Assembly: GCF_005771675.1 (NCBI RefSeq)
Contig: NZ_VAJM01000002.1
Coordinates: 558,001-622,000 of the forward strand
Direction of reading: 5' to 3'
From: Hymenobacter jeollabukensis
Lineage (GTDB): Bacteria > Bacteroidota > Bacteroidia > Cytophagales > Hymenobacteraceae
DNA length: 64,000 nt
In this document: one piece after another, positions 1-64,000 of the stretch
How the letters are laid out: the number at the start of each line of letters is the position of its first letter
How positions within the stretch are numbered: position 1 is the first letter of the stretch
Program-made: the position numbers and the translations under genes
The notes under the pieces: generated by a model
Databases searched by the model: none
Seen by the model: the letters and a program-made list of their open reading frames with translations, nothing else
What the model was told of the DNA's origin: nothing

Positions 1-1
1 C

Positions 2-202
2 TACGTGTTTGTGGTGGAAGACAAAGGCGGCAAGAAAGTAGCCGCCAAGCGCGTGGTGCAGACCGGCGCCACCTACAACGGCCGCACCGAAATTACCGGC
101 GGCCTGAAGGCCAACGACCAGGTCATTTCGGCCGGCTACCAGAACCTCAACGAGGGCCAGACGGTGTCCCTCGCCGGCGCAGCCGGGCAAGCAGGCGCCT
201 AG
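2..202 (+). CDS. RND efflux periplasmic adaptor (membrane fusion protein), C-terminal end only
   Basis: The last 66 codons of a gene that begins before the window, ending at TAG 200-202. The residues ([19 protein letters not shown], then [20 protein letters not shown]) match the C-terminal membrane-proximal domain of HlyD/AcrA-type adaptors, which typically ends with a 'G L..GD.VV..G' turn. These adaptors link an inner-membrane RND pump to an outer-membrane channel. The RND pump starts 80 bp downstream on the same strand, so adaptor and pump are probably one operon, with any TolC-like channel upstream. The tail is short and Ala/Gly-rich. The family call rests on this fragment plus context. 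Confidence 0.8.
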
Positions 203-282
203 CGCAAGGACCAGCGCGGCGGGCCCCTAACCCGGCCCGCCGCGCGGCCTGACACGTCACCCATCCTAGCTTCCGACTCCCC

Positions 283-3200
283 ATGCAGGATATCGAAAAA
301 GAGTTTGGACCCACCAGTTGGTCCATTAATAACAAGACCAGCATTTACATCATCACGCTCCTGTTGTGCGTGGCGGGTATCTTCTCCTACATCAAGCTGG
401 GCAAGGAGAAATTCCCGGACATCGTCATTCCGCGCATCATCGTGGCCACGGTGTACCCCGGCACCTCGCCGACGGACATAGAAAACCTGGTGACGCGCCA
501 GCTTGAGAAGGAAATCAAGTCGGTGAACGGGGTGAAGAAAATCAGCTCCACCTCCAACCAGGACTATTGCATCGTGGACGTGGAGTTCAACTCCGGCGTG
601 GACGTGCAATACGCCAAGCAGCTCATCAAGGACGCCGTCGACAAGGCCGGCAACGAGCTGCCGAACGATTTGCCGACGCCGCCCACCGTGCAGGAAGTGA
701 ACCTGTCGGAGCTGCCTATCATGCAGATCAACCTGGCCGGCAACCTGCCCGCCTCGCAGCTGAAGAAGCTGGCCGACGACTTCCAGGATAAGATCGAGGC
801 CCTGCCCGAAATTACCCGCGTCGACATTATCGGCGCCCTGGAGCAGCAGGTAAACGTGGACGTGGACCTCTACAAGCTCCGCGCCGCCCGCCTGGGCTTC
901 GGCGACATCGAAGGCGCCATTGCCCGCGAGAACATCACGATTTCGGGCGGTTCGGTGGACGTGGGTGACCAGAAGCGCGCGGTGCGCGTGGCCGGTCAGT
1001 ACGTCAACGCCGCCGACATTGCCAACATCCAGGTGAAGAACCTCTCCGGCTCGGCCGTGCGCCTCGGTGACATTGCCACCGTGGAGGACGCCTTCAAGGA
1101 CCGCGAATCGTACGCCCGCCTCGACGGCAAGCCCTCGATTACGCTGAACGTGATTAAGCGCCAGGGCGAAAACCTCATCGACGCGTCGGACAAGATCAAG
1201 CAAATTGTCGACGACTCGAAGAAGAGCCTGTCCAGCGACCTGCGCGTGACCATCACCGGCGACACCTCGAACGACACCCGCGTCACGCTGCACGACCTCA
1301 TCAACACCATCGTCATCGGCTTTATCCTCGTGACGGTGATTCTGATGTTCTTCATGGGCACCACCAACGCCCTGTTCGTGGGCCTCTCGGTGCCGCTGTC
1401 GATGTTCCTGGCCTTCGTGGTGCTGCCCATGTTCGGCTTCGCGCTGAACATGATTGTGCTCTTCGCCTTCCTGCTGGCCCTGGGTATCGTGGTCGATGAC
1501 GCCATCGTGGTTATCGAAAACACCCACCGCCTGCTGCACGAGCACCCGAACCTGACCACCGCCCAGGCCGCCAAGTTTGCCGCCGGCGAGGTATTCGTGC
1601 CGGTACTGGCCGGTACGCTGACCACCGTGGCCCCCTTCGTGCCGCTGATGTTCTGGCCAGGCATCGTGGGTAGTTTCATGTTCTACCTACCAGTGACGTT
1701 GATTCTGACCTTGATGTCCTCGCTCATCGTGGCCTTCATCATGAACCCGGTGTTTGCCGTGTCGTTCATGGAGCGCGAAGACCACCACGCCGAGGACAAG
1801 AAGCCCGCGCTGACCAAGATGTTCCTCATCGTGACGGGCGTGATGCTGCTGATTGCGCTGATTGGCTACCTGGCCGGTTCGTTCTTCGTCGGCAACCTGT
1901 TCGTCTTCCTGATTGTCTTCGCCCTGCTCGACAAGTTCGTGTTCGTGCACATGATTGCCTGGTTCCAGACCAAGGCCCTGCCGCGCTTCATGGACGGCTA
2001 CGCCAGCCTGGTACGCTGGGCCATCAACCACCCGGCGCTGGTCATGATTGGGGTGTTCGTGCTGTTCATCGGCTCGTTCGTGGCCGTGGGCATGCGCGGC
2101 CCCAAGGTGGACTTCTTCCCCAAGGGTGACCCGAAATTCGTGTACACCTACCTGAAGATGCCGGTGGGTACCCGCGTGGAGGTTACCGACTCGGTGGCTC
2201 ACGAGCTGGAGCGCCGCATCTACGGCGTCATCGGCACCAAAAACCCCGACGTGGAATCGGTCATCACCAACGTGGCCATCGGTGCCGGCGACCCGGGCGA
2301 GGCTACGGCTTCGGGGGTGTCGCAGTCGCACCTGGCCAAGGTGGCCGTGGCGTTCAAGGAGCTGAGCGAGCGGGAAGGCCCGAGCACCCGCACCTACATG
2401 GACAAAATCCGCGAGGCCGTGAAAGGCATTCCCGGCACCGAAATTTCGGTGGACCAGGAGTCGAGCGGCCCGCCCACGGGTAAGGAAATTGCCATTGAAG
2501 TAGCCGGCGACGACTACCCGAAACTGGCCGCCCTCTCGAAGGACGTGATTCGCTACATCAACTCGAAGAACATCGGCGGCATCGAGCAGCTGCGCTCCAA
2601 CCTGGAAGACCGTAACCCCGAAATTGCCGTCAACATCGACCGCACCCGCGCCAACCGCGAGGGCATCAGCACGGCCCAGATCGGCATGGAAGTGCGCACG
2701 GCCATCTACGGCTACGAGGCCAGCAAATTCAAGACCGCCGACGACGAGTACCCGATTCAAGTGCGCTACGCCAAGCCCTACCGCGAAGACGTGGACGCCA
2801 TCCTGAACTCGCCGCTGACCTTCCGCGACGCCACCGGCCAGATGCGCCAGGTGCCGATTTCGTCGGTTGCCGATGTGAAATACAGCACGACCTACGGCGG
2901 CATCAAGCGCAAGGACGTGAAGCGCGTCATCACCATCTCCTCGAACGTGCTGTCGGGCTTCACCGGCCCCGACGTGGTGCGCAACATCCAGACGGCGCTG
3001 AAAGCCTACCCGACGCCCCCCGGCTACGTCATCAAGATGGGTGGCGCCCAGGAAGACCAGAAGGAAACCTCCGACTTCCTGCCGGTGGCCGGCCTCGGCG
3101 CCCTGGCCCTGATTTTCCTGATCCTGGTGGTGCAGTTCAACTCGTTCAGCAAGCCGGTTATCATCCTTTCGGAAGTGCTGTTCTCCATTGCCGGCGTGTT

Positions 3201-3714
3201 CTGGGGCCTGGCCATTACGGGCATGAACATCAGCATCGTGATGACGGGTGTGGGCATCATCGCCCTAGCAGGTATCGTGGTGAAAAACGGGATTCTGCTG
3301 GTCGAATTCACCGACATCCTGCGCAGCCAGGGCATGTCGCTGCGGGAAGCCATCGTACTGGCTGGTCGCACCCGCCTGAACCCGGTAATCCTGACGGCCA
3401 CGGCCGCTACGCTGGGCCTCATCCCGCTGGCCATCGGCCTGAACGTGGACTTCTACGAGCTGTTCGCCTCGGGCCACCCCAACTTCTTTATCGGCGGTGA
3501 GTCGGTGGTGTTCTGGGGTCCGCTGGCCTGGACCATCATCTTCGGCCTGGTCTTCGCCACCCTGATTACCCTGGTGGTAGTGCCGGTGATGTACCTGCTG
3601 AGCGAGACGCTGAAAGGCAAGGTGACGGGCAAAGACCCGGACGCCAACGTGCAGCCGGTCGTCGATGAAGAAGAGGTATCGGCCGCCACTCCCCCGGTAT
3701 TCGCCGAATACTAA
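283..3714 (+). CDS. RND (AcrB/HAE1-type) efflux pump, inner-membrane permease
   Basis: A 1143-residue proton-driven exporter, slightly longer than classic AcrB-type pumps. One transmembrane helix lies at about residues 20-40, followed by a periplasmic porter domain starting with the family hallmark FPDIVIPRIIVATVYPG. Helices 2-6 follow, then a second porter domain and helices 8-12. The proton-relay residues are present: Asp405-Asp406 in GIVVDDAIVVIEN and Lys1001 in GIVVKNGILLVEF. The adaptor tail directly upstream supports a tripartite efflux system. The stretch after helix 6 (about 500-590) holds extra hydrophobic segments. The substrate cannot be deduced. The start ATG at 283 gives a complete N-terminus. 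Confidence 0.95.
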   Translation: MQDIEKEFGPTSWSINNKTSIYIITLLLCVAGIFSYIKLGKEKFPDIVIPRIIVATVYPGTSPTDIENLVTRQLEKEIKSVNGVKKISSTSNQDYCIVDVEFNSGVDVQYAKQLIKDAVDKAGNELPNDLPTPPTVQEVNLSELPIMQINLAGNLPASQLKKLADDFQDKIEALPEITRVDIIGALEQQVNVDVDLYKLRAARLGFGDIEGAIARENITISGGSVDVGDQKRAVRVAGQYVNAADIANIQVKNLSGSAVRLGDIATVEDAFKDRESYARLDGKPSITLNVIKRQGENLIDASDKIKQIVDDSKKSLSSDLRVTITGDTSNDTRVTLHDLINTIVIGFILVTVILMFFMGTTNALFVGLSVPLSMFLAFVVLPMFGFALNMIVLFAFLLALGIVVDDAIVVIENTHRLLHEHPNLTTAQAAKFAAGEVFVPVLAGTLTTVAPFVPLMFWPGIVGSFMFYLPVTLILTLMSSLIVAFIMNPVFAVSFMEREDHHAEDKKPALTKMFLIVTGVMLLIALIGYLAGSFFVGNLFVFLIVFALLDKFVFVHMIAWFQTKALPRFMDGYASLVRWAINHPALVMIGVFVLFIGSFVAVGMRGPKVDFFPKGDPKFVYTYLKMPVGTRVEVTDSVAHELERRIYGVIGTKNPDVESVITNVAIGAGDPGEATASGVSQSHLAKVAVAFKELSEREGPSTRTYMDKIREAVKGIPGTEISVDQESSGPPTGKEIAIEVAGDDYPKLAALSKDVIRYINSKNIGGIEQLRSNLEDRNPEIAVNIDRTRANREGISTAQIGMEVRTAIYGYEASKFKTADDEYPIQVRYAKPYREDVDAILNSPLTFRDATGQMRQVPISSVADVKYSTTYGGIKRKDVKRVITISSNVLSGFTGPDVVRNIQTALKAYPTPPGYVIKMGGAQEDQKETSDFLPVAGLGALALIFLILVVQFNSFSKPVIILSEVLFSIAGVFWGLAITGMNISIVMTGVGIIALAGIVVKNGILLVEFTDILRSQGMSLREAIVLAGRTRLNPVILTATAATLGLIPLAIGLNVDFYELFASGHPNFFIGGESVVFWGPLAWTIIFGLVFATLITLVVVPVMYLLSETLKGKVTGKDPDANVQPVVDEEEVSAATPPVFAEY

Positions 3715-3730
3715 GCCTGACGTCATACAA

Positions 3731-3778
3731 GCCCGGCGGTGGTGGCGCGTTCTAAGCCCACTCGCCCCACCGCCGGGC
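3731..3778 (+). terminator. Hairpin after the RND pump gene
   Basis: A perfect 12-bp inverted repeat (3731-3742 against 3767-3778, GCCCGGCGGTGG type) lies 16 bp after the pump stop codon. There is no run of T after it, so it is either a weak terminator or an mRNA 3'-end stabilising hairpin. Confidence 0.5.
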
Positions 3779-3924
3779 AATTCGGGGGCCTGCGCTGAAC
3801 CCCGCAAAAATCAGATGCAACCTTTTGCGCCTGGGCCGACTCAGACCTACGGCCGCCGGCCGTGCGCTGACAGCCTGCAGGCGTTATTTCTCCCATTTTC
3901 CGTTCACCCGTCGTTTCAACAGCC

Positions 3925-4200
3925 ATGTTAACCCGAACGACTACCATCCCCGGCAGCTCCAACATCGAACAGCAGGTGCTCCGCATCATCAGCAAGCGCA
4001 AGGCTATTAAGCCCACCCGCCTGCGTGTTTCCAGCAACCTGAGCCGCGAGCTGGGCTTTGATACCGTCGACGTGGTCGACATCATTCTGGAGCTCGAGCG
4101 CCGCTTCAAAATCACCATTCCCGACGAGGTGCCCCTGCACACCGTGCGCGACTTTGTGCGCTACGTGGCTTCGCACCTGGGTGGCTCCAAAGCCCGCTAA
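3925..4200 (+). CDS. Acyl-carrier-protein-like protein with Thr at the phosphopantetheine position
   Basis: A 91-residue protein with the four-helix ACP pattern. The segment LGFDTVDVVDIILELERRF followed by ITIPDE aligns with helix II and the following loop of acyl carrier proteins (family consensus LGaDSLDxVELVMxLEexF, then IPDE). The serine that normally carries 4'-phosphopantetheine is Thr47 (codon ACC at 4063-4065), so the site reads DTV rather than DSL. Either the protein is not modified in the usual way, or Thr is used, which would be unusual. It sits alone between the efflux operon and a converging DUF1232 gene, with no fatty-acid or polyketide genes nearby. A basic N-terminal extension (residues 1-30) precedes the fold. 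Confidence 0.75.
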   Translation: MLTRTTTIPGSSNIEQQVLRIISKRKAIKPTRLRVSSNLSRELGFDTVDVVDIILELERRFKITIPDEVPLHTVRDFVRYVASHLGGSKAR

Positions 4201-4248
4201 GCAGCGTCAACGCCAAGAACACTCTCACCACCTGCTCTGAAAAACATC

Positions 4249-4286
4249 AACGGCCCGCTTCTCTCCACGGAGGGAAGCGGGCCGTT
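4249..4286. terminator. Bidirectional terminator between converging genes
   Basis: A 13-bp perfect inverted repeat (4249-4261 against 4274-4286) with a 12-nt loop lies between the ACP-like gene (plus) and the DUF1232 gene (minus). Reading the minus strand, a T-rich stretch (GATGTTTTTC) follows the hairpin, so it is most convincing for the minus-strand gene. Confidence 0.75.
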
Positions 4287-4312
4287 GGCGTTTGGAATAA
4301 GCTGGAGACGGG

Positions 4313-5107
4313 CTAGCGCACGTTGCCGCCGGTGTCGCCACCGCGCAGGGCGCTGTCTTTCGGGTCGCGGCTGCCGGCGGTGCTGGCGGCGGCCACGTTG
4401 GGGTTGGGCTGGTTGCCGACTTCCGGGTGGTGCTTGGCGTGAGCGGCCGGGCTGGCCTCATCGGAAGCCGCCGAATTGGCCGGGTCGGGGCTGGAGCCGC
4501 CGGGCAGGTCGGCCGCGCCGGCCCGCTTGGCCGATTCATCCGACTCCACAAACGAGCCGCTGGTCACGCTGTGCTCCGCCTTTTCCACCGGCGACTCGGT
4601 AATGGCACCCAGACGGCGCGTTACCGGCCCTTTCTTGGCCGACTCCGGCGCCGCCTCGAACCGCTCGCTGGGCACGGCAATGGGGTGCGGGCGCGACTTT
4701 TCCCACTCCGCAAACTTGTCCATCTCGGTCTTCAGGGTGCTCGTGAACCAAGCCATCAGCGCCACGTCGTCGAGCAAGCCGACCACCGGAATGAAGTCGG
4801 GCACTAGGTCAATAGGGGAGAGGAAGTAGATGAGCACGGCCACGGCGGCCATTACCGTAGGCGTGGGCACGCCGGTGTACTCGCCCGAGGCGGCGTACCG
4901 CACCAAGCGGAACAGCGTCTGCAGGCTTTCCCAGGCTTCGTGGGCAATGTGGCCGACGTCCTTCTTGGCGCTGGCTTTCTGGTAGGCGTCGTTGAGCAGC
5001 TGCTTGATGCGCAGCGGCTGCTTGAGGTAGCTTTCGGCCTTGCTCAGAAAGCCCTTAAAAAGCGGCGACGACGCAATTCGTTCGCCGTCGGGAGTGGATG
5101 TAGCCAT
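4313..5107 (-). CDS. DUF1232 (YkvA-type) protein
   Basis: 264 residues. The centre (about 85-135) carries the DUF1232 signature: a hydrophobic helix followed by LSPIDLVPDFIPVVGLLDD. The family is a small membrane-associated domain of unknown role. The N-terminal about 80 residues are helical and charged. The C-terminal half, from about residue 150, is low-complexity (Ala/Ser/Pro/Asp-rich) and probably disordered. The gene is monocistronic between a terminator at its 3' end and the terminator of the upstream NlpC/P60 gene. The start ATG at 5107 precedes a plausible N-terminus. The function is not known. Confidence 0.85.
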   Translation of the reverse strand: MATSTPDGERIASSPLFKGFLSKAESYLKQPLRIKQLLNDAYQKASAKKDVGHIAHEAWESLQTLFRLVRYAASGEYTGVPTPTVMAAVAVLIYFLSPIDLVPDFIPVVGLLDDVALMAWFTSTLKTEMDKFAEWEKSRPHPIAVPSERFEAAPESAKKGPVTRRLGAITESPVEKAEHSVTSGSFVESDESAKRAGAADLPGGSSPDPANSAASDEASPAAHAKHHPEVGNQPNPNVAAASTAGSRDPKDSALRGGDTGGNVR

Positions 5108-5229
5108 GGTATGGAAAGAGTTGAGAGAACAGACAAAAGCCCGCCGCCGAAGCAGCCGGCGGCTGCCGTGCTATACTGTTTCGCGCCAAAATAGTTATCG
5201 GGCGCTATTTCCACCGGACTACAAACAAA

Positions 5230-5256
5230 AAGCCCCGGCTCAGGGAGCAGGGGCTT
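5230..5256 (-). terminator. Rho-independent terminator of the NlpC/P60 gene
   Basis: Stem AAGCCCC (5230-5236) pairs with GGGGCTT (5250-5256). On the minus strand it is followed directly by a run of T (5226-5230). It lies 22 bp past the stop codon of the gene at 5278-5862. Confidence 0.75.
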
Positions 5257-5277
5257 CGCAGAACAGGCTGTTGAGAG

Positions 5278-5862
5278 CTATTCGACGTTGACGCGGCCAG
5301 CCGCGTAGAAATTGCGGTGGTAGTAGGGCTGCTCCAGCGAGCTGACCATCACGCCGCCGTTGGTGGCCGAGTGGGCGAACTTGCCGTCTTTCAGGTAGAT
5401 GCCCACGTGGTAGATGGGCTGGCCCGGGCCGCGGCGGAAGAACACCAGGTCACCGGTCTTCATTTCGGTTTTGGCCACGTGCTGCACGTTGTTGAACATG
5501 GAGCGGGAGCTGTGCACCAGGCTGATGCCGTACACCTCTTTAAAGACGCGGGTCACGAAGCCCGAGCAGTCGGTGCCGCTCTTGCTGTTGGAGCCGAAGC
5601 GGTAGGGGGTGCCCAGCCACTCGGTGATGGTGCGCAGCAGCGAGGCGTTGTCCTCGTAGTCGGCGCGGATGCCGAGGGCCTGCGAGTAGTAACCGACGTT
5701 CAGCGAGTCGCGGAAATCGTCGCTGCCACCTTCGGGCAGGGCGAAGAGCGAAGCTTCGGCCATGGCCGGCGAACCGGCCGGGCGGGTATTAGGAGCGTAA
5801 TCGAAGAAAAAAGAAAGGGCCAGTGAAACAGCGGCGAGGCAACACAAAAAGGTATTCTTCAT
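5278..5862 (-). CDS. NlpC/P60 (C40) peptidoglycan hydrolase, exported
   Basis: 194 residues from the ATG at 5862. I chose this over an upstream in-frame start because it begins directly before a signal peptide (MKNTF, then a hydrophobic stretch to about residue 20). The catalytic domain spans about 75-190. The nucleophile is Cys99 in GTDCSGFV, with His152 in YHVGIYL and His164 in FAHSAT, the usual C40 triad. Such enzymes cut the D-Glu to diamino-acid bond in peptidoglycan stem peptides, so a role in cell-wall turnover in the periplasm is expected. There is no SH3 or LysM targeting domain. It is transcribed alone and ends at a clear terminator. Confidence 0.9.
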   Translation of the reverse strand: MKNTFLCCLAAVSLALSFFFDYAPNTRPAGSPAMAEASLFALPEGGSDDFRDSLNVGYYSQALGIRADYEDNASLLRTITEWLGTPYRFGSNSKSGTDCSGFVTRVFKEVYGISLVHSSRSMFNNVQHVAKTEMKTGDLVFFRRGPGQPIYHVGIYLKDGKFAHSATNGGVMVSSLEQPYYHRNFYAAGRVNVE

Positions 5863-6169
5863 TGTCCGTCGTGTGGGTAGTGGATCCGCTCCCAAGCGGC
5901 GGTCCGGGAGGACCGGGTGGCGTACTTTTCTTCTCTAGAAGATGCCGTTGGAGAAAGTGAAAAAAGAGGTTTTTTTCAATCGATTCGGAAAGATTCTATC
6001 CGGGCCGATAGGGTAAAGCTAGCCGCGGACCCGTTGCAGTCCAAGCTTTCGGCTGAAAAAAGGCGAATATTCTTGCTTATATTCAATCTTGTGGTAGAAT
6101 AGTATTGCTGAGGTTGCCAACCTTCGGCTACTCATTGCGTATCCTCTTGTTTTTCAATCAGCTCGTACG
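5863..6169. other. Intergenic region between divergent genes (307 bp)
   Basis: This stretch separates the NlpC/P60 gene (minus) from the HExxH gene (plus) and must hold both promoters. It turns AT-rich from about 5950 onwards. I found only imperfect matches to TAnnTTTG, for example TAGTATTG near 6098, and a short AGGTTGCCAACCT palindrome near 6112. I see no open frame with coding character. Confidence 0.5.
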
Positions 6170-6568
6170 GTGGAGCTTCCCCACATTGTCGAAAACTCGC
6201 CTTTGGCGCGCCTGGCCCGCCTGAAACTCGGGCAGGGCAACGTGGCCATGGTGCTGGGCAAAACCATTCACCTGAGCGGCGTCACGCGCGAACAGTTTTT
6301 GCGGGAGCCCTCGTGGGTGGCGCACGAGATGTGCCACATCCGGCAGGTGCAGGAACGCGGCGTGCTGCGGTTTCTGTGGGAGTACCTGGTAGAGTCGGCG
6401 CGGGTGGGCTACTACGCCAACCGTTTCGAGGTGGAAGCCCGCGAGGCGGGCAAGCGCGACGCGGCCACTTACGCGGCCCTGCTGCAGGTGCCGCTGCCCG
6501 CCGGCCCGGGACGCGGGGCGTCGGAGCAGGCCTCGGCCGGCCACAACCGCCCCGACGTGGTGGTGTAA
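6170..6568 (+). CDS. DUF4157-like HExxH putative metalloprotein
   Basis: 132 residues from a GTG start. The core AHEMCHIRQVQERG carries an HExxH zinc motif (His52, Glu53, His56). It sits in the context 'W..HE..H..Q', typical of DUF4157 and related minimal zincin domains. The segment after it (FLWEYLVESARVGYYANRFEVEAREA) gives a downstream Glu/Tyr-rich helix that could supply the third zinc ligand. The C-terminal 25 residues are polar and low-complexity. There is no signal peptide. In other bacteria this domain often occurs in contractile-injection cargo or as stand-alone genes; no such cluster is present here. Its activity is unproven. Confidence 0.7.
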   Translation: MELPHIVENSPLARLARLKLGQGNVAMVLGKTIHLSGVTREQFLREPSWVAHEMCHIRQVQERGVLRFLWEYLVESARVGYYANRFEVEAREAGKRDAATYAALLQVPLPAGPGRGASEQASAGHNRPDVVV

Positions 6569-6684
6569 GGTTGCCGGTGGCTGATCTATTGATTTGCTGT
6601 AACCTGCGGGGCGCGTTTTACGAATATGCTAGCCGACGGCCGGGCTACCCCGGCCACCTTCTGAACCCCAAAACTCCGAATACC

Positions 6685-6942
6685 ATGGCTACGCAAAACA
6701 CCCCCGATTTCAAAGGCTCTAGCAACAGCGACGTGCAAGGTCAGCAGCAACAGCAGCCTTCTTCCATCCAGGACAAAGCCAGCGGCCTGCTCAGCGGCCT
6801 GAACGGCCAGCTGAAAACCTTCGGCGACTCGGCCGCCGGCCAGCTCGGCAAGCTCAGCACCACCCAGAAAGTAGTGGGCGGTCTGGCCCTGGCAGCCGGC
6901 ATCAGCTGGCTGAGCAAGGCCATGAACAAGCGCAGCGCCTAA
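6685..6942 (+). CDS. Small hypothetical protein with Gln-rich N-terminus and hydrophobic C-terminus
   Basis: 85 residues starting at the ATG at 6685. The reading frame stays open upstream but lacks coding character there. The first 30 residues are polar and include a run of five Gln (QGQQQQQPSS). The middle predicts an amphipathic helix (SGLLSGLNGQLKTFGDSAAG), and the end has a hydrophobic segment (VVGGLALAAGISWLSKAM). The size and layout resemble small YtxH- or CsbD-like stress proteins, but I do not recognise the family. A strong terminator follows 43 bp after the stop. Confidence 0.65.
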   Translation: MATQNTPDFKGSSNSDVQGQQQQQPSSIQDKASGLLSGLNGQLKTFGDSAAGQLGKLSTTQKVVGGLALAAGISWLSKAMNKRSA

Positions 6943-6985
6943 GTCACGGCCCCCCAGCGGGCCCGAAATGCTGGTCTGAAAAACG

Positions 6986-7023
6986 CAACAAGGCCCGTCT
7001 CCGAGAGGAAACGGGCCTTGTTG
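6986..7023. terminator. Rho-independent terminator
   Basis: A 13-bp perfect stem (6986-6998 against 7011-7023; CAACAAGGCCCGT type) ends in TTGTTTG on the plus strand. It serves the small gene at 6685-6942, and on the other strand it lies just past the 3' end of the tRNA-Thr gene. Confidence 0.8.
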
Positions 7024-7027
7024 TTTG

Positions 7028-7103
7028 TGGAGCCTGCTATTGGACTCGAACCAACGACCTGCTCATTACGAATGAGCTGCTCTACCAACTGAGCTAAGCA
7101 GGC
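7028..7103 (-). tRNA. tRNA-Thr (anticodon CGT)
   Basis: The minus strand folds as a complete cloverleaf. The acceptor GCCTGCT pairs with AGCAGGC, the D arm is GCTCAGTTGGTAGAGC, the anticodon stem CTCAT/ATGAG encloses loop TCGTAA with anticodon CGT, and the T arm contains GGTTCGAGTCC. The discriminator base is T. The next three bases (7030-7028) read CCA, so the 3' CCA is encoded. With CCA it is 76 nt long. A perfect promoter -7 element lies about 40 bp upstream, and a hairpin lies directly past the 3' end. Confidence 0.95.
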
Positions 7104-7142
7104 TTCTTGTCCCGGCCGGCGCGTATGCGTCGTTCGGGGCTG

Positions 7143-7174
7143 CAAATATAAAAAGCGGTTTTCAAACGACGCAA
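7143..7174 (-). promoter_or_regulatory. Bacteroidota-type promoter for tRNA-Thr
   Basis: On the minus strand TTG (7174-7172) is separated by 21 nt from TATATTTG (7150-7143). This matches the Bacteroidota consensus TTG(17-23)TAnnTTTG exactly and points at the tRNA-Thr gene, with an expected transcription start near 7136. Confidence 0.75.
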
Positions 7175-7277
7175 CCCGGCGACTGAAAAAAATCTGCGCC
7201 CGGCCTAACCCCGGCGTGCCGGTCGCGTTTTCGATTGATACCCAACGCGGCTCCGCAGCCGCCAACATTGAGCAATT

Positions 7278-7736
7278 ATGGCTGATTCGCATTCGGATGA
7301 CCTTATTCAGTCCCTGGTCAGCGGCCTGAGCGGCTCGGTGGTACTGACGCTGGTACACCAGGCCGCCAAAGAGCTGACCCCCGACGCCCCGCGCATGGAC
7401 GTGCTGGGCGTGCGCGGCCTGCGCCAGCTGCTGGCTGCCGCCGACGCTCCGCAGCCCGGCCCCGAAACCGCCTACAACGTGACCATGGCCGGCGACCTGC
7501 TGGTTAACGGTCTCTACTACAGCCTAGTGGGCTCGGGCCCCGACGCGTGGTGGCGCGGCGCGGCCCTGGGCGTGGCGGCCGGCGTGGGCGGGGTGGTGTT
7601 GCCCGGTCCGCTCGGCTTGGGCGACGGACCCAGCAACCGCACCCCGCAAACCAAGCTGATGACCGTGGCCTGGTACACCCTAGGCGGGCTGGTGGCGGCG
7701 GGCGTGTCGCGCTGGTGGAACCGAGCGGCGAAATAG
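7278..7736 (+). CDS. Hypothetical Gly/Ala-rich membrane protein
   Basis: 152 residues with no recognised family. The N-terminal half is amphipathic and contains VVLTLVHQAAKEL and LRQLLAAADAP. The second half has two hydrophobic Gly/Ala-rich segments (about 100-118 and 133-146) that could span a membrane. The stop codon TAG (7734-7736) shares its last base with the first unit of repeat element A. The gene stands alone: the tRNA upstream is on the other strand, and the FkbM gene follows after the repeat. Confidence 0.7.
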   Translation: MADSHSDDLIQSLVSGLSGSVVLTLVHQAAKELTPDAPRMDVLGVRGLRQLLAAADAPQPGPETAYNVTMAGDLLVNGLYYSLVGSGPDAWWRGAALGVAAGVGGVVLPGPLGLGDGPSNRTPQTKLMTVAWYTLGGLVAAGVSRWWNRAAK

Positions 7737-7805
7737 TGAAATGGTGAGGTGGTGAGTTTGACGTTCGGGTAAGCTGCACACCACCTCACCACCTCACCAT
7801 TTCAC
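7736..7805. repeat. Period-8 inverted-repeat element, copy A
   Basis: The left arm is three 8-bp units (GTGAAATG, GTGAGGTG, GTGAGTTT; 7736-7759). The right arm (7777-7805) read on the minus strand is GTGAAATG, GTGAGGTG, GTGAGGTG, GTGTG. The spacer holds GTTC at 7763-7766, 11 bp after the start of the last left unit. The left edge lies inside the stop codon of the gene before it. The FkbM start codon is 21 bp past the right edge. One of six such elements in the window. Confidence 0.85.
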
Positions 7806-7826
7806 CTTTTCTACCTTTGCTCCCAC

Positions 7827-8597
7827 ATGAAGGCATTACGCAAACTGTTGGTCAGCACCCTGGGCTTCGAGCGGTACATCCGGCTGGCGAGCTACGCCTA
7901 CCTGCGCCTGGTGGCCGTGGGCTGGGGCCGCAAGAAGTACCCCGAGCTGTTTTTCCTGGAAAAACTGGTGAAGCCCGGCGACGTGTGCCTCGACATCGGC
8001 GCCAACCTGGGCTACTATTCCGTGGCGTTGTCGCGGCTGGTGGGGCCCGCGGGCAAGGTGCTGGCGGTGGAGCCGGTGCCGCTGTTTCAGCACATCTGGG
8101 AAGACAACGTGCGCCTCAGCGGGCACGACAACCTGCTGCTGCTGCCCTACGCCCTCGGCGGACAGAACGACACCGTGCGCATGGGCACGCCGGCCCGCAA
8201 CGGCCTGCTGCACCACGGCATGACCAAGGTGGCCGACAGCAGCTCCACCGAGCAGTACGCGCAGTTCTACGAGGTGCCCATGCGCGTGCCCGACGAGCTG
8301 CTGGCCGACTTCACCCGCCTAGATTTTGTGAAGTGCGACGTGGAGGGCTTCGAGTACGAAGTGTTCCGGCACATGCAACAGACGCTGCGCCGCCACCGTC
8401 CTGTTATCCAGACGGAGCTGAACGGCCTCGACAACCGCCGCCGGGTGGCCAGGCTGCTGGCGGAACTGGGCTACCGCCCCTACGTGCTTGAAACCCAATC
8501 GGGCCCGGCGCGGTTAGTACCCTGTCCGCCGGCCGTGCTCGAGGGCCCCGCCGACCGCGACTTTTACTTCAAACCCGACGCTGAACCCGCGAGCTGA
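7827..8597 (+). CDS. FkbM-family SAM-dependent methyltransferase
   Basis: 256 residues. The SAM-binding motif I is VCLDIGANLGYYSVAL (about 53-68). Motif II is KVLAVEPVPLF, and the FkbM hallmark FVKCDVEGFEYEVFRHM lies at about 166-182. FkbM enzymes O-methylate sugars or secondary metabolites; the substrate cannot be told from the sequence. TACCTTTG at 7812-7819, a perfect -7 match, lies only 7 bp before the ATG. If used, it would give an almost leaderless mRNA, but I see no TTG at the right distance upstream. The stop codon overlaps the next ATG by 1 bp (ATGA), so the two genes are probably co-translated. Confidence 0.9.
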   Translation: MKALRKLLVSTLGFERYIRLASYAYLRLVAVGWGRKKYPELFFLEKLVKPGDVCLDIGANLGYYSVALSRLVGPAGKVLAVEPVPLFQHIWEDNVRLSGHDNLLLLPYALGGQNDTVRMGTPARNGLLHHGMTKVADSSSTEQYAQFYEVPMRVPDELLADFTRLDFVKCDVEGFEYEVFRHMQQTLRRHRPVIQTELNGLDNRRRVARLLAELGYRPYVLETQSGPARLVPCPPAVLEGPADRDFYFKPDAEPAS

Positions 8598-8905
8598 TGA
8601 GCTTTATTTCGTTTCTGCTGGTTTCCTTCCTGATTTTCTGGGTCTTGCGCCTCGTGCTGCCGTACGTGCTGCGCTATGCACTCTCTTCCTTTGTGCGCAA
8701 GCAGATGCGCACCGGCGGCATGCCTTTCGGGGCCGATGCCGGCGCGTTTGGCCAGCAGGCGCCGCCCCGCTACGAGCGGCCCAACCCGCGCCCCACGGAG
8801 CCTACCGGCGAGGTGCGGGTGGATTATGTGCCGCCCAAAGCGCCGCGCCAGCCCAAAAAGGAATTCCGCGGCGGCGACTACGTCGAGTTCGAGGAAGTGA
8901 AATAA
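8597..8905 (+). CDS. DUF4834 small membrane protein
   Basis: 102 residues. One hydrophobic helix spans about 4-28 (ISFLLVSFLIFWVLRLVLPY), followed by a polar Pro-rich linker. The conserved Bacteroidota tail reads VDYVPP, then FRGGDYVEFEEVK, as in DUF4834. The function of the family is unknown. The ATG overlaps the stop of the FkbM gene by one base, which suggests coupled translation. A terminator follows. Confidence 0.85.
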   Translation: MSFISFLLVSFLIFWVLRLVLPYVLRYALSSFVRKQMRTGGMPFGADAGAFGQQAPPRYERPNPRPTEPTGEVRVDYVPPKAPRQPKKEFRGGDYVEFEEVK

Positions 8906-8925
8906 TCGACCTACCTTCGGGCTTC

Positions 8926-8960
8926 AAGCCCGGCTGGCGCCTGCCGGCCGGGCTTTTTTT
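8926..8960 (+). terminator. Rho-independent terminator
   Basis: The GC-rich stem AAGCCCGGC...GCCGGCCGGGCTT is followed by a run of T (8954-8960). It lies 21 bp after the DUF4834 stop codon and ends the FkbM-DUF4834 transcript. Confidence 0.85.
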
Positions 8961-8989
8961 GCGGATAACCATTCGGGTAATGCCCGCTT

Positions 8990-9025
8990 CTCAATAGCTC
9001 AGGGTTCAAGCCCTGGGCTATTGAG
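8990..9025. repeat. Long hairpin between the terminator and the YfhO-like gene
   Basis: A 15-bp stem (8990-9004 against 9011-9025) with one mismatch and a 6-nt TTCAAG loop. No T-run follows. It lies 65 bp before the next ATG, so it may be a leader hairpin of that mRNA or a dispersed palindrome. Confidence 0.6.
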
Positions 9026-9090
9026 GCGTTAGGCGAAGCTGCTGGTTACTGCTCAGTCCATACTGCGTACCAACTACCGACTACCTCTCC

Positions 9091-11718
9091 ATGCCCTCCC
9101 CAGTCGTTTCGCCGACTCCGGCTGCCGCGGCGCCGCAGCCGCTCTGGTCGCGCCTGCTGCCTCATCTGCTGGCCGTGGCCTTCCTGCTCGTGCTGGCCGT
9201 GCTGTACTTCTCGCCCATCGTGTTCGGGGGCAAAACCCTCAGTCAGCACGACATCGTGCAGTTCAACGGCGGGGCCCGTGAGGCGCTGCTGTTCCGGGAG
9301 ACGACCGGGCAGGAAGCCCTGTGGACCAACTCCATGTTCTCGGGCATGCCCACCTACCTCATCAGCACCCGCTTCCCCGGCGACCTGACGGTGTACCTGA
9401 CCAACATCTTTACCTTCGGCCTGCCGCCGATTGTGGCCAACCTGTTTGCGGCCCTGTTCTGCGGCTACCTGCTGTTCGCGGCCCTGGGCATGCGGCCGCT
9501 GGTGGCGCTGGTGGGCGCCATTGCCATCGGCTTTACGAGCTACAACCTCATCATCCTCGCCGCCGGGCACAACTCCAAGTCCTACGCCCTGGCCTACGCG
9601 CCGCTGGTGCTGGCGGGTTTGCTGGTCACGTTCCGGCGCAACTGGCTGGTAGGCGGCGTGCTCTTCGCCCTCGGGCTGACCATGAACATCCGGGCCAACC
9701 ACTTGCAGATTACTTACTACCTGCTGCTGCTGGTGCTGGTGTTCGGCGTGGTGGAGCTGATTTTTGCCCTGCGCGAAAAGCGCCTGCCGGAGTTTCTGCG
9801 CAACACCGCCGTGCTGGCCGTGGGCGCGCTACTGGCCGTGGGCGTCAGCTTCGGCCGCCTCTACACCACCGCCGAGTACGGTAAGTACAGCATCCGCGGC
9901 AAGTCGGAGCTGAAGACGCCGGCCCCGGCCCAGCCCGGGCAGCCGGCCGCCGCGCCCGCCGAGGAAGGCGGCTCGGGCCTCGACCACGACTACGCCTTCT
10001 CCTACAGCTACGGTATCGGCGAGACGCTGACCCTGCTCATTCCGAACTACTACGGCGGGGCTTCCACCAGCAAGCTGGCCGCCGACTCGAACACGGGCAA
10101 GGCCCTGAGCGGCATGGTCGATCCGGCGCAGCTGGACCAGTACCTGGCCGGTATGCCCACCTACTGGGGCGACCAGCCCATTACCAGCGGCCCGGTGTAC
10201 GTGGGCGCGGTGGTGGTGCTGCTGTTCGTGCTCGGCGTGTTCGTGGCCGACCGCCGCACCCGTACCTGGCTGCTGGCGGCTACGCTCTTCTCCATCGTGC
10301 TGGCCTGGGGCAAGAACTTCGCCTCCTTCAACGACCTGATGTTCGACTTCTTCCCGGGCTACAACAAGTTCCGGGCGGTGTCGATGGCCCTGACCATTGC
10401 CCAGCTGGCCATGCCGCTGCTGGCCGTGCTGGCCCTGGCCCGCGTGCTGCGCGCCCGTCCGGCCGCTACTGCCGCGCCGCTGGTAGCTGGCCTGCCCGTG
10501 GCCCAGAAAGACACGCCCGAAGTGGCCGGTCTGCGTCGCCACCTGCTGATGGCCGTGGGCATCACCGCCGGCCTGTGCCTGCTGGCCCTGGTGTTCAGCC
10601 TCGGCAGCGACTTTGCCGGCCCGGTGGATAGCCAACTGCCGCAGGGCTTCCCGCTGGACGCGCTGCGCCAGGACCGCGCCGCCCTTCTGCGCAACGACGT
10701 GTTCCGCTCCATCTTCTTCATCGTGGCCACGGCCGGGGTGCTCTGGTTCTACCTCAGCCGCAAGCTCAGCCTGACCCTGGCCGCCTCCCTGGTGGGCCTG
10801 CTGGTGCTGGCCGACCTCTGGACGGCCGACAAGCGCTACCTGGGCGAAAACAACTTCACCAACCAAACCATTACCGCGCAGTTCGCGCCCACCAAGGCCG
10901 ACGAGTACATCTTGGCCGACAAGACCCTGCACTACCGGGTGCTGAATCTGGCCAACCCCTTCAACGACGCCCAGACCTCCTACCTGCACAAGAGCATTGG
11001 GGGCTACCACGGCGCCAAGCTGCGTCGCTACCAGGAATTGATTGAGCGGCAGATCAGCCCCGAGATGCAGCAGTTGTTCCAGGACCTTTCGACCAACGGT
11101 CAGGTGGGCAATCCGCGGGTGCTGAACATGCTCAACGCCCGTTACTTCATCAGCCCGCCCCAGCAGAACGGGGAAGTGCAGCCCATCCGCAACCCCGGCG
11201 CCCTGGGCAATGCCTGGTTTGTGAGCAAGGTGCAGCCGGTACAGAACCCCGACCAGGAAATGGCCGCGCTGAGCACCTTCGACCCGGCCACCACGGCCGT
11301 AATCGACGTGAGCAAGTTCCCGCAGGCGACGACCAGCTACGTGCCCGGCGGCTCCACCATTCAGCTCACCAGCTACTCGCCCAACGAGCTGAAGTACACC
11401 GCCAACGCTACGCAGAACGAGCTGGCCGTGTTCAGCGAAATCTACTACGCCGACGGCTGGAACGCCTACCTCGACGGCCAGCAGGTGCCGCACCTGCGCG
11501 CCGACTACGTGCTGCGCGCTCTGCCCGTGCGGGCCGGTCAGCACACCATCGAGTTTAAGTTCGAGCCCAAGGAGTACCGCCTCGGCAACATCATTTCGAT
11601 GGTGTCGTCGGTGCTGCTGTTCCTGGTGATTATCGGCGGGGTGGTCTTCGCCCTGCGCCGCAACGCGGCACCCGCCGCCGCGGCCCCGGCCGACAACGAC
11701 GACCTGCTGGCGGCTTAG
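9091..11718 (+). CDS. YfhO-family polytopic membrane protein
   Basis: 875 residues. After a short cytoplasmic start, one hydrophobic helix lies at about 20-45, then a first loop with FGGKTLSQHDIVQFNGG, then many transmembrane helices to about residue 580. A large extracytoplasmic domain spans about 590-840 and includes VLNLANPFNDAQTSYLHKSI and FSEIYYADGWNAYLDG. A last helix (MVSSVLLFLVIIGGVVFAL) and an Ala-rich tail close the protein. This is the architecture of YfhO/GT-C-like proteins, linked in some Gram-positives to teichoic-acid glycosylation and uncharacterised in Bacteroidota. It is monocistronic and is followed by the 42-bp stem-loop array. Confidence 0.85.
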   Translation: MPSPVVSPTPAAAAPQPLWSRLLPHLLAVAFLLVLAVLYFSPIVFGGKTLSQHDIVQFNGGAREALLFRETTGQEALWTNSMFSGMPTYLISTRFPGDLTVYLTNIFTFGLPPIVANLFAALFCGYLLFAALGMRPLVALVGAIAIGFTSYNLIILAAGHNSKSYALAYAPLVLAGLLVTFRRNWLVGGVLFALGLTMNIRANHLQITYYLLLLVLVFGVVELIFALREKRLPEFLRNTAVLAVGALLAVGVSFGRLYTTAEYGKYSIRGKSELKTPAPAQPGQPAAAPAEEGGSGLDHDYAFSYSYGIGETLTLLIPNYYGGASTSKLAADSNTGKALSGMVDPAQLDQYLAGMPTYWGDQPITSGPVYVGAVVVLLFVLGVFVADRRTRTWLLAATLFSIVLAWGKNFASFNDLMFDFFPGYNKFRAVSMALTIAQLAMPLLAVLALARVLRARPAATAAPLVAGLPVAQKDTPEVAGLRRHLLMAVGITAGLCLLALVFSLGSDFAGPVDSQLPQGFPLDALRQDRAALLRNDVFRSIFFIVATAGVLWFYLSRKLSLTLAASLVGLLVLADLWTADKRYLGENNFTNQTITAQFAPTKADEYILADKTLHYRVLNLANPFNDAQTSYLHKSIGGYHGAKLRRYQELIERQISPEMQQLFQDLSTNGQVGNPRVLNMLNARYFISPPQQNGEVQPIRNPGALGNAWFVSKVQPVQNPDQEMAALSTFDPATTAVIDVSKFPQATTSYVPGGSTIQLTSYSPNELKYTANATQNELAVFSEIYYADGWNAYLDGQQVPHLRADYVLRALPVRAGQHTIEFKFEPKEYRLGNIISMVSSVLLFLVIIGGVVFALRRNAAPAAAAPADNDDLLAA

Positions 11719-11750
11719 GCACCTGCTGATGAATTACTGAGTGGTACCTG

Positions 11751-12044
11751 CCCGGGGAGTCGTCTTGCCCACGACTCCCCGGGTATTTTTTATCCGGCGG
11801 GTCGTCTTTTTCACGACTCCCCGCGTGTTTTTTACCCGAAGAGCTGTCTTTTTTACGACTCCTCGGGTAAAATTTACCCGGCGGGCCGTTGGCGGCATGA
11901 CTGATCGGGTAAACTTTGCGTGACGGTGCGTGAAAATCACCCGACGCAGGATAAACTTTACCTGCAGTCGGGTAAAAACTACCCGAGCTTTCGTAAGAAT
12001 TACCCGGCAGCGCTTCTCGTTTACCCACCCGGGTAGCGCCGTCT
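11751..12044. repeat. Seven-unit, 42-bp-period array of degenerate stem-loops
   Basis: Units start at 11751, 11793, 11835, 11877, 11919, 11961 and 12003, exactly 42 bp apart. Units 1-3 are clear hairpins: an arm of CCCGGGGAGTCGT type, a T-rich loop, the arm ACGACTCCCCGGG, and a T- or A-rich tail ending TTTA. Units 4-7 keep CCCG...CGGGTAAA but have drifted. The array takes up most of the 363-bp gap between the YfhO-like gene and the PLP-enzyme gene. Open frames cross it on both strands because 42 is divisible by 3, giving 14-residue periodic peptides, but these run antisense into real genes. Confidence 0.85.
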
Positions 12045-12081
12045 GATTTCTGATGCCGCCCCGCCCGCGGCGGCCCACCCC

Positions 12082-13008
12082 ATGCCAACCGCGCCCATTC
12101 TGCAAGACCTGGCCGAGCCCGCCGCCGAGCGGCGCGGGGTGCGCCTGCGCCTGCTGCGCGACGACTGGCAGCACCCCGAGCTGCCCGGCAACAAGTGGCG
12201 CAAGCTCCAATACAACCTGCTGGCTGCCCGCGAACAGGGCCAGAATACGCTGCTGACCTTCGGCGGGGCCTACTCCAACCACCTGGCCGCCGTGGCCGCC
12301 GCCGGGCGCCTGCAGGGCTTCCGCGCCATCGGCGTGGTGCGGGGCGAAGAGGCCGAGGCGCTCAGCCCCACCCTGCAACAGTGCCGCGCCGACGGCATGC
12401 AGCTGCACTTCGTGAGCCGCGAAGCCTACCGCCGCCGCCACGACCCTGCCTGGGTGGCGGAACTGCTGACCGCGCTGGGCCCGGCCTACGTGCTGCCCGA
12501 GGGCGGCACCAATACCCTGGCCCTGCGCGGCGTGGCCGAGCTGGTGCAGGAGCTGGACGAGGCCGGCGAAGCCTACGATGCCCTGGCTGTGGCCTGCGGC
12601 ACCGGCGGCACCCTGGCGGGCCTGCTCACCGGCCTCGACGGCCGCCGGCAGGCCGTGGGCGTAGCCGCCCTGAAGGGTGCCGACTGGCTGGCGGCCGAGG
12701 TGGACGCGCTGACCGAGCAGGCCGTGGGCCGGCGCTATACGAATTACCACCTGCACCACGGGGCCCACTTCGGCGGTTACGCCAGCTACTCAACGGAGCT
12801 GCTGGGCTTTATCGAGGAGTTCTACCTGCGCCACCGCGTCGTGCTCGACCCGGTATACACGGGCAAGCTGCTGGTCGGTACGCTGCAGCTGATTGAGGCC
12901 GGGTACTTCGCGCCGGGCAGCACGGTGGTGGCGGTGCACACCGGCGGGCTGCAGGGCTGGGCGGGTTTTCAGCAGCGCTTCGGCAGCTATCCGCCCGCGG
13001 CCGTATAG
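12082..13008 (+). CDS. PLP-dependent ACC deaminase / D-cysteine desulfhydrase family enzyme
   Basis: 308 residues of the tryptophan-synthase-beta fold. The cofactor lysine is Lys38 in PGNKWRKLQYN. It is followed by the motif FGGAYSNHLAAVAAAG and by the Gly-rich phosphate-binding loop ACGTGGTLAGLL. The family deaminates 1-aminocyclopropane-1-carboxylate or removes sulfide from D-cysteine; most bacterial members without plant association act on D-cysteine. The sequence alone does not decide between them. The gene begins 38 bp after the 42-bp array, so its promoter may lie in or near the array. The DUF4230 gene follows 32 bp later. Confidence 0.9.
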   Translation: MPTAPILQDLAEPAAERRGVRLRLLRDDWQHPELPGNKWRKLQYNLLAAREQGQNTLLTFGGAYSNHLAAVAAAGRLQGFRAIGVVRGEEAEALSPTLQQCRADGMQLHFVSREAYRRRHDPAWVAELLTALGPAYVLPEGGTNTLALRGVAELVQELDEAGEAYDALAVACGTGGTLAGLLTGLDGRRQAVGVAALKGADWLAAEVDALTEQAVGRRYTNYHLHHGAHFGGYASYSTELLGFIEEFYLRHRVVLDPVYTGKLLVGTLQLIEAGYFAPGSTVVAVHTGGLQGWAGFQQRFGSYPPAAV

Positions 13009-13039
13009 CAGCAGAGTTGCTCACCGTTTAGTTGCGGGT

Positions 13040-13672
13040 ATGTCCCTTGTTCGTTTGCTGCGGCGCGTGCTGCCGCTGGTGTTTTTGCTGGCCCTGGGCT
13101 GGTTTCTGTGGCAGAAAGTGGCCGGTACCCTCACCGACCTCAACCCGCTGAACCCCACGCCGCGCGTGACGGTGAGCCACAACACGGTGCTGGAAAAAAT
13201 CGAAGGACTGGGCCGGCTGGAGCTGGTGCGCTACCAGTTCAAGGACATCGTGGAGTACAAGAAGAGCACCTACCGCTTTCTGCCCGACGCCAAAGTGGCC
13301 CTCATCGTGGCCGGCGAGGCCGTGGGCTGCCTGGACCTGCGCCAGGTGAAGGCGACGGACGTGGTCTTCGAGGGCGACTCGGTGGTGCGCGTGGCTTTGC
13401 CCAAAGCCGAGCTGTGCACCTGGCGCGTCGACCACAACCGCAGCCGGGTGTACGGGGTCGAAAACGGCTTTTTTCAGGATGCCGAGCTGGTGGACCAGGG
13501 CTATAAGTACGCCGAAGCCAACGTGAAGCGGGCCGCCCTGCAGTCGGGCATCCTGGCCCAGACGGAGCGCAACGCCCAGCAGATTCTGCGGCCCATGCTC
13601 GAAACCCTCACCGGCCGCCGCGTGATACTGGTGCCGCAAACCGCCCCGCCGGTGCGCGGCCCGAAAGGCTAA
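13040..13672 (+). CDS. DUF4230 membrane-anchored protein
   Basis: 210 residues from the ATG at 13040. The frame is open further upstream, but that part overlaps the preceding gene. A transmembrane anchor spans about 8-28 (VLPLVFLLALGWFLWQKV). The body contains RLELVRYQFKDIVEY, VALIVAGEAVGCLDL and VRVALPKAELCTWRVD, the pattern of the DUF4230 family, whose role is unknown. The C-terminal helix (YAEANVKRAALQSGILAQTE) is also typical. It is likely co-transcribed with the PLP enzyme. Confidence 0.85.
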   Translation: MSLVRLLRRVLPLVFLLALGWFLWQKVAGTLTDLNPLNPTPRVTVSHNTVLEKIEGLGRLELVRYQFKDIVEYKKSTYRFLPDAKVALIVAGEAVGCLDLRQVKATDVVFEGDSVVRVALPKAELCTWRVDHNRSRVYGVENGFFQDAELVDQGYKYAEANVKRAALQSGILAQTERNAQQILRPMLETLTGRRVILVPQTAPPVRGPKG

Positions 13673-13688
13673 GTCCGCCCCAAAAACA

Positions 13689-13733
13689 CCGCCGCCGCGC
13701 CATCCTCAGCAGGACGACGCGGCGGCGGGTTTT
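13689..13733. terminator. Bidirectional terminator
   Basis: An 11-bp perfect stem (CCGCCGCCGCG, 13689-13699, against 13718-13728) is flanked by AAAAA on the left and TTTT on the right. It serves both the DUF4230 gene and the converging T9SS cargo gene. Confidence 0.85.
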
Positions 13734-13771
13734 TGGTCCGGTCACGCGACCGGACGTTCAATAGGTTGGGC

Positions 13772-16700
13772 TTAGTGCGCCACTACCACGCGCTTGGTCA
13801 GCGTCTCAGAGCCGGCTTCGATGCGCAGCAGATAGACCCCGGCGGGCAATTCGGCCACGGGCATGGTGGCTTGCAGACCGGCCGCGCCCAGAGGCTCAAC
13901 GAGCTGCTGCACCCGTTGCCCCAGGCTGTTGTAAAGGGCCAGCGTCACGCGGTTCACACCACTCAGGCCGGGCACCTGCACCGTGAAGGCTTGGGCGGCC
14001 GGGTTCGGGAACACGCCCACGCTGGCAGCCGTCAGGCCGGACTGGGTGGCCGTGGGCCGGGCCGGCGAGAAGCGCAGCTGGAAGCGGCTGAGCATGCTGG
14101 TGCTCGTGCCGAGGTTGAACGTGTAGCTGGGCTGCTGCTGCAAGTCGATGGTCTGGCCGGTCTGGGCGTCGTAGAGGAAGGCCTGCATACCGGCCAGGTT
14201 CAGCAGCTCGGCCGCGCGCAGGGTGTAGCTGCCGGACTGCGGCACCAGCAGGCGTAGCGGCACCACCGTGGTGGCCGTCAGCACGGGCAGGCCGTTGATG
14301 GCCAGCTCGGCGCCGGCCGCCAGGGCCGACAGGTTCAGCCCGTGCGGGTTGCTGAGCTTCAGCGCGTCGTATTCCGTATCGAGGCCGGGCGTGGCGCCGG
14401 CCTGGAAGTACACGTAGGCGTCATCGGTCAGGCTGCCGTTGCCCTGCACCGTCAGGCGCACCAGGGGGCGAAGCTCGGCGCCGCGGCGCACGGGGGCCTG
14501 CTGGTCGTAGGTGGTGACGCGGTTGGCATTGTTGAGGGTGAGGGAGCCCGAGGTCTGGCCGCTGCTCACGCGCACGAAGAAGGCCTGGGCCGTGCCGACG
14601 AGTGAGTTGCCCACGCCGTTGACGTAGCTGCGGTACTGGCCCGCGTACTGCGAGGTGCTTTCGTAGGTATAGAAGGCCGCGTCCATGTTCACGCGCTGCC
14701 CGGTCGGAATGGTGCTGAAGTCCAGCGGCGAGGGGTAGGGGTTGCCGATGAGGTTCCAGCCCGCGTCGGCGGCCGTGGCGCCACTATTGCGGGTCAGCGC
14801 GATGCTGCCGTTGCTGTTGCCCACCTGCCCGGTGAAGCTCAGCGTGCTGGCGCCCGGCAGCTGCACCGTAAAGCCGGTAAACGCCAGCTGGGCCGCGTCG
14901 CTCAGGCTCGTGGGCGACACCCAACCCTTATCGAAGGCCGACAGCGTGGTGGCCGGCGAGGAAGCCAGGCGGCTCTGGTCGTAGCGGAAGATGGTGGGGA
15001 AGGGTATGGTCAGGTTGGGCGTAGTCGAGCTGTTGTAGGCCGCGTTGACGACCAGCGCCGTGCCGCCCGAGCCGAAGCTGGCCACCGTGGCATTTGCCAC
15101 CGGCGCCACCAGGTGGCGGTAGCCCAGGCCGGGGTTCAGCGTCGGGTCGATGTAGCGCTGCACCGTCACGGTCGTGCCCAACACGCTGCCGTTGCCCAGG
15201 TTGGCCACCAGGGCCGTGCCCGTCGCGTCGGAGAGCAGCGTGAGGGAGCGGCTGTTGAGGTTCAGGCTGCCCGCGTTCAGCGTCAGCACCTGCCGGACGG
15301 CCACGGCCTGCGACAGGGTGAGGGTGTTGCTGTTGGTCGAGGTCAGGTTGCGCACCTGGGCGGGCAGGCCGGTGCCGGTCACCTGCACGCCCGTGCCGTT
15401 GTACACGTAATCGGCGTTGGGGCTGAACGTGCGGGTGCCCGTCAGCTGTACGGCGCCGGTGGCCCCGCTGCTGGTGATGCCGGCCGCGTCGCAGATGCTG
15501 AGCGTGGCCCCGTCCTGCAGCGTAAACGAACCGGCGCCGGTCAGGGTCTGGCAGTTGGTGTTCAGCGAGCCGCCCGTCTGCACCACGAAGGCCCCGGCCA
15601 CGTTCACGGTCCCGGTCAGCGTGGCGGCGCCGGTGCCCGTCACGGTGATGTTGTTGTAGCTGCCCGCCGGTACGTTCTGGGTGGTGCTGATGGTCAGGTC
15701 CGCCAGGGCATTGACCGTTACCGTCTGCTGGGCCGAGCTGCTGCAGGTCCCACCGTTGCTCACGTCCACGGTGTAGGTCTGGGTGCTGCCGGGCGAGGCC
15801 GTTACCGTGGCCGTGTTGGTGGCGCTCAGGCCGGTGGCCGGGCTCCAGGCGTAGGTCGAGGCTACGATGCTGCTCTGGCCGGGCGTCACGTAGCTGGGCG
15901 CGTTGGTGAGGGCGCCGTTGTTGGCCCCGGTTTCGTCGGTGGCGGTGCTGCCGCTGCCCTCGTTCAGGCGCCAGAAGCCCGCCAGCCCGGTGGTGCTGCC
16001 GGCCGGGGCGGCGTTCATGGTGTTCTGAATTTCGCTTTGGCTGCGCACCGTGCTCCACACCCGCACTTCGTCGATCTGGCCCTGCCAGGACTCGTTCACG
16101 AACCCCGGGTTGCTGCCGAACATGAAGCGGTTGACGGTGGTGCCGGTATTGGCCCCGCCGCCGTACACGTATTCCACCCCGTTCTTGTAGAACTTGATGC
16201 CCGTCGTGCTGTACACCACGGCCACGTGCTGCCACTGGTTCAGGTCCACGGTGGTCGGCGCCCACACGCTGCTGCCCGTAAACACGCCCCAGTTGTCGGT
16301 ATTGGCTTCGATAACCAGGCTACGGTCGAAGTTGCCGTCGTCCACTGAGAAGACCGTCTGCCGCACGCCGTGGTTGGTGCGCGTGGGGTACACCCAGGCT
16401 TCCCAGGTGCTGTTGGGCAGGGCCGCCGGGGCGGCGTTGAGGTTGGTGGCCACCCGCTGGCTGCTGGCACCGTTGACGCCCGAAAAGCTCAACGCCAGGT
16501 TGGGCCGGGCCGTCAGGGCCACCGAGCCGCCGGGGTTGATGGTCGTCGGGCCGCCGGCTACGATGGAGGGCGGCGCCACGTAGTTGATGGTGGCCGTTAC
16601 GGCCGTGCGCGTGCCGCTTTCCGCGTTGCTGGCGTCCACCGCGCTGACGTAGTAGGTAGTGGTGCCGTAGAGCGTGGGCGTAACGTAGCTGCTGCCGGTA

Positions 16701-18001
16701 ACCCCGCTGATAGCTGTGCCACCGGATGCCTGGGTGTACCAGCGGTACGAGCCGCCGCTGGGCGCCCCGCTGGCCTGGAGCGTGACGGAGCCCGAGCCGC
16801 AGCGGCTGGCGCCGGTAGTAGTCGGCGCAAAGATGGCCGTGTTCAGCAGCACGCTGATGGTGTTGTTGTCCCGGTTGGCCGTCACGATGTCGGCTTTCCC
16901 GTCGCCGTTCATATCGGCGGCGGCCACACCCCAGGGCCGGCTGCCCGAGCCCGTGGAGTAGGTAGCCGCGGTGCCCAGCGTGCCGTTGCCCGCGCCCAGC
17001 AATACGCCCACGGTAGTGCCGGCGCCGCCCGACAGCGGCCCCACGTTGGTGGCTACCACATCGAGGCGGCCGTCGCCGTTGAAGTCGGCTAGGGCTACTT
17101 CGCGCGGGTTGGTGGCCCCGGTGGTGTAGGTGCTCATCGTGCCGAACGTGCCGCCCTGGTTCAGCAGCACGCCCACATTATTGCTGTTGTAGTTGGCCAC
17201 CACCAGGTCGGGGCGGTTGTCGCCGTTCAGGTCACCCAGCTTCAGCCCGGCCGGCGCCGAGCCGACGGGGTACTGCGTGGCCGTACCGAGCGTGCCGTTG
17301 CCCGCGCCCAGCAGCACCGATACCGTAGTGCCGTCGGCGCCGCCGAAGTTGCTGGTCACCGCGTCGAGGCGGCCGTCGGCGTTGACGTCGCCCAGGGTCA
17401 CACCATAGGCGCTGACGCCGCCGGCCCCGGTGTTGAAGAAAGTCGGGGTACCGAAAGCGCCGTTGCCCTGGCCCAGAAATACGCCCAGGGCGCCGTTGCC
17501 GACCGTGACGACCGCGTCGAGGCGGCCGTCGGCGTTCAGGTCGCCCAGAGCTACGTTGTAGGCGGAGGCGTTGACGTTGGTGGGGAAGGAGGTAGCGGCC
17601 CCGAACGTGCCGCCGGCTTGGCCCAGTAGCACGCTAATACCTAAGGTATTGTTGGTGTTGACTACCACTGCGTCGAGGCGGCCGTCGGCGTTCAGGTCGC
17701 CCAGGGCCGTGCCGAACGGCCCGCCGTTAGTCGCCGCGAAGCTGCCGCCGGCAGTGAAGGTGCCGCCGGCCTGGCCCAGCAGCACGCTGACGGCGGCGGA
17801 GCTGATACCGGCCGTGATGATGTCGGGCCGCCCGTCGCCGTTCAGGTCGCCCACGGAAGGGTAGCTGGGCCCGCCGGGGGCGGAGTAGCTGGCGAAGGTG
17901 GCAAACTGGGCCTGGGCCGGGGCTGCCGTCAGCAGCAGTCCGAGCAAGCCTAACTGTGCCCAGCCGCGCTGGGGCGGCCGGTAAGAGTAAGATTGTGGCA
18001 T
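13772..18001 (-). CDS. Secreted FG-GAP/LamG multidomain protein with T9SS type A sorting domain
   Basis: 1409 residues from the ATG at 18001, chosen because it directly precedes a signal peptide (hydrophobic AQLGLLGLLLTAAPAQAQ, cleavage near residue 32). Seven FG-GAP/VCBS-like repeats with GDLNGDGRPDI-type calcium loops fill about 45-390 and probably form a beta-propeller. An Ig-like segment follows, then a LamG/concanavalin-type domain (WEAWVYPTRTN to IDEVRVWSTV), then a second Ig-like segment and a long beta-rich region. The last 80 residues start VGVFPNPAAQAF and are a T9SS C-terminal sorting domain, so the protein should be secreted or anchored on the surface. It may bind polysaccharide through LamG; the ligand is unknown. 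Confidence 0.9.
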   Translation of the reverse strand: MPQSYSYRPPQRGWAQLGLLGLLLTAAPAQAQFATFASYSAPGGPSYPSVGDLNGDGRPDIITAGISSAAVSVLLGQAGGTFTAGGSFAATNGGPFGTALGDLNADGRLDAVVVNTNNTLGISVLLGQAGGTFGAATSFPTNVNASAYNVALGDLNADGRLDAVVTVGNGALGVFLGQGNGAFGTPTFFNTGAGGVSAYGVTLGDVNADGRLDAVTSNFGGADGTTVSVLLGAGNGTLGTATQYPVGSAPAGLKLGDLNGDNRPDLVVANYNSNNVGVLLNQGGTFGTMSTYTTGATNPREVALADFNGDGRLDVVATNVGPLSGGAGTTVGVLLGAGNGTLGTAATYSTGSGSRPWGVAAADMNGDGKADIVTANRDNNTISVLLNTAIFAPTTTGASRCGSGSVTLQASGAPSGGSYRWYTQASGGTAISGVTGSSYVTPTLYGTTTYYVSAVDASNAESGTRTAVTATINYVAPPSIVAGGPTTINPGGSVALTARPNLALSFSGVNGASSQRVATNLNAAPAALPNSTWEAWVYPTRTNHGVRQTVFSVDDGNFDRSLVIEANTDNWGVFTGSSVWAPTTVDLNQWQHVAVVYSTTGIKFYKNGVEYVYGGGANTGTTVNRFMFGSNPGFVNESWQGQIDEVRVWSTVRSQSEIQNTMNAAPAGSTTGLAGFWRLNEGSGSTATDETGANNGALTNAPSYVTPGQSSIVASTYAWSPATGLSATNTATVTASPGSTQTYTVDVSNGGTCSSSAQQTVTVNALADLTISTTQNVPAGSYNNITVTGTGAATLTGTVNVAGAFVVQTGGSLNTNCQTLTGAGSFTLQDGATLSICDAAGITSSGATGAVQLTGTRTFSPNADYVYNGTGVQVTGTGLPAQVRNLTSTNSNTLTLSQAVAVRQVLTLNAGSLNLNSRSLTLLSDATGTALVANLGNGSVLGTTVTVQRYIDPTLNPGLGYRHLVAPVANATVASFGSGGTALVVNAAYNSSTTPNLTIPFPTIFRYDQSRLASSPATTLSAFDKGWVSPTSLSDAAQLAFTGFTVQLPGASTLSFTGQVGNSNGSIALTRNSGATAADAGWNLIGNPYPSPLDFSTIPTGQRVNMDAAFYTYESTSQYAGQYRSYVNGVGNSLVGTAQAFFVRVSSGQTSGSLTLNNANRVTTYDQQAPVRRGAELRPLVRLTVQGNGSLTDDAYVYFQAGATPGLDTEYDALKLSNPHGLNLSALAAGAELAINGLPVLTATTVVPLRLLVPQSGSYTLRAAELLNLAGMQAFLYDAQTGQTIDLQQQPSYTFNLGTSTSMLSRFQLRFSPARPTATQSGLTAASVGVFPNPAAQAFTVQVPGLSGVNRVTLALYNSLGQRVQQLVEPLGAAGLQATMPVAELPAGVYLLRIEAGSETLTKRVVVAH

Positions 18002-18407
18002 GGTGGAAACGTGTTGGTTCAGTAAGCAGCCCGCCCTGACCAGGCGGGCACAAGGAGTAGAAGAGTTGATAGGCGGCCGGCCGTGGGAAACCCGGGCGGG
18101 CACGCAGCAGCAACCCAGGACCGCCGGCTTGGATAAGATGATGCAGGGCAGCTTGGATATTAGCGGGTAAATGTAGTTATATGTCGGGGTCAAGCATCAT
18201 CGGTGACGAATATTCTGCGCCCGGCTACTACCGGCCGCCGCCCGGTGCTATTGGTAGCCTACTGCCTGACCAACACGATGATGTGAGTTGCGGGTACTTG
18301 GCGGAGTCGGGGCTGTCGGGTCACCTTTTCATGTGATGCCACGGCCTTGGCCGCCGACCGGGGCGGCGGCTAGCTTTGGGCTCGTTCCACACCTCCGCCG
18401 GCCCGCT
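18002..18407. other. Divergent intergenic region (406 bp)
   Basis: This region separates the T9SS cargo gene (minus) from the cupin gene (plus). It contains a GCCCGCC/GGCGGGC hairpin at 18029-18049, in the leader of the minus-strand gene, and the plus-strand promoter listed separately. I found no clear TAnnTTTG element for the minus-strand gene and no coding character. Confidence 0.5.
18347..18378 (+). promoter_or_regulatory. Bacteroidota-type promoter for the cupin gene
   Basis: TTG (18347-18349), 21 nt, TAGCTTTG (18371-18378). This is a full match to TTG(17-23)TAnnTTTG, 29 bp before the cupin ATG. Confidence 0.65.
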
Positions 18408-18914
18408 ATGCAAACTTCGCCCGCCCCCGACATCGTCGAAACCACCCTGCTGCCCGCCGTGCCGCCGCTGCTGGGCCGCCGCACCCTGGCTGGCTCGCAC
18501 TGGTGCCTGGGTGCCCTGGTCACCCCGCTCATCACCGGCGCCGATACCCACGGCCGCTTCGCCGTGCTCGATATGAGTTTGCGCCGCGGCACCGAGCCGC
18601 CGGCCCACACCCACCAGCGCGAGGACGAAACCTACTTCGTACTCGAAGGCCAGCTGCGCTTCTGCTTGGATGAGCAGGTGCTGGTGGCCGGCCCCGGCGA
18701 CACCGTGCACCTGCCCCGGGGCCGCCGCCACTGCTACCAGCTCGAAACCGAGTACGCCCGCGTGCTGCTGCACCTGGCTCCGGCCGGCTTGGAGCACTGC
18801 TTTCAGGCCCTGGCCGAGCCGGCCGCAGCCCTCATCGTGCCCCCGCGCCCCCTCGACCCCGACGTGACCAAGCTGCTGGCCGTGGCCGCCCGCTTCGGCG
18901 TCACCTTCGACTGA
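18408..18914 (+). CDS. Single-domain cupin protein
   Basis: 168 residues from the ATG at 18408; this start fits the promoter at 18347-18378. Cupin motif 1 is PPAHTHQREDETYFVLEGQL, giving two His and one Glu as metal ligands. Motif 2 is GDTVHLPRGRRHCYQ with the last His. The layout is that of small mono-cupins related to quercetin dioxygenase-like or sugar-binding proteins, but the substrate cannot be told. The gene lies 79 bp before the zinc-ribbon gene on the same strand and may share its transcript. Confidence 0.85.
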   Translation: MQTSPAPDIVETTLLPAVPPLLGRRTLAGSHWCLGALVTPLITGADTHGRFAVLDMSLRRGTEPPAHTHQREDETYFVLEGQLRFCLDEQVLVAGPGDTVHLPRGRRHCYQLETEYARVLLHLAPAGLEHCFQALAEPAAALIVPPRPLDPDVTKLLAVAARFGVTFD

Positions 18915-18993
18915 GCCGGTGGCGAGGTACCGGATGCCGCGCCGCCTCGGCAGCAAATGCTACTTTGTGGGGCCAGCCAACGCCTTAGCCCTC

Positions 18994-19407
18994 ATGAATA
19001 TTGTCGAGTATCCGCGCAGCCTGCAATGGGTGGGCCACCTGCGCTGCAACCACTGCCAGGGCCTCAACGAAGCCTGGCGCAGCAGCGGCATGAGCGACTG
19101 TTTTCCGCACTTCTTCTGCTCCCGCTGTTCCAACGTCATCCACCGCGAAGCCGATAAGGCGCCCATCTACGCGGCGGGTAAGGTCGATGCCGATGTGCTG
19201 GCCCAGATTGCGGCCACGCTGCCCTATTGCCCCTGCGGCGGCCGCTTCACGCCCGGCGTTGGGCCTACCTGCGGGCACTGCCAGCAGAAAATCGACCTCA
19301 TCAAGGACCCGGTGCAGTACCTGCAAAACCCCAACATGGTGGTGATGGACGGCGCCTGCGCCTTTTCCGACGAGCGGCCGCCCTACCAGGTCCGCATTGT
19401 GGGTTGA
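18994..19407 (+). CDS. Double zinc-ribbon hypothetical protein
   Basis: 137 residues. Two cysteine clusters suggest two zinc sites: Cys18-x2-Cys21 with Cys42-x2-Cys45 (CNHC and CSRC), and Cys79-x-Cys81 with Cys93-x2-Cys96 (CPCGG and CGHC). The spacing resembles treble-clef or rubredoxin-like ribbons. No catalytic motif is visible and I do not recognise a named family. The start at 18994 begins close to the first conserved part; an upstream GTG would add 25 residues without similarity to a leader. It converges on recX, with 4 bp between the two genes. Confidence 0.7.
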   Translation: MNIVEYPRSLQWVGHLRCNHCQGLNEAWRSSGMSDCFPHFFCSRCSNVIHREADKAPIYAAGKVDADVLAQIAATLPYCPCGGRFTPGVGPTCGHCQQKIDLIKDPVQYLQNPNMVVMDGACAFSDERPPYQVRIVG

Positions 19408-19411
19408 GTCT

Positions 19412-19924
19412 TTACTCGTCGGCCGGTTCGCCGTTGAGCACCTCGCGCAGCGCGTCCTGGATAAACTCGCCCTCGTAGCCTTTCTGGGTGGCGTAGGCCA
19501 TCAGCTTCTGCCGACGCTTGTGCGGATTGGGCTCTTTTTCCAGGGCGTTTTTTCGTTCCAGCAGCTCCTTCAGGTTCTGGTAGTACTCGTCGCCGTCGAT
19601 TTCGCTCAGGCCGGCCTTGATGCAGAACTCCGAGAGGCCGCGCTGCTTGAGCTCCATACGGATGCGGCGGCGGCCCCACTTCTTGAGTCGGTGCTTGCCG
19701 CGGGCGAAGGAGCGGGCATACCGCTCGTCGTCGAGCAGCTTCTCGCGCACCAGCCGGATGAGGATTTCGCCGGCCTCGTCCTCGTCAAGGCCATAGCTGC
19801 GCAGCTTGTCTTCTACCTCCTTGGAGTTGCGCTCCTGGTAGGCGCAGTAGGCGGCAATTTTCTGGAGGGCTTCGCCGGGCGTGTAGGTTTTGCGCTTGCG
19901 CGGGGCTTGGTCGTCGAGGGGCAT
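19412..19924 (-). CDS. recX: RecX regulatory protein
   Basis: 170 residues made of three tandem three-helix repeats, the RecX fold. Characteristic motifs are ALQKIAAYCAYQERNSKEVEDKL, LLDDERYARSFARGKHRLKKWG and RIRMELKQRGLS. RecX binds RecA filaments and limits recombinase activity. The gene is alone: recA is not adjacent, and the 3' end meets the zinc-ribbon gene 4 bp away. No terminator is visible in that gap. Confidence 0.9.
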   Translation of the reverse strand: MPLDDQAPRKRKTYTPGEALQKIAAYCAYQERNSKEVEDKLRSYGLDEDEAGEILIRLVREKLLDDERYARSFARGKHRLKKWGRRRIRMELKQRGLSEFCIKAGLSEIDGDEYYQNLKELLERKNALEKEPNPHKRRQKLMAYATQKGYEGEFIQDALREVLNGEPADE

Positions 19925-20023
19925 GGGCGGAAAGCGGCCGGAGCCGTTGGGCGGGTTGCGGGTTCGTCGGAGTAAGGGCTTACGCAGCGGCCGGCGCGCC
20001 GGGTGCCTACATTGGAATAGGCC

Positions 20024-20156
20024 AAAAAAACAGCCGCCGCCCAGAAGGCGGCGGCTGTTCGCTCACATAAACAAGTTGAATCCAAAAAACAAAACCAGCG
20101 AACCAGCAGAGGTTCTTTGGGTTCAGCTGCGGCAAGGTAATACGCAGCCTTCACAT
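20024..20156 (-). ncRNA. Candidate small RNA upstream of recX
   Basis: No protein gene lies between the DUF5686 start (20511, plus) and recX (minus), yet a strong minus-strand intrinsic terminator sits at 20030-20058. Reading the minus strand from about 20156, two further hairpins precede it: GCTGCG/CGCAGC (20148-20143 with 20131-20126) and GAACC/GGTTC (20115-20111 with 20104-20100). A U-rich single-stranded stretch then leads into the terminator. An imperfect -7 element TAATATTG (20170-20163) would start transcription near 20156. The RNA would be about 130 nt. I cannot match it to a known family. A leader of recX that ends early is an alternative. Confidence 0.4.
20030..20058 (-). terminator. 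Strong intrinsic terminator with no upstream protein gene
   Basis: A 12-bp perfect stem (ACAGCCGCCGCC, 20030-20041, against 20047-20058) has a 5-nt loop. On the minus strand a run of seven T (20030-20024) follows. It sits 105 bp upstream of the recX start codon, so it would end transcription before recX. Confidence 0.8.
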
Positions 20157-20510
20157 TTCACACAATATTAAGGAATTAATATCCGTTGCGTGGGATTTAG
20201 AAACGAATTGCCCCATTTGCTGCAAGGTTCGCAGCACCTGCGCCTACGGGGCTGAGAATCTGCCAGCAAATTATTCGAGCTAGCAAGTGTTGCGTAAGCC
20301 GCGTGATTATGCGATAATACCGGGTTAAGGCTTGGGGGCTGCGGGGCGTGAGCGAACAATCATCCGCCTCCGGGAACGTTCGGTGTGCGCGCCGACGCGG
20401 AGCTACCGGTAACGGTCGAACGGAAAAATGCGCCGACGCGGGCAACTCTGCGGGCACTACGCTTATCTACTCCCTAAATTACCTCGCTGTCTTGCGTTTC
20501 GGTTGGTTTT

Positions 20511-23153
20511 ATGGTTCGTCGCTTACTCTCCCTGTTGCTTCTGCTGAGCCTCTTACCGCTGCTGGCTTCGGCCGGCATCGTGCGCGGCCGCATCACCGAC
20601 CCCAAGGGCCAGCCGCTGGGCTTCGCCAACGTGGCCGTGAAAGGAACTCCCACCAACACCGCCTCCAACGAGCAGGGCAACTACCAGCTGCCGCTGCCGG
20701 CCGGCCGCTACGAGCTGGTGTTTCAGTTCGTGGGCTACAAGCCGCTGCTGCAGCCGGTGCGCGTGCTCGGCGGCGACACGGCCACGGTGCTGAACATGAC
20801 GTTGACGCCCGAGCAGTACCAGCTGCGCGAAGTGGTGGTGCGGGCCAAGGACCGCGACCCGGCCTTCGCCATCGTGCAGCACGCCATCGACTGGCGCAGC
20901 TACCACAAGCGCGAGGTGGCCGCCTTTACGGCCCGGGGCTACATCAAGGCCCTGGCCCGGCTCAAGGACGTGCCGAACAAGGTGCTGGGCATGTTCAAAG
21001 TCGGCCCCGACCTGAAGCCCGGCATCATCTACCTGTCCGAATCGGTGTCGGAGGTATCGTTTCGGCAGCCCAACGTGGTGAAGGAGCGCATGATATCCTC
21101 CCGGGTGAGCGGCGACGCCAAGGCTTTCAGCCTGAACCGGGCCGGAGCGGGCCGGGGGCTGAGCTTCTATAACCCGGTGCTGAAGGTGTTTTCGGAGCGC
21201 GGCTTCGTCTCGCCGATTGCGCCTAATGCCTTCCTGTTCTACCAGTTTGTGCTGGAAGGCAGCACCATGCAGGACGGGCAGCTGATTCACAAAATCCGCG
21301 TGGTGCCGCGCCGCCGCACCGACCCGGTGTTCAGCGGGCACATCTTCGTGGCGGATGGCACCTGGCGGCTGCACTCGGTGTCGCTCACGCTGAATGAGGA
21401 CGCCCAGCTCGACTACGTCGACCACGTGCGCATCGACCAACAGTTTGTGCCCGCGCCCGGGGCCCCGCACGTGTGGGTAATGCAAAGCCAGACCCTGACG
21501 GCCAATATTTCGGCCTTCGGCTTCAAGGGCAACGCCTACCTGACGGCCGTGTTTTCGCAGTACCGCGTGACGCCGACCTACCCCGGCCGCCCCGAACCGG
21601 CTGCCCCGGCCCCGGCAGCGCCCACGAACGAGCCCGTGCACGCCGAAACCGTGGCCGAGGCCAAGCAGCAGCGCCCCGCCGCCCGCCAGGCCAGCCGGCA
21701 GGCCAAGCGCCAGAGCCGCAAAACCGTGCAGGCCGCCCTCGACTCGGCCGGGCGGCGTGGCAACCTGCTGGAAGTGGAAAAACTGGCCGCCGGCGAAGTC
21801 ATGCGCGTGGAGAAGGGCGCCAACGAGCGGGACAGCGCCTACTGGAGCCAGGTGCGCCCGGTGCCGCTCACCGACGAGGAAGTGAAGGACTACCACCTGA
21901 AGGACAGCACCGAGGCCATTCGCAACTCCAAGCCCTACCAGGATTCGCTGGACCGCATCCGGAACAAGTTCAGCATGCAGCAGTTCATCTCGCTGGGCTA
22001 CAACTACAACAACACCCACACAAAGCAGTCTTACGCCGTCAAGCCGCTGGTGTACATGCTGCAGTACAGCACCGTGGAGGGCACCATCGTCAACCCCGAG
22101 CTGACCTACTCGCGCTACACCGACGACGAGCGGCGCTTCTGGCTGACGCCCTCCCTGCGCTACGGCGTGGCGGCCAAGCTCTTCAGCCCTTCGGTGGAGC
22201 TGAACTGGCAGCACGACGCGCAGAAGCTGGCGCGCTGGCAGCTGCAGGTGGGCCGCACCGTCGAAAACTTCGACCCGAACACCCAGCTCACGCCGATTAT
22301 CAACACTTCGGCCACGCTGTTTCGCAACCACAACTACGCCAAGTACTACCAGCGCCGCGGGGCCGAAATCGGCTACCTGACCGAGGTCATCAACGGCCTG
22401 CAGGTGCGCGGGGCGGTGAGTTACTTCGACCGGCGCGAGCTGGAAAACTCGACCATCAACCTGATTCGCGACATTCCGGGCCGGGCCTTCACGCCCAACG
22501 ACCCGGTGGCGCTGGAGCTGCCCGGCGGCACCGGCTTCGGCCGTAGCCGGGCGCTGAGCTCGGAGCTATGGCTGAGCTGGCGGCCGGGCCAGCGCTACAT
22601 CACTCGCCCCGACGGCAAAATCAACCTTGGCTCGCGCTACCCCACCTTCCGCCTCACCTGGCGGCAGGGCTGGCACGCCCCCGGCTCCGACGTGCGGTAC
22701 ACCTTCCTGGAAGCGGGCATCCGGCAGACGGTGCAGTTCGGGCTGCTGGGCACCAGCTCGTACCGCCTCAGCGCGGGCGGCTTCCTGGGCAAGCCGCAGC
22801 TGGCCTTCATGGATTACCGGCAGTTTTCGGGCAACCGCTTTTTCCTGGCGGCCGACTTCTCGCGCTTTCAGCTGCTCGATTACTACAAATACGCCACCCG
22901 GGAGCGGTTCGTGGAAGGCCACTTCGACCACCATTTCAACGGCTTCTTCCTGAACAAAATCCCGCTGATGCGCCGCTTGAAGTGGCAGGAAGTGGGCTCG
23001 GTGAACTACCTCTACACGCCCACCGCCGGGCAGTACGTGGAGCTGGGCGCCGGCATAGAGCACATTTTCAAGCTGGCACGCCTGGATTACTACGCCTCGT
23101 TCCAGTCGGGCCAGAAGCTGACCCACGGCTTCCGCGTCGGCATTGGGTTCTAA
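20511..23153 (+). CDS. DUF5686 outer-membrane protein with carboxypeptidase-like regulatory domain
   Basis: 880 residues. The signal peptide is about 1-22 (LLSLLLLLSLLPLLASAG). A CarboxypepD_reg-like beta-sandwich follows (about 23-105: VRGRITDPKGQPLGFANVAV). The DUF5686 region then runs from about 110 to the end and is rich in alternating Tyr/Phe strands, with a terminal strand ending in FRVGIGF, as expected for an outer-membrane barrel. A charged linker (about 370-420, Ala/Gln/Arg-rich) interrupts it. The family is common in Bacteroidota and its function is unknown. Upstream lies a 586-bp gap holding the candidate small RNA. I see no perfect promoter match directly ahead. Confidence 0.9.
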   Translation: MVRRLLSLLLLLSLLPLLASAGIVRGRITDPKGQPLGFANVAVKGTPTNTASNEQGNYQLPLPAGRYELVFQFVGYKPLLQPVRVLGGDTATVLNMTLTPEQYQLREVVVRAKDRDPAFAIVQHAIDWRSYHKREVAAFTARGYIKALARLKDVPNKVLGMFKVGPDLKPGIIYLSESVSEVSFRQPNVVKERMISSRVSGDAKAFSLNRAGAGRGLSFYNPVLKVFSERGFVSPIAPNAFLFYQFVLEGSTMQDGQLIHKIRVVPRRRTDPVFSGHIFVADGTWRLHSVSLTLNEDAQLDYVDHVRIDQQFVPAPGAPHVWVMQSQTLTANISAFGFKGNAYLTAVFSQYRVTPTYPGRPEPAAPAPAAPTNEPVHAETVAEAKQQRPAARQASRQAKRQSRKTVQAALDSAGRRGNLLEVEKLAAGEVMRVEKGANERDSAYWSQVRPVPLTDEEVKDYHLKDSTEAIRNSKPYQDSLDRIRNKFSMQQFISLGYNYNNTHTKQSYAVKPLVYMLQYSTVEGTIVNPELTYSRYTDDERRFWLTPSLRYGVAAKLFSPSVELNWQHDAQKLARWQLQVGRTVENFDPNTQLTPIINTSATLFRNHNYAKYYQRRGAEIGYLTEVINGLQVRGAVSYFDRRELENSTINLIRDIPGRAFTPNDPVALELPGGTGFGRSRALSSELWLSWRPGQRYITRPDGKINLGSRYPTFRLTWRQGWHAPGSDVRYTFLEAGIRQTVQFGLLGTSSYRLSAGGFLGKPQLAFMDYRQFSGNRFFLAADFSRFQLLDYYKYATRERFVEGHFDHHFNGFFLNKIPLMRRLKWQEVGSVNYLYTPTAGQYVELGAGIEHIFKLARLDYYASFQSGQKLTHGFRVGIGF

Positions 23154-23188
23154 AGGGCTGATTGACCAGCTGCCGGCGGCACAGGGCA

Positions 23189-23420
23189 GCGGTAGCACTG
23201 GCCGTCATTGCGAGCAACGCGAAGCAATCTTTCCTCCAGTAGCACCACCGAGCCAATACTTTCTGACCGCAAACGGCACCGCCCGAAACTAGCGTCTGCC
23301 GTTTCGGGTGGTGCCGTTTGCGGTTTCTGCCAGTTGCGCCGTCGTGCCGCGAGAGGAAGGATTGGCTACGCCTTCCTGCGGGTGCCGCGCTTTGCTCGCA
23401 ATGACGGCCGGTACTACCGC
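23189..23420. repeat. Nested palindromic interspersed repeat (GTCATTGCGAGC type)
   Basis: The outer arms (23189-23216 and 23393-23420) are an imperfect inverted repeat containing GGCCGTCATTGCGAGCA and its complement. Next inside come CGCGAAGCAATC and GATTGGCTACGCC. In the centre is an inverted repeat with about 23-bp arms, starting ACCGCAAACGGCACC and ending GGTGCCGTTTGCGGT. The 'GTCATTGCGAGC...AAGCAATC' sequence is a widely distributed bacterial interspersed repeat. Here it separates the DUF5686 gene from murF-alr. A long frame enters murF-alr from inside it, but the true start lies further on. Confidence 0.85.
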
Positions 23421-23486
23421 CGTTATGCGCTGATCCGCCGCGCTGCCGACGGTTCAATCTACCTTTGCGGCAGAATTCCGCCGCCT

Positions 23487-25988
23487 ATGCTCACCTTCGC
23501 CGACCTGCCCGCCCTCACCGGCGGCGCGCTGCTCCAGGCTCCCGCCGAGGCTGCCGCGCCCGTGCTGACTTTGCTGCTCGACAGCCGCCGCGTGGTGCAG
23601 GCCGCCGGCACGCTGTTCGTGGCCCTGCGCGGCCCCCACCACGACGGCCACCAGTACCTGCCCGAGCTATACCAGCAGGGCGTGCGGCTGTTTCTGGTGG
23701 ATCGAGCCGACTTGATTCCGGGCGGCGTGGCGGCGTACCCCGAAGCCGGCTTCGTGCTGGTGGCTGATGCCCTGGCGGCGCTGCAAGCTATTGCCGCCGC
23801 GCACCGGGCCGCCTTTCCGGCGCTGCCGGTACTGGCCGTAACGGGCTCCAACGGCAAAACCATCGTGAAGGAGTGGCTGGCCCAGCTGCTGAGCCCCGAC
23901 GAGCTGATCTGCCGCTCGCCGCGCTCCTACAACTCGCAGGTGGGCGTGCCGCTGAGCGTGTGGGAGCTGCGCCCGGCGCACACCTTGGGCATCTTTGAAG
24001 CGGGCATTTCCGAGCCGGGCGAGATGCAGCGCCTGGCCGCCGTGATTCAGCCCACGCTGGGTTTGTTCACCAACCTCGGCCCGGCCCACGACGCAGGCTT
24101 TGCCTCGCGCCAGCAAAAAGCGGCCGAGAAGATGCGGCTGTTCCAGGGCGTCGACACGCTGTTCTACTGCCACGACCACGCCGAGGTGCACGAAGCTGCC
24201 GCCGCGCTGCCGCCCACGGTGCAGCGCCTGACCTGGTCGCGCCACGGCGCCCCCGAAGCGCAGGTGCAGGTGCGCGTGGAGCCCGGCGCCGACCCCGGCC
24301 AAACCCTGGCCCACGTGCGCTATGAGCAGGCCGAGCACCCGTTCACCCTGCCCTTCGCCGACGAGCCCTCGGTGGAAAACGCCCTGCACTGCCTCGCGGT
24401 GCTGCTCTGGCGCGGGCTGCCCGCCGCCGAGGTGCAGCGCCGTCTGCTGCGCCTGCAGCCGGTGGCCATGCGCCTGGAGATGAAGCAGGCCATCCACGAC
24501 TGCTACGTGCTCGACGACACTTACAACAACGACCTCACCGGCCTCGACCTAGCTCTGGACGCGCTGCGCCGCCAGCCCCGGCGTGGCCGCCACACCCTCA
24601 TCCTCTCCGACGTGCTCGAATCGGGCTTGCCGGCCGAGGAGCTGTACCAGCGCGTGGCCGAGCTGGCCCGGCGCCACGGCGTGCAGCGCCTGCTGGCCGT
24701 GGGCCCCGAAATCGGCCGGCACGCTGAGACTTTGCAAGCGGCCGTGCCCGAGTGCGCGTTCTTCGCCGATACCGCCGCGCTGCTGCGCTGGTTTCAGCCC
24801 GACTACTTCCGCAACGAAACCATTCTGGTGAAAGGCGCCCGCCGCTTCGAGTTCGAGCGGGTGGTGACGGCCTTTCAGCGCCAGATTCACGGCACCGTGC
24901 TCGAAGTCAACCTCGACGCGCTGGTGCACAACCTCAACTACTACCGCGCCCGCCTGCAGCCCGGCACCCGGCTGATGGTGATGGTCAAGGCCTTTGCCTA
25001 CGGCAGCGGCTCTTATGAAGTAGCCAGTCTGCTGGAGTTTCACCGCGTCGACTACCTCGCCGTAGCCTACACCGACGAAGGCGTGCAGCTGCGGGAGCAC
25101 GGCATTTCGCTGCCCATCATGGTGATGAACCCCTCGCCGGATTCCTTCGCCCTGCTGCGGCAGTACCACTTGGAGCCCGAAATCTACTCCTTCGCCCGGC
25201 TGCGCGAGTACCTCAAGGCGGCCGAGGACGGGCCCTTGCCCGCTATTCACCTCAAGCTCGACACCGGTATGCGCCGCCTGGGCTTCGCCGAGGACGACCT
25301 GCCCGAACTGCTGCTCCTGCTGCAGCGCCACGCCGGCACCCTGCGCGTGGCCAGCGCCCTCACCCACTTGGCCGGCGCCGACGAGGAGCAGCACAACAGC
25401 TTCTCCCACCAGCAATTGGCGGCGTTTCGGCGCATGACGGCCCGGCTCGAAGCGGCGTTGGGCCACGCCGTCATCAAGCACGCGCTGAACTCGCCGGGCA
25501 TCATGCGCTTTCCGGAGGCGCAGTTTGACATGGTGCGCCTGGGCATCGGGCTCTACGGAGTGGAGGCGGCCGGGCTGGCGCCCGAGGCCCTGCAGCCCGT
25601 CAGTACCCTGCGCACCACGGTGTCGCAGCTGAAGCGGCTGCCGGCGGGCGAAACCGTGGGCTACGGCCGCCGCGGCGAAGCGGCCGACCACGACCGGCGC
25701 ATTGCCACCCTGGCCATCGGCTACGCCGACGGCTACGACCGGCGCTTTTCGCGGGGTGGGGGCGAGGTGCTCATCCGGGGCCAGCGCGCGCCTATCATCG
25801 GCAACGTGTGCATGGACATGTGCATGGTCGACGTGACGGGCATTCCGGACGTGCAGGAGGGCGACGCGGCCGTGCTCTTCGGCGCCGGCCTGCCCCTGAC
25901 GGAGCTGGCCAGCCGCATCGGCACCATTCCCTACGAGCTGCTGACCAACGTGAGCGAGCGGGTCAAGCGCGTGTTCGTGGCCGAATAA
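23487..25988 (+). CDS. murF-alr: Bifunctional UDP-MurNAc-tripeptide:D-Ala-D-Ala ligase / alanine racemase
   Basis: 833 residues from the ATG at 23487, placed after the palindromic repeat. Residues about 1-455 are MurF: the ATP loop TGSNGKT at 119-125, then SYNSQVGVPLSVWEL and LDDTYNNDLTGLDLAL. Residues about 465-833 are a fold-III alanine racemase, with the PLP lysine Lys501 in MVKAFAYGSG and later HLKLDTGMRRLGF and GNVCMDMCMVDVT. One chain would therefore make D-alanine and attach D-Ala-D-Ala to the peptidoglycan precursor in the cytoplasm. The fusion is a known Bacteroidota arrangement. TACCTTTG at 23460-23467 is a candidate -7 element. Confidence 0.95.
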   Translation: MLTFADLPALTGGALLQAPAEAAAPVLTLLLDSRRVVQAAGTLFVALRGPHHDGHQYLPELYQQGVRLFLVDRADLIPGGVAAYPEAGFVLVADALAALQAIAAAHRAAFPALPVLAVTGSNGKTIVKEWLAQLLSPDELICRSPRSYNSQVGVPLSVWELRPAHTLGIFEAGISEPGEMQRLAAVIQPTLGLFTNLGPAHDAGFASRQQKAAEKMRLFQGVDTLFYCHDHAEVHEAAAALPPTVQRLTWSRHGAPEAQVQVRVEPGADPGQTLAHVRYEQAEHPFTLPFADEPSVENALHCLAVLLWRGLPAAEVQRRLLRLQPVAMRLEMKQAIHDCYVLDDTYNNDLTGLDLALDALRRQPRRGRHTLILSDVLESGLPAEELYQRVAELARRHGVQRLLAVGPEIGRHAETLQAAVPECAFFADTAALLRWFQPDYFRNETILVKGARRFEFERVVTAFQRQIHGTVLEVNLDALVHNLNYYRARLQPGTRLMVMVKAFAYGSGSYEVASLLEFHRVDYLAVAYTDEGVQLREHGISLPIMVMNPSPDSFALLRQYHLEPEIYSFARLREYLKAAEDGPLPAIHLKLDTGMRRLGFAEDDLPELLLLLQRHAGTLRVASALTHLAGADEEQHNSFSHQQLAAFRRMTARLEAALGHAVIKHALNSPGIMRFPEAQFDMVRLGIGLYGVEAAGLAPEALQPVSTLRTTVSQLKRLPAGETVGYGRRGEAADHDRRIATLAIGYADGYDRRFSRGGGEVLIRGQRAPIIGNVCMDMCMVDVTGIPDVQEGDAAVLFGAGLPLTELASRIGTIPYELLTNVSERVKRVFVAE

Positions 25989-26010
25989 GCGGCGGTTAGC
26001 AGGACAGGTA

Positions 26011-26030
26011 CCGGCTTGACGTCAAGCCGG
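26011..26030. repeat. Perfect 20-bp palindrome after murF-alr
   Basis: CCGGCTTGAC followed directly by its reverse complement (26011-26030), 22 bp past the stop codon. As RNA it would form an 8-bp hairpin with an ACGT loop but no T-run, so it may be a weak terminator. A GGCGCC...GGCGCC inverted pair follows at about 26040-26061. Confidence 0.55.
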
Positions 26031-26204
26031 CAGGAATAAGGCGCCCCGGCCGCTCGGCGCCTACCCGTTTCTAGACGACGATTGGAGAAGCGGACGGAAA
26101 CCGTTCGGCCAGTGTCGGTGCGCATTCAGCGAGAATTAGATGTAGTTGGTTAAGGTAATCCGCCTATTTATTCTGTGAAAAGTTAACTATTATGTTTTTT
26201 GTTA

Positions 26205-26212
26205 TAGTTTTG
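26205..26212 (+). promoter_or_regulatory. Promoter -7 element for the TonB-dependent receptor
   Basis: TAGTTTTG is a perfect TAnnTTTG element in an AT-rich patch, 62 bp before the receptor ATG. No TTG lies 17-23 bp upstream, so only half of the promoter is supported. Confidence 0.5.
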
Positions 26213-26274
26213 GTTCGTTGATTCATGTTCAATTTGGAATCAACCGTCTACTTCGCTCCCCACACCTGTTGCTA

Positions 26275-29091
26275 ATGAAACAACTCTTTACTCATCTTGG
26301 CCTAGCCAGCCTGGGCCTTTATGCCGTTGTGTCTCCGCTCAATACCCTGGCTCAGAGCCGCAACGCCAGCCTGAGCGGCACGGTTAAATCGGATAAGGAC
26401 GAATTAGTTGTTAGCGCTTCAGTAGTTGCCATTCACATGCCCACGGGCATCCGCCGCACGAGCACGACCGACGCGTTCGGCAACTTCTCGATTCCGGATA
26501 TGCTGCCCGGCGGTCCGTTTACTCTACAGATTCTGCAGTCCGGTTTTCGCACCCAGGTGCTCACCAACGTCTTCCTGACCGCGGAAAAGCCCACCCAGCT
26601 GGAGTTTACCCTCGTGCCCGAGGTGGTAGCCGTGGGTACCCGCCGCAGCGACCGTACTTTGCTCGAATCGGCCGTGCCCGTCGACGTTATCGACATGCGC
26701 GAGCTGGCCCTGACGGCCCCGCAAACCGACCTGACGCAGGCGCTGCATTACGCGGTGCCCTCCTTCAACTCGACGCGCCAGACCTCGGCCGACGGCGCCG
26801 ACCATATCGACCCCATCAGCCTGCGCGGCCTCGCGCCCGACCAGGCCCTGGTGCTCATCAACGGCAAGCGCTACCACACCACCGGCCTGATCAACCTGCT
26901 CGGCAGCCGCGGCGTGGGCTCGGTCAACTACGACCTGAACGCCTTCGGCTCCAATGCCCTGGACCGGGTGGAAATCCTGCGCGACGGGGCCGCCGCCCAG
27001 TACGGCTCCGACGCCATTGCGGGCGTTATCAACCTGAACCTGAAGTCGGACAACCACGGCGGCAACGCCCTGCTGAGCACCGGCGTGACCAGCCAGGGCG
27101 ACGGATTTACCAGCCTGCTGAGCCTGAACCGCGGCGTGCAGCTGGGCAAGAAAGGCTTCCTGAACGTAACGGCCGAGGCCGACTACCGCGGCGCTACCAC
27201 CCGCGGCACGGCCCAGCGCGACATCCGCTCCTGGCCGGTATTTTCCTACGACGCGCAGGAAGAAGCCGATCAGCTGGCCGCCAGCGGCAAGTCATACAAC
27301 GACTTCCGCCAAGTCAACGGCGACGCGAAGATTCACAACCTGCGCGGCAGCTACAACCTGAGCGTGCCCCTGTCGGCCACTTCCGACAAAAACCGCTTCT
27401 ACTCCTTCGGCGGCTACAACTGGCGGCGCGGGCAGGCCGTGGCCCCCTGGGTGCTGCCCGCCTCCGCCGACGTCGACATCGTCGAAAGCATCTATCCCTA
27501 CGGCTACCAGCCCCACATCAACACCCACGTGCAGGACGGCTCGGCCGTGGCCGGCTTCACCTTCGGGCTGGGCCAGTGGAGCCTCGACGTAAGCCACGTG
27601 CTGGGCGCCAACCGCATGCGCTACGACCTGAGCAACTCGCTCAACAGCTCGCTCGGGGCCGCGTCGCCGCGCAGCTTCGAGGCTGGGGGCTTCCAGTTCG
27701 TGCAGAACGTGAGCAACGTGACCATGAACCGGCTGTTCCCGAAAGTGCTGGCCGGTACCAACGTCGCCTTTGGCGGGGAATTCCGCGCCGACCACTACGA
27801 AATTGTGGCCGGCGAAGAGGCTTCGTGGAAAGACTACGGCCGCGGCAAAGTGGGCGCTTCGGCCGGTTCGCAGGGCTTTATCGGCTTCGACCCCACTTCC
27901 GCCGTCACCGGCAACCGCACCAACGTGGGCGCATTCCTCGACGTGGAAGCCGACGTGACCAAGCGCTGGACCGTGGGCACCGCGCTGCGCTACGAAAATT
28001 ACTCCGACTTCGGCTCGGCGTTCATCTACAAAGGCTCGACGCGCCTGCAGCTGGCCAAGAAAATAGCCCTGCGCGCCGCCTACAACACCGGTTTCCGGGC
28101 CCCGGCCCTGCAGCAGGTGCTCTACCGCCAGCTCACGCTGCTGCCCACCTCCAACGGCAACGTGTACTCGGGCATTTTCAACAACCAGAGCGACGTGGCC
28201 CGCGCCGCCGGCATCGGCCGCCTGCGCCCCGAAAAGTCGCGCAACGTCAGCGCCGGCCTCGTGCTGATGCCTTCGCCGAAGTTCACCTTCACGGCCGATG
28301 CCTACCAGATTGACATCGATGACCGCATCATCCTCTCGGGCATTTTCGGCAACGACACCACCGGTACCCGCGCGGCTTTCAACGAAGCTCTGGTGCGCGC
28401 CAACGCCGACAACGCGCAGTTCTTCACCAACGCCGTGGATACCCGCACCCGTGGCCTCGACCTGGTGGCTACGTACCGCAATAGCCTCGGCCGTGGCACC
28501 CTCCACGTGAGCCTGGCCGCCAACTTCAACCAGACCAGCATCCGGGCGCTGAAGGTGCCGGCCGCCTTCCAGCCCCTGCAAACCGACAACATCCCCGGCA
28601 ACGACTACATCGACCAGCGTCAACTCTCGCTGATCGAAACCGGCAACCCGCACACCAAAATCATCCTGAACACCGGCTACGAAATCGGCAAGTTCAACGT
28701 GCTGCTGCGCAACTTGTACTTCGGCAGCGTGCACACCTACGACTTCAACTTCGACCCGCTCGACGAAGGCAGCGTGTACATGTCGTTCCGTCCCAAAACG
28801 TCGACCGACCTGATGCTGACCTTCAAGCCTACCAAGGCCGTCATGCTCACGGCCGGCGTCAACAACCTGCTGAACGTGTACCCCGACGACGTGTACACGG
28901 CCACCTACAAAAATGGCCGTCCGCCGGTCGGGTTCAAGTCGTTTGACCAGTTCAATACCTACTTCGAAAACAAGTACGGCCGCCCCTCCAACCTGCCCTA
29001 CGACTTCGACATTCTGCCCTACCAGTCGCAGCAGATGAGCTTCAACGGCCGTTTTTTCTACCTGAAAGCCGCCTACAACATTGGGCTGTAG
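26275..29091 (+). CDS. TonB-dependent outer-membrane receptor
   Basis: 938 residues from the ATG at 26275, chosen because it begins directly before the signal peptide (MKQLFTHLGLASLGLYAV). Residues about 30-115 form a CarboxypepD_reg-like domain (ASLSGTVKSDKDELVVSASV). The plug domain (about 120-250) has SAVPVDVIDMRELAL, LRGLAPDQALVLINGKRYH and VEILRDGAAAQYGSDAIAG. The rest is the 22-strand barrel, ending in Phe/Tyr-rich strands. It should import a large substrate with energy from TonB. No SusD partner follows, so it is not a typical glycan (PUL) pair. The next gene encodes a hydrolase-fold protein. Substrate unknown. Confidence 0.92.
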   Translation: MKQLFTHLGLASLGLYAVVSPLNTLAQSRNASLSGTVKSDKDELVVSASVVAIHMPTGIRRTSTTDAFGNFSIPDMLPGGPFTLQILQSGFRTQVLTNVFLTAEKPTQLEFTLVPEVVAVGTRRSDRTLLESAVPVDVIDMRELALTAPQTDLTQALHYAVPSFNSTRQTSADGADHIDPISLRGLAPDQALVLINGKRYHTTGLINLLGSRGVGSVNYDLNAFGSNALDRVEILRDGAAAQYGSDAIAGVINLNLKSDNHGGNALLSTGVTSQGDGFTSLLSLNRGVQLGKKGFLNVTAEADYRGATTRGTAQRDIRSWPVFSYDAQEEADQLAASGKSYNDFRQVNGDAKIHNLRGSYNLSVPLSATSDKNRFYSFGGYNWRRGQAVAPWVLPASADVDIVESIYPYGYQPHINTHVQDGSAVAGFTFGLGQWSLDVSHVLGANRMRYDLSNSLNSSLGAASPRSFEAGGFQFVQNVSNVTMNRLFPKVLAGTNVAFGGEFRADHYEIVAGEEASWKDYGRGKVGASAGSQGFIGFDPTSAVTGNRTNVGAFLDVEADVTKRWTVGTALRYENYSDFGSAFIYKGSTRLQLAKKIALRAAYNTGFRAPALQQVLYRQLTLLPTSNGNVYSGIFNNQSDVARAAGIGRLRPEKSRNVSAGLVLMPSPKFTFTADAYQIDIDDRIILSGIFGNDTTGTRAAFNEALVRANADNAQFFTNAVDTRTRGLDLVATYRNSLGRGTLHVSLAANFNQTSIRALKVPAAFQPLQTDNIPGNDYIDQRQLSLIETGNPHTKIILNTGYEIGKFNVLLRNLYFGSVHTYDFNFDPLDEGSVYMSFRPKTSTDLMLTFKPTKAVMLTAGVNNLLNVYPDDVYTATYKNGRPPVGFKSFDQFNTYFENKYGRPSNLPYDFDILPYQSQQMSFNGRFFYLKAAYNIGL

Positions 29092-29121
29092 CCGCCTATC
29101 CGGAAATGCCCGCTAGATTCA

Positions 29122-29156
29122 TTTGAGTTTACTGGGTTATTCTGATAATAAATTTG
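29122..29156 (+). promoter_or_regulatory. Bacteroidota-type promoter before the hydrolase-fold gene
   Basis: TTTG (29122-29125), 23 nt, TAAATTTG (29149-29156). This is a full consensus match 76 bp before the ATG at 29233, which suggests the gene can be transcribed independently of the receptor upstream. Confidence 0.65.
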
Positions 29157-29232
29157 ATTATGTTCGTATGTCGAAACGCGCCTATCCGTTTCGGCTGCAC
29201 CTTTCCGCTCTGCTTGCCTACTCCACCTAGCC

Positions 29233-30621
29233 ATGAAGCAACGTCTACATCTTTACTTTAAAGCCTTTGGCTGTCTGCTGCTGATCATCGCCGGATTCAG
29301 CGCGCAGGCCGGACCTGCCCTCGACGGTTTCTGGAAGGGGCCGCTCAAAGTACCCGGCGGGCAATGGGAAGTTATTTTCCGCGTAGTCACGCTCACCGGC
29401 GGCAAGTACTTCGCCACCCTCGACGTGCCGATGCAGAAAGTCACCCGCATGAACGTTGACGTGCAGCTGCACGGCGACACGGTCATGTTCGTGGCGGAAG
29501 AAGCGGCCAGCCAGTTTGTGGGCCGCCTGGCCGCCGATGGCAAGCACGTGGAAGGCACCTGGCAGCAGCCGGGCCTGAAAGCGCCCATGACGCTGGAATA
29601 CAGCGTGCCGCCCGCCAGCACCAGCACCAAGGTGCGCCTGACGCCGCCCTACCGCGAAGAGGAAGTCACCTTCACCAATATTCCGGTGAACCTGCGCATG
29701 GCCGGCATGCTCACCGTGCCCCCCGGTAAAGGCCCGTTCCCGGCCGTGGTGCTGGTGTCGGATGCCGGCGCCCAGGACCGCGACGCCACCGTGGGCGAGT
29801 ACCGCCCCATGGGTAGCCTGGCCGATTTTCTGACCCGCCGCGGCATTGCCGTGCTGCGCGTGGACGACCGCGGCGTGGGCCAGTCGGGCGGTACGCCAGC
29901 CGCGGCCACCACGGCCGAGCTGGTGGCCGACGTGCAGGCCGCCCTGAACTTCCTGCGGGCCCGCCCCGAAGTAGATCTGTCGCACCTGGGCGTCATCGGG
30001 CACGGCGAGGGCGGCAACGTGGCCTTGCTGGCCGCCGCGCAGCCCCTGCCCCCGGCGTTTGTGGTGACGCTGGCCGCCCACGGCCTGCCCGGCCGCGACA
30101 TCGTGGTGCAGCAGCAGGCCAACACGCTCCGTTCCCTGGGCACCGACCCGGCCCAGATCGAGGCGGCGTCCAAGCGCCAGCAGGCCATGCTCGACATCAT
30201 TCAGCAGACCCAGGACAACAGCCAGGCCCAGGCCATCGTGGCCAACATGCTGCGTCAGAACAACGAGGCCATCGACCAGGCCACGGCCCAGGCCAGCGCC
30301 GCCGAGCTGACCTCGCCCCGTTACCGTCACTTCCTGAGCTTCAATCCTGCTGAGAAACTGACTGGTGTGAACTGCCCGGTGCTGCTGCTGCACGGCACCG
30401 CCGACACCTACGCCGCCGCCGAACCCAACCTCTCATTGCTGGCCAAGGGCCTGAAAGGCAATAAAAACGTGGTCAGCAAGAAGCTCAACGGCGTCAACCA
30501 CCTGTTCCAGTCCGACCCGGCCGAATGGCCCATCGTGGCCGGGCAGCAGCGCGAAACGTTTTCGCCCCAGGCCCAGGAAATGATCCGCGAGTGGATCATT
30601 GGCCAGGCCAAAAAGCAGTAG
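29233..30621 (+). CDS. Exported alpha/beta-hydrolase-fold protein with a missing nucleophile serine
   Basis: 462 residues with a signal peptide (about 1-27). An N-terminal beta-sandwich (about 28-130: LDGFWKGPLKVPGGQWEVIF) is typical of exported Bacteroidota hydrolases, and an alpha/beta-hydrolase domain follows (about 150-460). The nucleophile elbow reads GHGEGG (residues 256-261); relatives usually have GHSEGG, so the serine is Gly258. The oxyanion segment is SDAGAQDRD instead of the usual SGSGPQDRD. The acid region (LLLHGTADTYAA) and the His motif (VNHLFQ) are kept. This suggests a non-catalytic or altered relative. It has its own promoter and a very strong terminator, and follows a TonB receptor. 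Confidence 0.8.
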   Translation: MKQRLHLYFKAFGCLLLIIAGFSAQAGPALDGFWKGPLKVPGGQWEVIFRVVTLTGGKYFATLDVPMQKVTRMNVDVQLHGDTVMFVAEEAASQFVGRLAADGKHVEGTWQQPGLKAPMTLEYSVPPASTSTKVRLTPPYREEEVTFTNIPVNLRMAGMLTVPPGKGPFPAVVLVSDAGAQDRDATVGEYRPMGSLADFLTRRGIAVLRVDDRGVGQSGGTPAAATTAELVADVQAALNFLRARPEVDLSHLGVIGHGEGGNVALLAAAQPLPPAFVVTLAAHGLPGRDIVVQQQANTLRSLGTDPAQIEAASKRQQAMLDIIQQTQDNSQAQAIVANMLRQNNEAIDQATAQASAAELTSPRYRHFLSFNPAEKLTGVNCPVLLLHGTADTYAAAEPNLSLLAKGLKGNKNVVSKKLNGVNHLFQSDPAEWPIVAGQQRETFSPQAQEMIREWIIGQAKKQ

Positions 30622-30680
30622 CCGCTGCCCTGAGGGTGCCTGGCACCTCTTGGAGCAGACCTTTTTCCTACAACCACCGC

Positions 30681-30735
30681 ACCTGAAACTAAAAGGCCGG
30701 CCCGCACATTGCGGGCCGGCCTTTTAGTTTCAGGT
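30681..30735. terminator. 25-bp perfect bidirectional terminator
   Basis: A perfect 25-bp inverted repeat (30681-30705 against 30711-30735) with a 5-nt loop. The arm has AAAA/TTTT blocks next to a GGCCGGCCCGC core. It lies between the hydrolase-fold gene and the converging gene at 30751-31650. Confidence 0.85.
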
Positions 30736-30750
30736 GGCGAATGGAGGCGC

Positions 30751-31650
30751 TTACTTGTAGACGTCAACCTCGGCCTTAATCATAGCGTTGTAGCGCAGAC
30801 CCGAGCCGTTCGACATCGTAATCAGGCTCCAGCCCTTGCCCATGGAGTAGGTCCAGGTGCGGCTTTCCTTGAATTCGAAGGTCGGGCGCATGATCTGGCC
30901 GTAGGGCGTGTAGTTGTCCATGAAGTTGGTGGTGTAGAACTTGTCGCCCGACACAATCCATTCCATGGCCACGAAGAATCCTTCGTCGGGGGCCGGAATG
31001 TTGTAGGGCGTCATGTCCACCGTGAACCAGGAGCCGCCGCCCGGGGCCGATACCACCACGTTTTCGGTGAGCAGGTCGGTGTTGGGGGCGTTGTAGTCGC
31101 CGTCGTTCTTGTAGATGCGCACGCGGAAGGGTTCCTTCGGGAAGCCGTGTTCCCCGATGTAGAACGACACGGTGCGGATCATGCCCAGCTTCTTGCCCTT
31201 CTCGTTTTTCACGAAGAAGGCGTACTGGCTGCCCGGCATGCCCTGAATCATCCCCTCGCCGGGGTTGTTGTTGCGGGCGCCCATGTCGCTGGATTTCACC
31301 TTGCCGGCTTCCACCGTCACGTTCTTCAGCACGATGTTGCGCTTCTCCACCTCGATGATCATGTCCTCGAGCTTGTCGGCCTTGCGCACCACCACGGCCT
31401 TGCGCAGGTAACCCAGCGCCTGCACGACCAGGGAGTCCTGCTCGGTTTTGTCGGGCTTGGCCATCTGGAAGAAGCCGTACTCGTTGGTCAACGCGCCGGT
31501 TCCTTCCTCTTTGAGGCCAATGGAGGCGAAAGGGATAGGCTCTTTGGTCTTGGAGTCGACCACGCGGCCGGTGATGCGGTTATCCTGCGCACTTGCCAAC
31601 TGCGGGAGCAACCAACCTAGCGCAACGAAGAAAAGTAAGCGTCTGAGCAT
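30751..31650 (-). CDS. Exported protein with carboxypeptidase-like regulatory domain
   Basis: 299 residues from the ATG at 31650, chosen because the signal peptide MLRRLLFFVALGWLLPQLASAQ begins there. Residues about 25-105 form a CarboxypepD_reg-like beta-sandwich (ITGRVVDSKTKEPIPFASIGL). The C-terminal about 190 residues (YAFFVKNEKGKKLGMIRTVSFYI) form a beta-rich domain with conserved aromatic residues; I know it only as a frequent companion in Bacteroidota outer-membrane proteins. There is no barrel and no sorting domain, so it is likely periplasmic or attached to the outer membrane. It is divergent from feoAB and shares a 202-bp promoter region with it, but a functional link to iron is only a guess. 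Confidence 0.75.
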   Translation of the reverse strand: MLRRLLFFVALGWLLPQLASAQDNRITGRVVDSKTKEPIPFASIGLKEEGTGALTNEYGFFQMAKPDKTEQDSLVVQALGYLRKAVVVRKADKLEDMIIEVEKRNIVLKNVTVEAGKVKSSDMGARNNNPGEGMIQGMPGSQYAFFVKNEKGKKLGMIRTVSFYIGEHGFPKEPFRVRIYKNDGDYNAPNTDLLTENVVVSAPGGGSWFTVDMTPYNIPAPDEGFFVAMEWIVSGDKFYTTNFMDNYTPYGQIMRPTFEFKESRTWTYSMGKGWSLITMSNGSGLRYNAMIKAEVDVYK

Positions 31651-31668
31651 AAGCGTTGGATTATACCC

Positions 31669-31701
31669 CAAAAATACAAGCCACCGGGCCTTGGATTGCA
31701 A
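31669..31701 (-). promoter_or_regulatory. Bacteroidota-type promoter, minus strand
   Basis: On the minus strand TTG (31701-31699), 22 nt, TATTTTTG (31676-31669). Full consensus match, 18 bp before the ATG at 31650. Confidence 0.7.
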
Positions 31702-31787
31702 GTCCGCTAAGAATATTTATAAGAATGCAATTCCGCAAAGCCTAAGTGCTAACGCCCGTTTCGGATGGCCCGCCAAAATCCCCGGCT

Positions 31788-31819
31788 TTTGGCAGAAACC
31801 TTTGCAGGTAGTACCTTTG
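31788..31819 (+). promoter_or_regulatory. Bacteroidota-type promoter for feoAB
   Basis: TTTG (31788-31791), 20 nt, TACCTTTG (31812-31819). Full consensus match, 33 bp before the feoA GTG. I saw no Fur-box-like palindrome between the two divergent promoters. Confidence 0.75.
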
Positions 31820-31852
31820 TTTATAGCTTGTCTAAATAATCCCCACCCGCCC

Positions 31853-32107
31853 GTGCCCGCTCCAGCTGCCCCCACCACCACGCCCCGCAGTGTGAAGGAT
31901 CTGCGCCTCGGCGAAACCGGCACCATCTGCTGCCTCAACGACCCCGAAATGGCGCTCAAGCTGCTGGAAATGGGCTGCATTCCGGGCACCAAGGTGACGC
32001 TGAACGGCCGCGCGCCGCTGGGCTGTCCCATCACGCTGCACGTCGACGGGGAGTACACCCTGTCGCTGCGGGTGAGTGAGGCGGCCACGATACTGCTGAA
32101 AGATTAA
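31853..32107 (+). CDS. feoA: FeoA-domain protein of the ferrous iron transporter
   Basis: 84 residues from the GTG at 31853, which fits the promoter at 31788-31819. The frame is open much further upstream, but that part crosses the promoter and the divergent gene. The SH3-like FeoA core is present: LRLGETGTICCLNDPEMALKL, then LEMGCIPGTKVTL and APLGCPITLHVDGEYTLSLR. FeoA is a small cytoplasmic partner needed for FeoB-dependent Fe(II) uptake. feoB begins 9 bp downstream, so the two form one operon. It is normal in length for the family. Confidence 0.92.
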   Translation: MPAPAAPTTTPRSVKDLRLGETGTICCLNDPEMALKLLEMGCIPGTKVTLNGRAPLGCPITLHVDGEYTLSLRVSEAATILLKD

Positions 32108-32116
32108 CGGGAACGG

Positions 32117-34285
32117 ATGGCGCGGGCGGCAGTGATTGACAAACCCCAGCCTCTGGGGCAGGAGGTGACGACGGGAAGTGCGGCCGGCCGCCACACGCGC
32201 ATTGCGCTGATCGGCAACCCCAACTCGGGCAAGTCTTCGCTGTTCAACCAGCTGACGGGCCTCAACCAGAAGGTGGGCAACTTCCCCGGCGTGACGGTGG
32301 ACCGCAAAACCGGCTCGGCCCAGCTCACCGCCCAGCACCGGGCCGACATCATCGACCTGCCCGGCACCTACTCGCTATACCCTAAAAGCCTCGACGAGAA
32401 GGTCATCACCGACCTGCTCTACGACCAGGCCGCCAGCGAGTACCCCGACTTCGTGGTCGTTACGGCCGACGCTTCGAACCTGAAGCGCAACCTGCTGCTG
32501 TTCACCCAGCTGGCCGACTTGCAGCTGCCCATGGTGTTGGCCCTCAATATGATGGATACGGCGGCCCAGCACGGCATCCAGATCGACGTGGAGGAGCTGC
32601 AGCGGCAGCTGGGCGTGCCCATCATCCCGATGAATGCCCGCAAGGGCGTGGGCGTGACGGCCCTCAAAATCGTGATGGCGCAGGAGCTGGGGCCGCCCAC
32701 CGAGACGTTCTACGAGCCCTCGGAAGAGCTGTTGCCGATGATCCGGCAGATCCGCTACTACTTCAACCTGCACAACGACTACCTCGCGCTGCACTACGCC
32801 CACCAGGGCGACCGGCTGCGCTTCCTGTCGGCCGACGACCGGGCCTATCTGGCCGAGCTGCGCGACAAGTACCAGTTCGACTCGATAGCTCTACAGGCGC
32901 AGGAAACCATTGCCCGGTACGCCCGCATTTCGGAGCTGCTGCTGGACGTGGTGCGCGTGACGCGGGCCGAGAAGAACGAGTCGTACAGCAACCGGATCGA
33001 CCGGGTGCTCACCCACAAGGTCTGGGGCTACCTGATTTTCCTGGGCATTCTGTTCCTGCTCTTCCAGGCCATTTTCTCCTGGGCCGCCTACCCCATGGAC
33101 CTCATCGACCAGGGCGTGGCCTGGCTGGGCAGCCAGGTGAAGCAGCTGGGCGAAGGGCCGCTCATCGACCTGCTTTCCGACGGCATCATTGCCGGCCTGG
33201 GCGGGGTGCTGATGTTCATTCCGCAGATTGCCCTGCTCTTCGCCTTCATTGCCGTGCTCGAAGAATCGGGCTACATGGCCCGCGTGACGTTCATGATGGA
33301 CAAGATCATGCGCAAGTTCGGGCTGAACGGCAAGAGCGTGGTGCCGCTGATTTCGGGCATGGCCTGCGCCGTGCCGGCCATCATGAGCACGCGCACCATC
33401 GAGAACTGGAAGGACCGCATCATCACCATTTTCGTGGTGCCGCTGATGTCGTGCTCGGCGCGCATCCCGGTGTACACGGTGCTGGTGGCCCTGGTGGTGC
33501 CCGATCAGAAAGTGCTGGGCATCTTCAACCTGCAGGGCGTGGTGCTGATGGGCCTGTACCTGCTGGGCTTCGTGTCGGCGGTACTGTCGGCCTGGGCGCT
33601 GAAAGTGCTGCTGAAGGCCAAGGAGCGCAGCTTCTTCATCATGGAATTCCCGGTGTACCGCTGGCCGCGCTGGAAAAACGTGGGGCTGACCATCGTGGAG
33701 AAGGTGAAAGCCTTCGTGTTCCAGGCCGGCAAGGTCATCGTGGCCATTTCGGTGCTGCTGTGGGTGCTGGCTTCCTACGGCCCCTCGGGCGCGCTGGACC
33801 AGGCCACGCAGCACGCCCAAACCGAGGCCGCCCGGCAGCAGCTCACGCCCGCGCAAACCGAGAACCTGGTGGCTTCCTACAAGCTCGAAAGCTCCTACGC
33901 CGGCGTGTTCGGCCGCAGCATCGAGCCGGTGGTGCGGCCCCTGGGCTTCGACTGGAAAGTGAGCATTGCGCTGCTGACCTCGTTTGCCGCCCGGGAGGTA
34001 TTCGTGGGCACCATGTCGACCATCTACAGCGTGGGGCAGGACGCGGACATGAGCACCGTGCAGGACAAGCTGCGGGCCGAAAAGGACGAGAACGGGCAGC
34101 CCTTCTTCACGCCGGCCCGGGCCGCCTCGCTGCTGGTGTTCTACGTCTTCGCCATGCAGTGCGTGAGCACCCTGGCCACCACCTACCGCGAAACCAAGGG
34201 CTGGACATGGCCGCTGCTGCAGCTGGTGTACATGAGCGGCCTGGCCTACGTGCTGTCGTTGCTAACCTACCAGCTGCTGAAGTAG
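32117..34285 (+). CDS. feoB: Ferrous iron transport protein B
   Basis: 722 residues. An N-terminal GTPase domain carries G1 GNPNSGKSS (33-41), G2 around VGNFPGVTVDRKTG, G3 DLPGTYSL and G4 ALNMMD. A helical GDI region extends to about residue 285. The membrane part has two Gate regions; the first contains SGMACAVPAIMSTR with the conserved Cys, the second is around LTSFAAREVFVGTMSTIYS. It imports Fe(II) across the inner membrane. Its length and motifs are complete. The gene follows feoA by 9 bp and ends at a bidirectional terminator. Confidence 0.97.
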   Translation: MARAAVIDKPQPLGQEVTTGSAAGRHTRIALIGNPNSGKSSLFNQLTGLNQKVGNFPGVTVDRKTGSAQLTAQHRADIIDLPGTYSLYPKSLDEKVITDLLYDQAASEYPDFVVVTADASNLKRNLLLFTQLADLQLPMVLALNMMDTAAQHGIQIDVEELQRQLGVPIIPMNARKGVGVTALKIVMAQELGPPTETFYEPSEELLPMIRQIRYYFNLHNDYLALHYAHQGDRLRFLSADDRAYLAELRDKYQFDSIALQAQETIARYARISELLLDVVRVTRAEKNESYSNRIDRVLTHKVWGYLIFLGILFLLFQAIFSWAAYPMDLIDQGVAWLGSQVKQLGEGPLIDLLSDGIIAGLGGVLMFIPQIALLFAFIAVLEESGYMARVTFMMDKIMRKFGLNGKSVVPLISGMACAVPAIMSTRTIENWKDRIITIFVVPLMSCSARIPVYTVLVALVVPDQKVLGIFNLQGVVLMGLYLLGFVSAVLSAWALKVLLKAKERSFFIMEFPVYRWPRWKNVGLTIVEKVKAFVFQAGKVIVAISVLLWVLASYGPSGALDQATQHAQTEAARQQLTPAQTENLVASYKLESSYAGVFGRSIEPVVRPLGFDWKVSIALLTSFAAREVFVGTMSTIYSVGQDADMSTVQDKLRAEKDENGQPFFTPARAASLLVFYVFAMQCVSTLATTYRETKGWTWPLLQLVYMSGLAYVLSLLTYQLLK

Positions 34286-34308
34286 GCACTACCCGCCAAC
34301 GCTATAAA

Positions 34309-34348
34309 CAAACAGCCCCGGCACCGTGAAGGGCGCCGGGGCTGTTTG
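34309..34348. terminator. Bidirectional terminator after feoB
   Basis: A 14-bp stem (CAAACAGCCCCGGC, 34309-34322, against 34335-34348) with a 12-nt loop lies between feoB and the converging T9SS gene. GTTTG closes it on both sides. Confidence 0.8.
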
Positions 34349-34368
34349 CGTTGTTGGCCAAAGAGAGC

Positions 34369-37300
34369 CTAGCGGTGTGTAATGGGCACCACCCCGTGGT
34401 AGCCGGCTGCGTCGAGGCTGAGAAAATAGAGACCCGGAGGCAGCGCGGCCACCGGAATCGATACCTCGCGGGTGGCCGGCACGCTGACGAGCTGCTGCCG
34501 GACGGTGCGGCCCAGGGCGTCGCGCAGGGTGAGCGTAGCCGTGGCCACGGGCGCATCGACGCGCAGGGTAAGTTGGTCGGCGAAGGGGTTGGGGTAAGCC
34601 GCCAGCTGTCCATCGGCCGAGCTGCGCGGCTTGGCGGCGGTAACGAAGCCGCTGAGCTTAGCTACGAACCCGTTGCCATAGTCCAGGCTGCTGGCTGCGG
34701 GAATGCTGCCGAAGCTGGCTCCCGCGCCCACGTAGCCGGCAACAAAGACGCTGCCGGCGGGGTCCGTTACCAGGCCGTAGGCGCCGTCGTAATCGGTACT
34801 GCCGGCTTTCACCGCGCCCAGCCACTGCCCGCTGGCCGCGGCAAGCTTGGCCACGAAAAGGTCGGGAGTGGGGTAGTCCAGCGGATTAGCAACCGTGTTG
34901 GCCAGGTTGGTGCTACCGAAGCTGGCGGTGGGCCCGAAAAAGCTGCCGGCCACGTACACGCCGCCGGCTCCATCGGTGGCCAGGGCATAGCCGTAGTCGT
35001 CGCCGGCGCCGCCGGCCTTGACGGCCCACTGCCAGCTGGCCACGCCGCTCGGCACCCGGGCCACGAACACGTCGCTGCTGTCGGTGCTGGTGGAGGTAAG
35101 GGAGATGGTGCCAAACGTGGCCGTGGGGCCGTGGAAGCTGCCGGTCAGGTAGAGGTTGCCGGCCGCATCGAAGGCCATGCGCCCGCCGAAGTCGTTGCGG
35201 CGGCCGCCGGCGCGCATGGCCCATTGCCACTGGCCGGCCGGGTTCAGCTGGCCCAGGAAGATGTCGCCCTCCCCGCTGCTGGTCAGTGTTGTATTGCCGA
35301 AAGCCACGCCGGCGCCGCTAAAGCTGCCGGTGAGGTAGAGGTTGCCCGCTGCATCGAAGGCCATGCTGGTAGCTTCGTCGCGGCCCGCGCCATCTACCTG
35401 GTCGGCCCACTGCCAGGTCCCGGTGCTGCCGTCGAGGCGGGCTACGTAGGCGTTGTAGGAGGAGGTGCTGTTAGAGAGCGTGGTGCTGCCGAACGTAAGC
35501 GGGCTGCTGTTGCCGCTCCCGCAGACGTACACCCGGCCCGTGGCATCGACCGCAACGTGGTTGCTGTAATCCGAGTCGGGGCCGCCGCCTTTGCTGACCC
35601 ACTGCCACTGCCCGCTGGCGTTGAGCTTGCCCACGAATACGTCGTCCGTGGCGTAGTTGCCGCGAGTGTTATCGTTGTTGGTGAGCGAGAAGCTGCCAAA
35701 GTCTGCGCTGAGGCTGCCGAAGCTGCCGCTCACGTACACGTTGCCCGCCGCGTCGAGGGCCACGGCCGAACTCGATTCGTAGCCCTCGCCACCGCCCTGC
35801 ACCGCCCAGAGCCATTGCCCGGAGGCATCCAGCTTGCCCACGAACAGGTCGGCCTCGCCGTTGCTGACCAGCGTGGTCGTGCCGAAACTCACCGTCCCGT
35901 TGAAGTTGCCGACCACGTAGAGGCTGCCGTTAGCGTCGCGGGCCACGCCGTTGGTGTAGTAGCCGCTGCTGCCGACGTTGGAGGCGGCCCACTGCCAGGC
36001 GCCGGCCGCATTCAGCTTGGCCACCAGGACGTTGCTGCCATTGCCGTTGCTGGGCAGTACGCTGTTGCCCGCGGTCAGGCGGCCGCTATAAAACTCGCCC
36101 GATACAAGCACGTTGCCGCTGGCATCGAGGGCCACGTCGCTGGCATCTTCGCCGCGCGTGCCGGTGGCCTTGCTGGCCCACTGCCACTGCCCGCTGGCGT
36201 TGAGCTTGGCCACGTACAGGTCCGATTCGGTGTACGTAAAGCCGGTTGGCGTGGGCGTAGAGTTGGTGAGCGTCAGGGTGCCAAACGCGGCGGTGGGGCT
36301 GCGGAAGGAGCCGGCCACAAAGGCGTTGCCGGCCGCGTCGACGGCAATGCCCCGCACCATGTCGTCGCTGGAGCCGCCGGCTTTGCTGGCCCACTGCCAT
36401 TGGCCGCTGGCATTAAGCTTGGCCACGTAGACCTCGGAGAAAGAAGACGTTGAAGAGCCGGTGGTAACCGTCGCCGTGCCGAAGGTGACCGTGCCGCTGA
36501 AGTTGCCGGCTGCGTACACGTTGCCGGTGGCATCGGTGGCCAGGCTCACGCCGTAGCCGTAGCCCGTCCCACCCGCCTTGCTGGCCCACTGCCAGGTACC
36601 TGCCGCCGCCGTCAGCTTGGCCACGAACAGGTTGGAGAAGCCGCTGCCCGTCAGCGGATAAGTCCCGAAAGTGGCGGGGTTGCTGGCGTAGGTACCGGTG
36701 ATGTAAACCCCGCCGTTGCCGTCCACGGCTAGTCCGCTGGCTTGGTCCGTGTTGGCGCCTCCGGCCTTGCTGGCCCAGAGCCACTGGCCGGCCGCGTTGA
36801 GCTTGGCCACGAAGATGTTGTAGCTGTAAGGACCGGGCTGGGCCGCGCCGCTGGTGAGCGTGGTGCTGCCGAAGCTGGCGCTGGCGCTGGCGAAGTGCCC
36901 CGTTACGTACACGTCGCCGGCCGCGTCGAGGGCCAGATCCACGCCGAAGTCGGCGTCGGGGCCGCCGGCTTTCACGGCCCACTGCCACTGGCCGGTGCCG
37001 TTGAGCTTGGCCACGAACACGTCGGGCGAGGGGTACTGGCTGGGGTCGTTGTTGGTGAGCGTGGTGCTGCCGAAGCTGGCGGTGCGCCGCTCGCCGCCGA
37101 AGGTGCCGGTCAGGTACGCGTTGCCCGCTGCATCCAGGGCCAGCCCCGTCGGTGAAGCACCGGCTACCTTAATGGCCCACTGGTACTGCCCGCTGGGGTT
37201 CAGCTTGGCCACAAACATATTGCCTTGGTCCGAGCTGGTGAGGGTGATGCTGCCCAGGGAAATCGATTGTTGGAAGTAGCCCGCCACGTACACGTTGCCG

Positions 37301-37491
37301 GCTGCATCGGTGGCGGTGCAGTTAGCAAGCGAACCGCTGCTGCTGGGGCGCGCGGTGGCTTGACTTGCCCACTGCCAGCTTTGCGCTTGGGCACCAAAAC
37401 CAAGTAGATAGAACGCCACGAGCAGCAGGGCCCGCGAAGCAGGTCGCAAAAGGGCTCGGGGTGCGAAAAAAGGAGGTAAATACGTGAGCAT
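34369..37491 (-). CDS. Secreted SBBP-type beta-propeller repeat protein with T9SS sorting domain
   Basis: 1040 residues from the ATG at 37491; an upstream in-frame TTG is less likely. The signal peptide ends near GFGAQAQ (about 37). I count 14 repeats of about 60-70 residues, each opening WQWASKAGG, then a VALDAAGNVYVSGSF type block, TFGTTTLT, and ending DVFVAKLNASGQ. This is the SBBP pattern, expected to fold as one or two beta-propellers. The C-terminal about 75 residues (AAYPNPFADQLTLRV to LPPGLYFLSLDA) are a type A T9SS sorting domain. The protein should therefore be displayed or released outside the cell. No catalytic domain is visible. The tandem repeats may change in number by recombination. 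Confidence 0.9.
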   Translation of the reverse strand: MLTYLPPFFAPRALLRPASRALLLVAFYLLGFGAQAQSWQWASQATARPSSSGSLANCTATDAAGNVYVAGYFQQSISLGSITLTSSDQGNMFVAKLNPSGQYQWAIKVAGASPTGLALDAAGNAYLTGTFGGERRTASFGSTTLTNNDPSQYPSPDVFVAKLNGTGQWQWAVKAGGPDADFGVDLALDAAGDVYVTGHFASASASFGSTTLTSGAAQPGPYSYNIFVAKLNAAGQWLWASKAGGANTDQASGLAVDGNGGVYITGTYASNPATFGTYPLTGSGFSNLFVAKLTAAAGTWQWASKAGGTGYGYGVSLATDATGNVYAAGNFSGTVTFGTATVTTGSSTSSFSEVYVAKLNASGQWQWASKAGGSSDDMVRGIAVDAAGNAFVAGSFRSPTAAFGTLTLTNSTPTPTGFTYTESDLYVAKLNASGQWQWASKATGTRGEDASDVALDASGNVLVSGEFYSGRLTAGNSVLPSNGNGSNVLVAKLNAAGAWQWAASNVGSSGYYTNGVARDANGSLYVVGNFNGTVSFGTTTLVSNGEADLFVGKLDASGQWLWAVQGGGEGYESSSAVALDAAGNVYVSGSFGSLSADFGSFSLTNNDNTRGNYATDDVFVGKLNASGQWQWVSKGGGPDSDYSNHVAVDATGRVYVCGSGNSSPLTFGSTTLSNSTSSYNAYVARLDGSTGTWQWADQVDGAGRDEATSMAFDAAGNLYLTGSFSGAGVAFGNTTLTSSGEGDIFLGQLNPAGQWQWAMRAGGRRNDFGGRMAFDAAGNLYLTGSFHGPTATFGTISLTSTSTDSSDVFVARVPSGVASWQWAVKAGGAGDDYGYALATDGAGGVYVAGSFFGPTASFGSTNLANTVANPLDYPTPDLFVAKLAAASGQWLGAVKAGSTDYDGAYGLVTDPAGSVFVAGYVGAGASFGSIPAASSLDYGNGFVAKLSGFVTAAKPRSSADGQLAAYPNPFADQLTLRVDAPVATATLTLRDALGRTVRQQLVSVPATREVSIPVAALPPGLYFLSLDAAGYHGVVPITHR

Positions 37492-37518
37492 AAGCCAGCA
37501 GAAAGAGCGTAGAAAAGA

Positions 37519-37526
37519 CAAAAATA
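37519..37526 (-). promoter_or_regulatory. Promoter -7 element for the SBBP-repeat gene
   Basis: On the minus strand TATTTTTG (37526-37519), a perfect TAnnTTTG, lies 27 bp before the ATG at 37491. No TTG is found at the right distance upstream. Confidence 0.5.
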
Positions 37527-37571
37527 GGGCACGCTGGATCGTACTTGATAGAGAATAGCATATAAATAATT

Positions 37572-37597
37572 CGGCTCCGGGTGGAGGACCGGAGCCG
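37572..37597 (-). terminator. Hairpin after the RsmI-like gene
   Basis: A 9-bp perfect stem (CGGCTCCGG, 37572-37580, against 37589-37597). On the minus strand the AT-rich AATTATTTATA follows. It probably ends the RsmI-like transcript, though there is no pure T-run. Confidence 0.5.
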
Positions 37598-37644
37598 TTA
37601 GGTAATGCCCGTGGTGAAACCGGCCCGTATTGGCTGCGGAGAGG

Positions 37645-38352
37645 CTACACCCCAAGTAGAAACACCGCGGGCTGCTTGTGGATATCCGGCAGTCCAGCCT
37701 TTTTCCAGCCCGCCACGGTGTCGGTGCGCAGGTACTCGTTTGGGGCCGTCAGGTTGGCGGCAATGCAGAGGCGGGTGTTGGGCTGCAGGGCGGCCAGCAG
37801 GTCCTCCAGCAGCTGTCCGTTGCGGTAGGGCGTTTCGATGAAGAGCTGGGTCTGGTGCTGGCTGAGGGCCGTGCGCTCCAGGTTTTTTACGGCCGCCGTG
37901 CGCTTGCCCCGCTCGATGGGCAGGTAGCCGTGAAAGGCGAAACTCTGCCCGTTCATCCCCGAGCCCATCAAGGCCAGCAGCAGGGACGAGGGCCCGACCA
38001 GCGGCACCACCCGCACACCCACGCGGTGCGCCTCGCGGGCCAGCAGGGCGCCGGGGTCGGCAATGCCCGGGCAGCCGGCTTCCGACAGCACGCCGGCGTC
38101 GAGGCCGTCCTTGAGCATCACCTGCAGCGCGGCTTTCACCTGGGCATCGGTGGAGTCCTTATCGATGATGCTGAGGCGCAGCTCCTCAATCACCTGGGCC
38201 GGCGCCACCTGCTTGATGAAACGCCGGGCCGTGCGGGCATTTTCGACCAGGAAGTAGCGCAGCGCGGCCACCTGCGCCGGCACCTGCGGGGGCAGCACCT
38301 GCGCGGCCGTATCGTCGGCCAGCACCGTGGGAATGAGGTAGAGCGTGGGCAT
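37645..38352 (-). CDS. RsmI-like SAM-dependent methyltransferase (tetrapyrrole methylase fold)
   Basis: 235 residues from the ATG at 38352. N-terminal LYLIPTVLADD replaces the 'LYVVATPIGN' start of classical RsmI. The conserved VLSEAGCPGIADPG loop, VPLVGPSSLLLALMGSGMNG and ERGKRTAAVKNLE follow. RsmI O-methylates C1402 of 16S rRNA. This shorter version is a Bacteroidota paralogue whose exact target is less certain. The ATG lies one base from element F, which therefore occupies its 5' leader. A frame running further upstream through the repeat is not likely to be translated. Confidence 0.85.
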   Translation of the reverse strand: MPTLYLIPTVLADDTAAQVLPPQVPAQVAALRYFLVENARTARRFIKQVAPAQVIEELRLSIIDKDSTDAQVKAALQVMLKDGLDAGVLSEAGCPGIADPGALLAREAHRVGVRVVPLVGPSSLLLALMGSGMNGQSFAFHGYLPIERGKRTAAVKNLERTALSQHQTQLFIETPYRNGQLLEDLLAALQPNTRLCIAANLTAPNEYLRTDTVAGWKKAGLPDIHKQPAVFLLGV

Positions 38353-38433
38353 ATGAGTGGATGAGTGGATAAGTAGATGAGCAGATGAGTAGCTGGGCGG
38401 ACTTTTCACCCAGTCATCTGCTCATCCACTCAT
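38353..38433. repeat. Period-8 inverted-repeat element, copy F (ATGAGTGG type)
   Basis: The left arm is five 8-bp units (ATGAGTGG, ATGAGTGG, ATAAGTAG, ATGAGCAG, ATGAGTAG; 38353-38392). The right arm (38410-38433) on the minus strand is ATGAGTGG, ATGAGCAG, ATGACTGG. The element takes up the space between two minus-strand genes: the RsmI-like start codon ends at 38352 and the hydrolase stop codon begins 3 bp past the right edge. The octamer differs from copies A-D, but the architecture and period are the same. Confidence 0.85.
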
Positions 38434-38436
38434 CGG

Positions 38437-39213
38437 CTATTGATTCACAAACGCCGTCACCAGCTCGAACACCTCCTGCGGCTTTTCGGCGTGCACCCAG
38501 TGGCCGGCGTCGACGATGGTTTCCACCTGCGAGTTCGGAAACAGGGCCGGAATGCCGTGCAGCTTGTCGTCGGCGTTGACGTAGTCGGACTTGCCGCCGC
38601 GGATGAATAGGGCCGGCTTCAGGAAGGGCTGGGCGGCGGTAATTTCCTCGCCCAGGGCGGCCACGCCGGCGGTCAGCACCGGCAGGTTGATGCGCCAGGC
38701 GAAGGCGTTGTCCTCGCGGCGGTAGAGGTTTTTGAGCAGAAACTGCCGCACGTCGGGCTGCCGGATGTGCCGGGCCAGGGCGTCGTCGGCCTGCTGGCGG
38801 TTTTCGATACCCGCAAAATCCAGCGCGTTCAGGCCCTCGATGACGTCGTCCTGGTGCTCCATATCGGAGAAGCGCGGGGCAATGTCGACCACGATAATCT
38901 GGCGGACGCGCTCCGGGTGGTCGAGGGCGAAGCGCATGGCCACTTTGCCGCCCATGCTGTGGCCCATCAGGGTAGTGTCGGCCGGGAGCTGGAGCTGGTC
39001 GAAGAGGCCCAGCACGTCCTCGGCCATGAGGGCGTAGGTGTGCTCGGCGGCGTGCGGGGAGCGGCCGTGGTTGCGCAAATCCACCAGGATGACGCGGAAG
39101 TGCGCGGCCCACTGCCGGGCCAGCGTCTGCCAGTTGTCGAGGGTGCCGAACAGGCCGTGCAGGATAACCAGCGGCCGGCCCTGGCCTTGTTCGCGGAAAT
39201 TCAGCTGTAGCAT
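38437..39213 (-). CDS. Alpha/beta-fold hydrolase (YbfF-like esterase)
   Basis: 258 residues, cytoplasmic, no signal peptide. The first conserved block is VILHGLFGTLDNWQTLA, followed by VDLRNHGRSPH. The nucleophile is Ser86 in MGHSMGGKVAM. The acid lies near FIRGGKSDYV, and the catalytic His is in VDAGHWVHAEKP. This matches YbfF/esterase-type hydrolases with a complete triad. The natural substrate is unknown. A GACCTTTG box lies close to the start (39229-39222), one base off TAnnTTTG. It may be co-transcribed with the histidine kinase upstream, 102 bp away. Confidence 0.9.
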   Translation of the reverse strand: MLQLNFREQGQGRPLVILHGLFGTLDNWQTLARQWAAHFRVILVDLRNHGRSPHAAEHTYALMAEDVLGLFDQLQLPADTTLMGHSMGGKVAMRFALDHPERVRQIIVVDIAPRFSDMEHQDDVIEGLNALDFAGIENRQQADDALARHIRQPDVRQFLLKNLYRREDNAFAWRINLPVLTAGVAALGEEITAAQPFLKPALFIRGGKSDYVNADDKLHGIPALFPNSQVETIVDAGHWVHAEKPQEVFELVTAFVNQ

Positions 39214-39315
39214 ACGCCGGCAAAGGTCGGAAACCCTGGCTAAACAAGCCGGCCCCGCCGCAGCAATGGCCGCGACGGGGCCAGTGGCAGAGTGCTAGGC
39301 TCGTTGCAGGGCTTG

Positions 39316-41253
39316 CTACGCCGAGGTTACAATATGTTGAATGGGAACCGGGGCAGTTTCCCGGGCCAGCGGCAGCGAAAACGTGACGGTGGTGCCCAGG
39401 CCGGGCTTGCTCTGGAGCTGAAGCTGCCCGCCCTGCCGCTGCACGAAGGCCTGGCACAGCGGCCAGCCCAGCCCGGTGCCCGAGCGGGCGTGCTGGGGCC
39501 GGGCCGGCGCGTGGTCCGGGTTCAGCAGCGTGGCTACCTGCTCGGGGCTCATGCCGCTGCCCGTGTCGGCCACCTGCACCAGCACCTCGCCCGGGGTGGT
39601 GGCGCGCACGGCGCTGAGGCGGATGCTGCCGCCGCGGGGCGTGAAGCGCAGCGCGTTGCCGAGCAGGTTGCGGAGCACGGTGCGGGTCATGTGGGCGTCG
39701 GCCCAGGCGGCCAGGCCCTCGGGCGCCGAGCAGGTCATCGTAATCTGGCGGGCTTCGGCGGCGCTCTGGTGCAGCTCCACCGCCTCCAGGAGCAGCTCGT
39801 CTAGCATCAGCACGGCCGGCTCAAAGGCCAATTCGCCGGTTTCCGTCACGGCCCAGTTCAGCAGGTTGTCGAGCAGGCCGTTGAGGTGCTGGGCCGACTG
39901 CCGCACCTGCGCGGGCAGGCGGCGCAGGCCCTCTTCGTCGCCCCGGCGCAGGTAGAAGTCAATCAGCTCCGTCACGCCCACGAAGGAGGTGACCGGGCCG
40001 CGCAGGTCGTGGGCCACGATGGAGTAGAGGCGGTCCTTGCTGGCGGCCAGGCGGCGGGTATCGGCGTTGGCCTGCTCCAGGGCGGCGTGGTGGCGGGCCA
40101 GGGCCTGGCGGCTGCGGCGCAGCTTCCAGGTGAGGGTGCCCACGCCGGCCAGGCCCAGCAGCAGGGTGGCTACCACCGCCCACAGCACGCGGTTGCGCAG
40201 CTGCTGCAGCTGGGCGCGCTGGGTCAGCAGCCGGATCTGGTGTTCCTTGGCGCGGGTTTCGTAGCGCGTCTGCAGGGCCGAGAGGGTGCTCAGGCGGGCT
40301 TTGCTGTTGAGCGTGTCGTTCAGGGCCACGTAGAGCTGCCGCCAGCCGTAGGCCTGCTCGTAGTCCTGGCGCACCTCGTTGATGCCGGCCAGGATGTCGT
40401 AGGCATCGAGCACGCGCTCGGGAAAGCTGATGCGGCGGGCCAGGGCCAGGGCGCGGCGGGCCAGCTCCTCGGCCTCGTCGGGCTCGTTGCGCAGCAGCAG
40501 GACGGTGGCCAGCATGGTCAGCTGGCTGGCTTCCACGCGCTGGTTGTGGGCGGCCTCGGCCAGGGTGAGGGCTTTGCGCAGCAGTCCTTCGGCCACGTCG
40601 AGGCGCTCCTGGCGCAGGTAGTAGGTGCCCAGGTGCCCCACGTACACCGATTCGCCGCTCAGGTCGCCGTGGCGGTGGGCCAGCTGCATGGCGCGGCGGG
40701 TGTAGAGCAGCCCGTCGGCGGTGTGGCCCATGTAGAAGGAGAGGCCGCCGAGGTTGCCGAGCAGCATCAGCTGGGTGCGCACGCTCACGCCCGGCTCGCG
40801 CAGGTGCTCCAGGCCCAGGCGGTAGTTGCGCAGGGCACTGGTGGTGTCGCCCCGCTCGTGGTGAATGCCGCCCATGCCCGCGTAGCCCCGCACGATGCCG
40901 TCGGCGTTGTGCAGCTTCTGGGCCAGCGTCAGGGCCTGCTGCTGCAGTTGCAGGGCGTGCGGGCCGTCGGAAAGGTTGGCGTAGCAGCTGCCCAGGTAGA
41001 GCAGGGCGTAGAGCAGCCCGGGCTGGTCGTGCAGGCGGCGGGCCAGGGTCACGGCCTGCTCGCCGTAGGGCAGGGCGCGGGTGGGGGCCACGTCGTGCAG
41101 GCCGTAGCAGAGCTGGTTCAGGGCCCGCACCCGGCTGGTATCCGCGGGCAGGACGCGCAGGCGCTGCCGTAGCCGGGCAAGGGCTAGCGTGTCCTGGGCG
41201 CGCGCGGGCAGCACGCTCCCAAGCAGGAGCAACCAGAGCGGAATCCACCGCAT
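39316..41253 (-). CDS. TPR-repeat sensor histidine kinase
   Basis: 645 residues from the ATG at 41253; an in-frame TTG three codons earlier is less likely. A signal peptide covers about 1-20. Tetratricopeptide repeats follow (about 25-330: AVTLARRLHDQPGLLYALLY and similar) in the periplasm. One transmembrane helix (VLWAVVATLLLGLAGVGTL) lies at about 350-368, followed by a coiled-coil linker. The HisKA box is YSIVAHDLRGPVTSF. The HATPase domain has NLLGNALRFTP, VADTGSGMSPEQ and GTGLGWPLC. Periplasmic TPR sensing through a membrane histidine kinase is a common Bacteroidota design. No response regulator is adjacent, so its partner lies elsewhere. Confidence 0.93.
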   Translation of the reverse strand: MRWIPLWLLLLGSVLPARAQDTLALARLRQRLRVLPADTSRVRALNQLCYGLHDVAPTRALPYGEQAVTLARRLHDQPGLLYALLYLGSCYANLSDGPHALQLQQQALTLAQKLHNADGIVRGYAGMGGIHHERGDTTSALRNYRLGLEHLREPGVSVRTQLMLLGNLGGLSFYMGHTADGLLYTRRAMQLAHRHGDLSGESVYVGHLGTYYLRQERLDVAEGLLRKALTLAEAAHNQRVEASQLTMLATVLLLRNEPDEAEELARRALALARRISFPERVLDAYDILAGINEVRQDYEQAYGWRQLYVALNDTLNSKARLSTLSALQTRYETRAKEHQIRLLTQRAQLQQLRNRVLWAVVATLLLGLAGVGTLTWKLRRSRQALARHHAALEQANADTRRLAASKDRLYSIVAHDLRGPVTSFVGVTELIDFYLRRGDEEGLRRLPAQVRQSAQHLNGLLDNLLNWAVTETGELAFEPAVLMLDELLLEAVELHQSAAEARQITMTCSAPEGLAAWADAHMTRTVLRNLLGNALRFTPRGGSIRLSAVRATTPGEVLVQVADTGSGMSPEQVATLLNPDHAPARPQHARSGTGLGWPLCQAFVQRQGGQLQLQSKPGLGTTVTFSLPLARETAPVPIQHIVTSA

Positions 41254-41358
41254 GTAGGGCAACAGGTGTGTGTGGTAAGCGGAGCAAAGGCGGCCCCCGT
41301 CCGAAGCCGGTAGCCGCCCTGAAGATAATAGCTCGGGCTAGGTTTCAATAAGGTGGGG

Positions 41359-41943
41359 CTACAGCCAGCAAAACCAGCGGCGCACCGGCTGCAGGTGGGT
41401 GTTGCGCAAAAATTCGGCCAGCGGCCCCAGATCCGTCAGCAGCGAGGTCAGCTCCAGGGTGCGGCCGTCGCGCAGGTGCAGGCGCAGGTACTCGTAGTTA
41501 CTCCAGAACGCGCGCCGCGCCCGGCAGCGGCAGTACTCCACCCGCTCGATGTCGTGGCGCGCGAAGGGCACCGGCACGGGCCCCTCGTACACTTCCAGGG
41601 TATTCTGGCGCGCGTCGAAGAGCAGGGTGGTGCGGCGGTTGCGGCGGTAGTACTGCGCGTGCAGCAGCAGGCTGGGAGCGGCAAAACCCAGTATCACCGC
41701 GCCGAGCAGGCCCAGCAGGCCGATTTCCCACCAGCTGCGCGGACCTACCAGCAGGGGCCGGAACAGGGGCAGGGCCACGCACAAACTGGCCAGCGGCCAG
41801 ATCAGCAGCTGCACCCCGCGCCAGTACGTAACCTGAAACACCGTGCGCCGCCGCCCCAGCAGGCGCAGCGCCCACTGCAGCAGCAGGCTGGCTACCCCCA
41901 GCGCCAGGGCCAGCTGCACCACCGGCCAGAGCAGGCGCCGCAC
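41359..41943 (-). CDS. Hypothetical membrane protein with PH-like C-terminal part
   Basis: 194 residues from a GTG start. Three hydrophobic segments occupy about 5-28, 43-65 and 72-95. A soluble beta-rich part follows (RTTLLFDARQNTLEVYEGPV, then IERVEYCRCRARRAFWSNYE and LRLHLRDGRTLELTSLL), which resembles bacterial PH-like domains. The function is unknown. The start codon is adjacent to the selD stop codon with no gap, so translation is probably coupled. Confidence 0.75.
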   Translation of the reverse strand: MRRLLWPVVQLALALGVASLLLQWALRLLGRRRTVFQVTYWRGVQLLIWPLASLCVALPLFRPLLVGPRSWWEIGLLGLLGAVILGFAAPSLLLHAQYYRRNRRTTLLFDARQNTLEVYEGPVPVPFARHDIERVEYCRCRARRAFWSNYEYLRLHLRDGRTLELTSLLTDLGPLAEFLRNTHLQPVRRWFCWL

Positions 41944-43014
41944 CTACCCGACGATGATGGCCGGCTCGTCGGCCGCCTTACGGGCGCGCAACTGGCCAAA
42001 CGGCTCGGCCGGCACGCCGGCCGCTTGCAGCAGGGCTTCCACCGCGGCCTGGCCGGCGGGCGTCACGCAGATCAGCAGGCCACCGGAGGTTTGCGGGTCG
42101 CAGAGCCACTGGCGCTGTTCCTCCGTGATGGCGCCGATTTTGTGGCCGTAGGAGGCCCAGTTGCGGTTGGTGCCCCCCGGTACGGCGCCCTGCTGCCGGT
42201 AGCTTTCGGCCGCTGCGATGCGGGGCACCCGCGCAAAGTCGATTTCGGCGGTGAGGCCGCTGCCTTCGGCTACTTCGGCCAGGTGGCCCAGCAGGCCGAA
42301 GCCCGTCACGTCGGTCATGGCCTTCACTTCGGCCAGGCGGCCCAGCGGCTCGCCGAGCTTGTTGAGCTGCATCATCTGCCGCGGGGCCAGCTGGGCGTCT
42401 TCCTCGCGCAGCAGGCCTTTCTTCTGGGCCGTGGTGAGCATGCCCACGCCCAGGGGCTTGGTCAGGTACAGCAGGCAGCCTTCGGTGGCGGTGTCGTTGC
42501 GCTTCAGGTGCTGGAGGTCGACCAGGCCGTTCACCGCCAGGCCGAAGATGGGCTCGGGCGAGTCGATGCTGTGGCCGCCGGCCAGGGCAATGCCGGCCTC
42601 GGCGCAGATGCTGCGCCCGCCTTCGATAACGCGCCGGGCCACTTCGGGCGCCAGCTTATCGACGGGCCAGCCCAGGATGGCAATGGCCAGCACCGGCCGC
42701 CCGCCCATGGCGTACACGTCCGAAATGGAGTTGGCCGCCGCGATGCGCCCGAAGTCGTACGCGTCGTCGACGATGGGCATGAAGAAGTCGGTGGTGCTGA
42801 TGAGCGCCTGCCCGCTGCCCAGGTCGTACACGGCCGCGTCGTCGCGCGAGGCGTTGCCGACGAGCAGGCGCGCGTCGGGGGCCTGGGGCACGGTGGTGTG
42901 CAGAATCTGGTCGAGCACCGAGGGCGCGATTTTGCAGCCGCAGCCGGCGCCGTGGCTGTATTGGGTCAGGCGAATGGCCTCGGTGGCGGTGGGAGCGGGG
43001 GTATCAGCGTTCAT
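41944..43014 (-). CDS. selD: Selenide, water dikinase
   Basis: 356 residues. The N-terminal loop [12 protein letters not shown] carries the catalytic Cys25 and Lys28 (Cys17 and Lys20 in the E. coli enzyme), so this is the cysteine form and not a selenoprotein. Further motifs are [32 protein letters not shown] and [11 protein letters not shown]. The enzyme makes selenophosphate from selenide and ATP. The user here is most likely the MnmH enzyme encoded two genes upstream on the same strand; selA, selB and a selenocysteine tRNA are not in the window. It is followed without a gap by a small membrane-protein gene. Confidence 0.95.
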
Positions 43015-43053
43015 AGGAAGGCGAAGTTACAAGGGTATAAGCGCCCAGACTCC

Positions 43054-43446
43054 CTACCGCGCCCAGGCCGCCTGCTGCAGCACCACGCGGTAGCCGTCGG
43101 GGTCCTGGAAGGTCAGGCCCTGCTGGTCCCAGTACGGATTGTGGGCGGGCACGGGCGCGAAACCCGCCCGGCGCATCCGGTCCACGGCCGCCCGCCAGGC
43201 CTCGGCCTCGGGCAAGTAGAAGATCAGCAGGTGCTCGGCGGAGGGGGCGCCGCCGGCCGCGTGGCCCCGCTCCCGGGTGAATTCCAGGTGGTACGGCGCC
43301 TGCGCGTGGCCCAGCATCAGCCCGTCGAAGCCGTCGTGGTCGGTGAACTGCCCGATGACCTCAAAGCTCAGCCCGTCGCGGTAGAAGGGGAGCAGGGCGG
43401 CCAAGTCGTTGGTGGGGCGGGCGACGCGCAGCGTGGGGTAAGGCAT
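43054..43446 (-). CDS. VOC-superfamily (glyoxalase-like) protein
   Basis: 130 residues with two beta-alpha-beta-beta-beta modules, the vicinal-oxygen-chelate fold. It begins LRVARPTNDLAALLPFYRDG and ends WDQQGLTFQDPDGYRVVLQQ. Possible metal ligands are His64 region residues (YHLEFTRE) and Glu/Asp in the second module. The reaction is unknown. It lies between mnmH (12 bp upstream) and selD (39 bp downstream), in tight order on one strand, so it should be made with the selenium genes. Confidence 0.85.
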   Translation of the reverse strand: MPYPTLRVARPTNDLAALLPFYRDGLSFEVIGQFTDHDGFDGLMLGHAQAPYHLEFTRERGHAAGGAPSAEHLLIFYLPEAEAWRAAVDRMRRAGFAPVPAHNPYWDQQGLTFQDPDGYRVVLQQAAWAR

Positions 43447-43458
43447 AAGCGGGGCGGG

Positions 43459-44496
43459 TTAGGCGGGCTGCCGCCCGGGCCACTGCCGCACGGCGGCCAG
43501 CACCCGGTCGGCGTTGGCTTCGGCGTCGCAGCCGTCGGCGGGCACGCGCAGCACGTTCGGGCGGCCTTCGAGGCCGTGCGCGTAGGTCCGGTCGTAGTAG
43601 TCGAGCACCAGGGACACCATCTTCTCCATATCCTCGTCGCCGATGGCGGCCAGGGCTTCGCGGGTGGCCAGGCCGCCGAGGCGCTTGCGCAGGCGCAGGA
43701 TGGCGGCGGCCAGCGCGCCCGGGTCGTGGCGGCCGTACTCCTCGGCCAGCTTCTGCACCCGGGCGGCGCGCGGCACTTCCAGCACCACCAGCGGGGCCTC
43801 CCGCAGCTGGGCGTAGAACGGCCCGGGCACGGCCACCGAGCCGATGGTGCGGCTTTCATCCTCCACCCACAGCCGCGTGGCGTCGGGCGGCGTGAGGTGC
43901 AGCTGCCAGGCCAGATCGTTTTCAAACTGCTCCGTCGTCGGCTGCGGCCCCTGCCCGATGGCCCCGAACGAGGAGCCCTTGTGGTGGGCCAGACCTTCGA
44001 GGTCGAGGATGGCCTCCTCGCGCCGGGCCAGGGCGTGCAGCACGTCGGTCTTGCCCGAGCCGGTGAGCCCGCCGAGTACCACCAAAGGCTGCGGCTGCTC
44101 AAACGACGCCAGCGCCCAGCGACGGAAATCCTTGTAGCCCTTATCGAGCAGGTGCACCCGGAAGCCGGCCAGCTCCAGCAGCCACTGCATGGCCCCGGAG
44201 CGCATGCCGCCGCGCCAGCAGTGCAGGCGCACTTCCTTGCGCGGCGCCAGCTTCTGCGCGGCCTTCACCACCTGGCTCATCCGCGGCCCGAAGAAGTCCA
44301 GCCCCAGCAGAATGGCTTTGTCCGGGCTCACGCGCTTGTAGGTCGTCCCGATCTGGGCCCGCTCGTCGTCGGAGAAGATGGGGAAGCTCACGGCCCCGGG
44401 AATGTGCCCCTGGGCGTACTCCAGCGGCGCCCGCGCGTCGAAAATGGGCGCGTCGGCCGGGCCGGAAAGGAAGTCGGAGAGGGGAAGGCGGGGCAA
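43459..44496 (-). CDS. mnmH: tRNA 2-selenouridine synthase
   Basis: 345 residues. The N-terminal rhodanese domain has the essential Cys93 in HCWRGGMRSGAMQ. A P-loop domain follows, with GGLTGSGKT at 142-150 and then EGLAHHKGSSFGAIG. MnmH (SelU) replaces sulfur by selenium at the wobble 2-thiouridine of Lys, Glu and Gln tRNAs, using selenophosphate from SelD. SelD is encoded two genes downstream in the same operon, which fits a selenouridine-only use of selenium. The start at 44496 lies 4 bp past the left edge of repeat element B, so B occupies its leader. Confidence 0.95.
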   Translation of the reverse strand: MPRLPLSDFLSGPADAPIFDARAPLEYAQGHIPGAVSFPIFSDDERAQIGTTYKRVSPDKAILLGLDFFGPRMSQVVKAAQKLAPRKEVRLHCWRGGMRSGAMQWLLELAGFRVHLLDKGYKDFRRWALASFEQPQPLVVLGGLTGSGKTDVLHALARREEAILDLEGLAHHKGSSFGAIGQGPQPTTEQFENDLAWQLHLTPPDATRLWVEDESRTIGSVAVPGPFYAQLREAPLVVLEVPRAARVQKLAEEYGRHDPGALAAAILRLRKRLGGLATREALAAIGDEDMEKMVSLVLDYYDRTYAHGLEGRPNVLRVPADGCDAEANADRVLAAVRQWPGRQPA

Positions 44497-44500
44497 GGCG

Positions 44501-44590
44501 GTGAACTAGTGAGGTGGTGAAATGGTGAGCTGATGTTCTGGTGAAGCAAGCTGCCGGGCAACTCACCATTTCACCGTCTTACCACCTCAC
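44501..44590. repeat. Period-8 inverted-repeat element, copy B
   Basis: The left arm is GTGAACTA, GTGAGGTG, GTGAAATG, GTGAGCTG (44501-44532). The right arm (44559-44590) on the minus strand is GTGAGGTG, GTAAGACG, GTGAAATG, GTGAGTTG. The spacer carries GTTC at 44535-44538. The right edge contains the pdxJ stop codon (44589-44587, TGA, read inside GTGAGGTG). The left edge is 4 bp from the mnmH start codon. Confidence 0.9.
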
Positions 44591-45300
44591 TGCAGCTGCC
44601 GCAAGTACTGCTGAATGGTGTTTTCCAGGCCCAGGTACAGCGCGTCGCAGATGAGCGCGTGGCCGATGCTGACTTCGGCCAGGCCGGGCAGCTGCTGGTG
44701 CAGGAAGGCGAGGTTGTCGAGGTCGAGGTCGTGGCCGGCGTTTACGCCCATGCCGAGCTGCTGGGCCAGGGCGGCGGCGGCGCGGTAGGGGGCCACGGCG
44801 GCTTCGCGGCCCTGGTGGTAGCCCGAGGCGTAGGCTTCGGTGTACAGCTCGATGCGGTCGGTGCCGGTGCGGGCGGCGGCGCGTACCAGCTCCTCCACCG
44901 GGTCGAGGAAAATGCTCACCCGGCAGCCCATCTGCTTGAACTCCTGCACGATGCCGCGCAGATAATCCTGGTGGCGGATGGTGTCCCAGCCGGCGTTGGA
45001 GGTAATGGCGTCGGGCGCGTCGGGAACCAGCGTCACCTGCTCGGGGCGCACCGCGCGCACCAGCTCGATGAAGTCCGGCGTGGGGTTGCCCTCGATGTTG
45101 AACTCGGTGGTGACCAGCGGCTTCAGGTCATGCACGTCCTGGTAGCGGATGTGCCGCTCGTCGGGGCGCGGGTGCACCGTGATGCCCTCGGCGCCGAACC
45201 GCTCACAGTCGCGGGCGACCAGCAGCAGGTCGGGGCGGTTGTGGCCGCGGGCGTTCCGCAGGGTGGCAATTTTGTTGATGTTTACGCTTAGCTTCGTCAT
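44587..45300 (-). CDS. pdxJ: Pyridoxine 5'-phosphate synthase
   Basis: 237 residues forming one TIM barrel. It starts [16 protein letters not shown], followed by [31 protein letters not shown] and [12 protein letters not shown], with [15 protein letters not shown] at the end. PdxJ condenses 1-deoxyxylulose 5-phosphate with 3-amino-2-oxopropyl phosphate to pyridoxine 5'-phosphate, the last step of the DXP-dependent vitamin B6 route. Full length for the family. Its stop codon lies within repeat element B, and element C begins 33 bp upstream of its start. Confidence 0.95.
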
Positions 45301-45333
45301 GAATCCCGGAATTAGCGGATTTTTGCCGCCCCA

Positions 45334-45498
45334 AAGGTGGTGAAATGGTGAGATTGTGAAGTGGTGAGTGTCGTTCCGATGGCATGTATCCGCGTATCAT
45401 CTGCCCTCTTTCATCGGTCTAGGGCAATGGCCCAAGGCACTTGCCTGCGCCGCGTGGCCGTCAACTCACCATTTCACAATCTCACCATTTCACCACCT
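45334..45498. repeat. Period-8 inverted-repeat element, copy C (with 90-bp spacer)
   Basis: The left arm is AAGGTG, GTGAAATG, GTGAGATT, GTGAAGTG, GTGAGTGT (45334-45371). The right arm (45462-45498) on the minus strand is AGGTG, GTGAAATG, GTGAGATT, GTGAAATG, GTGAGTTG. The arms match unit by unit, with a few substitutions. The spacer begins with GTTC at 45373-45376 and is longer than in other copies. The right edge abuts the yqeY ATG at 45499. Confidence 0.9.
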
Positions 45499-45960
45499 AT
45501 GACCCTGAAAGAGCGCATCGACGCCGATATCAAGCAGGCCATGCTGGCCAAAGACAAAGTGCGCCTGACCACCCTGCGCAGCATCAAGTCGCAGATCATG
45601 CTGGCCGAAACCGCCGAAGGCGCCCACGGGGCCGTCACCGCCGATGCCGAGCTGAAGCTGCTCAACAAAGCCGCCAAGCAGCGCCGCGAAGCCGCCGAAA
45701 CCTACCAGCAGCAGTTCCGCTCCGACCTGGAAGAAGTGGAGCTGGCCGAGCTGGCCATCATCGAGGAGTACCTGCCCGCCCAGCTCTCCGAAGCCGACCT
45801 GGTAGAGCGCCTCGTCGAAATCATCCGCCGCGTAGGCGCCACCGGCCCCTCCGACCTGGGCAAGGTGATGGGCGTGGCCGCCCGCGAGCTGTCGGGCCAG
45901 GCCGACGGCAAAGCCATTTCCCAGACCGTCAGCCACCTGCTGAACAACACCAATTTCTAA
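45499..45960 (+). CDS. GatB/YqeY-domain protein
   Basis: 153 residues from the ATG at 45499. It opens TLKERIDADIKQAMLAKDKVR, followed by TLRSIKSQIMLAE, EEYLPAQLSEADL and LGKVMGVAARELSGQADGKA, the pattern of the YqeY family. YqeY resembles the tail domain of the amidotransferase subunit GatB and may act on tRNA-dependent amidation; the stand-alone role is not established. The frame is open upstream, but that stretch is repeat element C, whose right arm ends directly before the ATG. The stop codon TAA is the first three bases of repeat element E. Confidence 0.9.
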   Translation: MTLKERIDADIKQAMLAKDKVRLTTLRSIKSQIMLAETAEGAHGAVTADAELKLLNKAAKQRREAAETYQQQFRSDLEEVELAELAIIEEYLPAQLSEADLVERLVEIIRRVGATGPSDLGKVMGVAARELSGQADGKAISQTVSHLLNNTNF

Positions 45961-46148
45961 TGTGCTAATGCGGGAATGTGCTGACGTGCTAATGATCAAC
46001 AGGTTGATAGCACTTCGGCACACTTCCTCACTAATGTGCTAGTGCGGGAATGTGCTGATGTGTTAATGATCAACAGGTCGATAGCACATCCGCACATTCC
46101 CGCACATTAGCACATCAGCACATCCCTCCACATCAGCACATTAACCTC
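45958..46148. repeat. Period-8 inverted-repeat element, copy E (TAATGTGC type, duplicated)
   Basis: Block 1 reads TAATGTGC, TAATGCGG, GAATGTGC, TGACGTGC, TAATGATC (45958-45997), followed by AACAGGTTGATAGCAC. Block 2 repeats this at 46032-46071 (TAATGTGC, TAGTGCGG, GAATGTGC, TGATGTGT, TAATGATC) plus AACAGGTCGATAGCAC, an offset of 74 bp. A right arm to about 46143 is the complement, with units TAATGTGC, TGATGTGG, TGATGTGC and GGATGTGC and some 2-bp insertions. The element fills the yqeY-cvpA gap; its first three bases are the yqeY stop codon. Confidence 0.85.
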
Positions 46149-46667
46149 ATGTCCGGCTTCGACCTGCTCTTGCTGATGCCCCTCGCGGTGGGGGCGGTGA
46201 AAGGTTTCCGGCGCGGCATCGTGCTGGAAGTCGTGTCGCTGCTGGCCTTCGTGCTCGGCGTCGTCGGCGGGCTGAAGCTGCTGGGTAAGGCCATTCCGCT
46301 GGTGCGGCACTACGTGGGCGAGGCCTTCGGCATGCTGCCGCTGGTGTCGTTTCTGCTGGTGTTTGCCCTCATTGCCTGGGGCGTGCACATGGCCGGCGGC
46401 CTGCTCAAAAGCATGATTCACCTCACGCCCTTCGGCATGCTCGACAACCTGCTGGGCGGGGCTGCCGGGGTACTGAAGTGGGTGCTGGGCCTGAGCCTGC
46501 TGCTCTACGCCACCGGCCTGGCTGGCCTGCCCCTGGGCCGCGACCTGACTCACGGCTCCATGGTGTTGCCGCTGGTGCAGGACGCCACGCCCGTGGCCCT
46601 CAACGTGGTCGGCCTCGTCATGCCCTTCGCCTCCGAATTGCTCAGCACGCTGCGGAACGTTTTCTAG
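46149..46667 (+). CDS. CvpA-family membrane protein
   Basis: 172 residues with four hydrophobic segments, at about 5-22, 25-45, 60-85 and 100-122. The start FDLLLLMPLAVGAVKGFRRG and the pattern VLEVVSLLAFVLGVVGGL are typical of CvpA. LTPFGMLDNLLGGAAGVLKW matches the family's conserved loop, where a Gly-rich turn precedes a helix. CvpA proteins are inner-membrane proteins tied to colicin V production and envelope stress; the molecular role is unclear. The gene is flanked on both sides by period-8 elements (E and D). Confidence 0.85.
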   Translation: MSGFDLLLLMPLAVGAVKGFRRGIVLEVVSLLAFVLGVVGGLKLLGKAIPLVRHYVGEAFGMLPLVSFLLVFALIAWGVHMAGGLLKSMIHLTPFGMLDNLLGGAAGVLKWVLGLSLLLYATGLAGLPLGRDLTHGSMVLPLVQDATPVALNVVGLVMPFASELLSTLRNVF

Positions 46668-46766
46668 CGGTGAAATGGTGAACTGGTGAAATAGTGAGTG
46701 CTGTTCTGGCCTCCCGGACGTCAAGCTCACCGTTTCACCAGTTCACCAACTCGCCAGTTCACCGCC
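46668..46766. repeat. Period-8 inverted-repeat element, copy D
   Basis: The left arm is GTGAAATG, GTGAACTG, GTGAAATA, GTGAGTGC (46670-46701). The right arm (46723-46762) on the minus strand is GTGAACTG, GCGAGTTG, GTGAACTG, GTGAAACG, GTGAGCTT. The spacer carries GTTC at 46703-46706. It fills the space between the cvpA stop codon (46667) and the next ATG (46767). Confidence 0.9.
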
Positions 46767-47435
46767 ATGCGCCTGCTGCTGCTCGACAACTTCGACTCGT
46801 TCACCTACAACCTGCTGGATTACCTGCGGCAGCTAGGGGTGGAGGTCGTGGTGCGGCGCAACGACACCCCGCTGCCCGAGCTGCTGGCCCTCGATTTCGA
46901 CGCCGTGGTGTTGTCGCCGGGGCCGGGCACGCCGCGCAAGGCGGGCGTGATGATGGAGCTGTTGGCTGCCGTCTACGAGCGGGTGCCGGTGCTCGGTGTC
47001 TGCCTCGGGCACCAGGCTTTGGGCGAGTTTTTTGGGGCCGAGCTGCGGCGCGGCGCCCGGCCCATGCACGGCAAGGTGTCGGAAATCGAGCTGAACATTG
47101 AGTCGAACATTGGGTCGAACCAAAGCGCCGAAGCGCTGTTTGAAGGGCTGCCGGCGCGCATACCCGTTACGCGCTATCATTCGTTGGTGCTCAGCCAGCT
47201 GCCCGCCGCGCTGCTGCCGCTGGCCCGCACCGCCGACCCTTCGGCCGAACTAATGGCCCTGCGCCACCGTACCCTTCCGCTCTACGGCGTGCAGTTTCAC
47301 CCCGAAGCCCTGCTCACTCCCCACGGGCTGGCTCTGCTGCGCAATTGGGTCCGGATTGCGTATCATTGCACGAATACGGCCGCCCCGGCGGCTCCGCCCG
47401 CGGCGCACACAGACCACGATGGAATTGCAGATTAA
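46767..47435 (+). CDS. Class I glutamine amidotransferase, anthranilate/aminodeoxychorismate synthase component II
   Basis: 222 residues from the ATG at 46767. Motifs: LLLDNFDSFTYNLLDYLRQL, LSPGPGTPRKAG, the nucleophile Cys79 in GVCLGHQALGEFF, and the His-Glu pair in GVQFHPEALLTPHG. It frees ammonia from glutamine for a chorismate-using partner. trpE or pabB is not adjacent, so TrpG (tryptophan) and PabA (folate) cannot be told apart. The C-terminal tail (about 203-222) is low-complexity. The end overlaps the next gene by 17 bp. Element D is its whole 5' spacer. Confidence 0.88.
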   Translation: MRLLLLDNFDSFTYNLLDYLRQLGVEVVVRRNDTPLPELLALDFDAVVLSPGPGTPRKAGVMMELLAAVYERVPVLGVCLGHQALGEFFGAELRRGARPMHGKVSEIELNIESNIGSNQSAEALFEGLPARIPVTRYHSLVLSQLPAALLPLARTADPSAELMALRHRTLPLYGVQFHPEALLTPHGLALLRNWVRIAYHCTNTAAPAAPPAAHTDHDGIAD

Positions 47436-48201
47436 GCAGCACAACGGATTCAAGTACGTCGACGAAGGCCAGGGCGAAGTCCTGCTGCTGTTGCACGGTC
47501 TGTTCGGCGCGCTGAGCAACTGGCAGGGCGTGGTCGACGAGTTTGCCCGCACCCACCGCGTGGTCATTCCCATGCTCCCGATCTACGACATGCCGCTCAC
47601 CCGGGCCGGCATTTCGGGTTTGGTCGACTTCGTGGAGGACTTCACCAAGGCCATGAGCCTGACCCAGCCGGCCGTGGTGCTCGGCAACTCCCTCGGCGGC
47701 CACGTGGCGCTGGTCTACGCCCTGCGCAACCCGCAGCGCATCAGGCAGATGGTGCTGACCGGCAGCAGTGGCCTGTTCGAGGACAGCATGGGCGGCTCCT
47801 TCCCGCGCCGTGGCGACTACCAGTACGTGCAGGAGCGCGTGGCCTACACCTTTTACGACCCGAAGGTGGCCACCAAGGATTTGGTCGATGAGGTGTTCGA
47901 CGTTACCAATTCCAACGCTAAGTGCCTGCGCATCATTGCCATTGCGCGCTCGGCTCAGCGGCACAACGTGGCCAAGGACCTCGGCAAGATCAAGGCGCCC
48001 ACGCTGCTGATCTGGGGCCTAAACGACACCATCACCCCGCCGGTCGTCGCCCACGAGTTTCACCGCCTGCTGCCCCACTCCGAGCTGCACTTCCTCGACC
48101 ACTGCGGCCACGCGCCCATGATGGAGCGGCCGCAAGCCTTCAACCGCCTGCTGCAGCAGTTTCTGACGCCCGCCGCCAGCCCGGCCGCCACCCCGGCGTA
48201 G
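47419..48201 (+). CDS. Alpha/beta-fold hydrolase
   Basis: 260 residues from the ATG at 47419, overlapping the amidotransferase gene by 17 bp. Motifs: VLLLLHGLFGALSNWQGVVD, then the nucleophile Ser91 in LGNSLGGHVALVYA, an acid residue near WGLNDTITPP, and the His in DHCGHAPMMERP. The triad appears complete. It resembles MhpC-like and lipase-like hydrolases, and no substrate can be assigned. The overlap suggests translational coupling. The tail is Pro/Ala-rich. Confidence 0.9.
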   Translation: MELQIKQHNGFKYVDEGQGEVLLLLHGLFGALSNWQGVVDEFARTHRVVIPMLPIYDMPLTRAGISGLVDFVEDFTKAMSLTQPAVVLGNSLGGHVALVYALRNPQRIRQMVLTGSSGLFEDSMGGSFPRRGDYQYVQERVAYTFYDPKVATKDLVDEVFDVTNSNAKCLRIIAIARSAQRHNVAKDLGKIKAPTLLIWGLNDTITPPVVAHEFHRLLPHSELHFLDHCGHAPMMERPQAFNRLLQQFLTPAASPAATPA

Positions 48202-48351
48202 CATTTCTGCCCGCCACCCCGTAGTTTACCCCGACGATTGCGTTGTTGCGGCGCCAATTACTCCGGCGCGGCATGCAACCGAACCCGTCCCTTGGCGCTT
48301 CTATAGGGAAGCCGACTCGGGCCGTTCCCTCACCGCTTACCCCGAGCCGCC

Positions 48352-49032
48352 ATGCATTCGATGCTCGCCGAAGACCTGCTCAACCAGATGATTCCGCCGC
48401 TGAAGGTGTCCGACTCCGCCGGCAAAGCCGCGCGCTGGCTGGAAGAATTCCACGTGGATCAGCTGCCGGTGGTACAAAACCGGCAGTACCGCGGCATGAT
48501 TACCGAAGCCGACCTCATCGACGTGGCCGCCGACCCCGAGCAGCTGCTTTCGGCCCTGCCCTTCGGCTACTCCGACGTGCACGTGCAGCGCGACCAGCAC
48601 TTCTACACCGTCATGGAGCTGGCCATCCGCAACAAGGTGCAGCTCGTGCCCGTCCTCGACGACCAGCGCGAGTACCTGGGTGTGGTAACGGTGGGCGACA
48701 CCCTGGCCGCCTTCGGCCAGACGCCCGGCAGCACCGGCGAAAACGGTATCATCGTGCTGGCCCTGGAGGAGCGCGACTATTCGCTGAGCCAGATCAGCCG
48801 CTACGTGGAGGAAAACAACGCCAAAATCCTCAGCGCCCACGTGTCAGAAGACCCCGACGACGCGCGCCGCATCCGCCTGACGCTGAAAATCAACACCAGC
48901 AACCTCAACCGCATCGTGGCCACGCTGGAACGCTTCGGCTACGTCATCACGGCCCAGTTCAGCGGCACCGGCGAAATTTCCGAGTCCGACCAGGACCGCC
49001 TCGACGCGCTGCTGCGCTACCTCAGCCTCTAA
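48352..49032 (+). CDS. CBS-domain pair protein with ACT-like C-terminus
   Basis: 226 residues; the ATG at 48352 is used, with a second Met three codons later. Two CBS motifs fill about 5-120 (VSDSAGKAARWLEEFHVDQLP and NRQYRGMITEADL; then MELAIRNKVQLVPVLD and YLGVVTVGDTL). The C-terminal part (about 130-210: GIIVLALEERDYSLSQISRY) resembles an ACT regulatory fold. CBS pairs bind adenosine nucleotides, so a sensor or regulatory role is likely. The next gene starts 1 bp after its stop codon. In Bacteroidota this gene often sits upstream of nadK, as here. Confidence 0.85.
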   Translation: MHSMLAEDLLNQMIPPLKVSDSAGKAARWLEEFHVDQLPVVQNRQYRGMITEADLIDVAADPEQLLSALPFGYSDVHVQRDQHFYTVMELAIRNKVQLVPVLDDQREYLGVVTVGDTLAAFGQTPGSTGENGIIVLALEERDYSLSQISRYVEENNAKILSAHVSEDPDDARRIRLTLKINTSNLNRIVATLERFGYVITAQFSGTGEISESDQDRLDALLRYLSL

Positions 49033-49033
49033 G

Positions 49034-50515
49034 GTGCGCCTGAGCTTGCTCGTCGTCGGCCTGTGGCTGGCGGCGGTTTCGGTAGGGTGGGGGAGGCCGG
49101 TCGGCGGCTGGGTACGAAATGACATGGCCTTGGCCGCCCCGCCCGATACGCTGCGGCGCGCCAATCTGGACAGCCTGCTGCAAAGCCAGTGCGGCGGCTA
49201 CGCCCAGGTTCGCATCCAGCAGATTCTCTTCGTCGGCAACGAAGTCACCAAGGAGCGCGTGCTGCGGGCTGAGCTGGACATCCACGAGGGCGACACATTG
49301 CTGACCCCAGATGTGGTGAAGCGCCTGGAGCGCAACCGCCGCCGGCTGTTCAACCTGCAGCTGTTCAACCAGGTAAACCTGCAGCTTACCTGCCGCGACG
49401 GGGAGCTAATTGTGCTCTACAGCGTGCAGGAGCGGTGGTACACCTTCCCGGTACCCATCTTCTCCCTGGCTGACCGCAACTTCCGCTCCTGGCTGGCGCG
49501 CCCCGACCGGTGGCGCCGCATCGACTACGGCGTGCACGTGTCGCGTGCCAACTTCCGGGGCCGCAACGAGCAGCTCTACGGCAACCTGCAGCTGGGCTTC
49601 AACCGCAAGTACGAGCTGTTCTACATCCGGCCCATGCTCGGGCGCCACCGCCTCGGCCTGTCGGCCGGCGCCTCGCTCTACCAGGCCCGCGCCGTTGACT
49701 ACACCACCCGCGGCGACGTGCTGCAGGCGTTTCGGGCCGATAACAACTTCCCCATCCAGCGCTGGTACCTGACTGGCGGTCTGCGCTGGCGCCGCACCGT
49801 GCAGCGCCTCACCACCCTGGAGGCCTACTACTACCAGGAGCGCATCACCGATTCGGTGCGCCTGTCCAATCCGGAGTATTTCCTCGGTGCCACCCGGCGC
49901 GCCTATGTCGACGTGGTGCTGACCCGCACCCTTAACCAGCGCAACACCTTCGCTTACCCGCTCACCGGCTCGTTTCTGCAGGCCAGCCTGAGTCAGCGCG
50001 TGTTCCTTTCCTCGCCGAGTCCGCCCATCACCACCGCGCTGCTCACCTATGCCCGCTACTTCAGCCTCGGCCACGGGTTCTACTACGGCGCCGGGGCCGA
50101 AGGCCGGCTGCGCCTCAGCCGCCGCCTCGCCTACGCCGACAGCCGGGCCCTGGGCTACCGCCAGGCCCTGGTGCGCGGCTACGATGCCTACGTCGTCGAT
50201 GGGCGGCACTACGGCGTGCTGCGGCAGGGCCTCTCCCTGCGCGTGTTCGACGCCGGCCGGCTCAATATCCCGGTGCTCAACGACCCGCGCCTCGACCGGA
50301 TTCCGCTGGTGCTCTACGCCAACGTCTTCACCGATGCGGGCTTCGTGGCCGAGCGCAGCGTACCGGTTTCGAACCGTTTGCCCAACGAACTGTTAGTCAG
50401 CGCGGGTATCGGTCTGCACCTAGTTACGTACTACGACCGGGTCTTCACCCTGGAGTACACGCGCACCATTCACGGATTCGGTGGTTTATTTGCCCGCACT
50501 GAGTTTCCCTTCTAA
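49034..50515 (+). CDS. Omp85-superfamily outer-membrane protein with a single POTRA domain
   Basis: 493 residues from a GTG. The leader is hydrophobic (LLVVGLWLAAVSVGWG) but imperfect as a signal peptide. One POTRA domain spans about 57-135 (IQQILFVGNEVTKERVLRAEL, LFNLQLFNQVNLQL). A barrel of amphipathic strands runs from about 150 to the end and closes with a BamA-type terminal strand ending in Phe. It is much shorter than BamA (868 residues, encoded 3.6 kb downstream), so it is probably a specialised relative of BamA or TamA. It sits 1 bp after the CBS gene and 30 bp before nadK. Confidence 0.8.
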   Translation: MRLSLLVVGLWLAAVSVGWGRPVGGWVRNDMALAAPPDTLRRANLDSLLQSQCGGYAQVRIQQILFVGNEVTKERVLRAELDIHEGDTLLTPDVVKRLERNRRRLFNLQLFNQVNLQLTCRDGELIVLYSVQERWYTFPVPIFSLADRNFRSWLARPDRWRRIDYGVHVSRANFRGRNEQLYGNLQLGFNRKYELFYIRPMLGRHRLGLSAGASLYQARAVDYTTRGDVLQAFRADNNFPIQRWYLTGGLRWRRTVQRLTTLEAYYYQERITDSVRLSNPEYFLGATRRAYVDVVLTRTLNQRNTFAYPLTGSFLQASLSQRVFLSSPSPPITTALLTYARYFSLGHGFYYGAGAEGRLRLSRRLAYADSRALGYRQALVRGYDAYVVDGRHYGVLRQGLSLRVFDAGRLNIPVLNDPRLDRIPLVLYANVFTDAGFVAERSVPVSNRLPNELLVSAGIGLHLVTYYDRVFTLEYTRTIHGFGGLFARTEFPF

Positions 50516-50545
50516 TCCTCCGGCCCCGGCGGCCACCCTTGGCGT

Positions 50546-51439
50546 ATGCGCATTGCCATCCTGGGAAAACCCTTCGAAGCGGACATGGCGCCGCACCTGC
50601 AGCGCCTGTTCGACGACCTCGCGGCCCGGCAGGTCCAAGTTTCCGTAGTTAAGTCGTTTCACGCGGCCCTGAGCCAGCAGCTGACGCTGCCCGATAACCT
50701 GCGCCTGTTCGACCGCGGCGACGACCTGCGTGGCACCGATTACGTGCTCAGCATCGGCGGCGACGGTACCCTGCTCGACACCGTCACTTACGTCGGCCGC
50801 CTGCAGATTCCCATCCTTGGCATCAACACTGGCCGGCTCGGCTTTCTGTCCACCGTCTCGCCCGATCAGATTACCCCGGCCCTCGATGCCCTCTTCCGCG
50901 GGCATTTCACCTTGGAGAGCCGCAGCCTGATCCACGCCGACACCGACCCCGACGTGTTCGAAGGGCTCGACTTCGGCCTCAACGAGTTTTCCATCCTGAA
51001 GCGCGACTCCTCGTCGATGATTGTGGTGCACACTTACATCGACGGCGAATATTTGAACTCCTACTGGGCCGATGGGCTAGTCGTCTCAACCCCAACGGGT
51101 TCGACCGGCTATTCGCTCAGCTGTGGCGGCCCCGTGATGCTACCGCAGACAAACAATTTCATCATTGCGCCCGTATGCCCCCACAATCTCAACGTGCGGC
51201 CACTTATCGTGCCCGACCGCAGCGTCATCTCCTTCGAGATTGAGGGCCGCAGCAACAACTTCCTGTTGTCGCTCGATTCTCGCTCGGTCACGGTCGACGC
51301 GGGCATACAAGTTGCCGTGCGGCGAGAGGCATTTGATGCCAAATTGATTAAGTTGAACCATGTAAATTTTCTGAGCACATTGCGCAGCAAACTCAACTGG
51401 GGTTTGGACCGTCGCAACCCCGCTGGATTTTCGGTATAA
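50546..51439 (+). CDS. nadK: NAD kinase
   Basis: 297 residues. The diagnostic GGDGTLLDTV lies at 71-80, followed by ILGINTGRLGFLSTV, the NAD-site NEFSILKRDSSSM, and the Gly-rich SGSTGYSLSCGGP-like loop (read here as TPTGSTGYSLSCGGP). NAD kinase phosphorylates NAD+ to NADP+ in the cytoplasm, using ATP or polyphosphate. The motifs and length are complete. The gene belongs to the CBS-Omp85-nadK run. The 129 bp after it are AT-rich and hold the promoter for the DUF6089 pair. Confidence 0.95.
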   Translation: MRIAILGKPFEADMAPHLQRLFDDLAARQVQVSVVKSFHAALSQQLTLPDNLRLFDRGDDLRGTDYVLSIGGDGTLLDTVTYVGRLQIPILGINTGRLGFLSTVSPDQITPALDALFRGHFTLESRSLIHADTDPDVFEGLDFGLNEFSILKRDSSSMIVVHTYIDGEYLNSYWADGLVVSTPTGSTGYSLSCGGPVMLPQTNNFIIAPVCPHNLNVRPLIVPDRSVISFEIEGRSNNFLLSLDSRSVTVDAGIQVAVRREAFDAKLIKLNHVNFLSTLRSKLNWGLDRRNPAGFSV

Positions 51440-51460
51440 ATCATCGGATTTTTTCTATGA

Positions 51461-51495
51461 TTTGTTTTTATAATTCCGAGGTCCTACTACTTTTG
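51461..51495 (+). promoter_or_regulatory. Bacteroidota-type promoter for the DUF6089 genes
   Basis: TTTG (51461-51464), 23 nt, TACTTTTG (51488-51495). Full consensus match in an AT-rich patch, 73 bp before the ATG at 51569. Confidence 0.75.
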
Positions 51496-51568
51496 CTGGT
51501 AACTGCAACTTGCGTCCAGGCGCAAACCCCGCTTTCCTGAACTTTGATATCATAACATCGCTCACAGT

Positions 51569-52501
51569 ATGAAGAAACTCTTGACCCTCACCCTGACGCT
51601 GGTGCTGGCGCTGGTGCTAGTTACCAACCAGGCGAGTGCCCAGCAGTTCAGCAAGCGGAAGCAGTACAACTCCGTCGGGCTGTCCCTGAACGCCATGAAC
51701 TACTTTGGCGACGTTGTGCCCAAGCCCAGCATCACCAGCCTGCGTTTCGCCGCTACGCGTCCGAACATCGGCCTGAGCTTCACCCGCCGCTTCGCCCCGC
51801 GGATTTCGGCCCGCGCTGCGTTGTCGTATGGCCGCATCACCGGCGACGACTTCAAAGCCGCTGACGATACCGATCCGGACGCCAAGTACCGCTACAACCG
51901 CAACATGAGCTTCCGCAACGACATCGTGGAATTCTCGGCGGTTGGTATCTTCGACCTGATCGAAAACCGTAACAACTATCTGAAGCGCCCTGACTTCGTT
52001 CCGTACGTATTCGCTGGTGTAGCTGTATACCACCATAACCCGAAAGGCCTCGTTGGTGCTAACGGTGTTACCGGTTCCGGCTTTGGCCTGAACGACGGGG
52101 ATTGGGTTGCACTGCAGCCCCTCGGTACCGAAGGCCAGCGCCTTAACGGCGACGGCGCCTACACGCTGTGGCAGTTTTCGATTCCCTTTGGCGGCGGTGT
52201 GCGTTACAAGCTGAACAAAAGCTTCGACCTGGGTCTGGAAATCGGCTGGCGCAAAACCTTCACCGACTATCTGGATGATGTAAGCGGCAACTACTACGGC
52301 TACAGAGCGTTGGAGTCCGGTGCTGCGCAGTACTTTGGTGGTGGCAACGTGAAGAACCCCGCTGACCGCGGCGAGTTTGCTAACTTTAATGCTCCCGGCA
52401 GCATGCGCGGCAAGAGCAATGAAAAAGACTGGTACATCGTTACGGGTCTTACGCTGAACTACATCCTCGCTCCGCGCATCAAGAGCCCCAAATTCCGTTA
52501 A
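51569..52501 (+). CDS. DUF6089 outer-membrane protein, first paralogue
   Basis: 310 residues with a clear signal peptide (LLTLTLTLVLALVLVTNQASAQ). The mature part is an eight- to ten-stranded barrel pattern. It begins NSVGLSLNAMNYFGDVVPKP, has ISARAALSYGRITGDDF and FVPYVFAGVAVYHHNPKG in the middle, and ends WYIVTGLTLNYILAPRIKSP. The DUF6089 family is restricted to Bacteroidota and its role is unknown. Codons ending in T are commoner here than in neighbouring genes (GGTGCTAACGGTGTT type), which may reflect high expression. A second, shorter paralogue follows 36 bp later, then uppS-bamA. Confidence 0.88.
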   Translation: MKKLLTLTLTLVLALVLVTNQASAQQFSKRKQYNSVGLSLNAMNYFGDVVPKPSITSLRFAATRPNIGLSFTRRFAPRISARAALSYGRITGDDFKAADDTDPDAKYRYNRNMSFRNDIVEFSAVGIFDLIENRNNYLKRPDFVPYVFAGVAVYHHNPKGLVGANGVTGSGFGLNDGDWVALQPLGTEGQRLNGDGAYTLWQFSIPFGGGVRYKLNKSFDLGLEIGWRKTFTDYLDDVSGNYYGYRALESGAAQYFGGGNVKNPADRGEFANFNAPGSMRGKSNEKDWYIVTGLTLNYILAPRIKSPKFR

Positions 52502-52537
52502 TCAGACGTTGGCTGCTGCCAACGCAGCCTTCACCTG

Positions 52538-53284
52538 ATGACCAAGCAACTTCTCTTCAAAACGCTCCTAGTTGGCCTCGTGCCGGCTGGGAGCGTTTTT
52601 TTTGCCCCCACTACTGCCGCCGCGCAAAACACCAGCGAAATAGGCCTTGGCCTCGGCGGGCTGAATTTTAAAGGCGACCTGGCCCCCGAATACCGCCTGC
52701 TGAATAACCGGCCTGCGGTATCGGCCTTTTACCGCAAGGATATTTCGGCCCCGGTCACGCTGCGCGGCACCGTTACTTATGGGCTATTGCGCGCCAACGA
52801 CAGCGACGTGAAGGGGGAAAACGGCAACCAACTGCCGCTAGCAGGCCTTAGACAAGCCAGTATGAAAGGCTCTCTGCTGGATCTGGCCGGAACGCTCGAA
52901 TACAACTTTTTCGATTACCACAACCGGCGCGACAAGCTGCATTTCACACCCTATGTGTTTGTAGGGGCCGCGGGCTTTATGGCCTTTACCCGCACCACCG
53001 GGGCGCAGTCGGGCTTCGAGCAATCCGAAAATACCCTGGGCATTGCCATACCGGCCGGCATTGGGGCAAAGCTGGCCCTGTCGCGGCACTGGAACCTCGG
53101 GCTAGAAACCGGCGCCCGCAAGGCCATTACCGACCTGATAGACCACGTGAAGGAGCAGAGCCCGGCTTTTGCCAACCGCTACGACCAGGATTGGTACTAC
53201 TACACCGGGATTAGCGTGTCGTATACGTTCTACAAAATCAACTGTCCGGACCCGTACAAAGCGGACCCAAAACTGCTGCGCTAA
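52538..53284 (+). CDS. DUF6089-like outer-membrane protein, second paralogue
   Basis: 248 residues with a signal peptide (about 1-30, ending in AAAQ). Motifs parallel the first copy: SEIGLGLGGLNFKGDLAPEY, LRGTVTYGLLRAND, FTPYVFVGAAGFMAF, and a final strand WYYYTGISVSYTFYKI. The two copies are clearly related but diverged, so the duplication is old. A GTTGGC/GCCAAC hairpin lies in the short gap between them. Both are placed directly before uppS and bamA, the usual Bacteroidota order. Confidence 0.82.
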   Translation: MTKQLLFKTLLVGLVPAGSVFFAPTTAAAQNTSEIGLGLGGLNFKGDLAPEYRLLNNRPAVSAFYRKDISAPVTLRGTVTYGLLRANDSDVKGENGNQLPLAGLRQASMKGSLLDLAGTLEYNFFDYHNRRDKLHFTPYVFVGAAGFMAFTRTTGAQSGFEQSENTLGIAIPAGIGAKLALSRHWNLGLETGARKAITDLIDHVKEQSPAFANRYDQDWYYYTGISVSYTFYKINCPDPYKADPKLLR

Positions 53285-53351
53285 CGCACTCAGTCCCGGG
53301 CGTGTGCAACCATTTGCGTAACTTGCGGCCTCTTTTACGCAAATAGTTCGC

Positions 53352-54098
53352 ATGTCTGCCCGCTCCGCCATTGACTCTGCCCGCATTCCTGCCCACGTGG
53401 CCGTCATCATGGACGGTAACGGACGTTGGGCCAAGAAACGGGGAGGACTGCGCATCTTCGGGCATCAAAGCGCCATTACGGCCGTTCGGGACACGGTGGA
53501 AGCCGCTGCTGAGTTGGGGATGCAATACCTCACGCTCTACGCCTTCTCCACCGAAAACTGGGGCCGGCCGAAGCACGAGGTGATGGCGCTGATGCAACTG
53601 CTGGTGCACACCATCCGGCAGGAAACGCCGACGCTGCTCAAGAACAACATCCGCCTGCAGGCCATCGGCGATACCAGCCAGCTGCCGGACGCCTGCCAGC
53701 GCGAGCTGGCGGAGGCCATGGAGCTGACGGCCGCTGGTAGCGGCACCACGCTGGTGCTGGCGCTGAGCTACAGCGGACGGTGGGATTTGGCCCAGGCGGC
53801 ACGCCGCCTGGCCGAGGATGTGGTGGCCGGCAAGGTGCAACCCGCGGAAGTGGGGGAGGATCTGCTGGCGCGGTATCTGGCAACGGCGGGCATGCCCGAT
53901 CCGGAACTGCTGATCCGGACCAGCGGCGAGCAGCGCATCAGCAACTTTCTGCTGTGGCAGCTGGCTTACACCGAACTATATATCACCGAGTTGCTGTGGC
54001 CGGACTTCCGGCGGGAGCATTTCTACGAAGCTGTACTGGCCTACCAGCGCCGGGAACGGCGTTTCGGCAAAACCAGTGAGCAACTGACCGTTTCGTAA
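53352..54098 (+). CDS. uppS: Isoprenyl transferase (undecaprenyl diphosphate synthase)
   Basis: 248 residues. The catalytic Asp21 lies in VAVIMDGNGRWAKKRG. Then come FGHQSAITAVRDTV, YLTLYAFSTENWGRP, LIRTSGEQRISNFLLWQL and TELLWPDFRREHF. It condenses eight isopentenyl units in cis onto farnesyl diphosphate and supplies the lipid carrier for peptidoglycan and O-antigen. The next gene, bamA, starts 11 bp after the stop. Placement with bamA and skp makes an envelope-biogenesis operon. Confidence 0.96.
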   Translation: MSARSAIDSARIPAHVAVIMDGNGRWAKKRGGLRIFGHQSAITAVRDTVEAAAELGMQYLTLYAFSTENWGRPKHEVMALMQLLVHTIRQETPTLLKNNIRLQAIGDTSQLPDACQRELAEAMELTAAGSGTTLVLALSYSGRWDLAQAARRLAEDVVAGKVQPAEVGEDLLARYLATAGMPDPELLIRTSGEQRISNFLLWQLAYTELYITELLWPDFRREHFYEAVLAYQRRERRFGKTSEQLTVS

Positions 54099-54109
54099 GT
54101 TTTTTTTCG

Positions 54110-56716
54110 ATGAGTTCTTTCTTCCCACGGCTCCGCGGCACCATGCTGACGGGGCTGCTGCTGGGGCTGACGGCCGGTTCGCTCCGCGCCCAAACCACGC
54201 CGGCTGCCGCCCCTGGCCAGGAGCCGCGTTACGAAATCGGTGGTATCACCATTAGCGGCATTCGTTACCTCGACCCCAACACCATGATCGGGCTGACCGG
54301 TCTGAAAGTGGGCGACCCGGTGTCGTTGCCGGGGGAGGAAATTGGCCGCGCCATTCGCCGGCTCTGGGACCAGGGCATTCTGGGCGACGTGAATGTGGTC
54401 GTGGACCGCATCGAGGGCAACCGCGTGTTCCTGGATTTCCAGCTCAAGGAGCGGCCCCGCCTCTCCAAAATTTACTTCACCAGCATTGGCAAGAGCCAAG
54501 CGGACGAGCTGCGCAACAAGATCAAAATTGTGCGCGGCAAGGTGGTGACCGATGCGCTTCTGAACAACACCCGGCAGGCAGTACGCAAGTACTACACCGA
54601 TAAAGGGTTCATGAACGCCAAAATCAACATCACGCAGGAGCCTGACTCCACGCTGCCCAACAGCGTGGAACTAGTCATCGACGTGAAGAAGGGCGAAAAG
54701 GTGCGCATCGCCAGCATCGACTTCATCGGCAACGAAGCCATTAAAGATGGCAAGCTGAAGGGGCAGATGAAGAAAACCAAGGAGAAGAAGTCCTACAAGT
54801 TTCTTAACTCCGGCAAGTACAACAAAGCCGAGTTCGAGGCCGACAAGCAGAAGGTCATCGACTACTACAACGCCCAGGGGTACCGCGACGCTATCATTAC
54901 CAGCGACTCGCTGATTACCGTGCAAGGCGAGCATACTTACCGCTGGATCGGCAAGGAGAACGGTAAGTTTGGCATCCATAAGCGCACGGAGCGCGAAGCC
55001 GACAAGCTGGCGCTGCGCATCTACGTGGACGAAGGGCCGAAGTACTACTTCCGCAACGTACGCTGGGCCGGCAACTACCTCTACGACGACCGGACGCTGG
55101 CCTCGGTGCTCGGCATCAAGAAGGGCGACGTGTACAGCAAAGAGTCGCTGGATAAGCGCCTGAACTACAACCCCACGGGCCAGGACGTGACGTCGCTCTA
55201 CATGAACGACGGCTACCTGTTCTTTCAGATCGAGCCGGTGGAAACCCGCGTGGAGGGCGACTCCATCGACATCGAGATGCGCATCACCGAAGGGGTGCAG
55301 GCGCGCATCAAGGAGGTCAACATCGCGGGGAACACCAAAACCTCGGACCACGTGGTGCGGCGCGAGCTGCGCACCCTGCCGGGCGACAAGTTCAACCGCG
55401 AGCTGCTGATCCGCTCCCAGCGCGAAATTTCCTCGCTGGGCTACTTCGACCCGGAGAAAGTGGGCCTGAACCCGGTGCCCAACCCGGCCGATGGCACGGT
55501 GGACATCAACTACACGGTGTCGGAGAAGCCCTCGGACCAGATTACCCTGTCGGGCGGCTGGGGCGGCTACGCCGGCTTCATCGGCACGGTAGGCCTGGTG
55601 TTCAACAACTTCTCGCTGCGCAAAGCCGGTGACTTCCGGAACTGGAAGCCAGTGCCGGGCGGCGACGGGCAGCGCCTGGCGCTGAACGTGCAGGCCAACG
55701 GGCTGCAGTACCAGTCGTACTCGCTGTCGTTTACGGAGCCCTGGCTGGGCGGGCGCAAGCCCAACTCGCTGACGGTGACGTTGAACCGCAGCATTCAGCG
55801 CTACTCGTCGAGCGGCACGCTGGATGCGGCGTCGTTGCGCTCGGGTAGCTACATCAAAGTAAACAGCGCCTCGGTGGGCCTGGGCCGTCGTTTGCGCTGG
55901 CCCGATGACTACTTCACCCTAAGCAACAGCCTTTCGGTGAGCCGCTACGACCTGAAGGACTACCCGTACATAGGGGGCTTCAACACGGGGCAGGCCAACA
56001 ACATCACCTTCAACACCACGCTGGCGCGCAACAGCACCGACAACCCGACGTTTACCCGTCGCGGCTCGGCCCTGACCTTGTCGCTGAACCTGACGCCGCC
56101 TTACTCAGTGTTTAAGGGGGCGCACCCGAACGTGAACGAGTGGGTTGAATTCCACAAGTGGATGTTCGACGCCTCGTGGTTCACGCCGATGGGCAACAAG
56201 CTGGTGCTGAACACGCGGGCGCACTTCGGCTTTATCGGTCGCTACAACAAGAGCCGGGCGTACGGGCCATTTGAGCGCTTCAAGCTCGGCGGTTCGGGTC
56301 TGGGCTTCGGTGGCGCCTCGAACTTCATCGTGGGCACCGAATACATCGGTCTGCGCGGCTACGACGACCCGCAGGACGCGTTTGCCATTCCGACGGCCCG
56401 GCAGCAGGAAAGCGGCGGCATCGTGTACAACAAGTACGTGATGGAGCTGCGCTACCCGGTGTCGCTGAACCCGGCGGCTACGGTGTACGTGCTGAGCTTT
56501 GCTGAAGCCGGCAATGCCTTCGACACCTATAACCAGTACAACCCCTTCAAAGTCTACCGCTCGGCGGGCGTCGGGGCGCGTATCTTCATGTCGGCGTTCG
56601 GCCTGCTCGGCTTCGACTACGGCTACGGCTTCGACAACGTGCCCGTACCGCTGGGCAACTCGCAGCGGCAGGACCACAGCAAGTTTCACTTCATCATCGG
56701 TCAGCAGATCCGCTAA
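54110..56716 (+). CDS. bamA: Outer membrane protein assembly factor BamA
   Basis: 868 residues with a signal peptide (LTGLLLGLTAGSLRAQ). Several POTRA domains follow to about residue 465 (IGGITISGIRYLDPNTMIGL; then VRIASIDFIGNEAIKDGKL; then ARIKEVNIAGNTKTSDHVV with the downstream RRELRTLPGDKFNREL). The barrel has GGWGGYAGFIGTVGLVFNN, the loop-6 region motif and a final strand QDHSKFHFIIGQQIR. BamA folds and inserts beta-barrel proteins into the outer membrane. The long second to third POTRA region, rich in Lys, is typical of Bacteroidota. Two Skp-like chaperone genes follow, 36 bp and about 750 bp downstream. Confidence 0.96.
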   Translation: MSSFFPRLRGTMLTGLLLGLTAGSLRAQTTPAAAPGQEPRYEIGGITISGIRYLDPNTMIGLTGLKVGDPVSLPGEEIGRAIRRLWDQGILGDVNVVVDRIEGNRVFLDFQLKERPRLSKIYFTSIGKSQADELRNKIKIVRGKVVTDALLNNTRQAVRKYYTDKGFMNAKINITQEPDSTLPNSVELVIDVKKGEKVRIASIDFIGNEAIKDGKLKGQMKKTKEKKSYKFLNSGKYNKAEFEADKQKVIDYYNAQGYRDAIITSDSLITVQGEHTYRWIGKENGKFGIHKRTEREADKLALRIYVDEGPKYYFRNVRWAGNYLYDDRTLASVLGIKKGDVYSKESLDKRLNYNPTGQDVTSLYMNDGYLFFQIEPVETRVEGDSIDIEMRITEGVQARIKEVNIAGNTKTSDHVVRRELRTLPGDKFNRELLIRSQREISSLGYFDPEKVGLNPVPNPADGTVDINYTVSEKPSDQITLSGGWGGYAGFIGTVGLVFNNFSLRKAGDFRNWKPVPGGDGQRLALNVQANGLQYQSYSLSFTEPWLGGRKPNSLTVTLNRSIQRYSSSGTLDAASLRSGSYIKVNSASVGLGRRLRWPDDYFTLSNSLSVSRYDLKDYPYIGGFNTGQANNITFNTTLARNSTDNPTFTRRGSALTLSLNLTPPYSVFKGAHPNVNEWVEFHKWMFDASWFTPMGNKLVLNTRAHFGFIGRYNKSRAYGPFERFKLGGSGLGFGGASNFIVGTEYIGLRGYDDPQDAFAIPTARQQESGGIVYNKYVMELRYPVSLNPAATVYVLSFAEAGNAFDTYNQYNPFKVYRSAGVGARIFMSAFGLLGFDYGYGFDNVPVPLGNSQRQDHSKFHFIIGQQIR

Positions 56717-56752
56717 GGCACCAAACAGCCGGTGGCCGGCGTTCAGTAGCAT

Positions 56753-57430
56753 ATGAAACGACTATTGTTTGCGCTTCCCCTGCTGTGGCTGGCGCTGCTG
56801 CCTGGCCTGGCCCGGGCCCAGAAGTTCGGCTACGTCGACACGGAGTTCATCATGACCAAGATGCCGGCTTACGCCCAGGCACAACAGGAGTTGAACACTG
56901 CGTCGCAGAACTGGCAGAAGGAAGTGGAGGCCCAGAAAAAGGACCTCGACCGGCTGCACCGCACCTATCAGGCGGAGGAAGTGCTGCTGACCGAAACGAT
57001 GAAGAAGAAGCGCCAGGACGAGATTCTGAAAAAAGAGCAGGACGCCAAGGCCTACCAGAACAAGGTGTTCGGCTACGAAGGCCTGCTGTTCAAGAAGCGC
57101 CAGGAGCTGACCAAACCCATTCAGGACAAGGTGTTTGAAGCCGTGGAGAAAGTGGCTAAGAAGAAGCAACTGGCCATCGTATTCGACAAAGCCGGCGACC
57201 TGACCATGCTCTATACTAACCCGGCGCATGACTACACGGAATTTGTCTTGGAAGAATTAGATTTAGCTTCCGAAGACCGCAACCAACCCGGCCCGAAAGG
57301 CGCCGTGAAGACAGTTGCCCCGCCCCAGACGCCCGCTGACTCGGAGTTTGGCGACGACATGCCCGCCCCCACCAAGGCCGCGCCGGCTACCAAAGGCCGC
57401 GTGACGACCAAGCCCGGTACGCGGAACTAA
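56753..57430 (+). CDS. OmpH/Skp-family periplasmic chaperone, first copy
   Basis: 225 residues with a signal peptide (LLFALPLLWLALLPGLARAQ). The mature start KFGYVDTEFIMTKMPAY is the family hallmark. A long charged coiled coil follows (about 50-120, Glu/Lys/Gln-rich), then a return segment (KKKQLAIVFDKAGDLTMLY). Skp-type trimers hold unfolded outer-membrane proteins in the periplasm for BamA, which is encoded directly upstream. The C-terminal about 50 residues are Pro/Ala/Thr-rich and probably disordered. Confidence 0.92.
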   Translation: MKRLLFALPLLWLALLPGLARAQKFGYVDTEFIMTKMPAYAQAQQELNTASQNWQKEVEAQKKDLDRLHRTYQAEEVLLTETMKKKRQDEILKKEQDAKAYQNKVFGYEGLLFKKRQELTKPIQDKVFEAVEKVAKKKQLAIVFDKAGDLTMLYTNPAHDYTEFVLEELDLASEDRNQPGPKGAVKTVAPPQTPADSEFGDDMPAPTKAAPATKGRVTTKPGTRN

Positions 57431-57468
57431 CTACCTTTGTGCATCAACCCCCTGACCCCTCTCGCTCA

Positions 57469-58143
57469 ATGACCCTGACCCGCAAGTTTCGCCTCGTGCT
57501 GGCCGCCGCGGCCCTGACGCTGACCGCCGCCCCCGCCGCCCTGGCCCAAACTGCTCCGGCCACCAACGCTGGCCCGCTCAAAATCGGCTACACCAACGTG
57601 GACTACGTGATTAGCCAGATGCCCGAGAGCAAACAGATTGAGTCGCAGCTGAAAGACTACAGCACCCAGCTCAAAAACCAGCTGGACGCCAAAGTAGCCG
57701 ACTACCGCAAGAAGGTGGACGCTTACCAGGCCTTGCCCCAGACGACCCCCGACGCTATTCGCGCCGACAAAGAGAAGGAACTGCAAACCATGCAGCAATC
57801 CATCCAGGAATTCCAGCAGAGCGCCGAGCAGTCGGTGCAGCAGCGCCAGCAGACCCTGCTGAAGCCGGTGTACGACAAGCTGCAGAAGACCATCGACGTG
57901 GTGTCGGAGAAGAACGGCTACACCTACGTGTTCAACTCGGACGCCGGCTTCGGCACGACGCCTATCCTGCTGCACGGCCCGAAAGACGGTGACATCTCCG
58001 ACATCGTGCTAAAGGAAATGGGCGTAACGCCCGGCCAGAACGCCGCCCCGGCCCCGTCGGCTACGCCGAAAGCCGCTCCCGCCACGACCCCGGCTACCAC
58101 GCCGGCCGGCGGTGCGAGCAAAACCAAAGTGAAGAAGAAGTAG
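57469..58143 (+). CDS. OmpH/Skp-family periplasmic chaperone, second copy
   Basis: 224 residues from the ATG at 57469; an upstream GTG (57439) would precede the basic start of the signal peptide by ten residues. The signal peptide ends ALAQ. The mature part begins LKIGYTNVDYVISQMPES, followed by a coiled coil rich in Gln (QTMQQSIQEFQQSAEQSVQQ) and YTYVFNSDAGFGTTPIL. It is paralogous to the gene before it. TACCTTTG at 57432-57439 could be a separate -7 element. The tail is a Pro/Ala/Thr-rich stretch ending in KVKKK. A terminator follows. Confidence 0.92.
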   Translation: MTLTRKFRLVLAAAALTLTAAPAALAQTAPATNAGPLKIGYTNVDYVISQMPESKQIESQLKDYSTQLKNQLDAKVADYRKKVDAYQALPQTTPDAIRADKEKELQTMQQSIQEFQQSAEQSVQQRQQTLLKPVYDKLQKTIDVVSEKNGYTYVFNSDAGFGTTPILLHGPKDGDISDIVLKEMGVTPGQNAAPAPSATPKAAPATTPATTPAGGASKTKVKKK

Positions 58144-58161
58144 TCCTTCGCGCCGATAACC

Positions 58162-58197
58162 CGAAAGCCGGGGCCTGCTGGCAGGTCCCGGCTTTCG
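58162..58197 (+). terminator. Terminator of the uppS-bamA-skp operon
   Basis: A 17-bp stem (58162-58178 against 58181-58197) with one G-T mismatch and a 2-nt gap at the tip. It lies 18 bp past the second chaperone gene. No long T-run follows; instead TATGTTTG begins at once. Confidence 0.7.
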
Positions 58198-58205
58198 TAT
58201 GTTTG
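58198..58205 (+). promoter_or_regulatory. Promoter -7 element for the rluD-type gene
   Basis: TATGTTTG is a perfect TAnnTTTG element that starts on the base after the terminator stem, 18 bp before the ATG at 58224. The -33 position falls inside the hairpin and has no TTG. Confidence 0.4.
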
Positions 58206-58223
58206 AGCCCCGGTGCCCCAGCC

Positions 58224-59285
58224 ATGCTACACGACCTAGACCCCGATTTGCTGCCCGACGGCGCGTCCGGCCTCGCCGAGGAAGACGAGCTGTTTGAGCA
58301 CCACCGCATTCAGGCCGACGCCCGGCAGGAGCCCATGCGGCTGGATAAATTCCTGCTCAACCGCCTGCCCAACGTGTCGCGTACCAAGGTGCAGGCCGGC
58401 ATCGAGGCCGAGGCGGTGCAGGTGAACGGCAAGCCCGCCAAATCCAGCTACAAAGTGAAGGCCGGCGACGTGGTGACCGTGGTGCTGCCCGAGCCCCCGC
58501 GCGAGGACAAGGTGGTACCCGAGCAAATGGCCCTGGACATCCGCTACGAGGACGACCAGTTGCTGGTGGTGAACAAGCCCGCCGGCATGGTGGTGCACCC
58601 CGCCTACGGCAACTGGACGGGCACCCTGGTCAACGGCCTGGCCTGGCACCTGCACAACCTGCCTACCGGCCGCAACGGCGACATTCGCCCCGGCCTGGTA
58701 CACCGCATCGACAAGGACACTTCCGGACTGCTGGTGGTGGGCAAGACGGAGTGGGCCATGACGCACCTCTCCAACCAGTTCTTCTACCACACCATCGAGC
58801 GGACGTACCTGGCGCTGGTGTGGGGCACGCCCAAAGAGGCCAGCGGCACCATTCGCGGCAACATTGGGCGCCACCCCAAGGACCGTAAGCTGATGACCGT
58901 ATTTCCCGAAGGCAGCGCCGAGGGCAAGCACGCCGTCACGCATTACAAAGTTCTGCAGAGCTTCGGTCCGGTGGCGCTGGTGCAGTGCAACCTCGAAACC
59001 GGCCGTACCCACCAGATCCGGGCGCACATGAAGCATATCGGCCACCCGCTCTTCGCCGATGCGGCCTACGGCGGCGATAAAGTCCTCTACGGCCAACGCA
59101 CCGGCTCCTACAAGAGCTTCGTCGAAAACACCTTCGAAGTGCTCAACCGCCAAGCCCTGCACGCCAAGTCGCTGGGCTTCGTGCACCCGACGACGGGCGC
59201 GCAACTGCAGTTGGAAGTGGAGTTGCCCGAGGATTTTCGGGCTGGCTTGGCCCGCTGGGAGCGGTACGCCACGCAGGCCGACTAA
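58224..59285 (+). CDS. RluD-type 23S rRNA pseudouridine synthase
   Basis: 353 residues from the ATG at 58224. An S4 RNA-binding domain spans about 38-95 (MRLDKFLLNRLPNVSRTKVQ). The RluA-family catalytic domain follows, with Asp163 in HRIDKDTSGLLVVGK, preceded by LLVVNKPAGMVVHPAYGNW. Further motifs are ETGRTHQIRAHMKHIGHPL and LHAKSLGFVHPTTG. RluD makes three pseudouridines in helix 69 of 23S rRNA; the S4 domain and length fit RluD better than RluA. The first 30 residues are acidic and variable. It is separated from the chaperone genes by a terminator, so it is its own unit. Confidence 0.92.
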   Translation: MLHDLDPDLLPDGASGLAEEDELFEHHRIQADARQEPMRLDKFLLNRLPNVSRTKVQAGIEAEAVQVNGKPAKSSYKVKAGDVVTVVLPEPPREDKVVPEQMALDIRYEDDQLLVVNKPAGMVVHPAYGNWTGTLVNGLAWHLHNLPTGRNGDIRPGLVHRIDKDTSGLLVVGKTEWAMTHLSNQFFYHTIERTYLALVWGTPKEASGTIRGNIGRHPKDRKLMTVFPEGSAEGKHAVTHYKVLQSFGPVALVQCNLETGRTHQIRAHMKHIGHPLFADAAYGGDKVLYGQRTGSYKSFVENTFEVLNRQALHAKSLGFVHPTTGAQLQLEVELPEDFRAGLARWERYATQAD

Positions 59286-59308
59286 TAACCCTTCGCTAAA
59301 ACGCACAA

Positions 59309-59340
59309 AAAAGCCCGCTGCAGCAATGCAGCGGGCTTTT
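59309..59340. terminator. Bidirectional terminator
   Basis: A 14-bp perfect stem (AAAAGCCCGCTGCA, 59309-59322, against 59327-59340) with a 4-nt loop is flanked by A and T runs. It lies between the rluD-type gene and the converging TPR gene. Confidence 0.9.
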
Positions 59341-59358
59341 CTATAACATGGAAGGCCC

Positions 59359-60978
59359 TTACTTCTTCGTGCTCTTAACGGGCGCTTTAGCCGGGGCCTT
59401 GGTGGGGGCGCTGAGTTGCTTGATAGCATCGGCAGCCTGCGCGTCGTCGGGCTTCACTGCTACGGCCTGCTGGTAGCTGCTCAATGCCTGAGCTTTGTTG
59501 CCAGCGTTGTAGTAGTAAGCACCCAGATAACGGTAGGCTTCGGCCAGGCCAGCTTGGTTTTTGGCCGGATCAGCTTTGGCTACTTCGATGTACTTCTCGT
59601 AGTGCGGCTTAGCCAAGGCCTGTTTCAGTTCCGGGTCCAGGTTGGAGTTGGCCTGGGCGCGCATCAGGTAGCCGGCGGTGTAAGTCGGACGAGCCGTAAT
59701 AACAATGTTCAGGAGGCTGTCGGCCTGGGCGTACTTCTTATCGATGGTGTACACATTGGCCAGACGCACTTGGTCGGTCAGGGCCGGAGTGCCTTTCGAC
59801 ATCTTCTGACGCAGTACGCGTTCGGCTTTGGGGTAATCCTTCTTCAGGATATACGCCTGCACCAGTTCATTCTGTAGGTCAGCAGCCTTGTCCGGGTTGG
59901 CGGCAATGGCCTTTTCGATCAGGGCAATACCCTCGTCCGAACGGCCCGCTTTCACCAGAATCTTGCCCTGGTATACGTAGTCATCGGTGATGCGCTTGTC
60001 GGCGGGCACCAGCGTATTGTATTTCTCCACGGCAGCCAAGGCCTGGTCGTTCTGGTTGCTCTCGTACAGCGAGTAAGCCAGCAGACGATTCATGGTCACG
60101 TTGTTGGGGTCTTTGGCCAACACTTCCTGAATCTGGGTAATGGCTTCCGGATACTTCTTGCTCGTGTACAGGAAGGCAGCGTACGTGGCCTGCGTGGCCG
60201 TCGTATTCTCCGCCATGTCCGTGTACTTCTTCATGTTCTCTACGGCCAGATCGGGCTTGTCGGCGTAGTAATACATGTTGGCCAGCTCGCGGTACACCGG
60301 GGCGTAGTTCGAGTTGATGCTGGTCACTTTGTTGAAGTTAGTCAGTGCCTCGCCGCCGTTGCGCGAACGGAAGCTCAGCTCACCCTTGCGGTAGTAGGCC
60401 CGCACGTAGCCGCCATCGGCGCGCAGGGCGCGGTCGTAGGCGTTCATGGCGTCACCACCGCCATTGTCGCGCTTGGCGTAGATGTCGCCGAGGTTCACCA
60501 GCCAGGCTGCATCATCCTTCTTATTCAGCTTGATAGCCTGATTGATGGCGTCGATGCCCTTCTGGTTATCCTTTACATCCGTTTCGGCGTAAGCTTGGCC
60601 TACCGCCGCGTAGATGTTGGCATCCTTGCTCTTGGTGGCTTTGATGGCCGCGTCAAACTGCGCGTCAGCTTCCATCTTCTTACCCTGCGCTAACAGCGCA
60701 CGGCCCGAGGAAACCATGGCGAGCGGGAACTTGGTATCACGCGAAGCCATGTTGAAGAAGTAAGCGGCCGAGTCAGCCTTTTCTTGCTTCAGGTACAAAC
60801 GACCCAATTCGTACGCCGCTTCCGGGTTCGACTGGTTGGGCAACAGCTGACGCTTGGCTTCGCTGTAGCGTTCCAGCTCGATGGACTGACGAGCGGCCGG
60901 CATGTTCTGAGCAAACACGGCCGGGCCGGCGAGCGAAAAAGCAGCGAGGAGCGAGAGCTTCCAGGGCTTATTGGTCAT
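59359..60978 (-). CDS. Exported tetratricopeptide repeat protein
   Basis: 539 residues with a signal peptide (LSLLAAFSLAGPAVFAQ). Tetratricopeptide repeats fill the rest, for example AYELGRLYLKQEKADSAAYF, AYYRKGELSFRSRNGGEALT, YRELANMYYYADKPDLAVEN and AYRYLGAYYYNAGNKAQALS. The C-terminal tail (PTKAPAKAPVKSTKK) is low-complexity. TPR arrays bind peptides or scaffold complexes, here in the periplasm. It follows the PstS-like lipoprotein gene by 57 bp on the same strand, so the two are likely co-transcribed along with the TonB genes. Confidence 0.9.
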   Translation of the reverse strand: MTNKPWKLSLLAAFSLAGPAVFAQNMPAARQSIELERYSEAKRQLLPNQSNPEAAYELGRLYLKQEKADSAAYFFNMASRDTKFPLAMVSSGRALLAQGKKMEADAQFDAAIKATKSKDANIYAAVGQAYAETDVKDNQKGIDAINQAIKLNKKDDAAWLVNLGDIYAKRDNGGGDAMNAYDRALRADGGYVRAYYRKGELSFRSRNGGEALTNFNKVTSINSNYAPVYRELANMYYYADKPDLAVENMKKYTDMAENTTATQATYAAFLYTSKKYPEAITQIQEVLAKDPNNVTMNRLLAYSLYESNQNDQALAAVEKYNTLVPADKRITDDYVYQGKILVKAGRSDEGIALIEKAIAANPDKAADLQNELVQAYILKKDYPKAERVLRQKMSKGTPALTDQVRLANVYTIDKKYAQADSLLNIVITARPTYTAGYLMRAQANSNLDPELKQALAKPHYEKYIEVAKADPAKNQAGLAEAYRYLGAYYYNAGNKAQALSSYQQAVAVKPDDAQAADAIKQLSAPTKAPAKAPVKSTKK

Positions 60979-61035
60979 GAGAAAAGGGTAAATGAGGAAA
61001 TGGTGAGAGACTGGTTGAGGCAGGTGAGCAAAGAC

Positions 61036-62016
61036 TTACTCCTTGTTGGCCTGCACCAGACGAACCTGCCCAACGGCCGGCATCAGTCCGGATTTCAGGA
61101 AAATCAGCTGACCCTGATTGCCCGCTACGAAGGATGCAAACCCGGTGCCAAGTCCGGTACGCGCCTCGCGGCTGATGACGTAGAGCTTGCGGCGCAATGG
61201 GTACTCCTGCGTCGCCAGATACGCCTGGTAGGGCTTCACGTAGTCGTCGGGCTTACTAGGCGCCGCGACTTTGCTCTTGCCAATGGCCGCTACCTGAATC
61301 TTGCGCAGAAAGCTCTGCACCTTGGCATCGTCCTGGTCGCTGATCCAATTAACGCCGATTACGCCGATTGCGTTCGGATGCGTTGCAACGTAATCAATCA
61401 GCTTTGGGTTCGATTCGCTGGCAAACACCTCCTTGGCCAGGGCCGCCCCGCGCGTAACGGAGTCCTGCACGTAGCGGGTGGTGCTGGAGTTGTTCTGGTC
61501 AAATACCGGGCTGATTTTGCCCAGCGACGAGGCTTTGCCGCTGACCTGCTTCCACTGCGCCACCTGCCCGGTGAAAATGGCCTTCAGCTGCGCCAATGTC
61601 AGCAGAGAGTCGGGGTTCGAGGGGTGCAGGATGATGGCCACGCCGTCGGTAGCTACGTGCGTCAGGTGGGGCACGATGGTTTGCCGGTCAAATTCCGCTT
61701 GCTCCTCCGGCTTCAGCCCGCGGGCCACGATAACGGCGCGTACCTTGTCGTCGAGCAGGTCGCGCATGGCTTCGCGCTCGGGCTTGTATGCCGCCTGCAC
61801 GTGCGCGTACTGGTAGAGCTTCTGAAACGTGTCGATATGCGACTTCAGAATGGGCTCGAACGTGTTGTCGATGCTGACCTTGATGGTGCCGCTGGTCGGC
61901 GTATCACTGTCCGCGTCGGGCGTCGTGGAGTTGTTGCCGTTGCAGCCAGCCAAGAGGGCTATGCTCAGGGCCAGAGCGGCCCCCAGGGCACGCGGAGTGG
62001 CTTTAGAAAGCGTCAT
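61036..62016 (-). CDS. PstS-like substrate-binding lipoprotein
   Basis: 326 residues from the ATG at 62016. A lipoprotein signal peptide ends in LLAGC (Cys lipidation near residue 25). The body has the PstS/PBP2 pattern: IKVSIDNTFEPILKSHIDTF, LTLAQLKAIFTGQVAQWKQV, NNSSTTRYVQDSV, and IGVIGVNWISDQDDAK. PstS proteins bind phosphate, but no pstCAB transport genes are present. Such genes next to TonB/ExbD clusters are common in Bacteroidota and may serve another anionic substrate or a sensing role. The start overlaps the end of the small membrane-protein gene upstream by 14 bp. Confidence 0.85.
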   Translation of the reverse strand: MTLSKATPRALGAALALSIALLAGCNGNNSTTPDADSDTPTSGTIKVSIDNTFEPILKSHIDTFQKLYQYAHVQAAYKPEREAMRDLLDDKVRAVIVARGLKPEEQAEFDRQTIVPHLTHVATDGVAIILHPSNPDSLLTLAQLKAIFTGQVAQWKQVSGKASSLGKISPVFDQNNSSTTRYVQDSVTRGAALAKEVFASESNPKLIDYVATHPNAIGVIGVNWISDQDDAKVQSFLRKIQVAAIGKSKVAAPSKPDDYVKPYQAYLATQEYPLRRKLYVISREARTGLGTGFASFVAGNQGQLIFLKSGLMPAVGQVRLVQANKE

Positions 62017-62254
62017 GTCGTTTGCGGAAATGCTGGCGGAACGCGCGGACAAATCTAATTAATCCGTACAGGATGAAGAGGCCGCCCACCACGCGGCGGG
62101 TGGTCAGCGTGAGGTGAAATATGCCGGGCGGCGCGGCAATCAGAAAGGCGCCCAGCCCCACGTACACCACGGCCATCAGCATGGTGAAGTAGCGCGAAGT
62201 CGAATGTTGGCCCCGGCGGCTGTTGATACGCTCGTCAGCGTTGGTGTTCAGCAT
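62003..62254 (-). CDS. Small two-helix membrane protein
   Basis: 83 residues from the ATG at 62254; a TTG three codons earlier is less likely. Two hydrophobic helices (YFTMLMAVVYVGLGAFLIAA and RVVGGLFILYGLIRFVRAF) are separated by a short loop. The N-terminus is polar and the C-terminus basic (RQHFRKRHDAF). I do not recognise a named family. Its 3' end overlaps the lipoprotein gene by 14 bp, which supports co-translation and shows the two genes belong together. Confidence 0.7.
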   Translation of the reverse strand: MLNTNADERINSRRGQHSTSRYFTMLMAVVYVGLGAFLIAAPPGIFHLTLTTRRVVGGLFILYGLIRFVRAFRQHFRKRHDAF

Positions 62255-62366
62255 GGCTGTCAATGTTGAGGCAGCCGCACGGGCTGCTACGTCCTAACGC
62301 GTAAAAGTAGAAGGTTTGTTCGCTGTATTACGGTGCCGCAATGTTTTCGGGTAAGGAATAAAGCTA

Positions 62367-62401
62367 AAAGCCCGTTTGAGCGCAACGCTCAAACGGGCTT
62401 T
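62367..62401. terminator. Terminator between the first TonB gene and the small membrane-protein gene
   Basis: A 16-bp perfect stem (AAAGCCCGTTTGAGCG, 62367-62382, against 62386-62401) with a 3-nt loop. It lies 33 bp past the end of the TonB gene on the minus strand, so that gene is separated from the membrane-protein/lipoprotein/TPR transcript, at least in part. Confidence 0.8.
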
Positions 62402-62434
62402 CTAGTGTGTAGAGTGCAACTAAAGCCGATTCGC

Positions 62435-63268
62435 CTAATTGCCGATCCGGAAGGTGATGGGCAGCGTGTAGCGCACTGCTACCGCGTGCCCGTTTTGGGT
62501 GCCGGGCTCCCAGGCCGGCATCTTGCGCACCACCCGCAGCGCCTCTTCATCAGTGCCGTAGCCCAACCCTTTGAGCACCTGCACATCCACGATTTCACCG
62601 CTCGTGCTGACGGTGAAGGACACGAATACTTTGCCTTCTACCTGTTCGCGCAGGGCCATAGCCGGGTAGCGCATGTTGCGTCGCAGAAAGTCCAGCATGG
62701 CCGCATCACCACCCGCGAACTTGGGCATGAACTCGGCCGTCAGGAATACGCCCGTGGTGCCCGTACCGGCTGGAGCAGTCAGGTCCAACGGCTTTTTGCC
62801 GTCACCTTCTCCGAGGCCGATAGCGCCATCCTTGGGTATTTCGGCGGGCCCAACGGCATTAACGGCGCCCGGCAGGGCATCAGCCGGCGGAGTAACGGAT
62901 TCATCCCGGGGCTTAGCCTTGTCGTCTGGTACTACCTGGGTCGGTGTTGCCACCGTGGGCACTTTAGCACCAGCGGCACGCACTGGTGGCTCGATGGGCT
63001 TCGGCTCGTCGATAGGCTTGAATACGGTGGTGGGATTGGTCAATATTACTTCACTCACTACCGGTGGCTTGTAGGTGGCTTTGGGAGTGAGCAAGCGTAC
63101 AATTCCAGGCGCAGCGGCCAGCAATACAAACAGCAGCAGCGCCAGCCCAACGGCCCGGCGCACGTGCGTGGGATAGGTCTGGCGCAGGTCAAAGGCACCG
63201 TAGGCCTTGTTGCGGCCCTCGAAGACGATTTCGTCCAGCGTGCTGGGCCGAAGTTGTAGGGGAGTCAT
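62435..63268 (-). CDS. Energy transducer TonB
   Basis: 277 residues from the ATG at 63268. A short N-terminal part (LDEIVFEGRNKAYGAFDLR), typical of Bacteroidota TonB, precedes one transmembrane helix (VGLALLLFVLLAAAPGIV, about 44-62). A Pro/Lys-rich periplasmic linker follows (KPIDEPKPIEPPV). The TonB C-terminal domain spans about 195-277 (MRYPAMALREQVEGKVFVSF, then MPAWEPGTQNGHAVAVRYTL). It passes proton-motive energy from ExbBD to TonB-dependent receptors, such as the one encoded at 26275-29091. A second TonB gene lies 234 bp upstream. Confidence 0.92.
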   Translation of the reverse strand: MTPLQLRPSTLDEIVFEGRNKAYGAFDLRQTYPTHVRRAVGLALLLFVLLAAAPGIVRLLTPKATYKPPVVSEVILTNPTTVFKPIDEPKPIEPPVRAAGAKVPTVATPTQVVPDDKAKPRDESVTPPADALPGAVNAVGPAEIPKDGAIGLGEGDGKKPLDLTAPAGTGTTGVFLTAEFMPKFAGGDAAMLDFLRRNMRYPAMALREQVEGKVFVSFTVSTSGEIVDVQVLKGLGYGTDEEALRVVRKMPAWEPGTQNGHAVAVRYTLPITFRIGN

Positions 63269-63431
63269 GGCGGTGAATGAAGTGAGGTGAATGATAGAAC
63301 TGCTGCGCATCCAGTCTGACCTCAACCCCGCTCTAATTACTCCTCCGGCCTGACCTTCAGCCAGAAAACGGCGCAGATAAGGCGGTTGGTATATCGGCTA
63401 ACCAGAAAAATTCCAGATAGCCGGAAAAAGC

Positions 63432-63470
63432 AAAACCCCGAACCATGCCGGAGCCTGATTCGGGGTTTTT
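63432..63470 (-). terminator. Terminator of the second TonB gene
   Basis: An 11-bp stem (AAAACCCCGAA, 63432-63442, against TTCGGGGTTTT, 63459-63469) with T-rich tail on the minus strand (GCTTTTT). It lies 33 bp past the stop codon of the partial TonB gene. Confidence 0.75.
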
Positions 63471-63502
63471 AAGTTGGCTGACGTGGTCGTCAGGCCAGTC
63501 GC

Positions 63503-64000
63503 TTACTTGATGGTGAACGTCACCGGGACGGTGTACGACACGCTCACGGCGCGACCGTTCTGCTTACCAGGCGCCCAGGCCGGCATCTTGCTGATAACGC
63601 GTACTGCTTCTTCGTCGCAGCCGGCACCGATGCCTTTGGTTACCGTTACGTTCGAGATTTGCCCATCCGGGCCCACCACGAAGTTCACGAATACTTTGCC
63701 TTCCACCTGGTTGCGCAGGGCCAGGGCCGGATACTTGATGTTTTTACCGAGGTATTGCATCAGGCCTTCCATGCCACCGGGAGGGGTCGGCATCTGCTCC
63801 ACGTACGTGTAGACCTTTTGTTCTACGACGGCCGCTACCGCTTCGCCTTTGCCTTCGTCGAGGCCGCTCAGGTCGACTGCTGCCAAGTTGTTGGTGTTGC
63901 CTTCAACCGTTTTGGTAGCTACTACCTTGTCTTCGAGCTCCTTCTGATCGGGAATCTCTTCGACTTTGCGAACCTCTTCGTCCTTTTTCACCACGGGCGG
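63503..64000 (-). CDS. Energy transducer TonB, second copy (C-terminal part)
   Basis: The last 165 codons of a gene cut by the window end. The visible part is the charged linker (KKDEEVRKVEEIPDQKELED) and a complete TonB C-terminal domain: IKYPALALRNQVEGKVFVNF, then KGIGAGCDEEAVRVISKMPA and WAPGKQNGRAVSVSYTVPV. It resembles the neighbouring TonB gene closely in the last 80 residues but has a different linker, so the two are paralogues that could serve different receptors. The N-terminal transmembrane helix lies outside the window. Confidence 0.9.
   Translation of the reverse strand, partial: PPVVKKDEEVRKVEEIPDQKELEDKVVATKTVEGNTNNLAAVDLSGLDEGKGEAVAAVVEQKVYTYVEQMPTPPGGMEGLMQYLGKNIKYPALALRNQVEGKVFVNFVVGPDGQISNVTVTKGIGAGCDEEAVRVISKMPAWAPGKQNGRAVSVSYTVPVTFTIK

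Follow-up and report, generated by a model that had tools for sequence, protein, structure and literature searches.

Hairpins whose arms are built from tandem GTGAnnnn octamers fill intergenic gaps throughout the genome of Hymenobacter jeollabukensis and recur in related bacteria. Many copies have a polar core of ~52 nt in common, and from this shared core we infer descent by copying. Taken together, the evidence gives about an even chance that the hairpins are a dispersed, non-autonomous family whose members were copied from one another and whose arms are partly templated by fold-back.

Anatomy and dispersal of the octamer hairpins

The elements found in the window (the whole 64,000-nt stretch of DNA that was analyzed) are listed with their neighboring genes in Table 1. 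An earlier note on this DNA had placed hairpins in four consecutive gaps around pdxJ, yqeY and cvpA, and all were located there. It had also put a GTTC 9–11 nt past the beginning of the last left-arm unit; the distances measured were 11, 10, 9 and 9 nt for A, B, C and D, respectively. Its description of octamer-built hairpins holds for A, B, C and D, but C is the sole element whose units match in order from one arm to the other. The arms of B and D are shifted in register or have diverged. The octamer of element E is other than GTGAnnnn. The outermost right TCAC of B overlaps the pdxJ stop codon, and C ends 5 nt upstream of the yqeY ATG.

Table 1. Hairpin elements and context genes, in positions of the window.
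Feature	Position	Strand	Description
Element A	7736..7805	.	GTGAnnnn-octamer hairpin, core GTTTGACGTTCGGG
Further hairpin near 38.4 kb	38350..38436 (about)	.	GATGAGTR octamer arms
Element B	44501..44590	.	GTGAnnnn-octamer hairpin, gap rhodanese-domain gene/pdxJ
pdxJ	44587..45300	-	Pfam PF03740, context gene
Element C	45340..45493	.	GTGAnnnn-octamer hairpin, gap pdxJ/yqeY
yqeY	45499..45960	+	Pfam PF09424, context gene
Element E	45957..46145	.	Tandem duplication, two 74-nt copies, GTGCTAAT-type octamer arms, gap yqeY/cvpA
cvpA	46149..46667	+	Pfam PF02674, context gene
Element D	46670..46762	.	GTGAnnnn-octamer hairpin filling gap cvpA/glutamine amidotransferase

Across the whole window, 26 overlapping 40-nt stretches displayed at least 28 self-matches each at period 8, as compared to none for seven of the eight control periods between 5 and 13 and one for the eighth. 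The strongest stretches correspond to element A and the hairpin near 38.4 kb. Element E peaks at 26 self-matches per 40 nt, and the short, variable arms of B, C and D keep these elements below 26. Folded as ssDNA, each of the elements A to E was better than all 200 of its dinucleotide shuffles (z = -7.9 for A, -4.2 for B, -5.1 for D, -7.4 for E and -10.9 for C). A tRNA was the sole Rfam match in the whole window at the gathering threshold.

A typical element is non-coding and ~100–110 nt long. An arm of about four GTGAnnnn octamers leads into an inner stem (most commonly GTTTGAYGTTC ... GAACRTCAAAC) and a core of ~52 nt, after which the octamers return in inverted form. The unit consensus is GTGARNTG, and five words account for 195 of the 250 units in 45 elements (AATG 58, GGTG 41, GATG 37, ACTG 35, AATA 24). 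Growth by 8-bp steps, as proposed earlier, has partial support: individual arms can reach 7, 9 or more units, and one-arm expansions occur (7 versus 4 units at L227, 5 versus 9 at L164). However, most arms have exactly four units (left arms in 32/45 and right arms in 28/45 distinct elements), which contradicts unrestrained growth, and what varies in genome G031, in steps of 9 nt, is the loop. Loop length has its mode at 52 nt (11/98 pairs). For 39 of 45 cores of 40–66 nt, drawn from this genome, relative G198 and named records, with the canonical core included and a few rows being mutual orthologues, alignment to the canonical core outscored that of the best shuffled core. In the 20 elements of this genome with the motif on both sides, the left and right inner spacers are never identical, which fits copies of one asymmetric founder. 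The consensus of 92 element ends (one element counted twice) is RRGYG-GTGA, from which GTAG and CGTC tags are absent. Hairpins of unrelated families with 7-, 8- or 9-nt units share the design.

The octamer arrays gave 205 matches in this genome (overlapping matches, not elements), as compared to 0 for a reversed-pattern control. Contig C12 (814 kb) carries 27 left and 25 right arms, with 3 and 1 in the reversed sequence, and 22 of the 27 left arms have an inverted partner. Of 204 genomes from the family, 87 contain arrays, in uneven numbers (from 0 to 184 matches), and the paired form occurs in 49 of 390 genomes sampled from the order, all of which bears out the earlier view of a dispersed family. 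A paired array was observed in 28/37 Hymenobacter loci versus 3/43 other loci. Numerous unlinked loci, some in other species, share their words and the polar core; the C12 element at 54634-54796, its terminator-like loop included, has an 83% full-length match to a non-orthologous place in G198. Species dialects exist as well, with 20 matches to GTGAANTT in G202, 1 in this genome and 0 in G198.

Variation at the same gap and between the two arms

Element letters turn over quickly between related species. Element B is the same element in G198 and is represented by related octamers in G202. In other cases, the orthologous gap carries another unit family between flanks that are ~90–98% identical, with its length nearly unchanged, and some gaps in relatives are without a hairpin. 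No clean empty site was found in 32 comparisons where the relative is without a recognizable tandem-arm hairpin, a set that keeps doubtful G198 and G202 rows and counts some gaps from both sides. The difference in length has a median of 6.5 nt (IQR -5 to 16), as compared to a median element span of 75 nt, and the sole gap of the 32 to fall short by 70% of the span or more is that of the duplicated element E. The tandem-arm detector yields false positives such as 603613 within yqeY, which was removed from this set together with 644473 (a doubtful 9-nt repeat) and 603972 (in the gap of 604043). The gap between cvpA and the glutamine amidotransferase gene measures 22 nt in G199, G200 and G203, relatives too distant to define the borders. 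By eye, the loops at 54.6 and 92.5 kb of C12 hold a terminator-like hairpin in this genome, G198, G202 and G201. In G197, the former locus shows a hairpin that lacks tandem arms, and the latter measures just 53 nt. Addition of arms to a bare terminator already in place would be one possible order of events at these loci.

The earlier note had held that the two arms are kept matching. In this genome, arm agreement was 0.537 as compared to 0.486 by chance (115/2000 shuffles as high, 43 elements); with two elements of the GTGAATGA family added, it was 0.558 versus 0.473 (7/2000 shuffles). Judged by the first of these values and by the inner spacers, strict agreement was not found in this genome. 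Agreement of the outer words was 18/31 in G031 (4.5 expected; 0/10,000 shuffles) and 15/23 in G061 (7.9 expected; 1/10,000), and the inner 9 nt agree in 14/23 elements of G061 (2.1 expected; 0/10,000). Inner-stem agreement is clear in G061 and weak in G031, and a non-consensus inner stem stands on both sides in 10/19 and 2/16 elements, respectively. Once the misaligned 461676 and gaps in which G198 holds a different family or none were left out, the comparison with G198 gave 141 changed pairs. Of these, 24 are altered on both sides (chance expectation 12.9), with 11 of the 24 remaining paired. One-sided changes disrupt pairing in 67/117 cases. Support for matching arms is mixed: the outer units of G031 and G061 and the inner stems of G061 agree clearly, but in this genome agreement is hardly above chance and changes relative to G198 are mostly one-sided. 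The odds given to the explanations below are unaffected by the weak agreement here since they derive from the shared core and from genomes G031 and G061.

Explanations for the hairpins

If the elements are copies, each would arise from another and spread non-autonomously, as MITEs or REPINs do, via an enzyme or a repair route. At copying or repair, one arm would sometimes template the other by fold-back, placing the same variant on both, and the arms would afterwards diverge through single changes and slippage. The other unit families (7, 8 and 9 nt) would act alike and may take over a gap held by another family. Intervals from a stop codon to the following start would be sites tolerated by selection, and any effect on the mRNA would be secondary. 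The missing clean empty site, the lack of a transposase-sized loop, the near-chance agreement in this genome, the scarcity of two-sided non-consensus inner stems in G031, the pair changes relative to G198 and the negative search for a mobilizing gene (RAYT) count against copying; no parent element with a gene between distant arms was found among 98 pairs (longest loop 489 nt, about one fifth of the genome covered). Mobilization as hairpin DNA, an option raised in the earlier note, may have taken place; it would not need RAYT to be present, and the gap comparisons gave no clean empty site. The position of the elements could also reflect selection for RNA hairpins as operon punctuation, a possible reading though not a likely one, in which the transcript needs a hairpin right after the stop codon for attenuation, 3'-end protection or coupling, the terminating ribosome unwinding the outer stem and so freeing the next start site. 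Letters would then turn over as hairpin and length persist. Among the 44 GTGA-octamer elements with assigned neighbors, 36 lie between co-directional genes, 6 between convergent and 2 between divergent ones, as compared to 265, 75 and 77 of 417 background gaps of at least 60 nt, with genes called by a simple codon-bias ORF picker and 17/54 tandem-arm elements of C12 left without a gap assignment, partly since an internal GTG was called as start. An arm ends within 12 nt of a called stop codon in 31 of the 36 co-directional cases and 2–4 nt past it in 15, and the core keeps one polarity with respect to transcription in 20/26 cases. The preserved gap length across changes of unit family and the terminator-like hairpins kept at two C12 loci agree with this role. 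Against it stand the uneven occurrence of the elements, which are numerous in certain lineages, a conserved core sequence that pure hairpin function does not need, the one-sided changes that break pairs and the relatives' gaps without a hairpin.

The family swaps at constant length, the arm agreement in two genomes and the 9-nt loop steps would fit active rewriting, in which gaps are overwritten in place from a pool of 7-, 8- and 9-nt families and dispersal involves neither conventional insertion nor a dedicated transposase; we regard this as unlikely. Such rewriting would keep gap length and gene borders and template one arm from the other by fold-back. Non-mobile birth in place, with replication slippage and template switching as the sole processes and the repeats expanding and correcting themselves, would be consistent with the one-arm expansions, the loop steps of G031, the within-element agreement in G031 and G061 and the lack of empty sites. 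It is quite unlikely given that words and polar core are shared by numerous unlinked loci, other species included. A further reading takes the arms as paired binding arrays for an abundant DNA-binding protein, the hairpin being incidental, by analogy to Geobacter metallireducens, where the same anatomy was described and IHF/HU binding proposed (PMC2700814). The few words that make up most units and the species dialects would fit such arrays, but several unrelated 7-, 8- and 9-nt unit families share the design and within-element agreement is not predicted, so that this reading appears very unlikely. Least of all do we expect a REPIN family mobilized by RAYT, which is highly improbable. The elements are dispersed hairpin doublets and the genome has one Y1 transposase (RAYT) gene, the kind of mobilizer that the earlier note had proposed to look for. 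However, the 3.3-kb locus around this sole match holds no pair of GTGA octamers and, by eye, shows a GTAG-type palindrome instead; the element ends are neither GTAG nor CGTC; and 10 of the 32 genomes with at least 20 array matches are without a PF01797 match (7 with 0, 3 in which it is missing among the matches listed). RAYT is therefore rejected as a mobilizer that must be present, although it may have been lost after the elements had spread, and the search for a mobilizing gene, confined to RAYT, found none. Integron attC sites were set aside on conserved gene order.

Known systems and significance

Prokaryotic MITEs are short, non-coding and present in many copies with inverted ends. The Hymenobacter elements have all of these features, but no parent transposon was found for them in the loci covered (about one fifth of the genome), and no clean empty site in 32 gap comparisons. 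Cyanobacterial STRRs are short tandem units in gaps, arranged in direct arrays with a patchy distribution. TAACTGA heptamer repeats of Beggiatoaceae, cyanobacteria and five Bacteroidetes likewise form direct arrays; in the genome examined there, 1 of 170 sets was inverted (PMC4679880). The Hymenobacter elements resemble both in their short tandem gap units and patchy distribution, and an AGTTGTC family in this analysis resembles TAACTGA on the opposite strand; unlike them, Hymenobacter arrays mostly have an inverted partner. REP, BIME and REPIN sequences associated with RAYT include GTAG- and CGTC-tagged palindromes (PMC3733652). The Hymenobacter palindromes are also intergenic, dispersed and of high copy number, but their arms are tandem octamers, they lack these tags and they do not need RAYT to be present.

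No literature on these elements in Hymenobacter was found (open-access literature, mostly the best 8–20 matches). The earlier note knew of no named family of this design and none was found in the same searches, but paired four-octamer arrays had been described in G. metallireducens in 2009 (PMC2700814). The 'global regulator binding sites' of that report are dispersed and paired on opposite strands with variable spacing (24, 21 and 8 pairs in classes 1, 2 and 3), and consist of four tandem octamers GTTGCTYN in class 1, three repeats in class 2 and five heptamers in class 3. Insertion sequences lie at a fixed distance from class 1, and its authors propose IHF/HU binding and no hairpin element. 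Two inverted arrays of about four octamers with variable spacing are common to both organisms, whereas the units differ. In the P6b stem-loop of the Nostoc trnL intron, both stem sides consist of 7-nt repeats of two unrelated unit classes, one of which repeatedly replaced the other, and unit indels are one-sided (PMC4476775). Repeat-built stems, replacement of unit families and one-sided unit changes are shared with the Hymenobacter elements, which, unlike that single intron locus, are a dispersed intergenic family.

Dispersed intergenic hairpins are common in bacteria, and the present elements bear on how those without RAYT or a parent transposon arise. Their nearest precedents are the paired octamer arrays of Geobacter and the heptamer-built stems of Nostoc. 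Many copies, several unit families, close relatives with conserved gene order and fixed-step variation of arms and loops coexist here, so that it should be possible to tell spreading from arm correction and from replacement in place. The elements adjoin housekeeping genes at their stop and start codons and may influence how these genes are expressed.

Gap-filling hairpins and the GTGA family

The earlier note's description of four consecutive gene gaps filled by inverted repeats was borne out when the sequence was reread. The arms of A, B, C and D consist of tandem GTGAnnnn octamers opposite TCAC octamers. In single-strand folding A, B, C, D, E and a hairpin at ~38.4 kb each scored better than 200 of 200 dinucleotide shuffles. 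Period 8 is prominent in the window, with A and the 38.4-kb element as its main carriers. Units follow a matched order on the two arms of C, as noted earlier; in B and D the arms have either slipped out of register or diverged.

Positions of the hairpins and other features (C12, the 814-kb contig that holds the window; G198, G201 and G202, genomes of the same genus)
Feature	Sequence	Position	Remarks
A	window	7736..7805	
B	window	44501..44590	rhodanese-domain gene/pdxJ (gap 1); stop codon of pdxJ lies in the outermost GTGA
C	window	45340..45493	pdxJ/yqeY (gap 2)
E	window	45957..46145	yqeY/cvpA (gap 3); octamer GTGCTAAT, different from the GTGA type; 74-nt tandem duplication
D	window	46670..46762	cvpA/glutamine amidotransferase (gap 4)
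Unit-family change	C12	520161	AGTTGTC here and in G202, but TTAAATGG in G198; flanks 97–98% (by eye)
Further unit-family changes	C12	604043, 639882, 94175	versus G198 (by eye)
Unit-family changes	C12	517910, 639882	versus G202 (by eye)
Terminator-like hairpin inside GTGA-element loop	C12	54635, 92541, 461674, 495075	first two also in G198, G202, G201
Dispersed palindromes without tandem arms	C12	7171, 116012, 150284, 251999, 465148, 784567 (examples)	types GTCATTGCGAGCGAAGCGAAGCAATC; CGTCATCCTGAGC...AAGGACCTT; CATGTCGAGC...GAGACATCTCGC
Long run of GTGA tetranucleotides	C12	530693-530760	beside CGTCATCCTG palindrome
Lone RAYT-like Y1 transposase gene	L041 (this genome, contig C3)	~1330-2100 (~154.8-155.5 kb)	GTAG-type palindrome GTAGTACCAC... 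at both flanks (by eye)

The hairpins belong, as had been proposed, to a dispersed family: across the genome (6.18 Mb, 27 contigs), GTGAAATGGTGARNNNGTGA with one mismatch allowed gave 205 matches, compared to 0 in the reversed control. In C12, arms of at least three units numbered 27 left and 25 right (3 and 1 in reversed sequence), and a right partner was present for 22 of the 27 left arms. Among 45 distinct parsed elements, four units were found in 32 left and 28 right arms, and five words (AATG, GGTG, GATG, ACTG and AATA) account for 195 of 250 units. The most frequent loop length was 52 nt (11 of 98 pairs). The copies share a core: 39 of 45 cores of 40–66 nt outscored the best shuffled core when compared to a canonical core, which is itself one of the 45, a few rows being orthologues. 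Because this core is common to many GTGA elements, we take them to descend by copying. Within this genome the core has polarity: of 20 elements that carry the motif on each side, 0 have identical left and right inner spacers, whereas shuffles predict 1.3. Arm slippage may affect one side, with 7 versus 4 units at one locus (L227) and 5 versus 9 at another (L164). At three loci (L154, L177 and L204) GTGAnnnn octamers and shorter units (GTGAGTA, GTGAGTG) alternate, and unit length is therefore not rigid. One GTGA element (L010) carries a GTCATTGCGAGCGAAGCGAAGCAATC-type palindrome within its loop.

The hairpins lie near stop codons and favor co-directional gaps. C12 has 417 gaps that are 60 nt or longer, made up of 265 co-directional, 75 convergent and 77 divergent ones; the tandem-arm elements assigned to a gap there numbered 31, 5 and 1, respectively, with 17 of 54 unassigned. 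GTGA-octamer elements (n = 44) were distributed as 36, 6 and 2. An arm ended within 12 nt of a called stop codon in 31 of the 36 co-directional elements, and 2–4 nt after the stop in 15. A stop-like triplet, frame unchecked, was present within the 12 nt just beyond the element at 47 of 92 ends, 2–4 nt away in 35. Core orientation relative to transcription followed a single polarity in 20 of 26 cases.

Unit families and orthologous gaps

Hairpins of this class are built from several unit families, with tandem arms of 7–9-nt units. A scan of C12 returned 139 inverted repeats, of which 51 had periodic arms (z >3), at periods 8 (29), 7 (12), 9 (4), 10 (3), 12 (2) and 6 (1); part of the 51 are coding sequence or other repeats, chiefly at periods 9–12. 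The families distinguished by eye have units of 8 nt (GTGARNTG, ATGTGCTR, GATGAGTR, GTGAATGA and TTAAATGG), 7 nt (AGTTGTC, GAATTMT, GTGACAM and GAGCTAG) and 9 nt (ATGTGGAGA and CGGATTTNN).

The gene region of B–E keeps its order across the genus (8 of 8 genomes, including the present one). By eye, gap 1 holds GTGA octamers here and in G198, a related GTGAANTT-type octamer in G202, and GAATGAAG-type 7-mers in G201, G203 and G199. Gap 3 holds GTGCTAAT octamers here, GTGACAG 7-mers in G198, GTGCTTG 7-mers in G197 and GGGTCTTG 8-mers in G199 (by eye); gap 4 is a mere 22 nt in G199, G200 and G203.

In a syntenic stretch of ~250 kb, 26 elements detected here (including one in yqeY, one doubtful and two sharing one gap) were compared to G198, in which 25 of the gaps could be located, and to G202, in which 19 could. 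By an automatic threshold that includes false positives, a tandem-arm hairpin was present in 15 of 24 gaps in G198 (9 none) and 9 of 19 in G202 (10 none); several gaps scored as 'none' hold visibly decayed copies. Gap length differed by a median of 0 nt where both genomes carried a hairpin (49 comparisons) and of 6.5 nt where the relative had none (32 comparisons). Unit family changes while gap length stays nearly constant, so that presence and absence do not resemble insertion versus empty site.

Agreement between arms

Support for the proposal that the arms are kept matching was mixed: outer units agreed within elements in two further family members, G031 and G061, but in this genome agreement was hardly above chance. 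Outer units were alike within an element in 18 of 31 cases in G031 (4.5 expected) and 15 of 23 in G061 (7.9 expected). The inner 9 nt were alike on the two sides in 14 of 23 G061 elements (2.1 expected), and non-consensus stems there were identical on both sides in 10 of 19, e.g. GTGGCCGTT, GTTGGCTGT and GTTTGCCGT. Inner agreement was weak in G031 (17 of 31, 13.2 expected; 131 of 10,000), where non-consensus stems were the same on both sides in 2 of 16. Matched stretches in G031 are mostly 69, 78 or ~87 nt, with one of 60, and the GTGA-element loops read as GCGCANNTG units, with variation in 9-nt steps, so that 8-nt arms and a 9-nt centre occur together in one element.

Across 43 elements of the present genome, paired units agreed in their two variable letters at 0.537, compared to 0.486 when shuffled, and 115 of 2000 shuffles reached a value this high. 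Seventeen alignments with G198 contained 497 unchanged pairs, 117 one-side changes and 24 two-side changes, the last against 12.9 expected by chance; pairing, with G-T counted, was retained in 50 of the 117 and 11 of the 24.

Distribution and possible mobilization

GTGARNTGGTGARNTGGTGA was found in 87 of 204 family genomes and 3 of 6 genera, at 0–184 matches per genome; reversed controls gave 0–3, but 16 in G202. In G202 the GTGARNTG pattern had 19 matches versus 16 in the reversed control, and another array may be the cause. Of 390 genomes taken from the order, 49 carried the paired form (reversed control 0), with 62 overlapping matches in this genome and 0–14 per genome outside the family. 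A scan of named genomes gave at least 112 stretches; among the 80 listed loci analysed, a paired array was present in 28 of 37 Hymenobacter loci versus 3 of 43 others, and the Hymenobacter copies have inner stems. The dialect word GTGAANTTGTGAANTTGTGA is found in 27 of 204 genomes, with 20 matches in G202, 3 in G201, 1 in this genome and 0 in G198.

The mobilizer candidate of the earlier note, a Y1 transposase/RAYT (PF01797), has a single match in this genome, away from the octamer elements, and the 3.3-kb locus of that match contains no GTGA octamer pair. The GTAG-type palindrome beside this gene is unrelated to the octamer hairpins. A PF01797 match was absent in 10 of 32 genomes with at least 20 array matches: the count was 0 in G201, G012, G024, G025, G036, G040 and G060, and G061, G120 and G121 did not appear among the matches listed.

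Geobacter metallireducens contains paired sites of four octamers (GTTGCTYN, 24 pairs), three TCTCCGTS repeats (21 pairs) and five MTYCTGA heptamers (8 pairs), described by the authors as possible IHF/HU sites (PMC2700814). In Nostoc trnL introns, a stem is formed from 7-nt repeats of two classes, one repeatedly displaced by the other (PMC4476775). TAACTGA heptamers (PMC4679880) and the GTAG and CGTC palindromes (PMC3733652) are also earlier documented repeats. STRR and MITEs are further known kinds of short repeat. For the hairpins described here, we infer a non-autonomous element that would spread by being copied, with fold-back templating between its arms perhaps occurring now and then.
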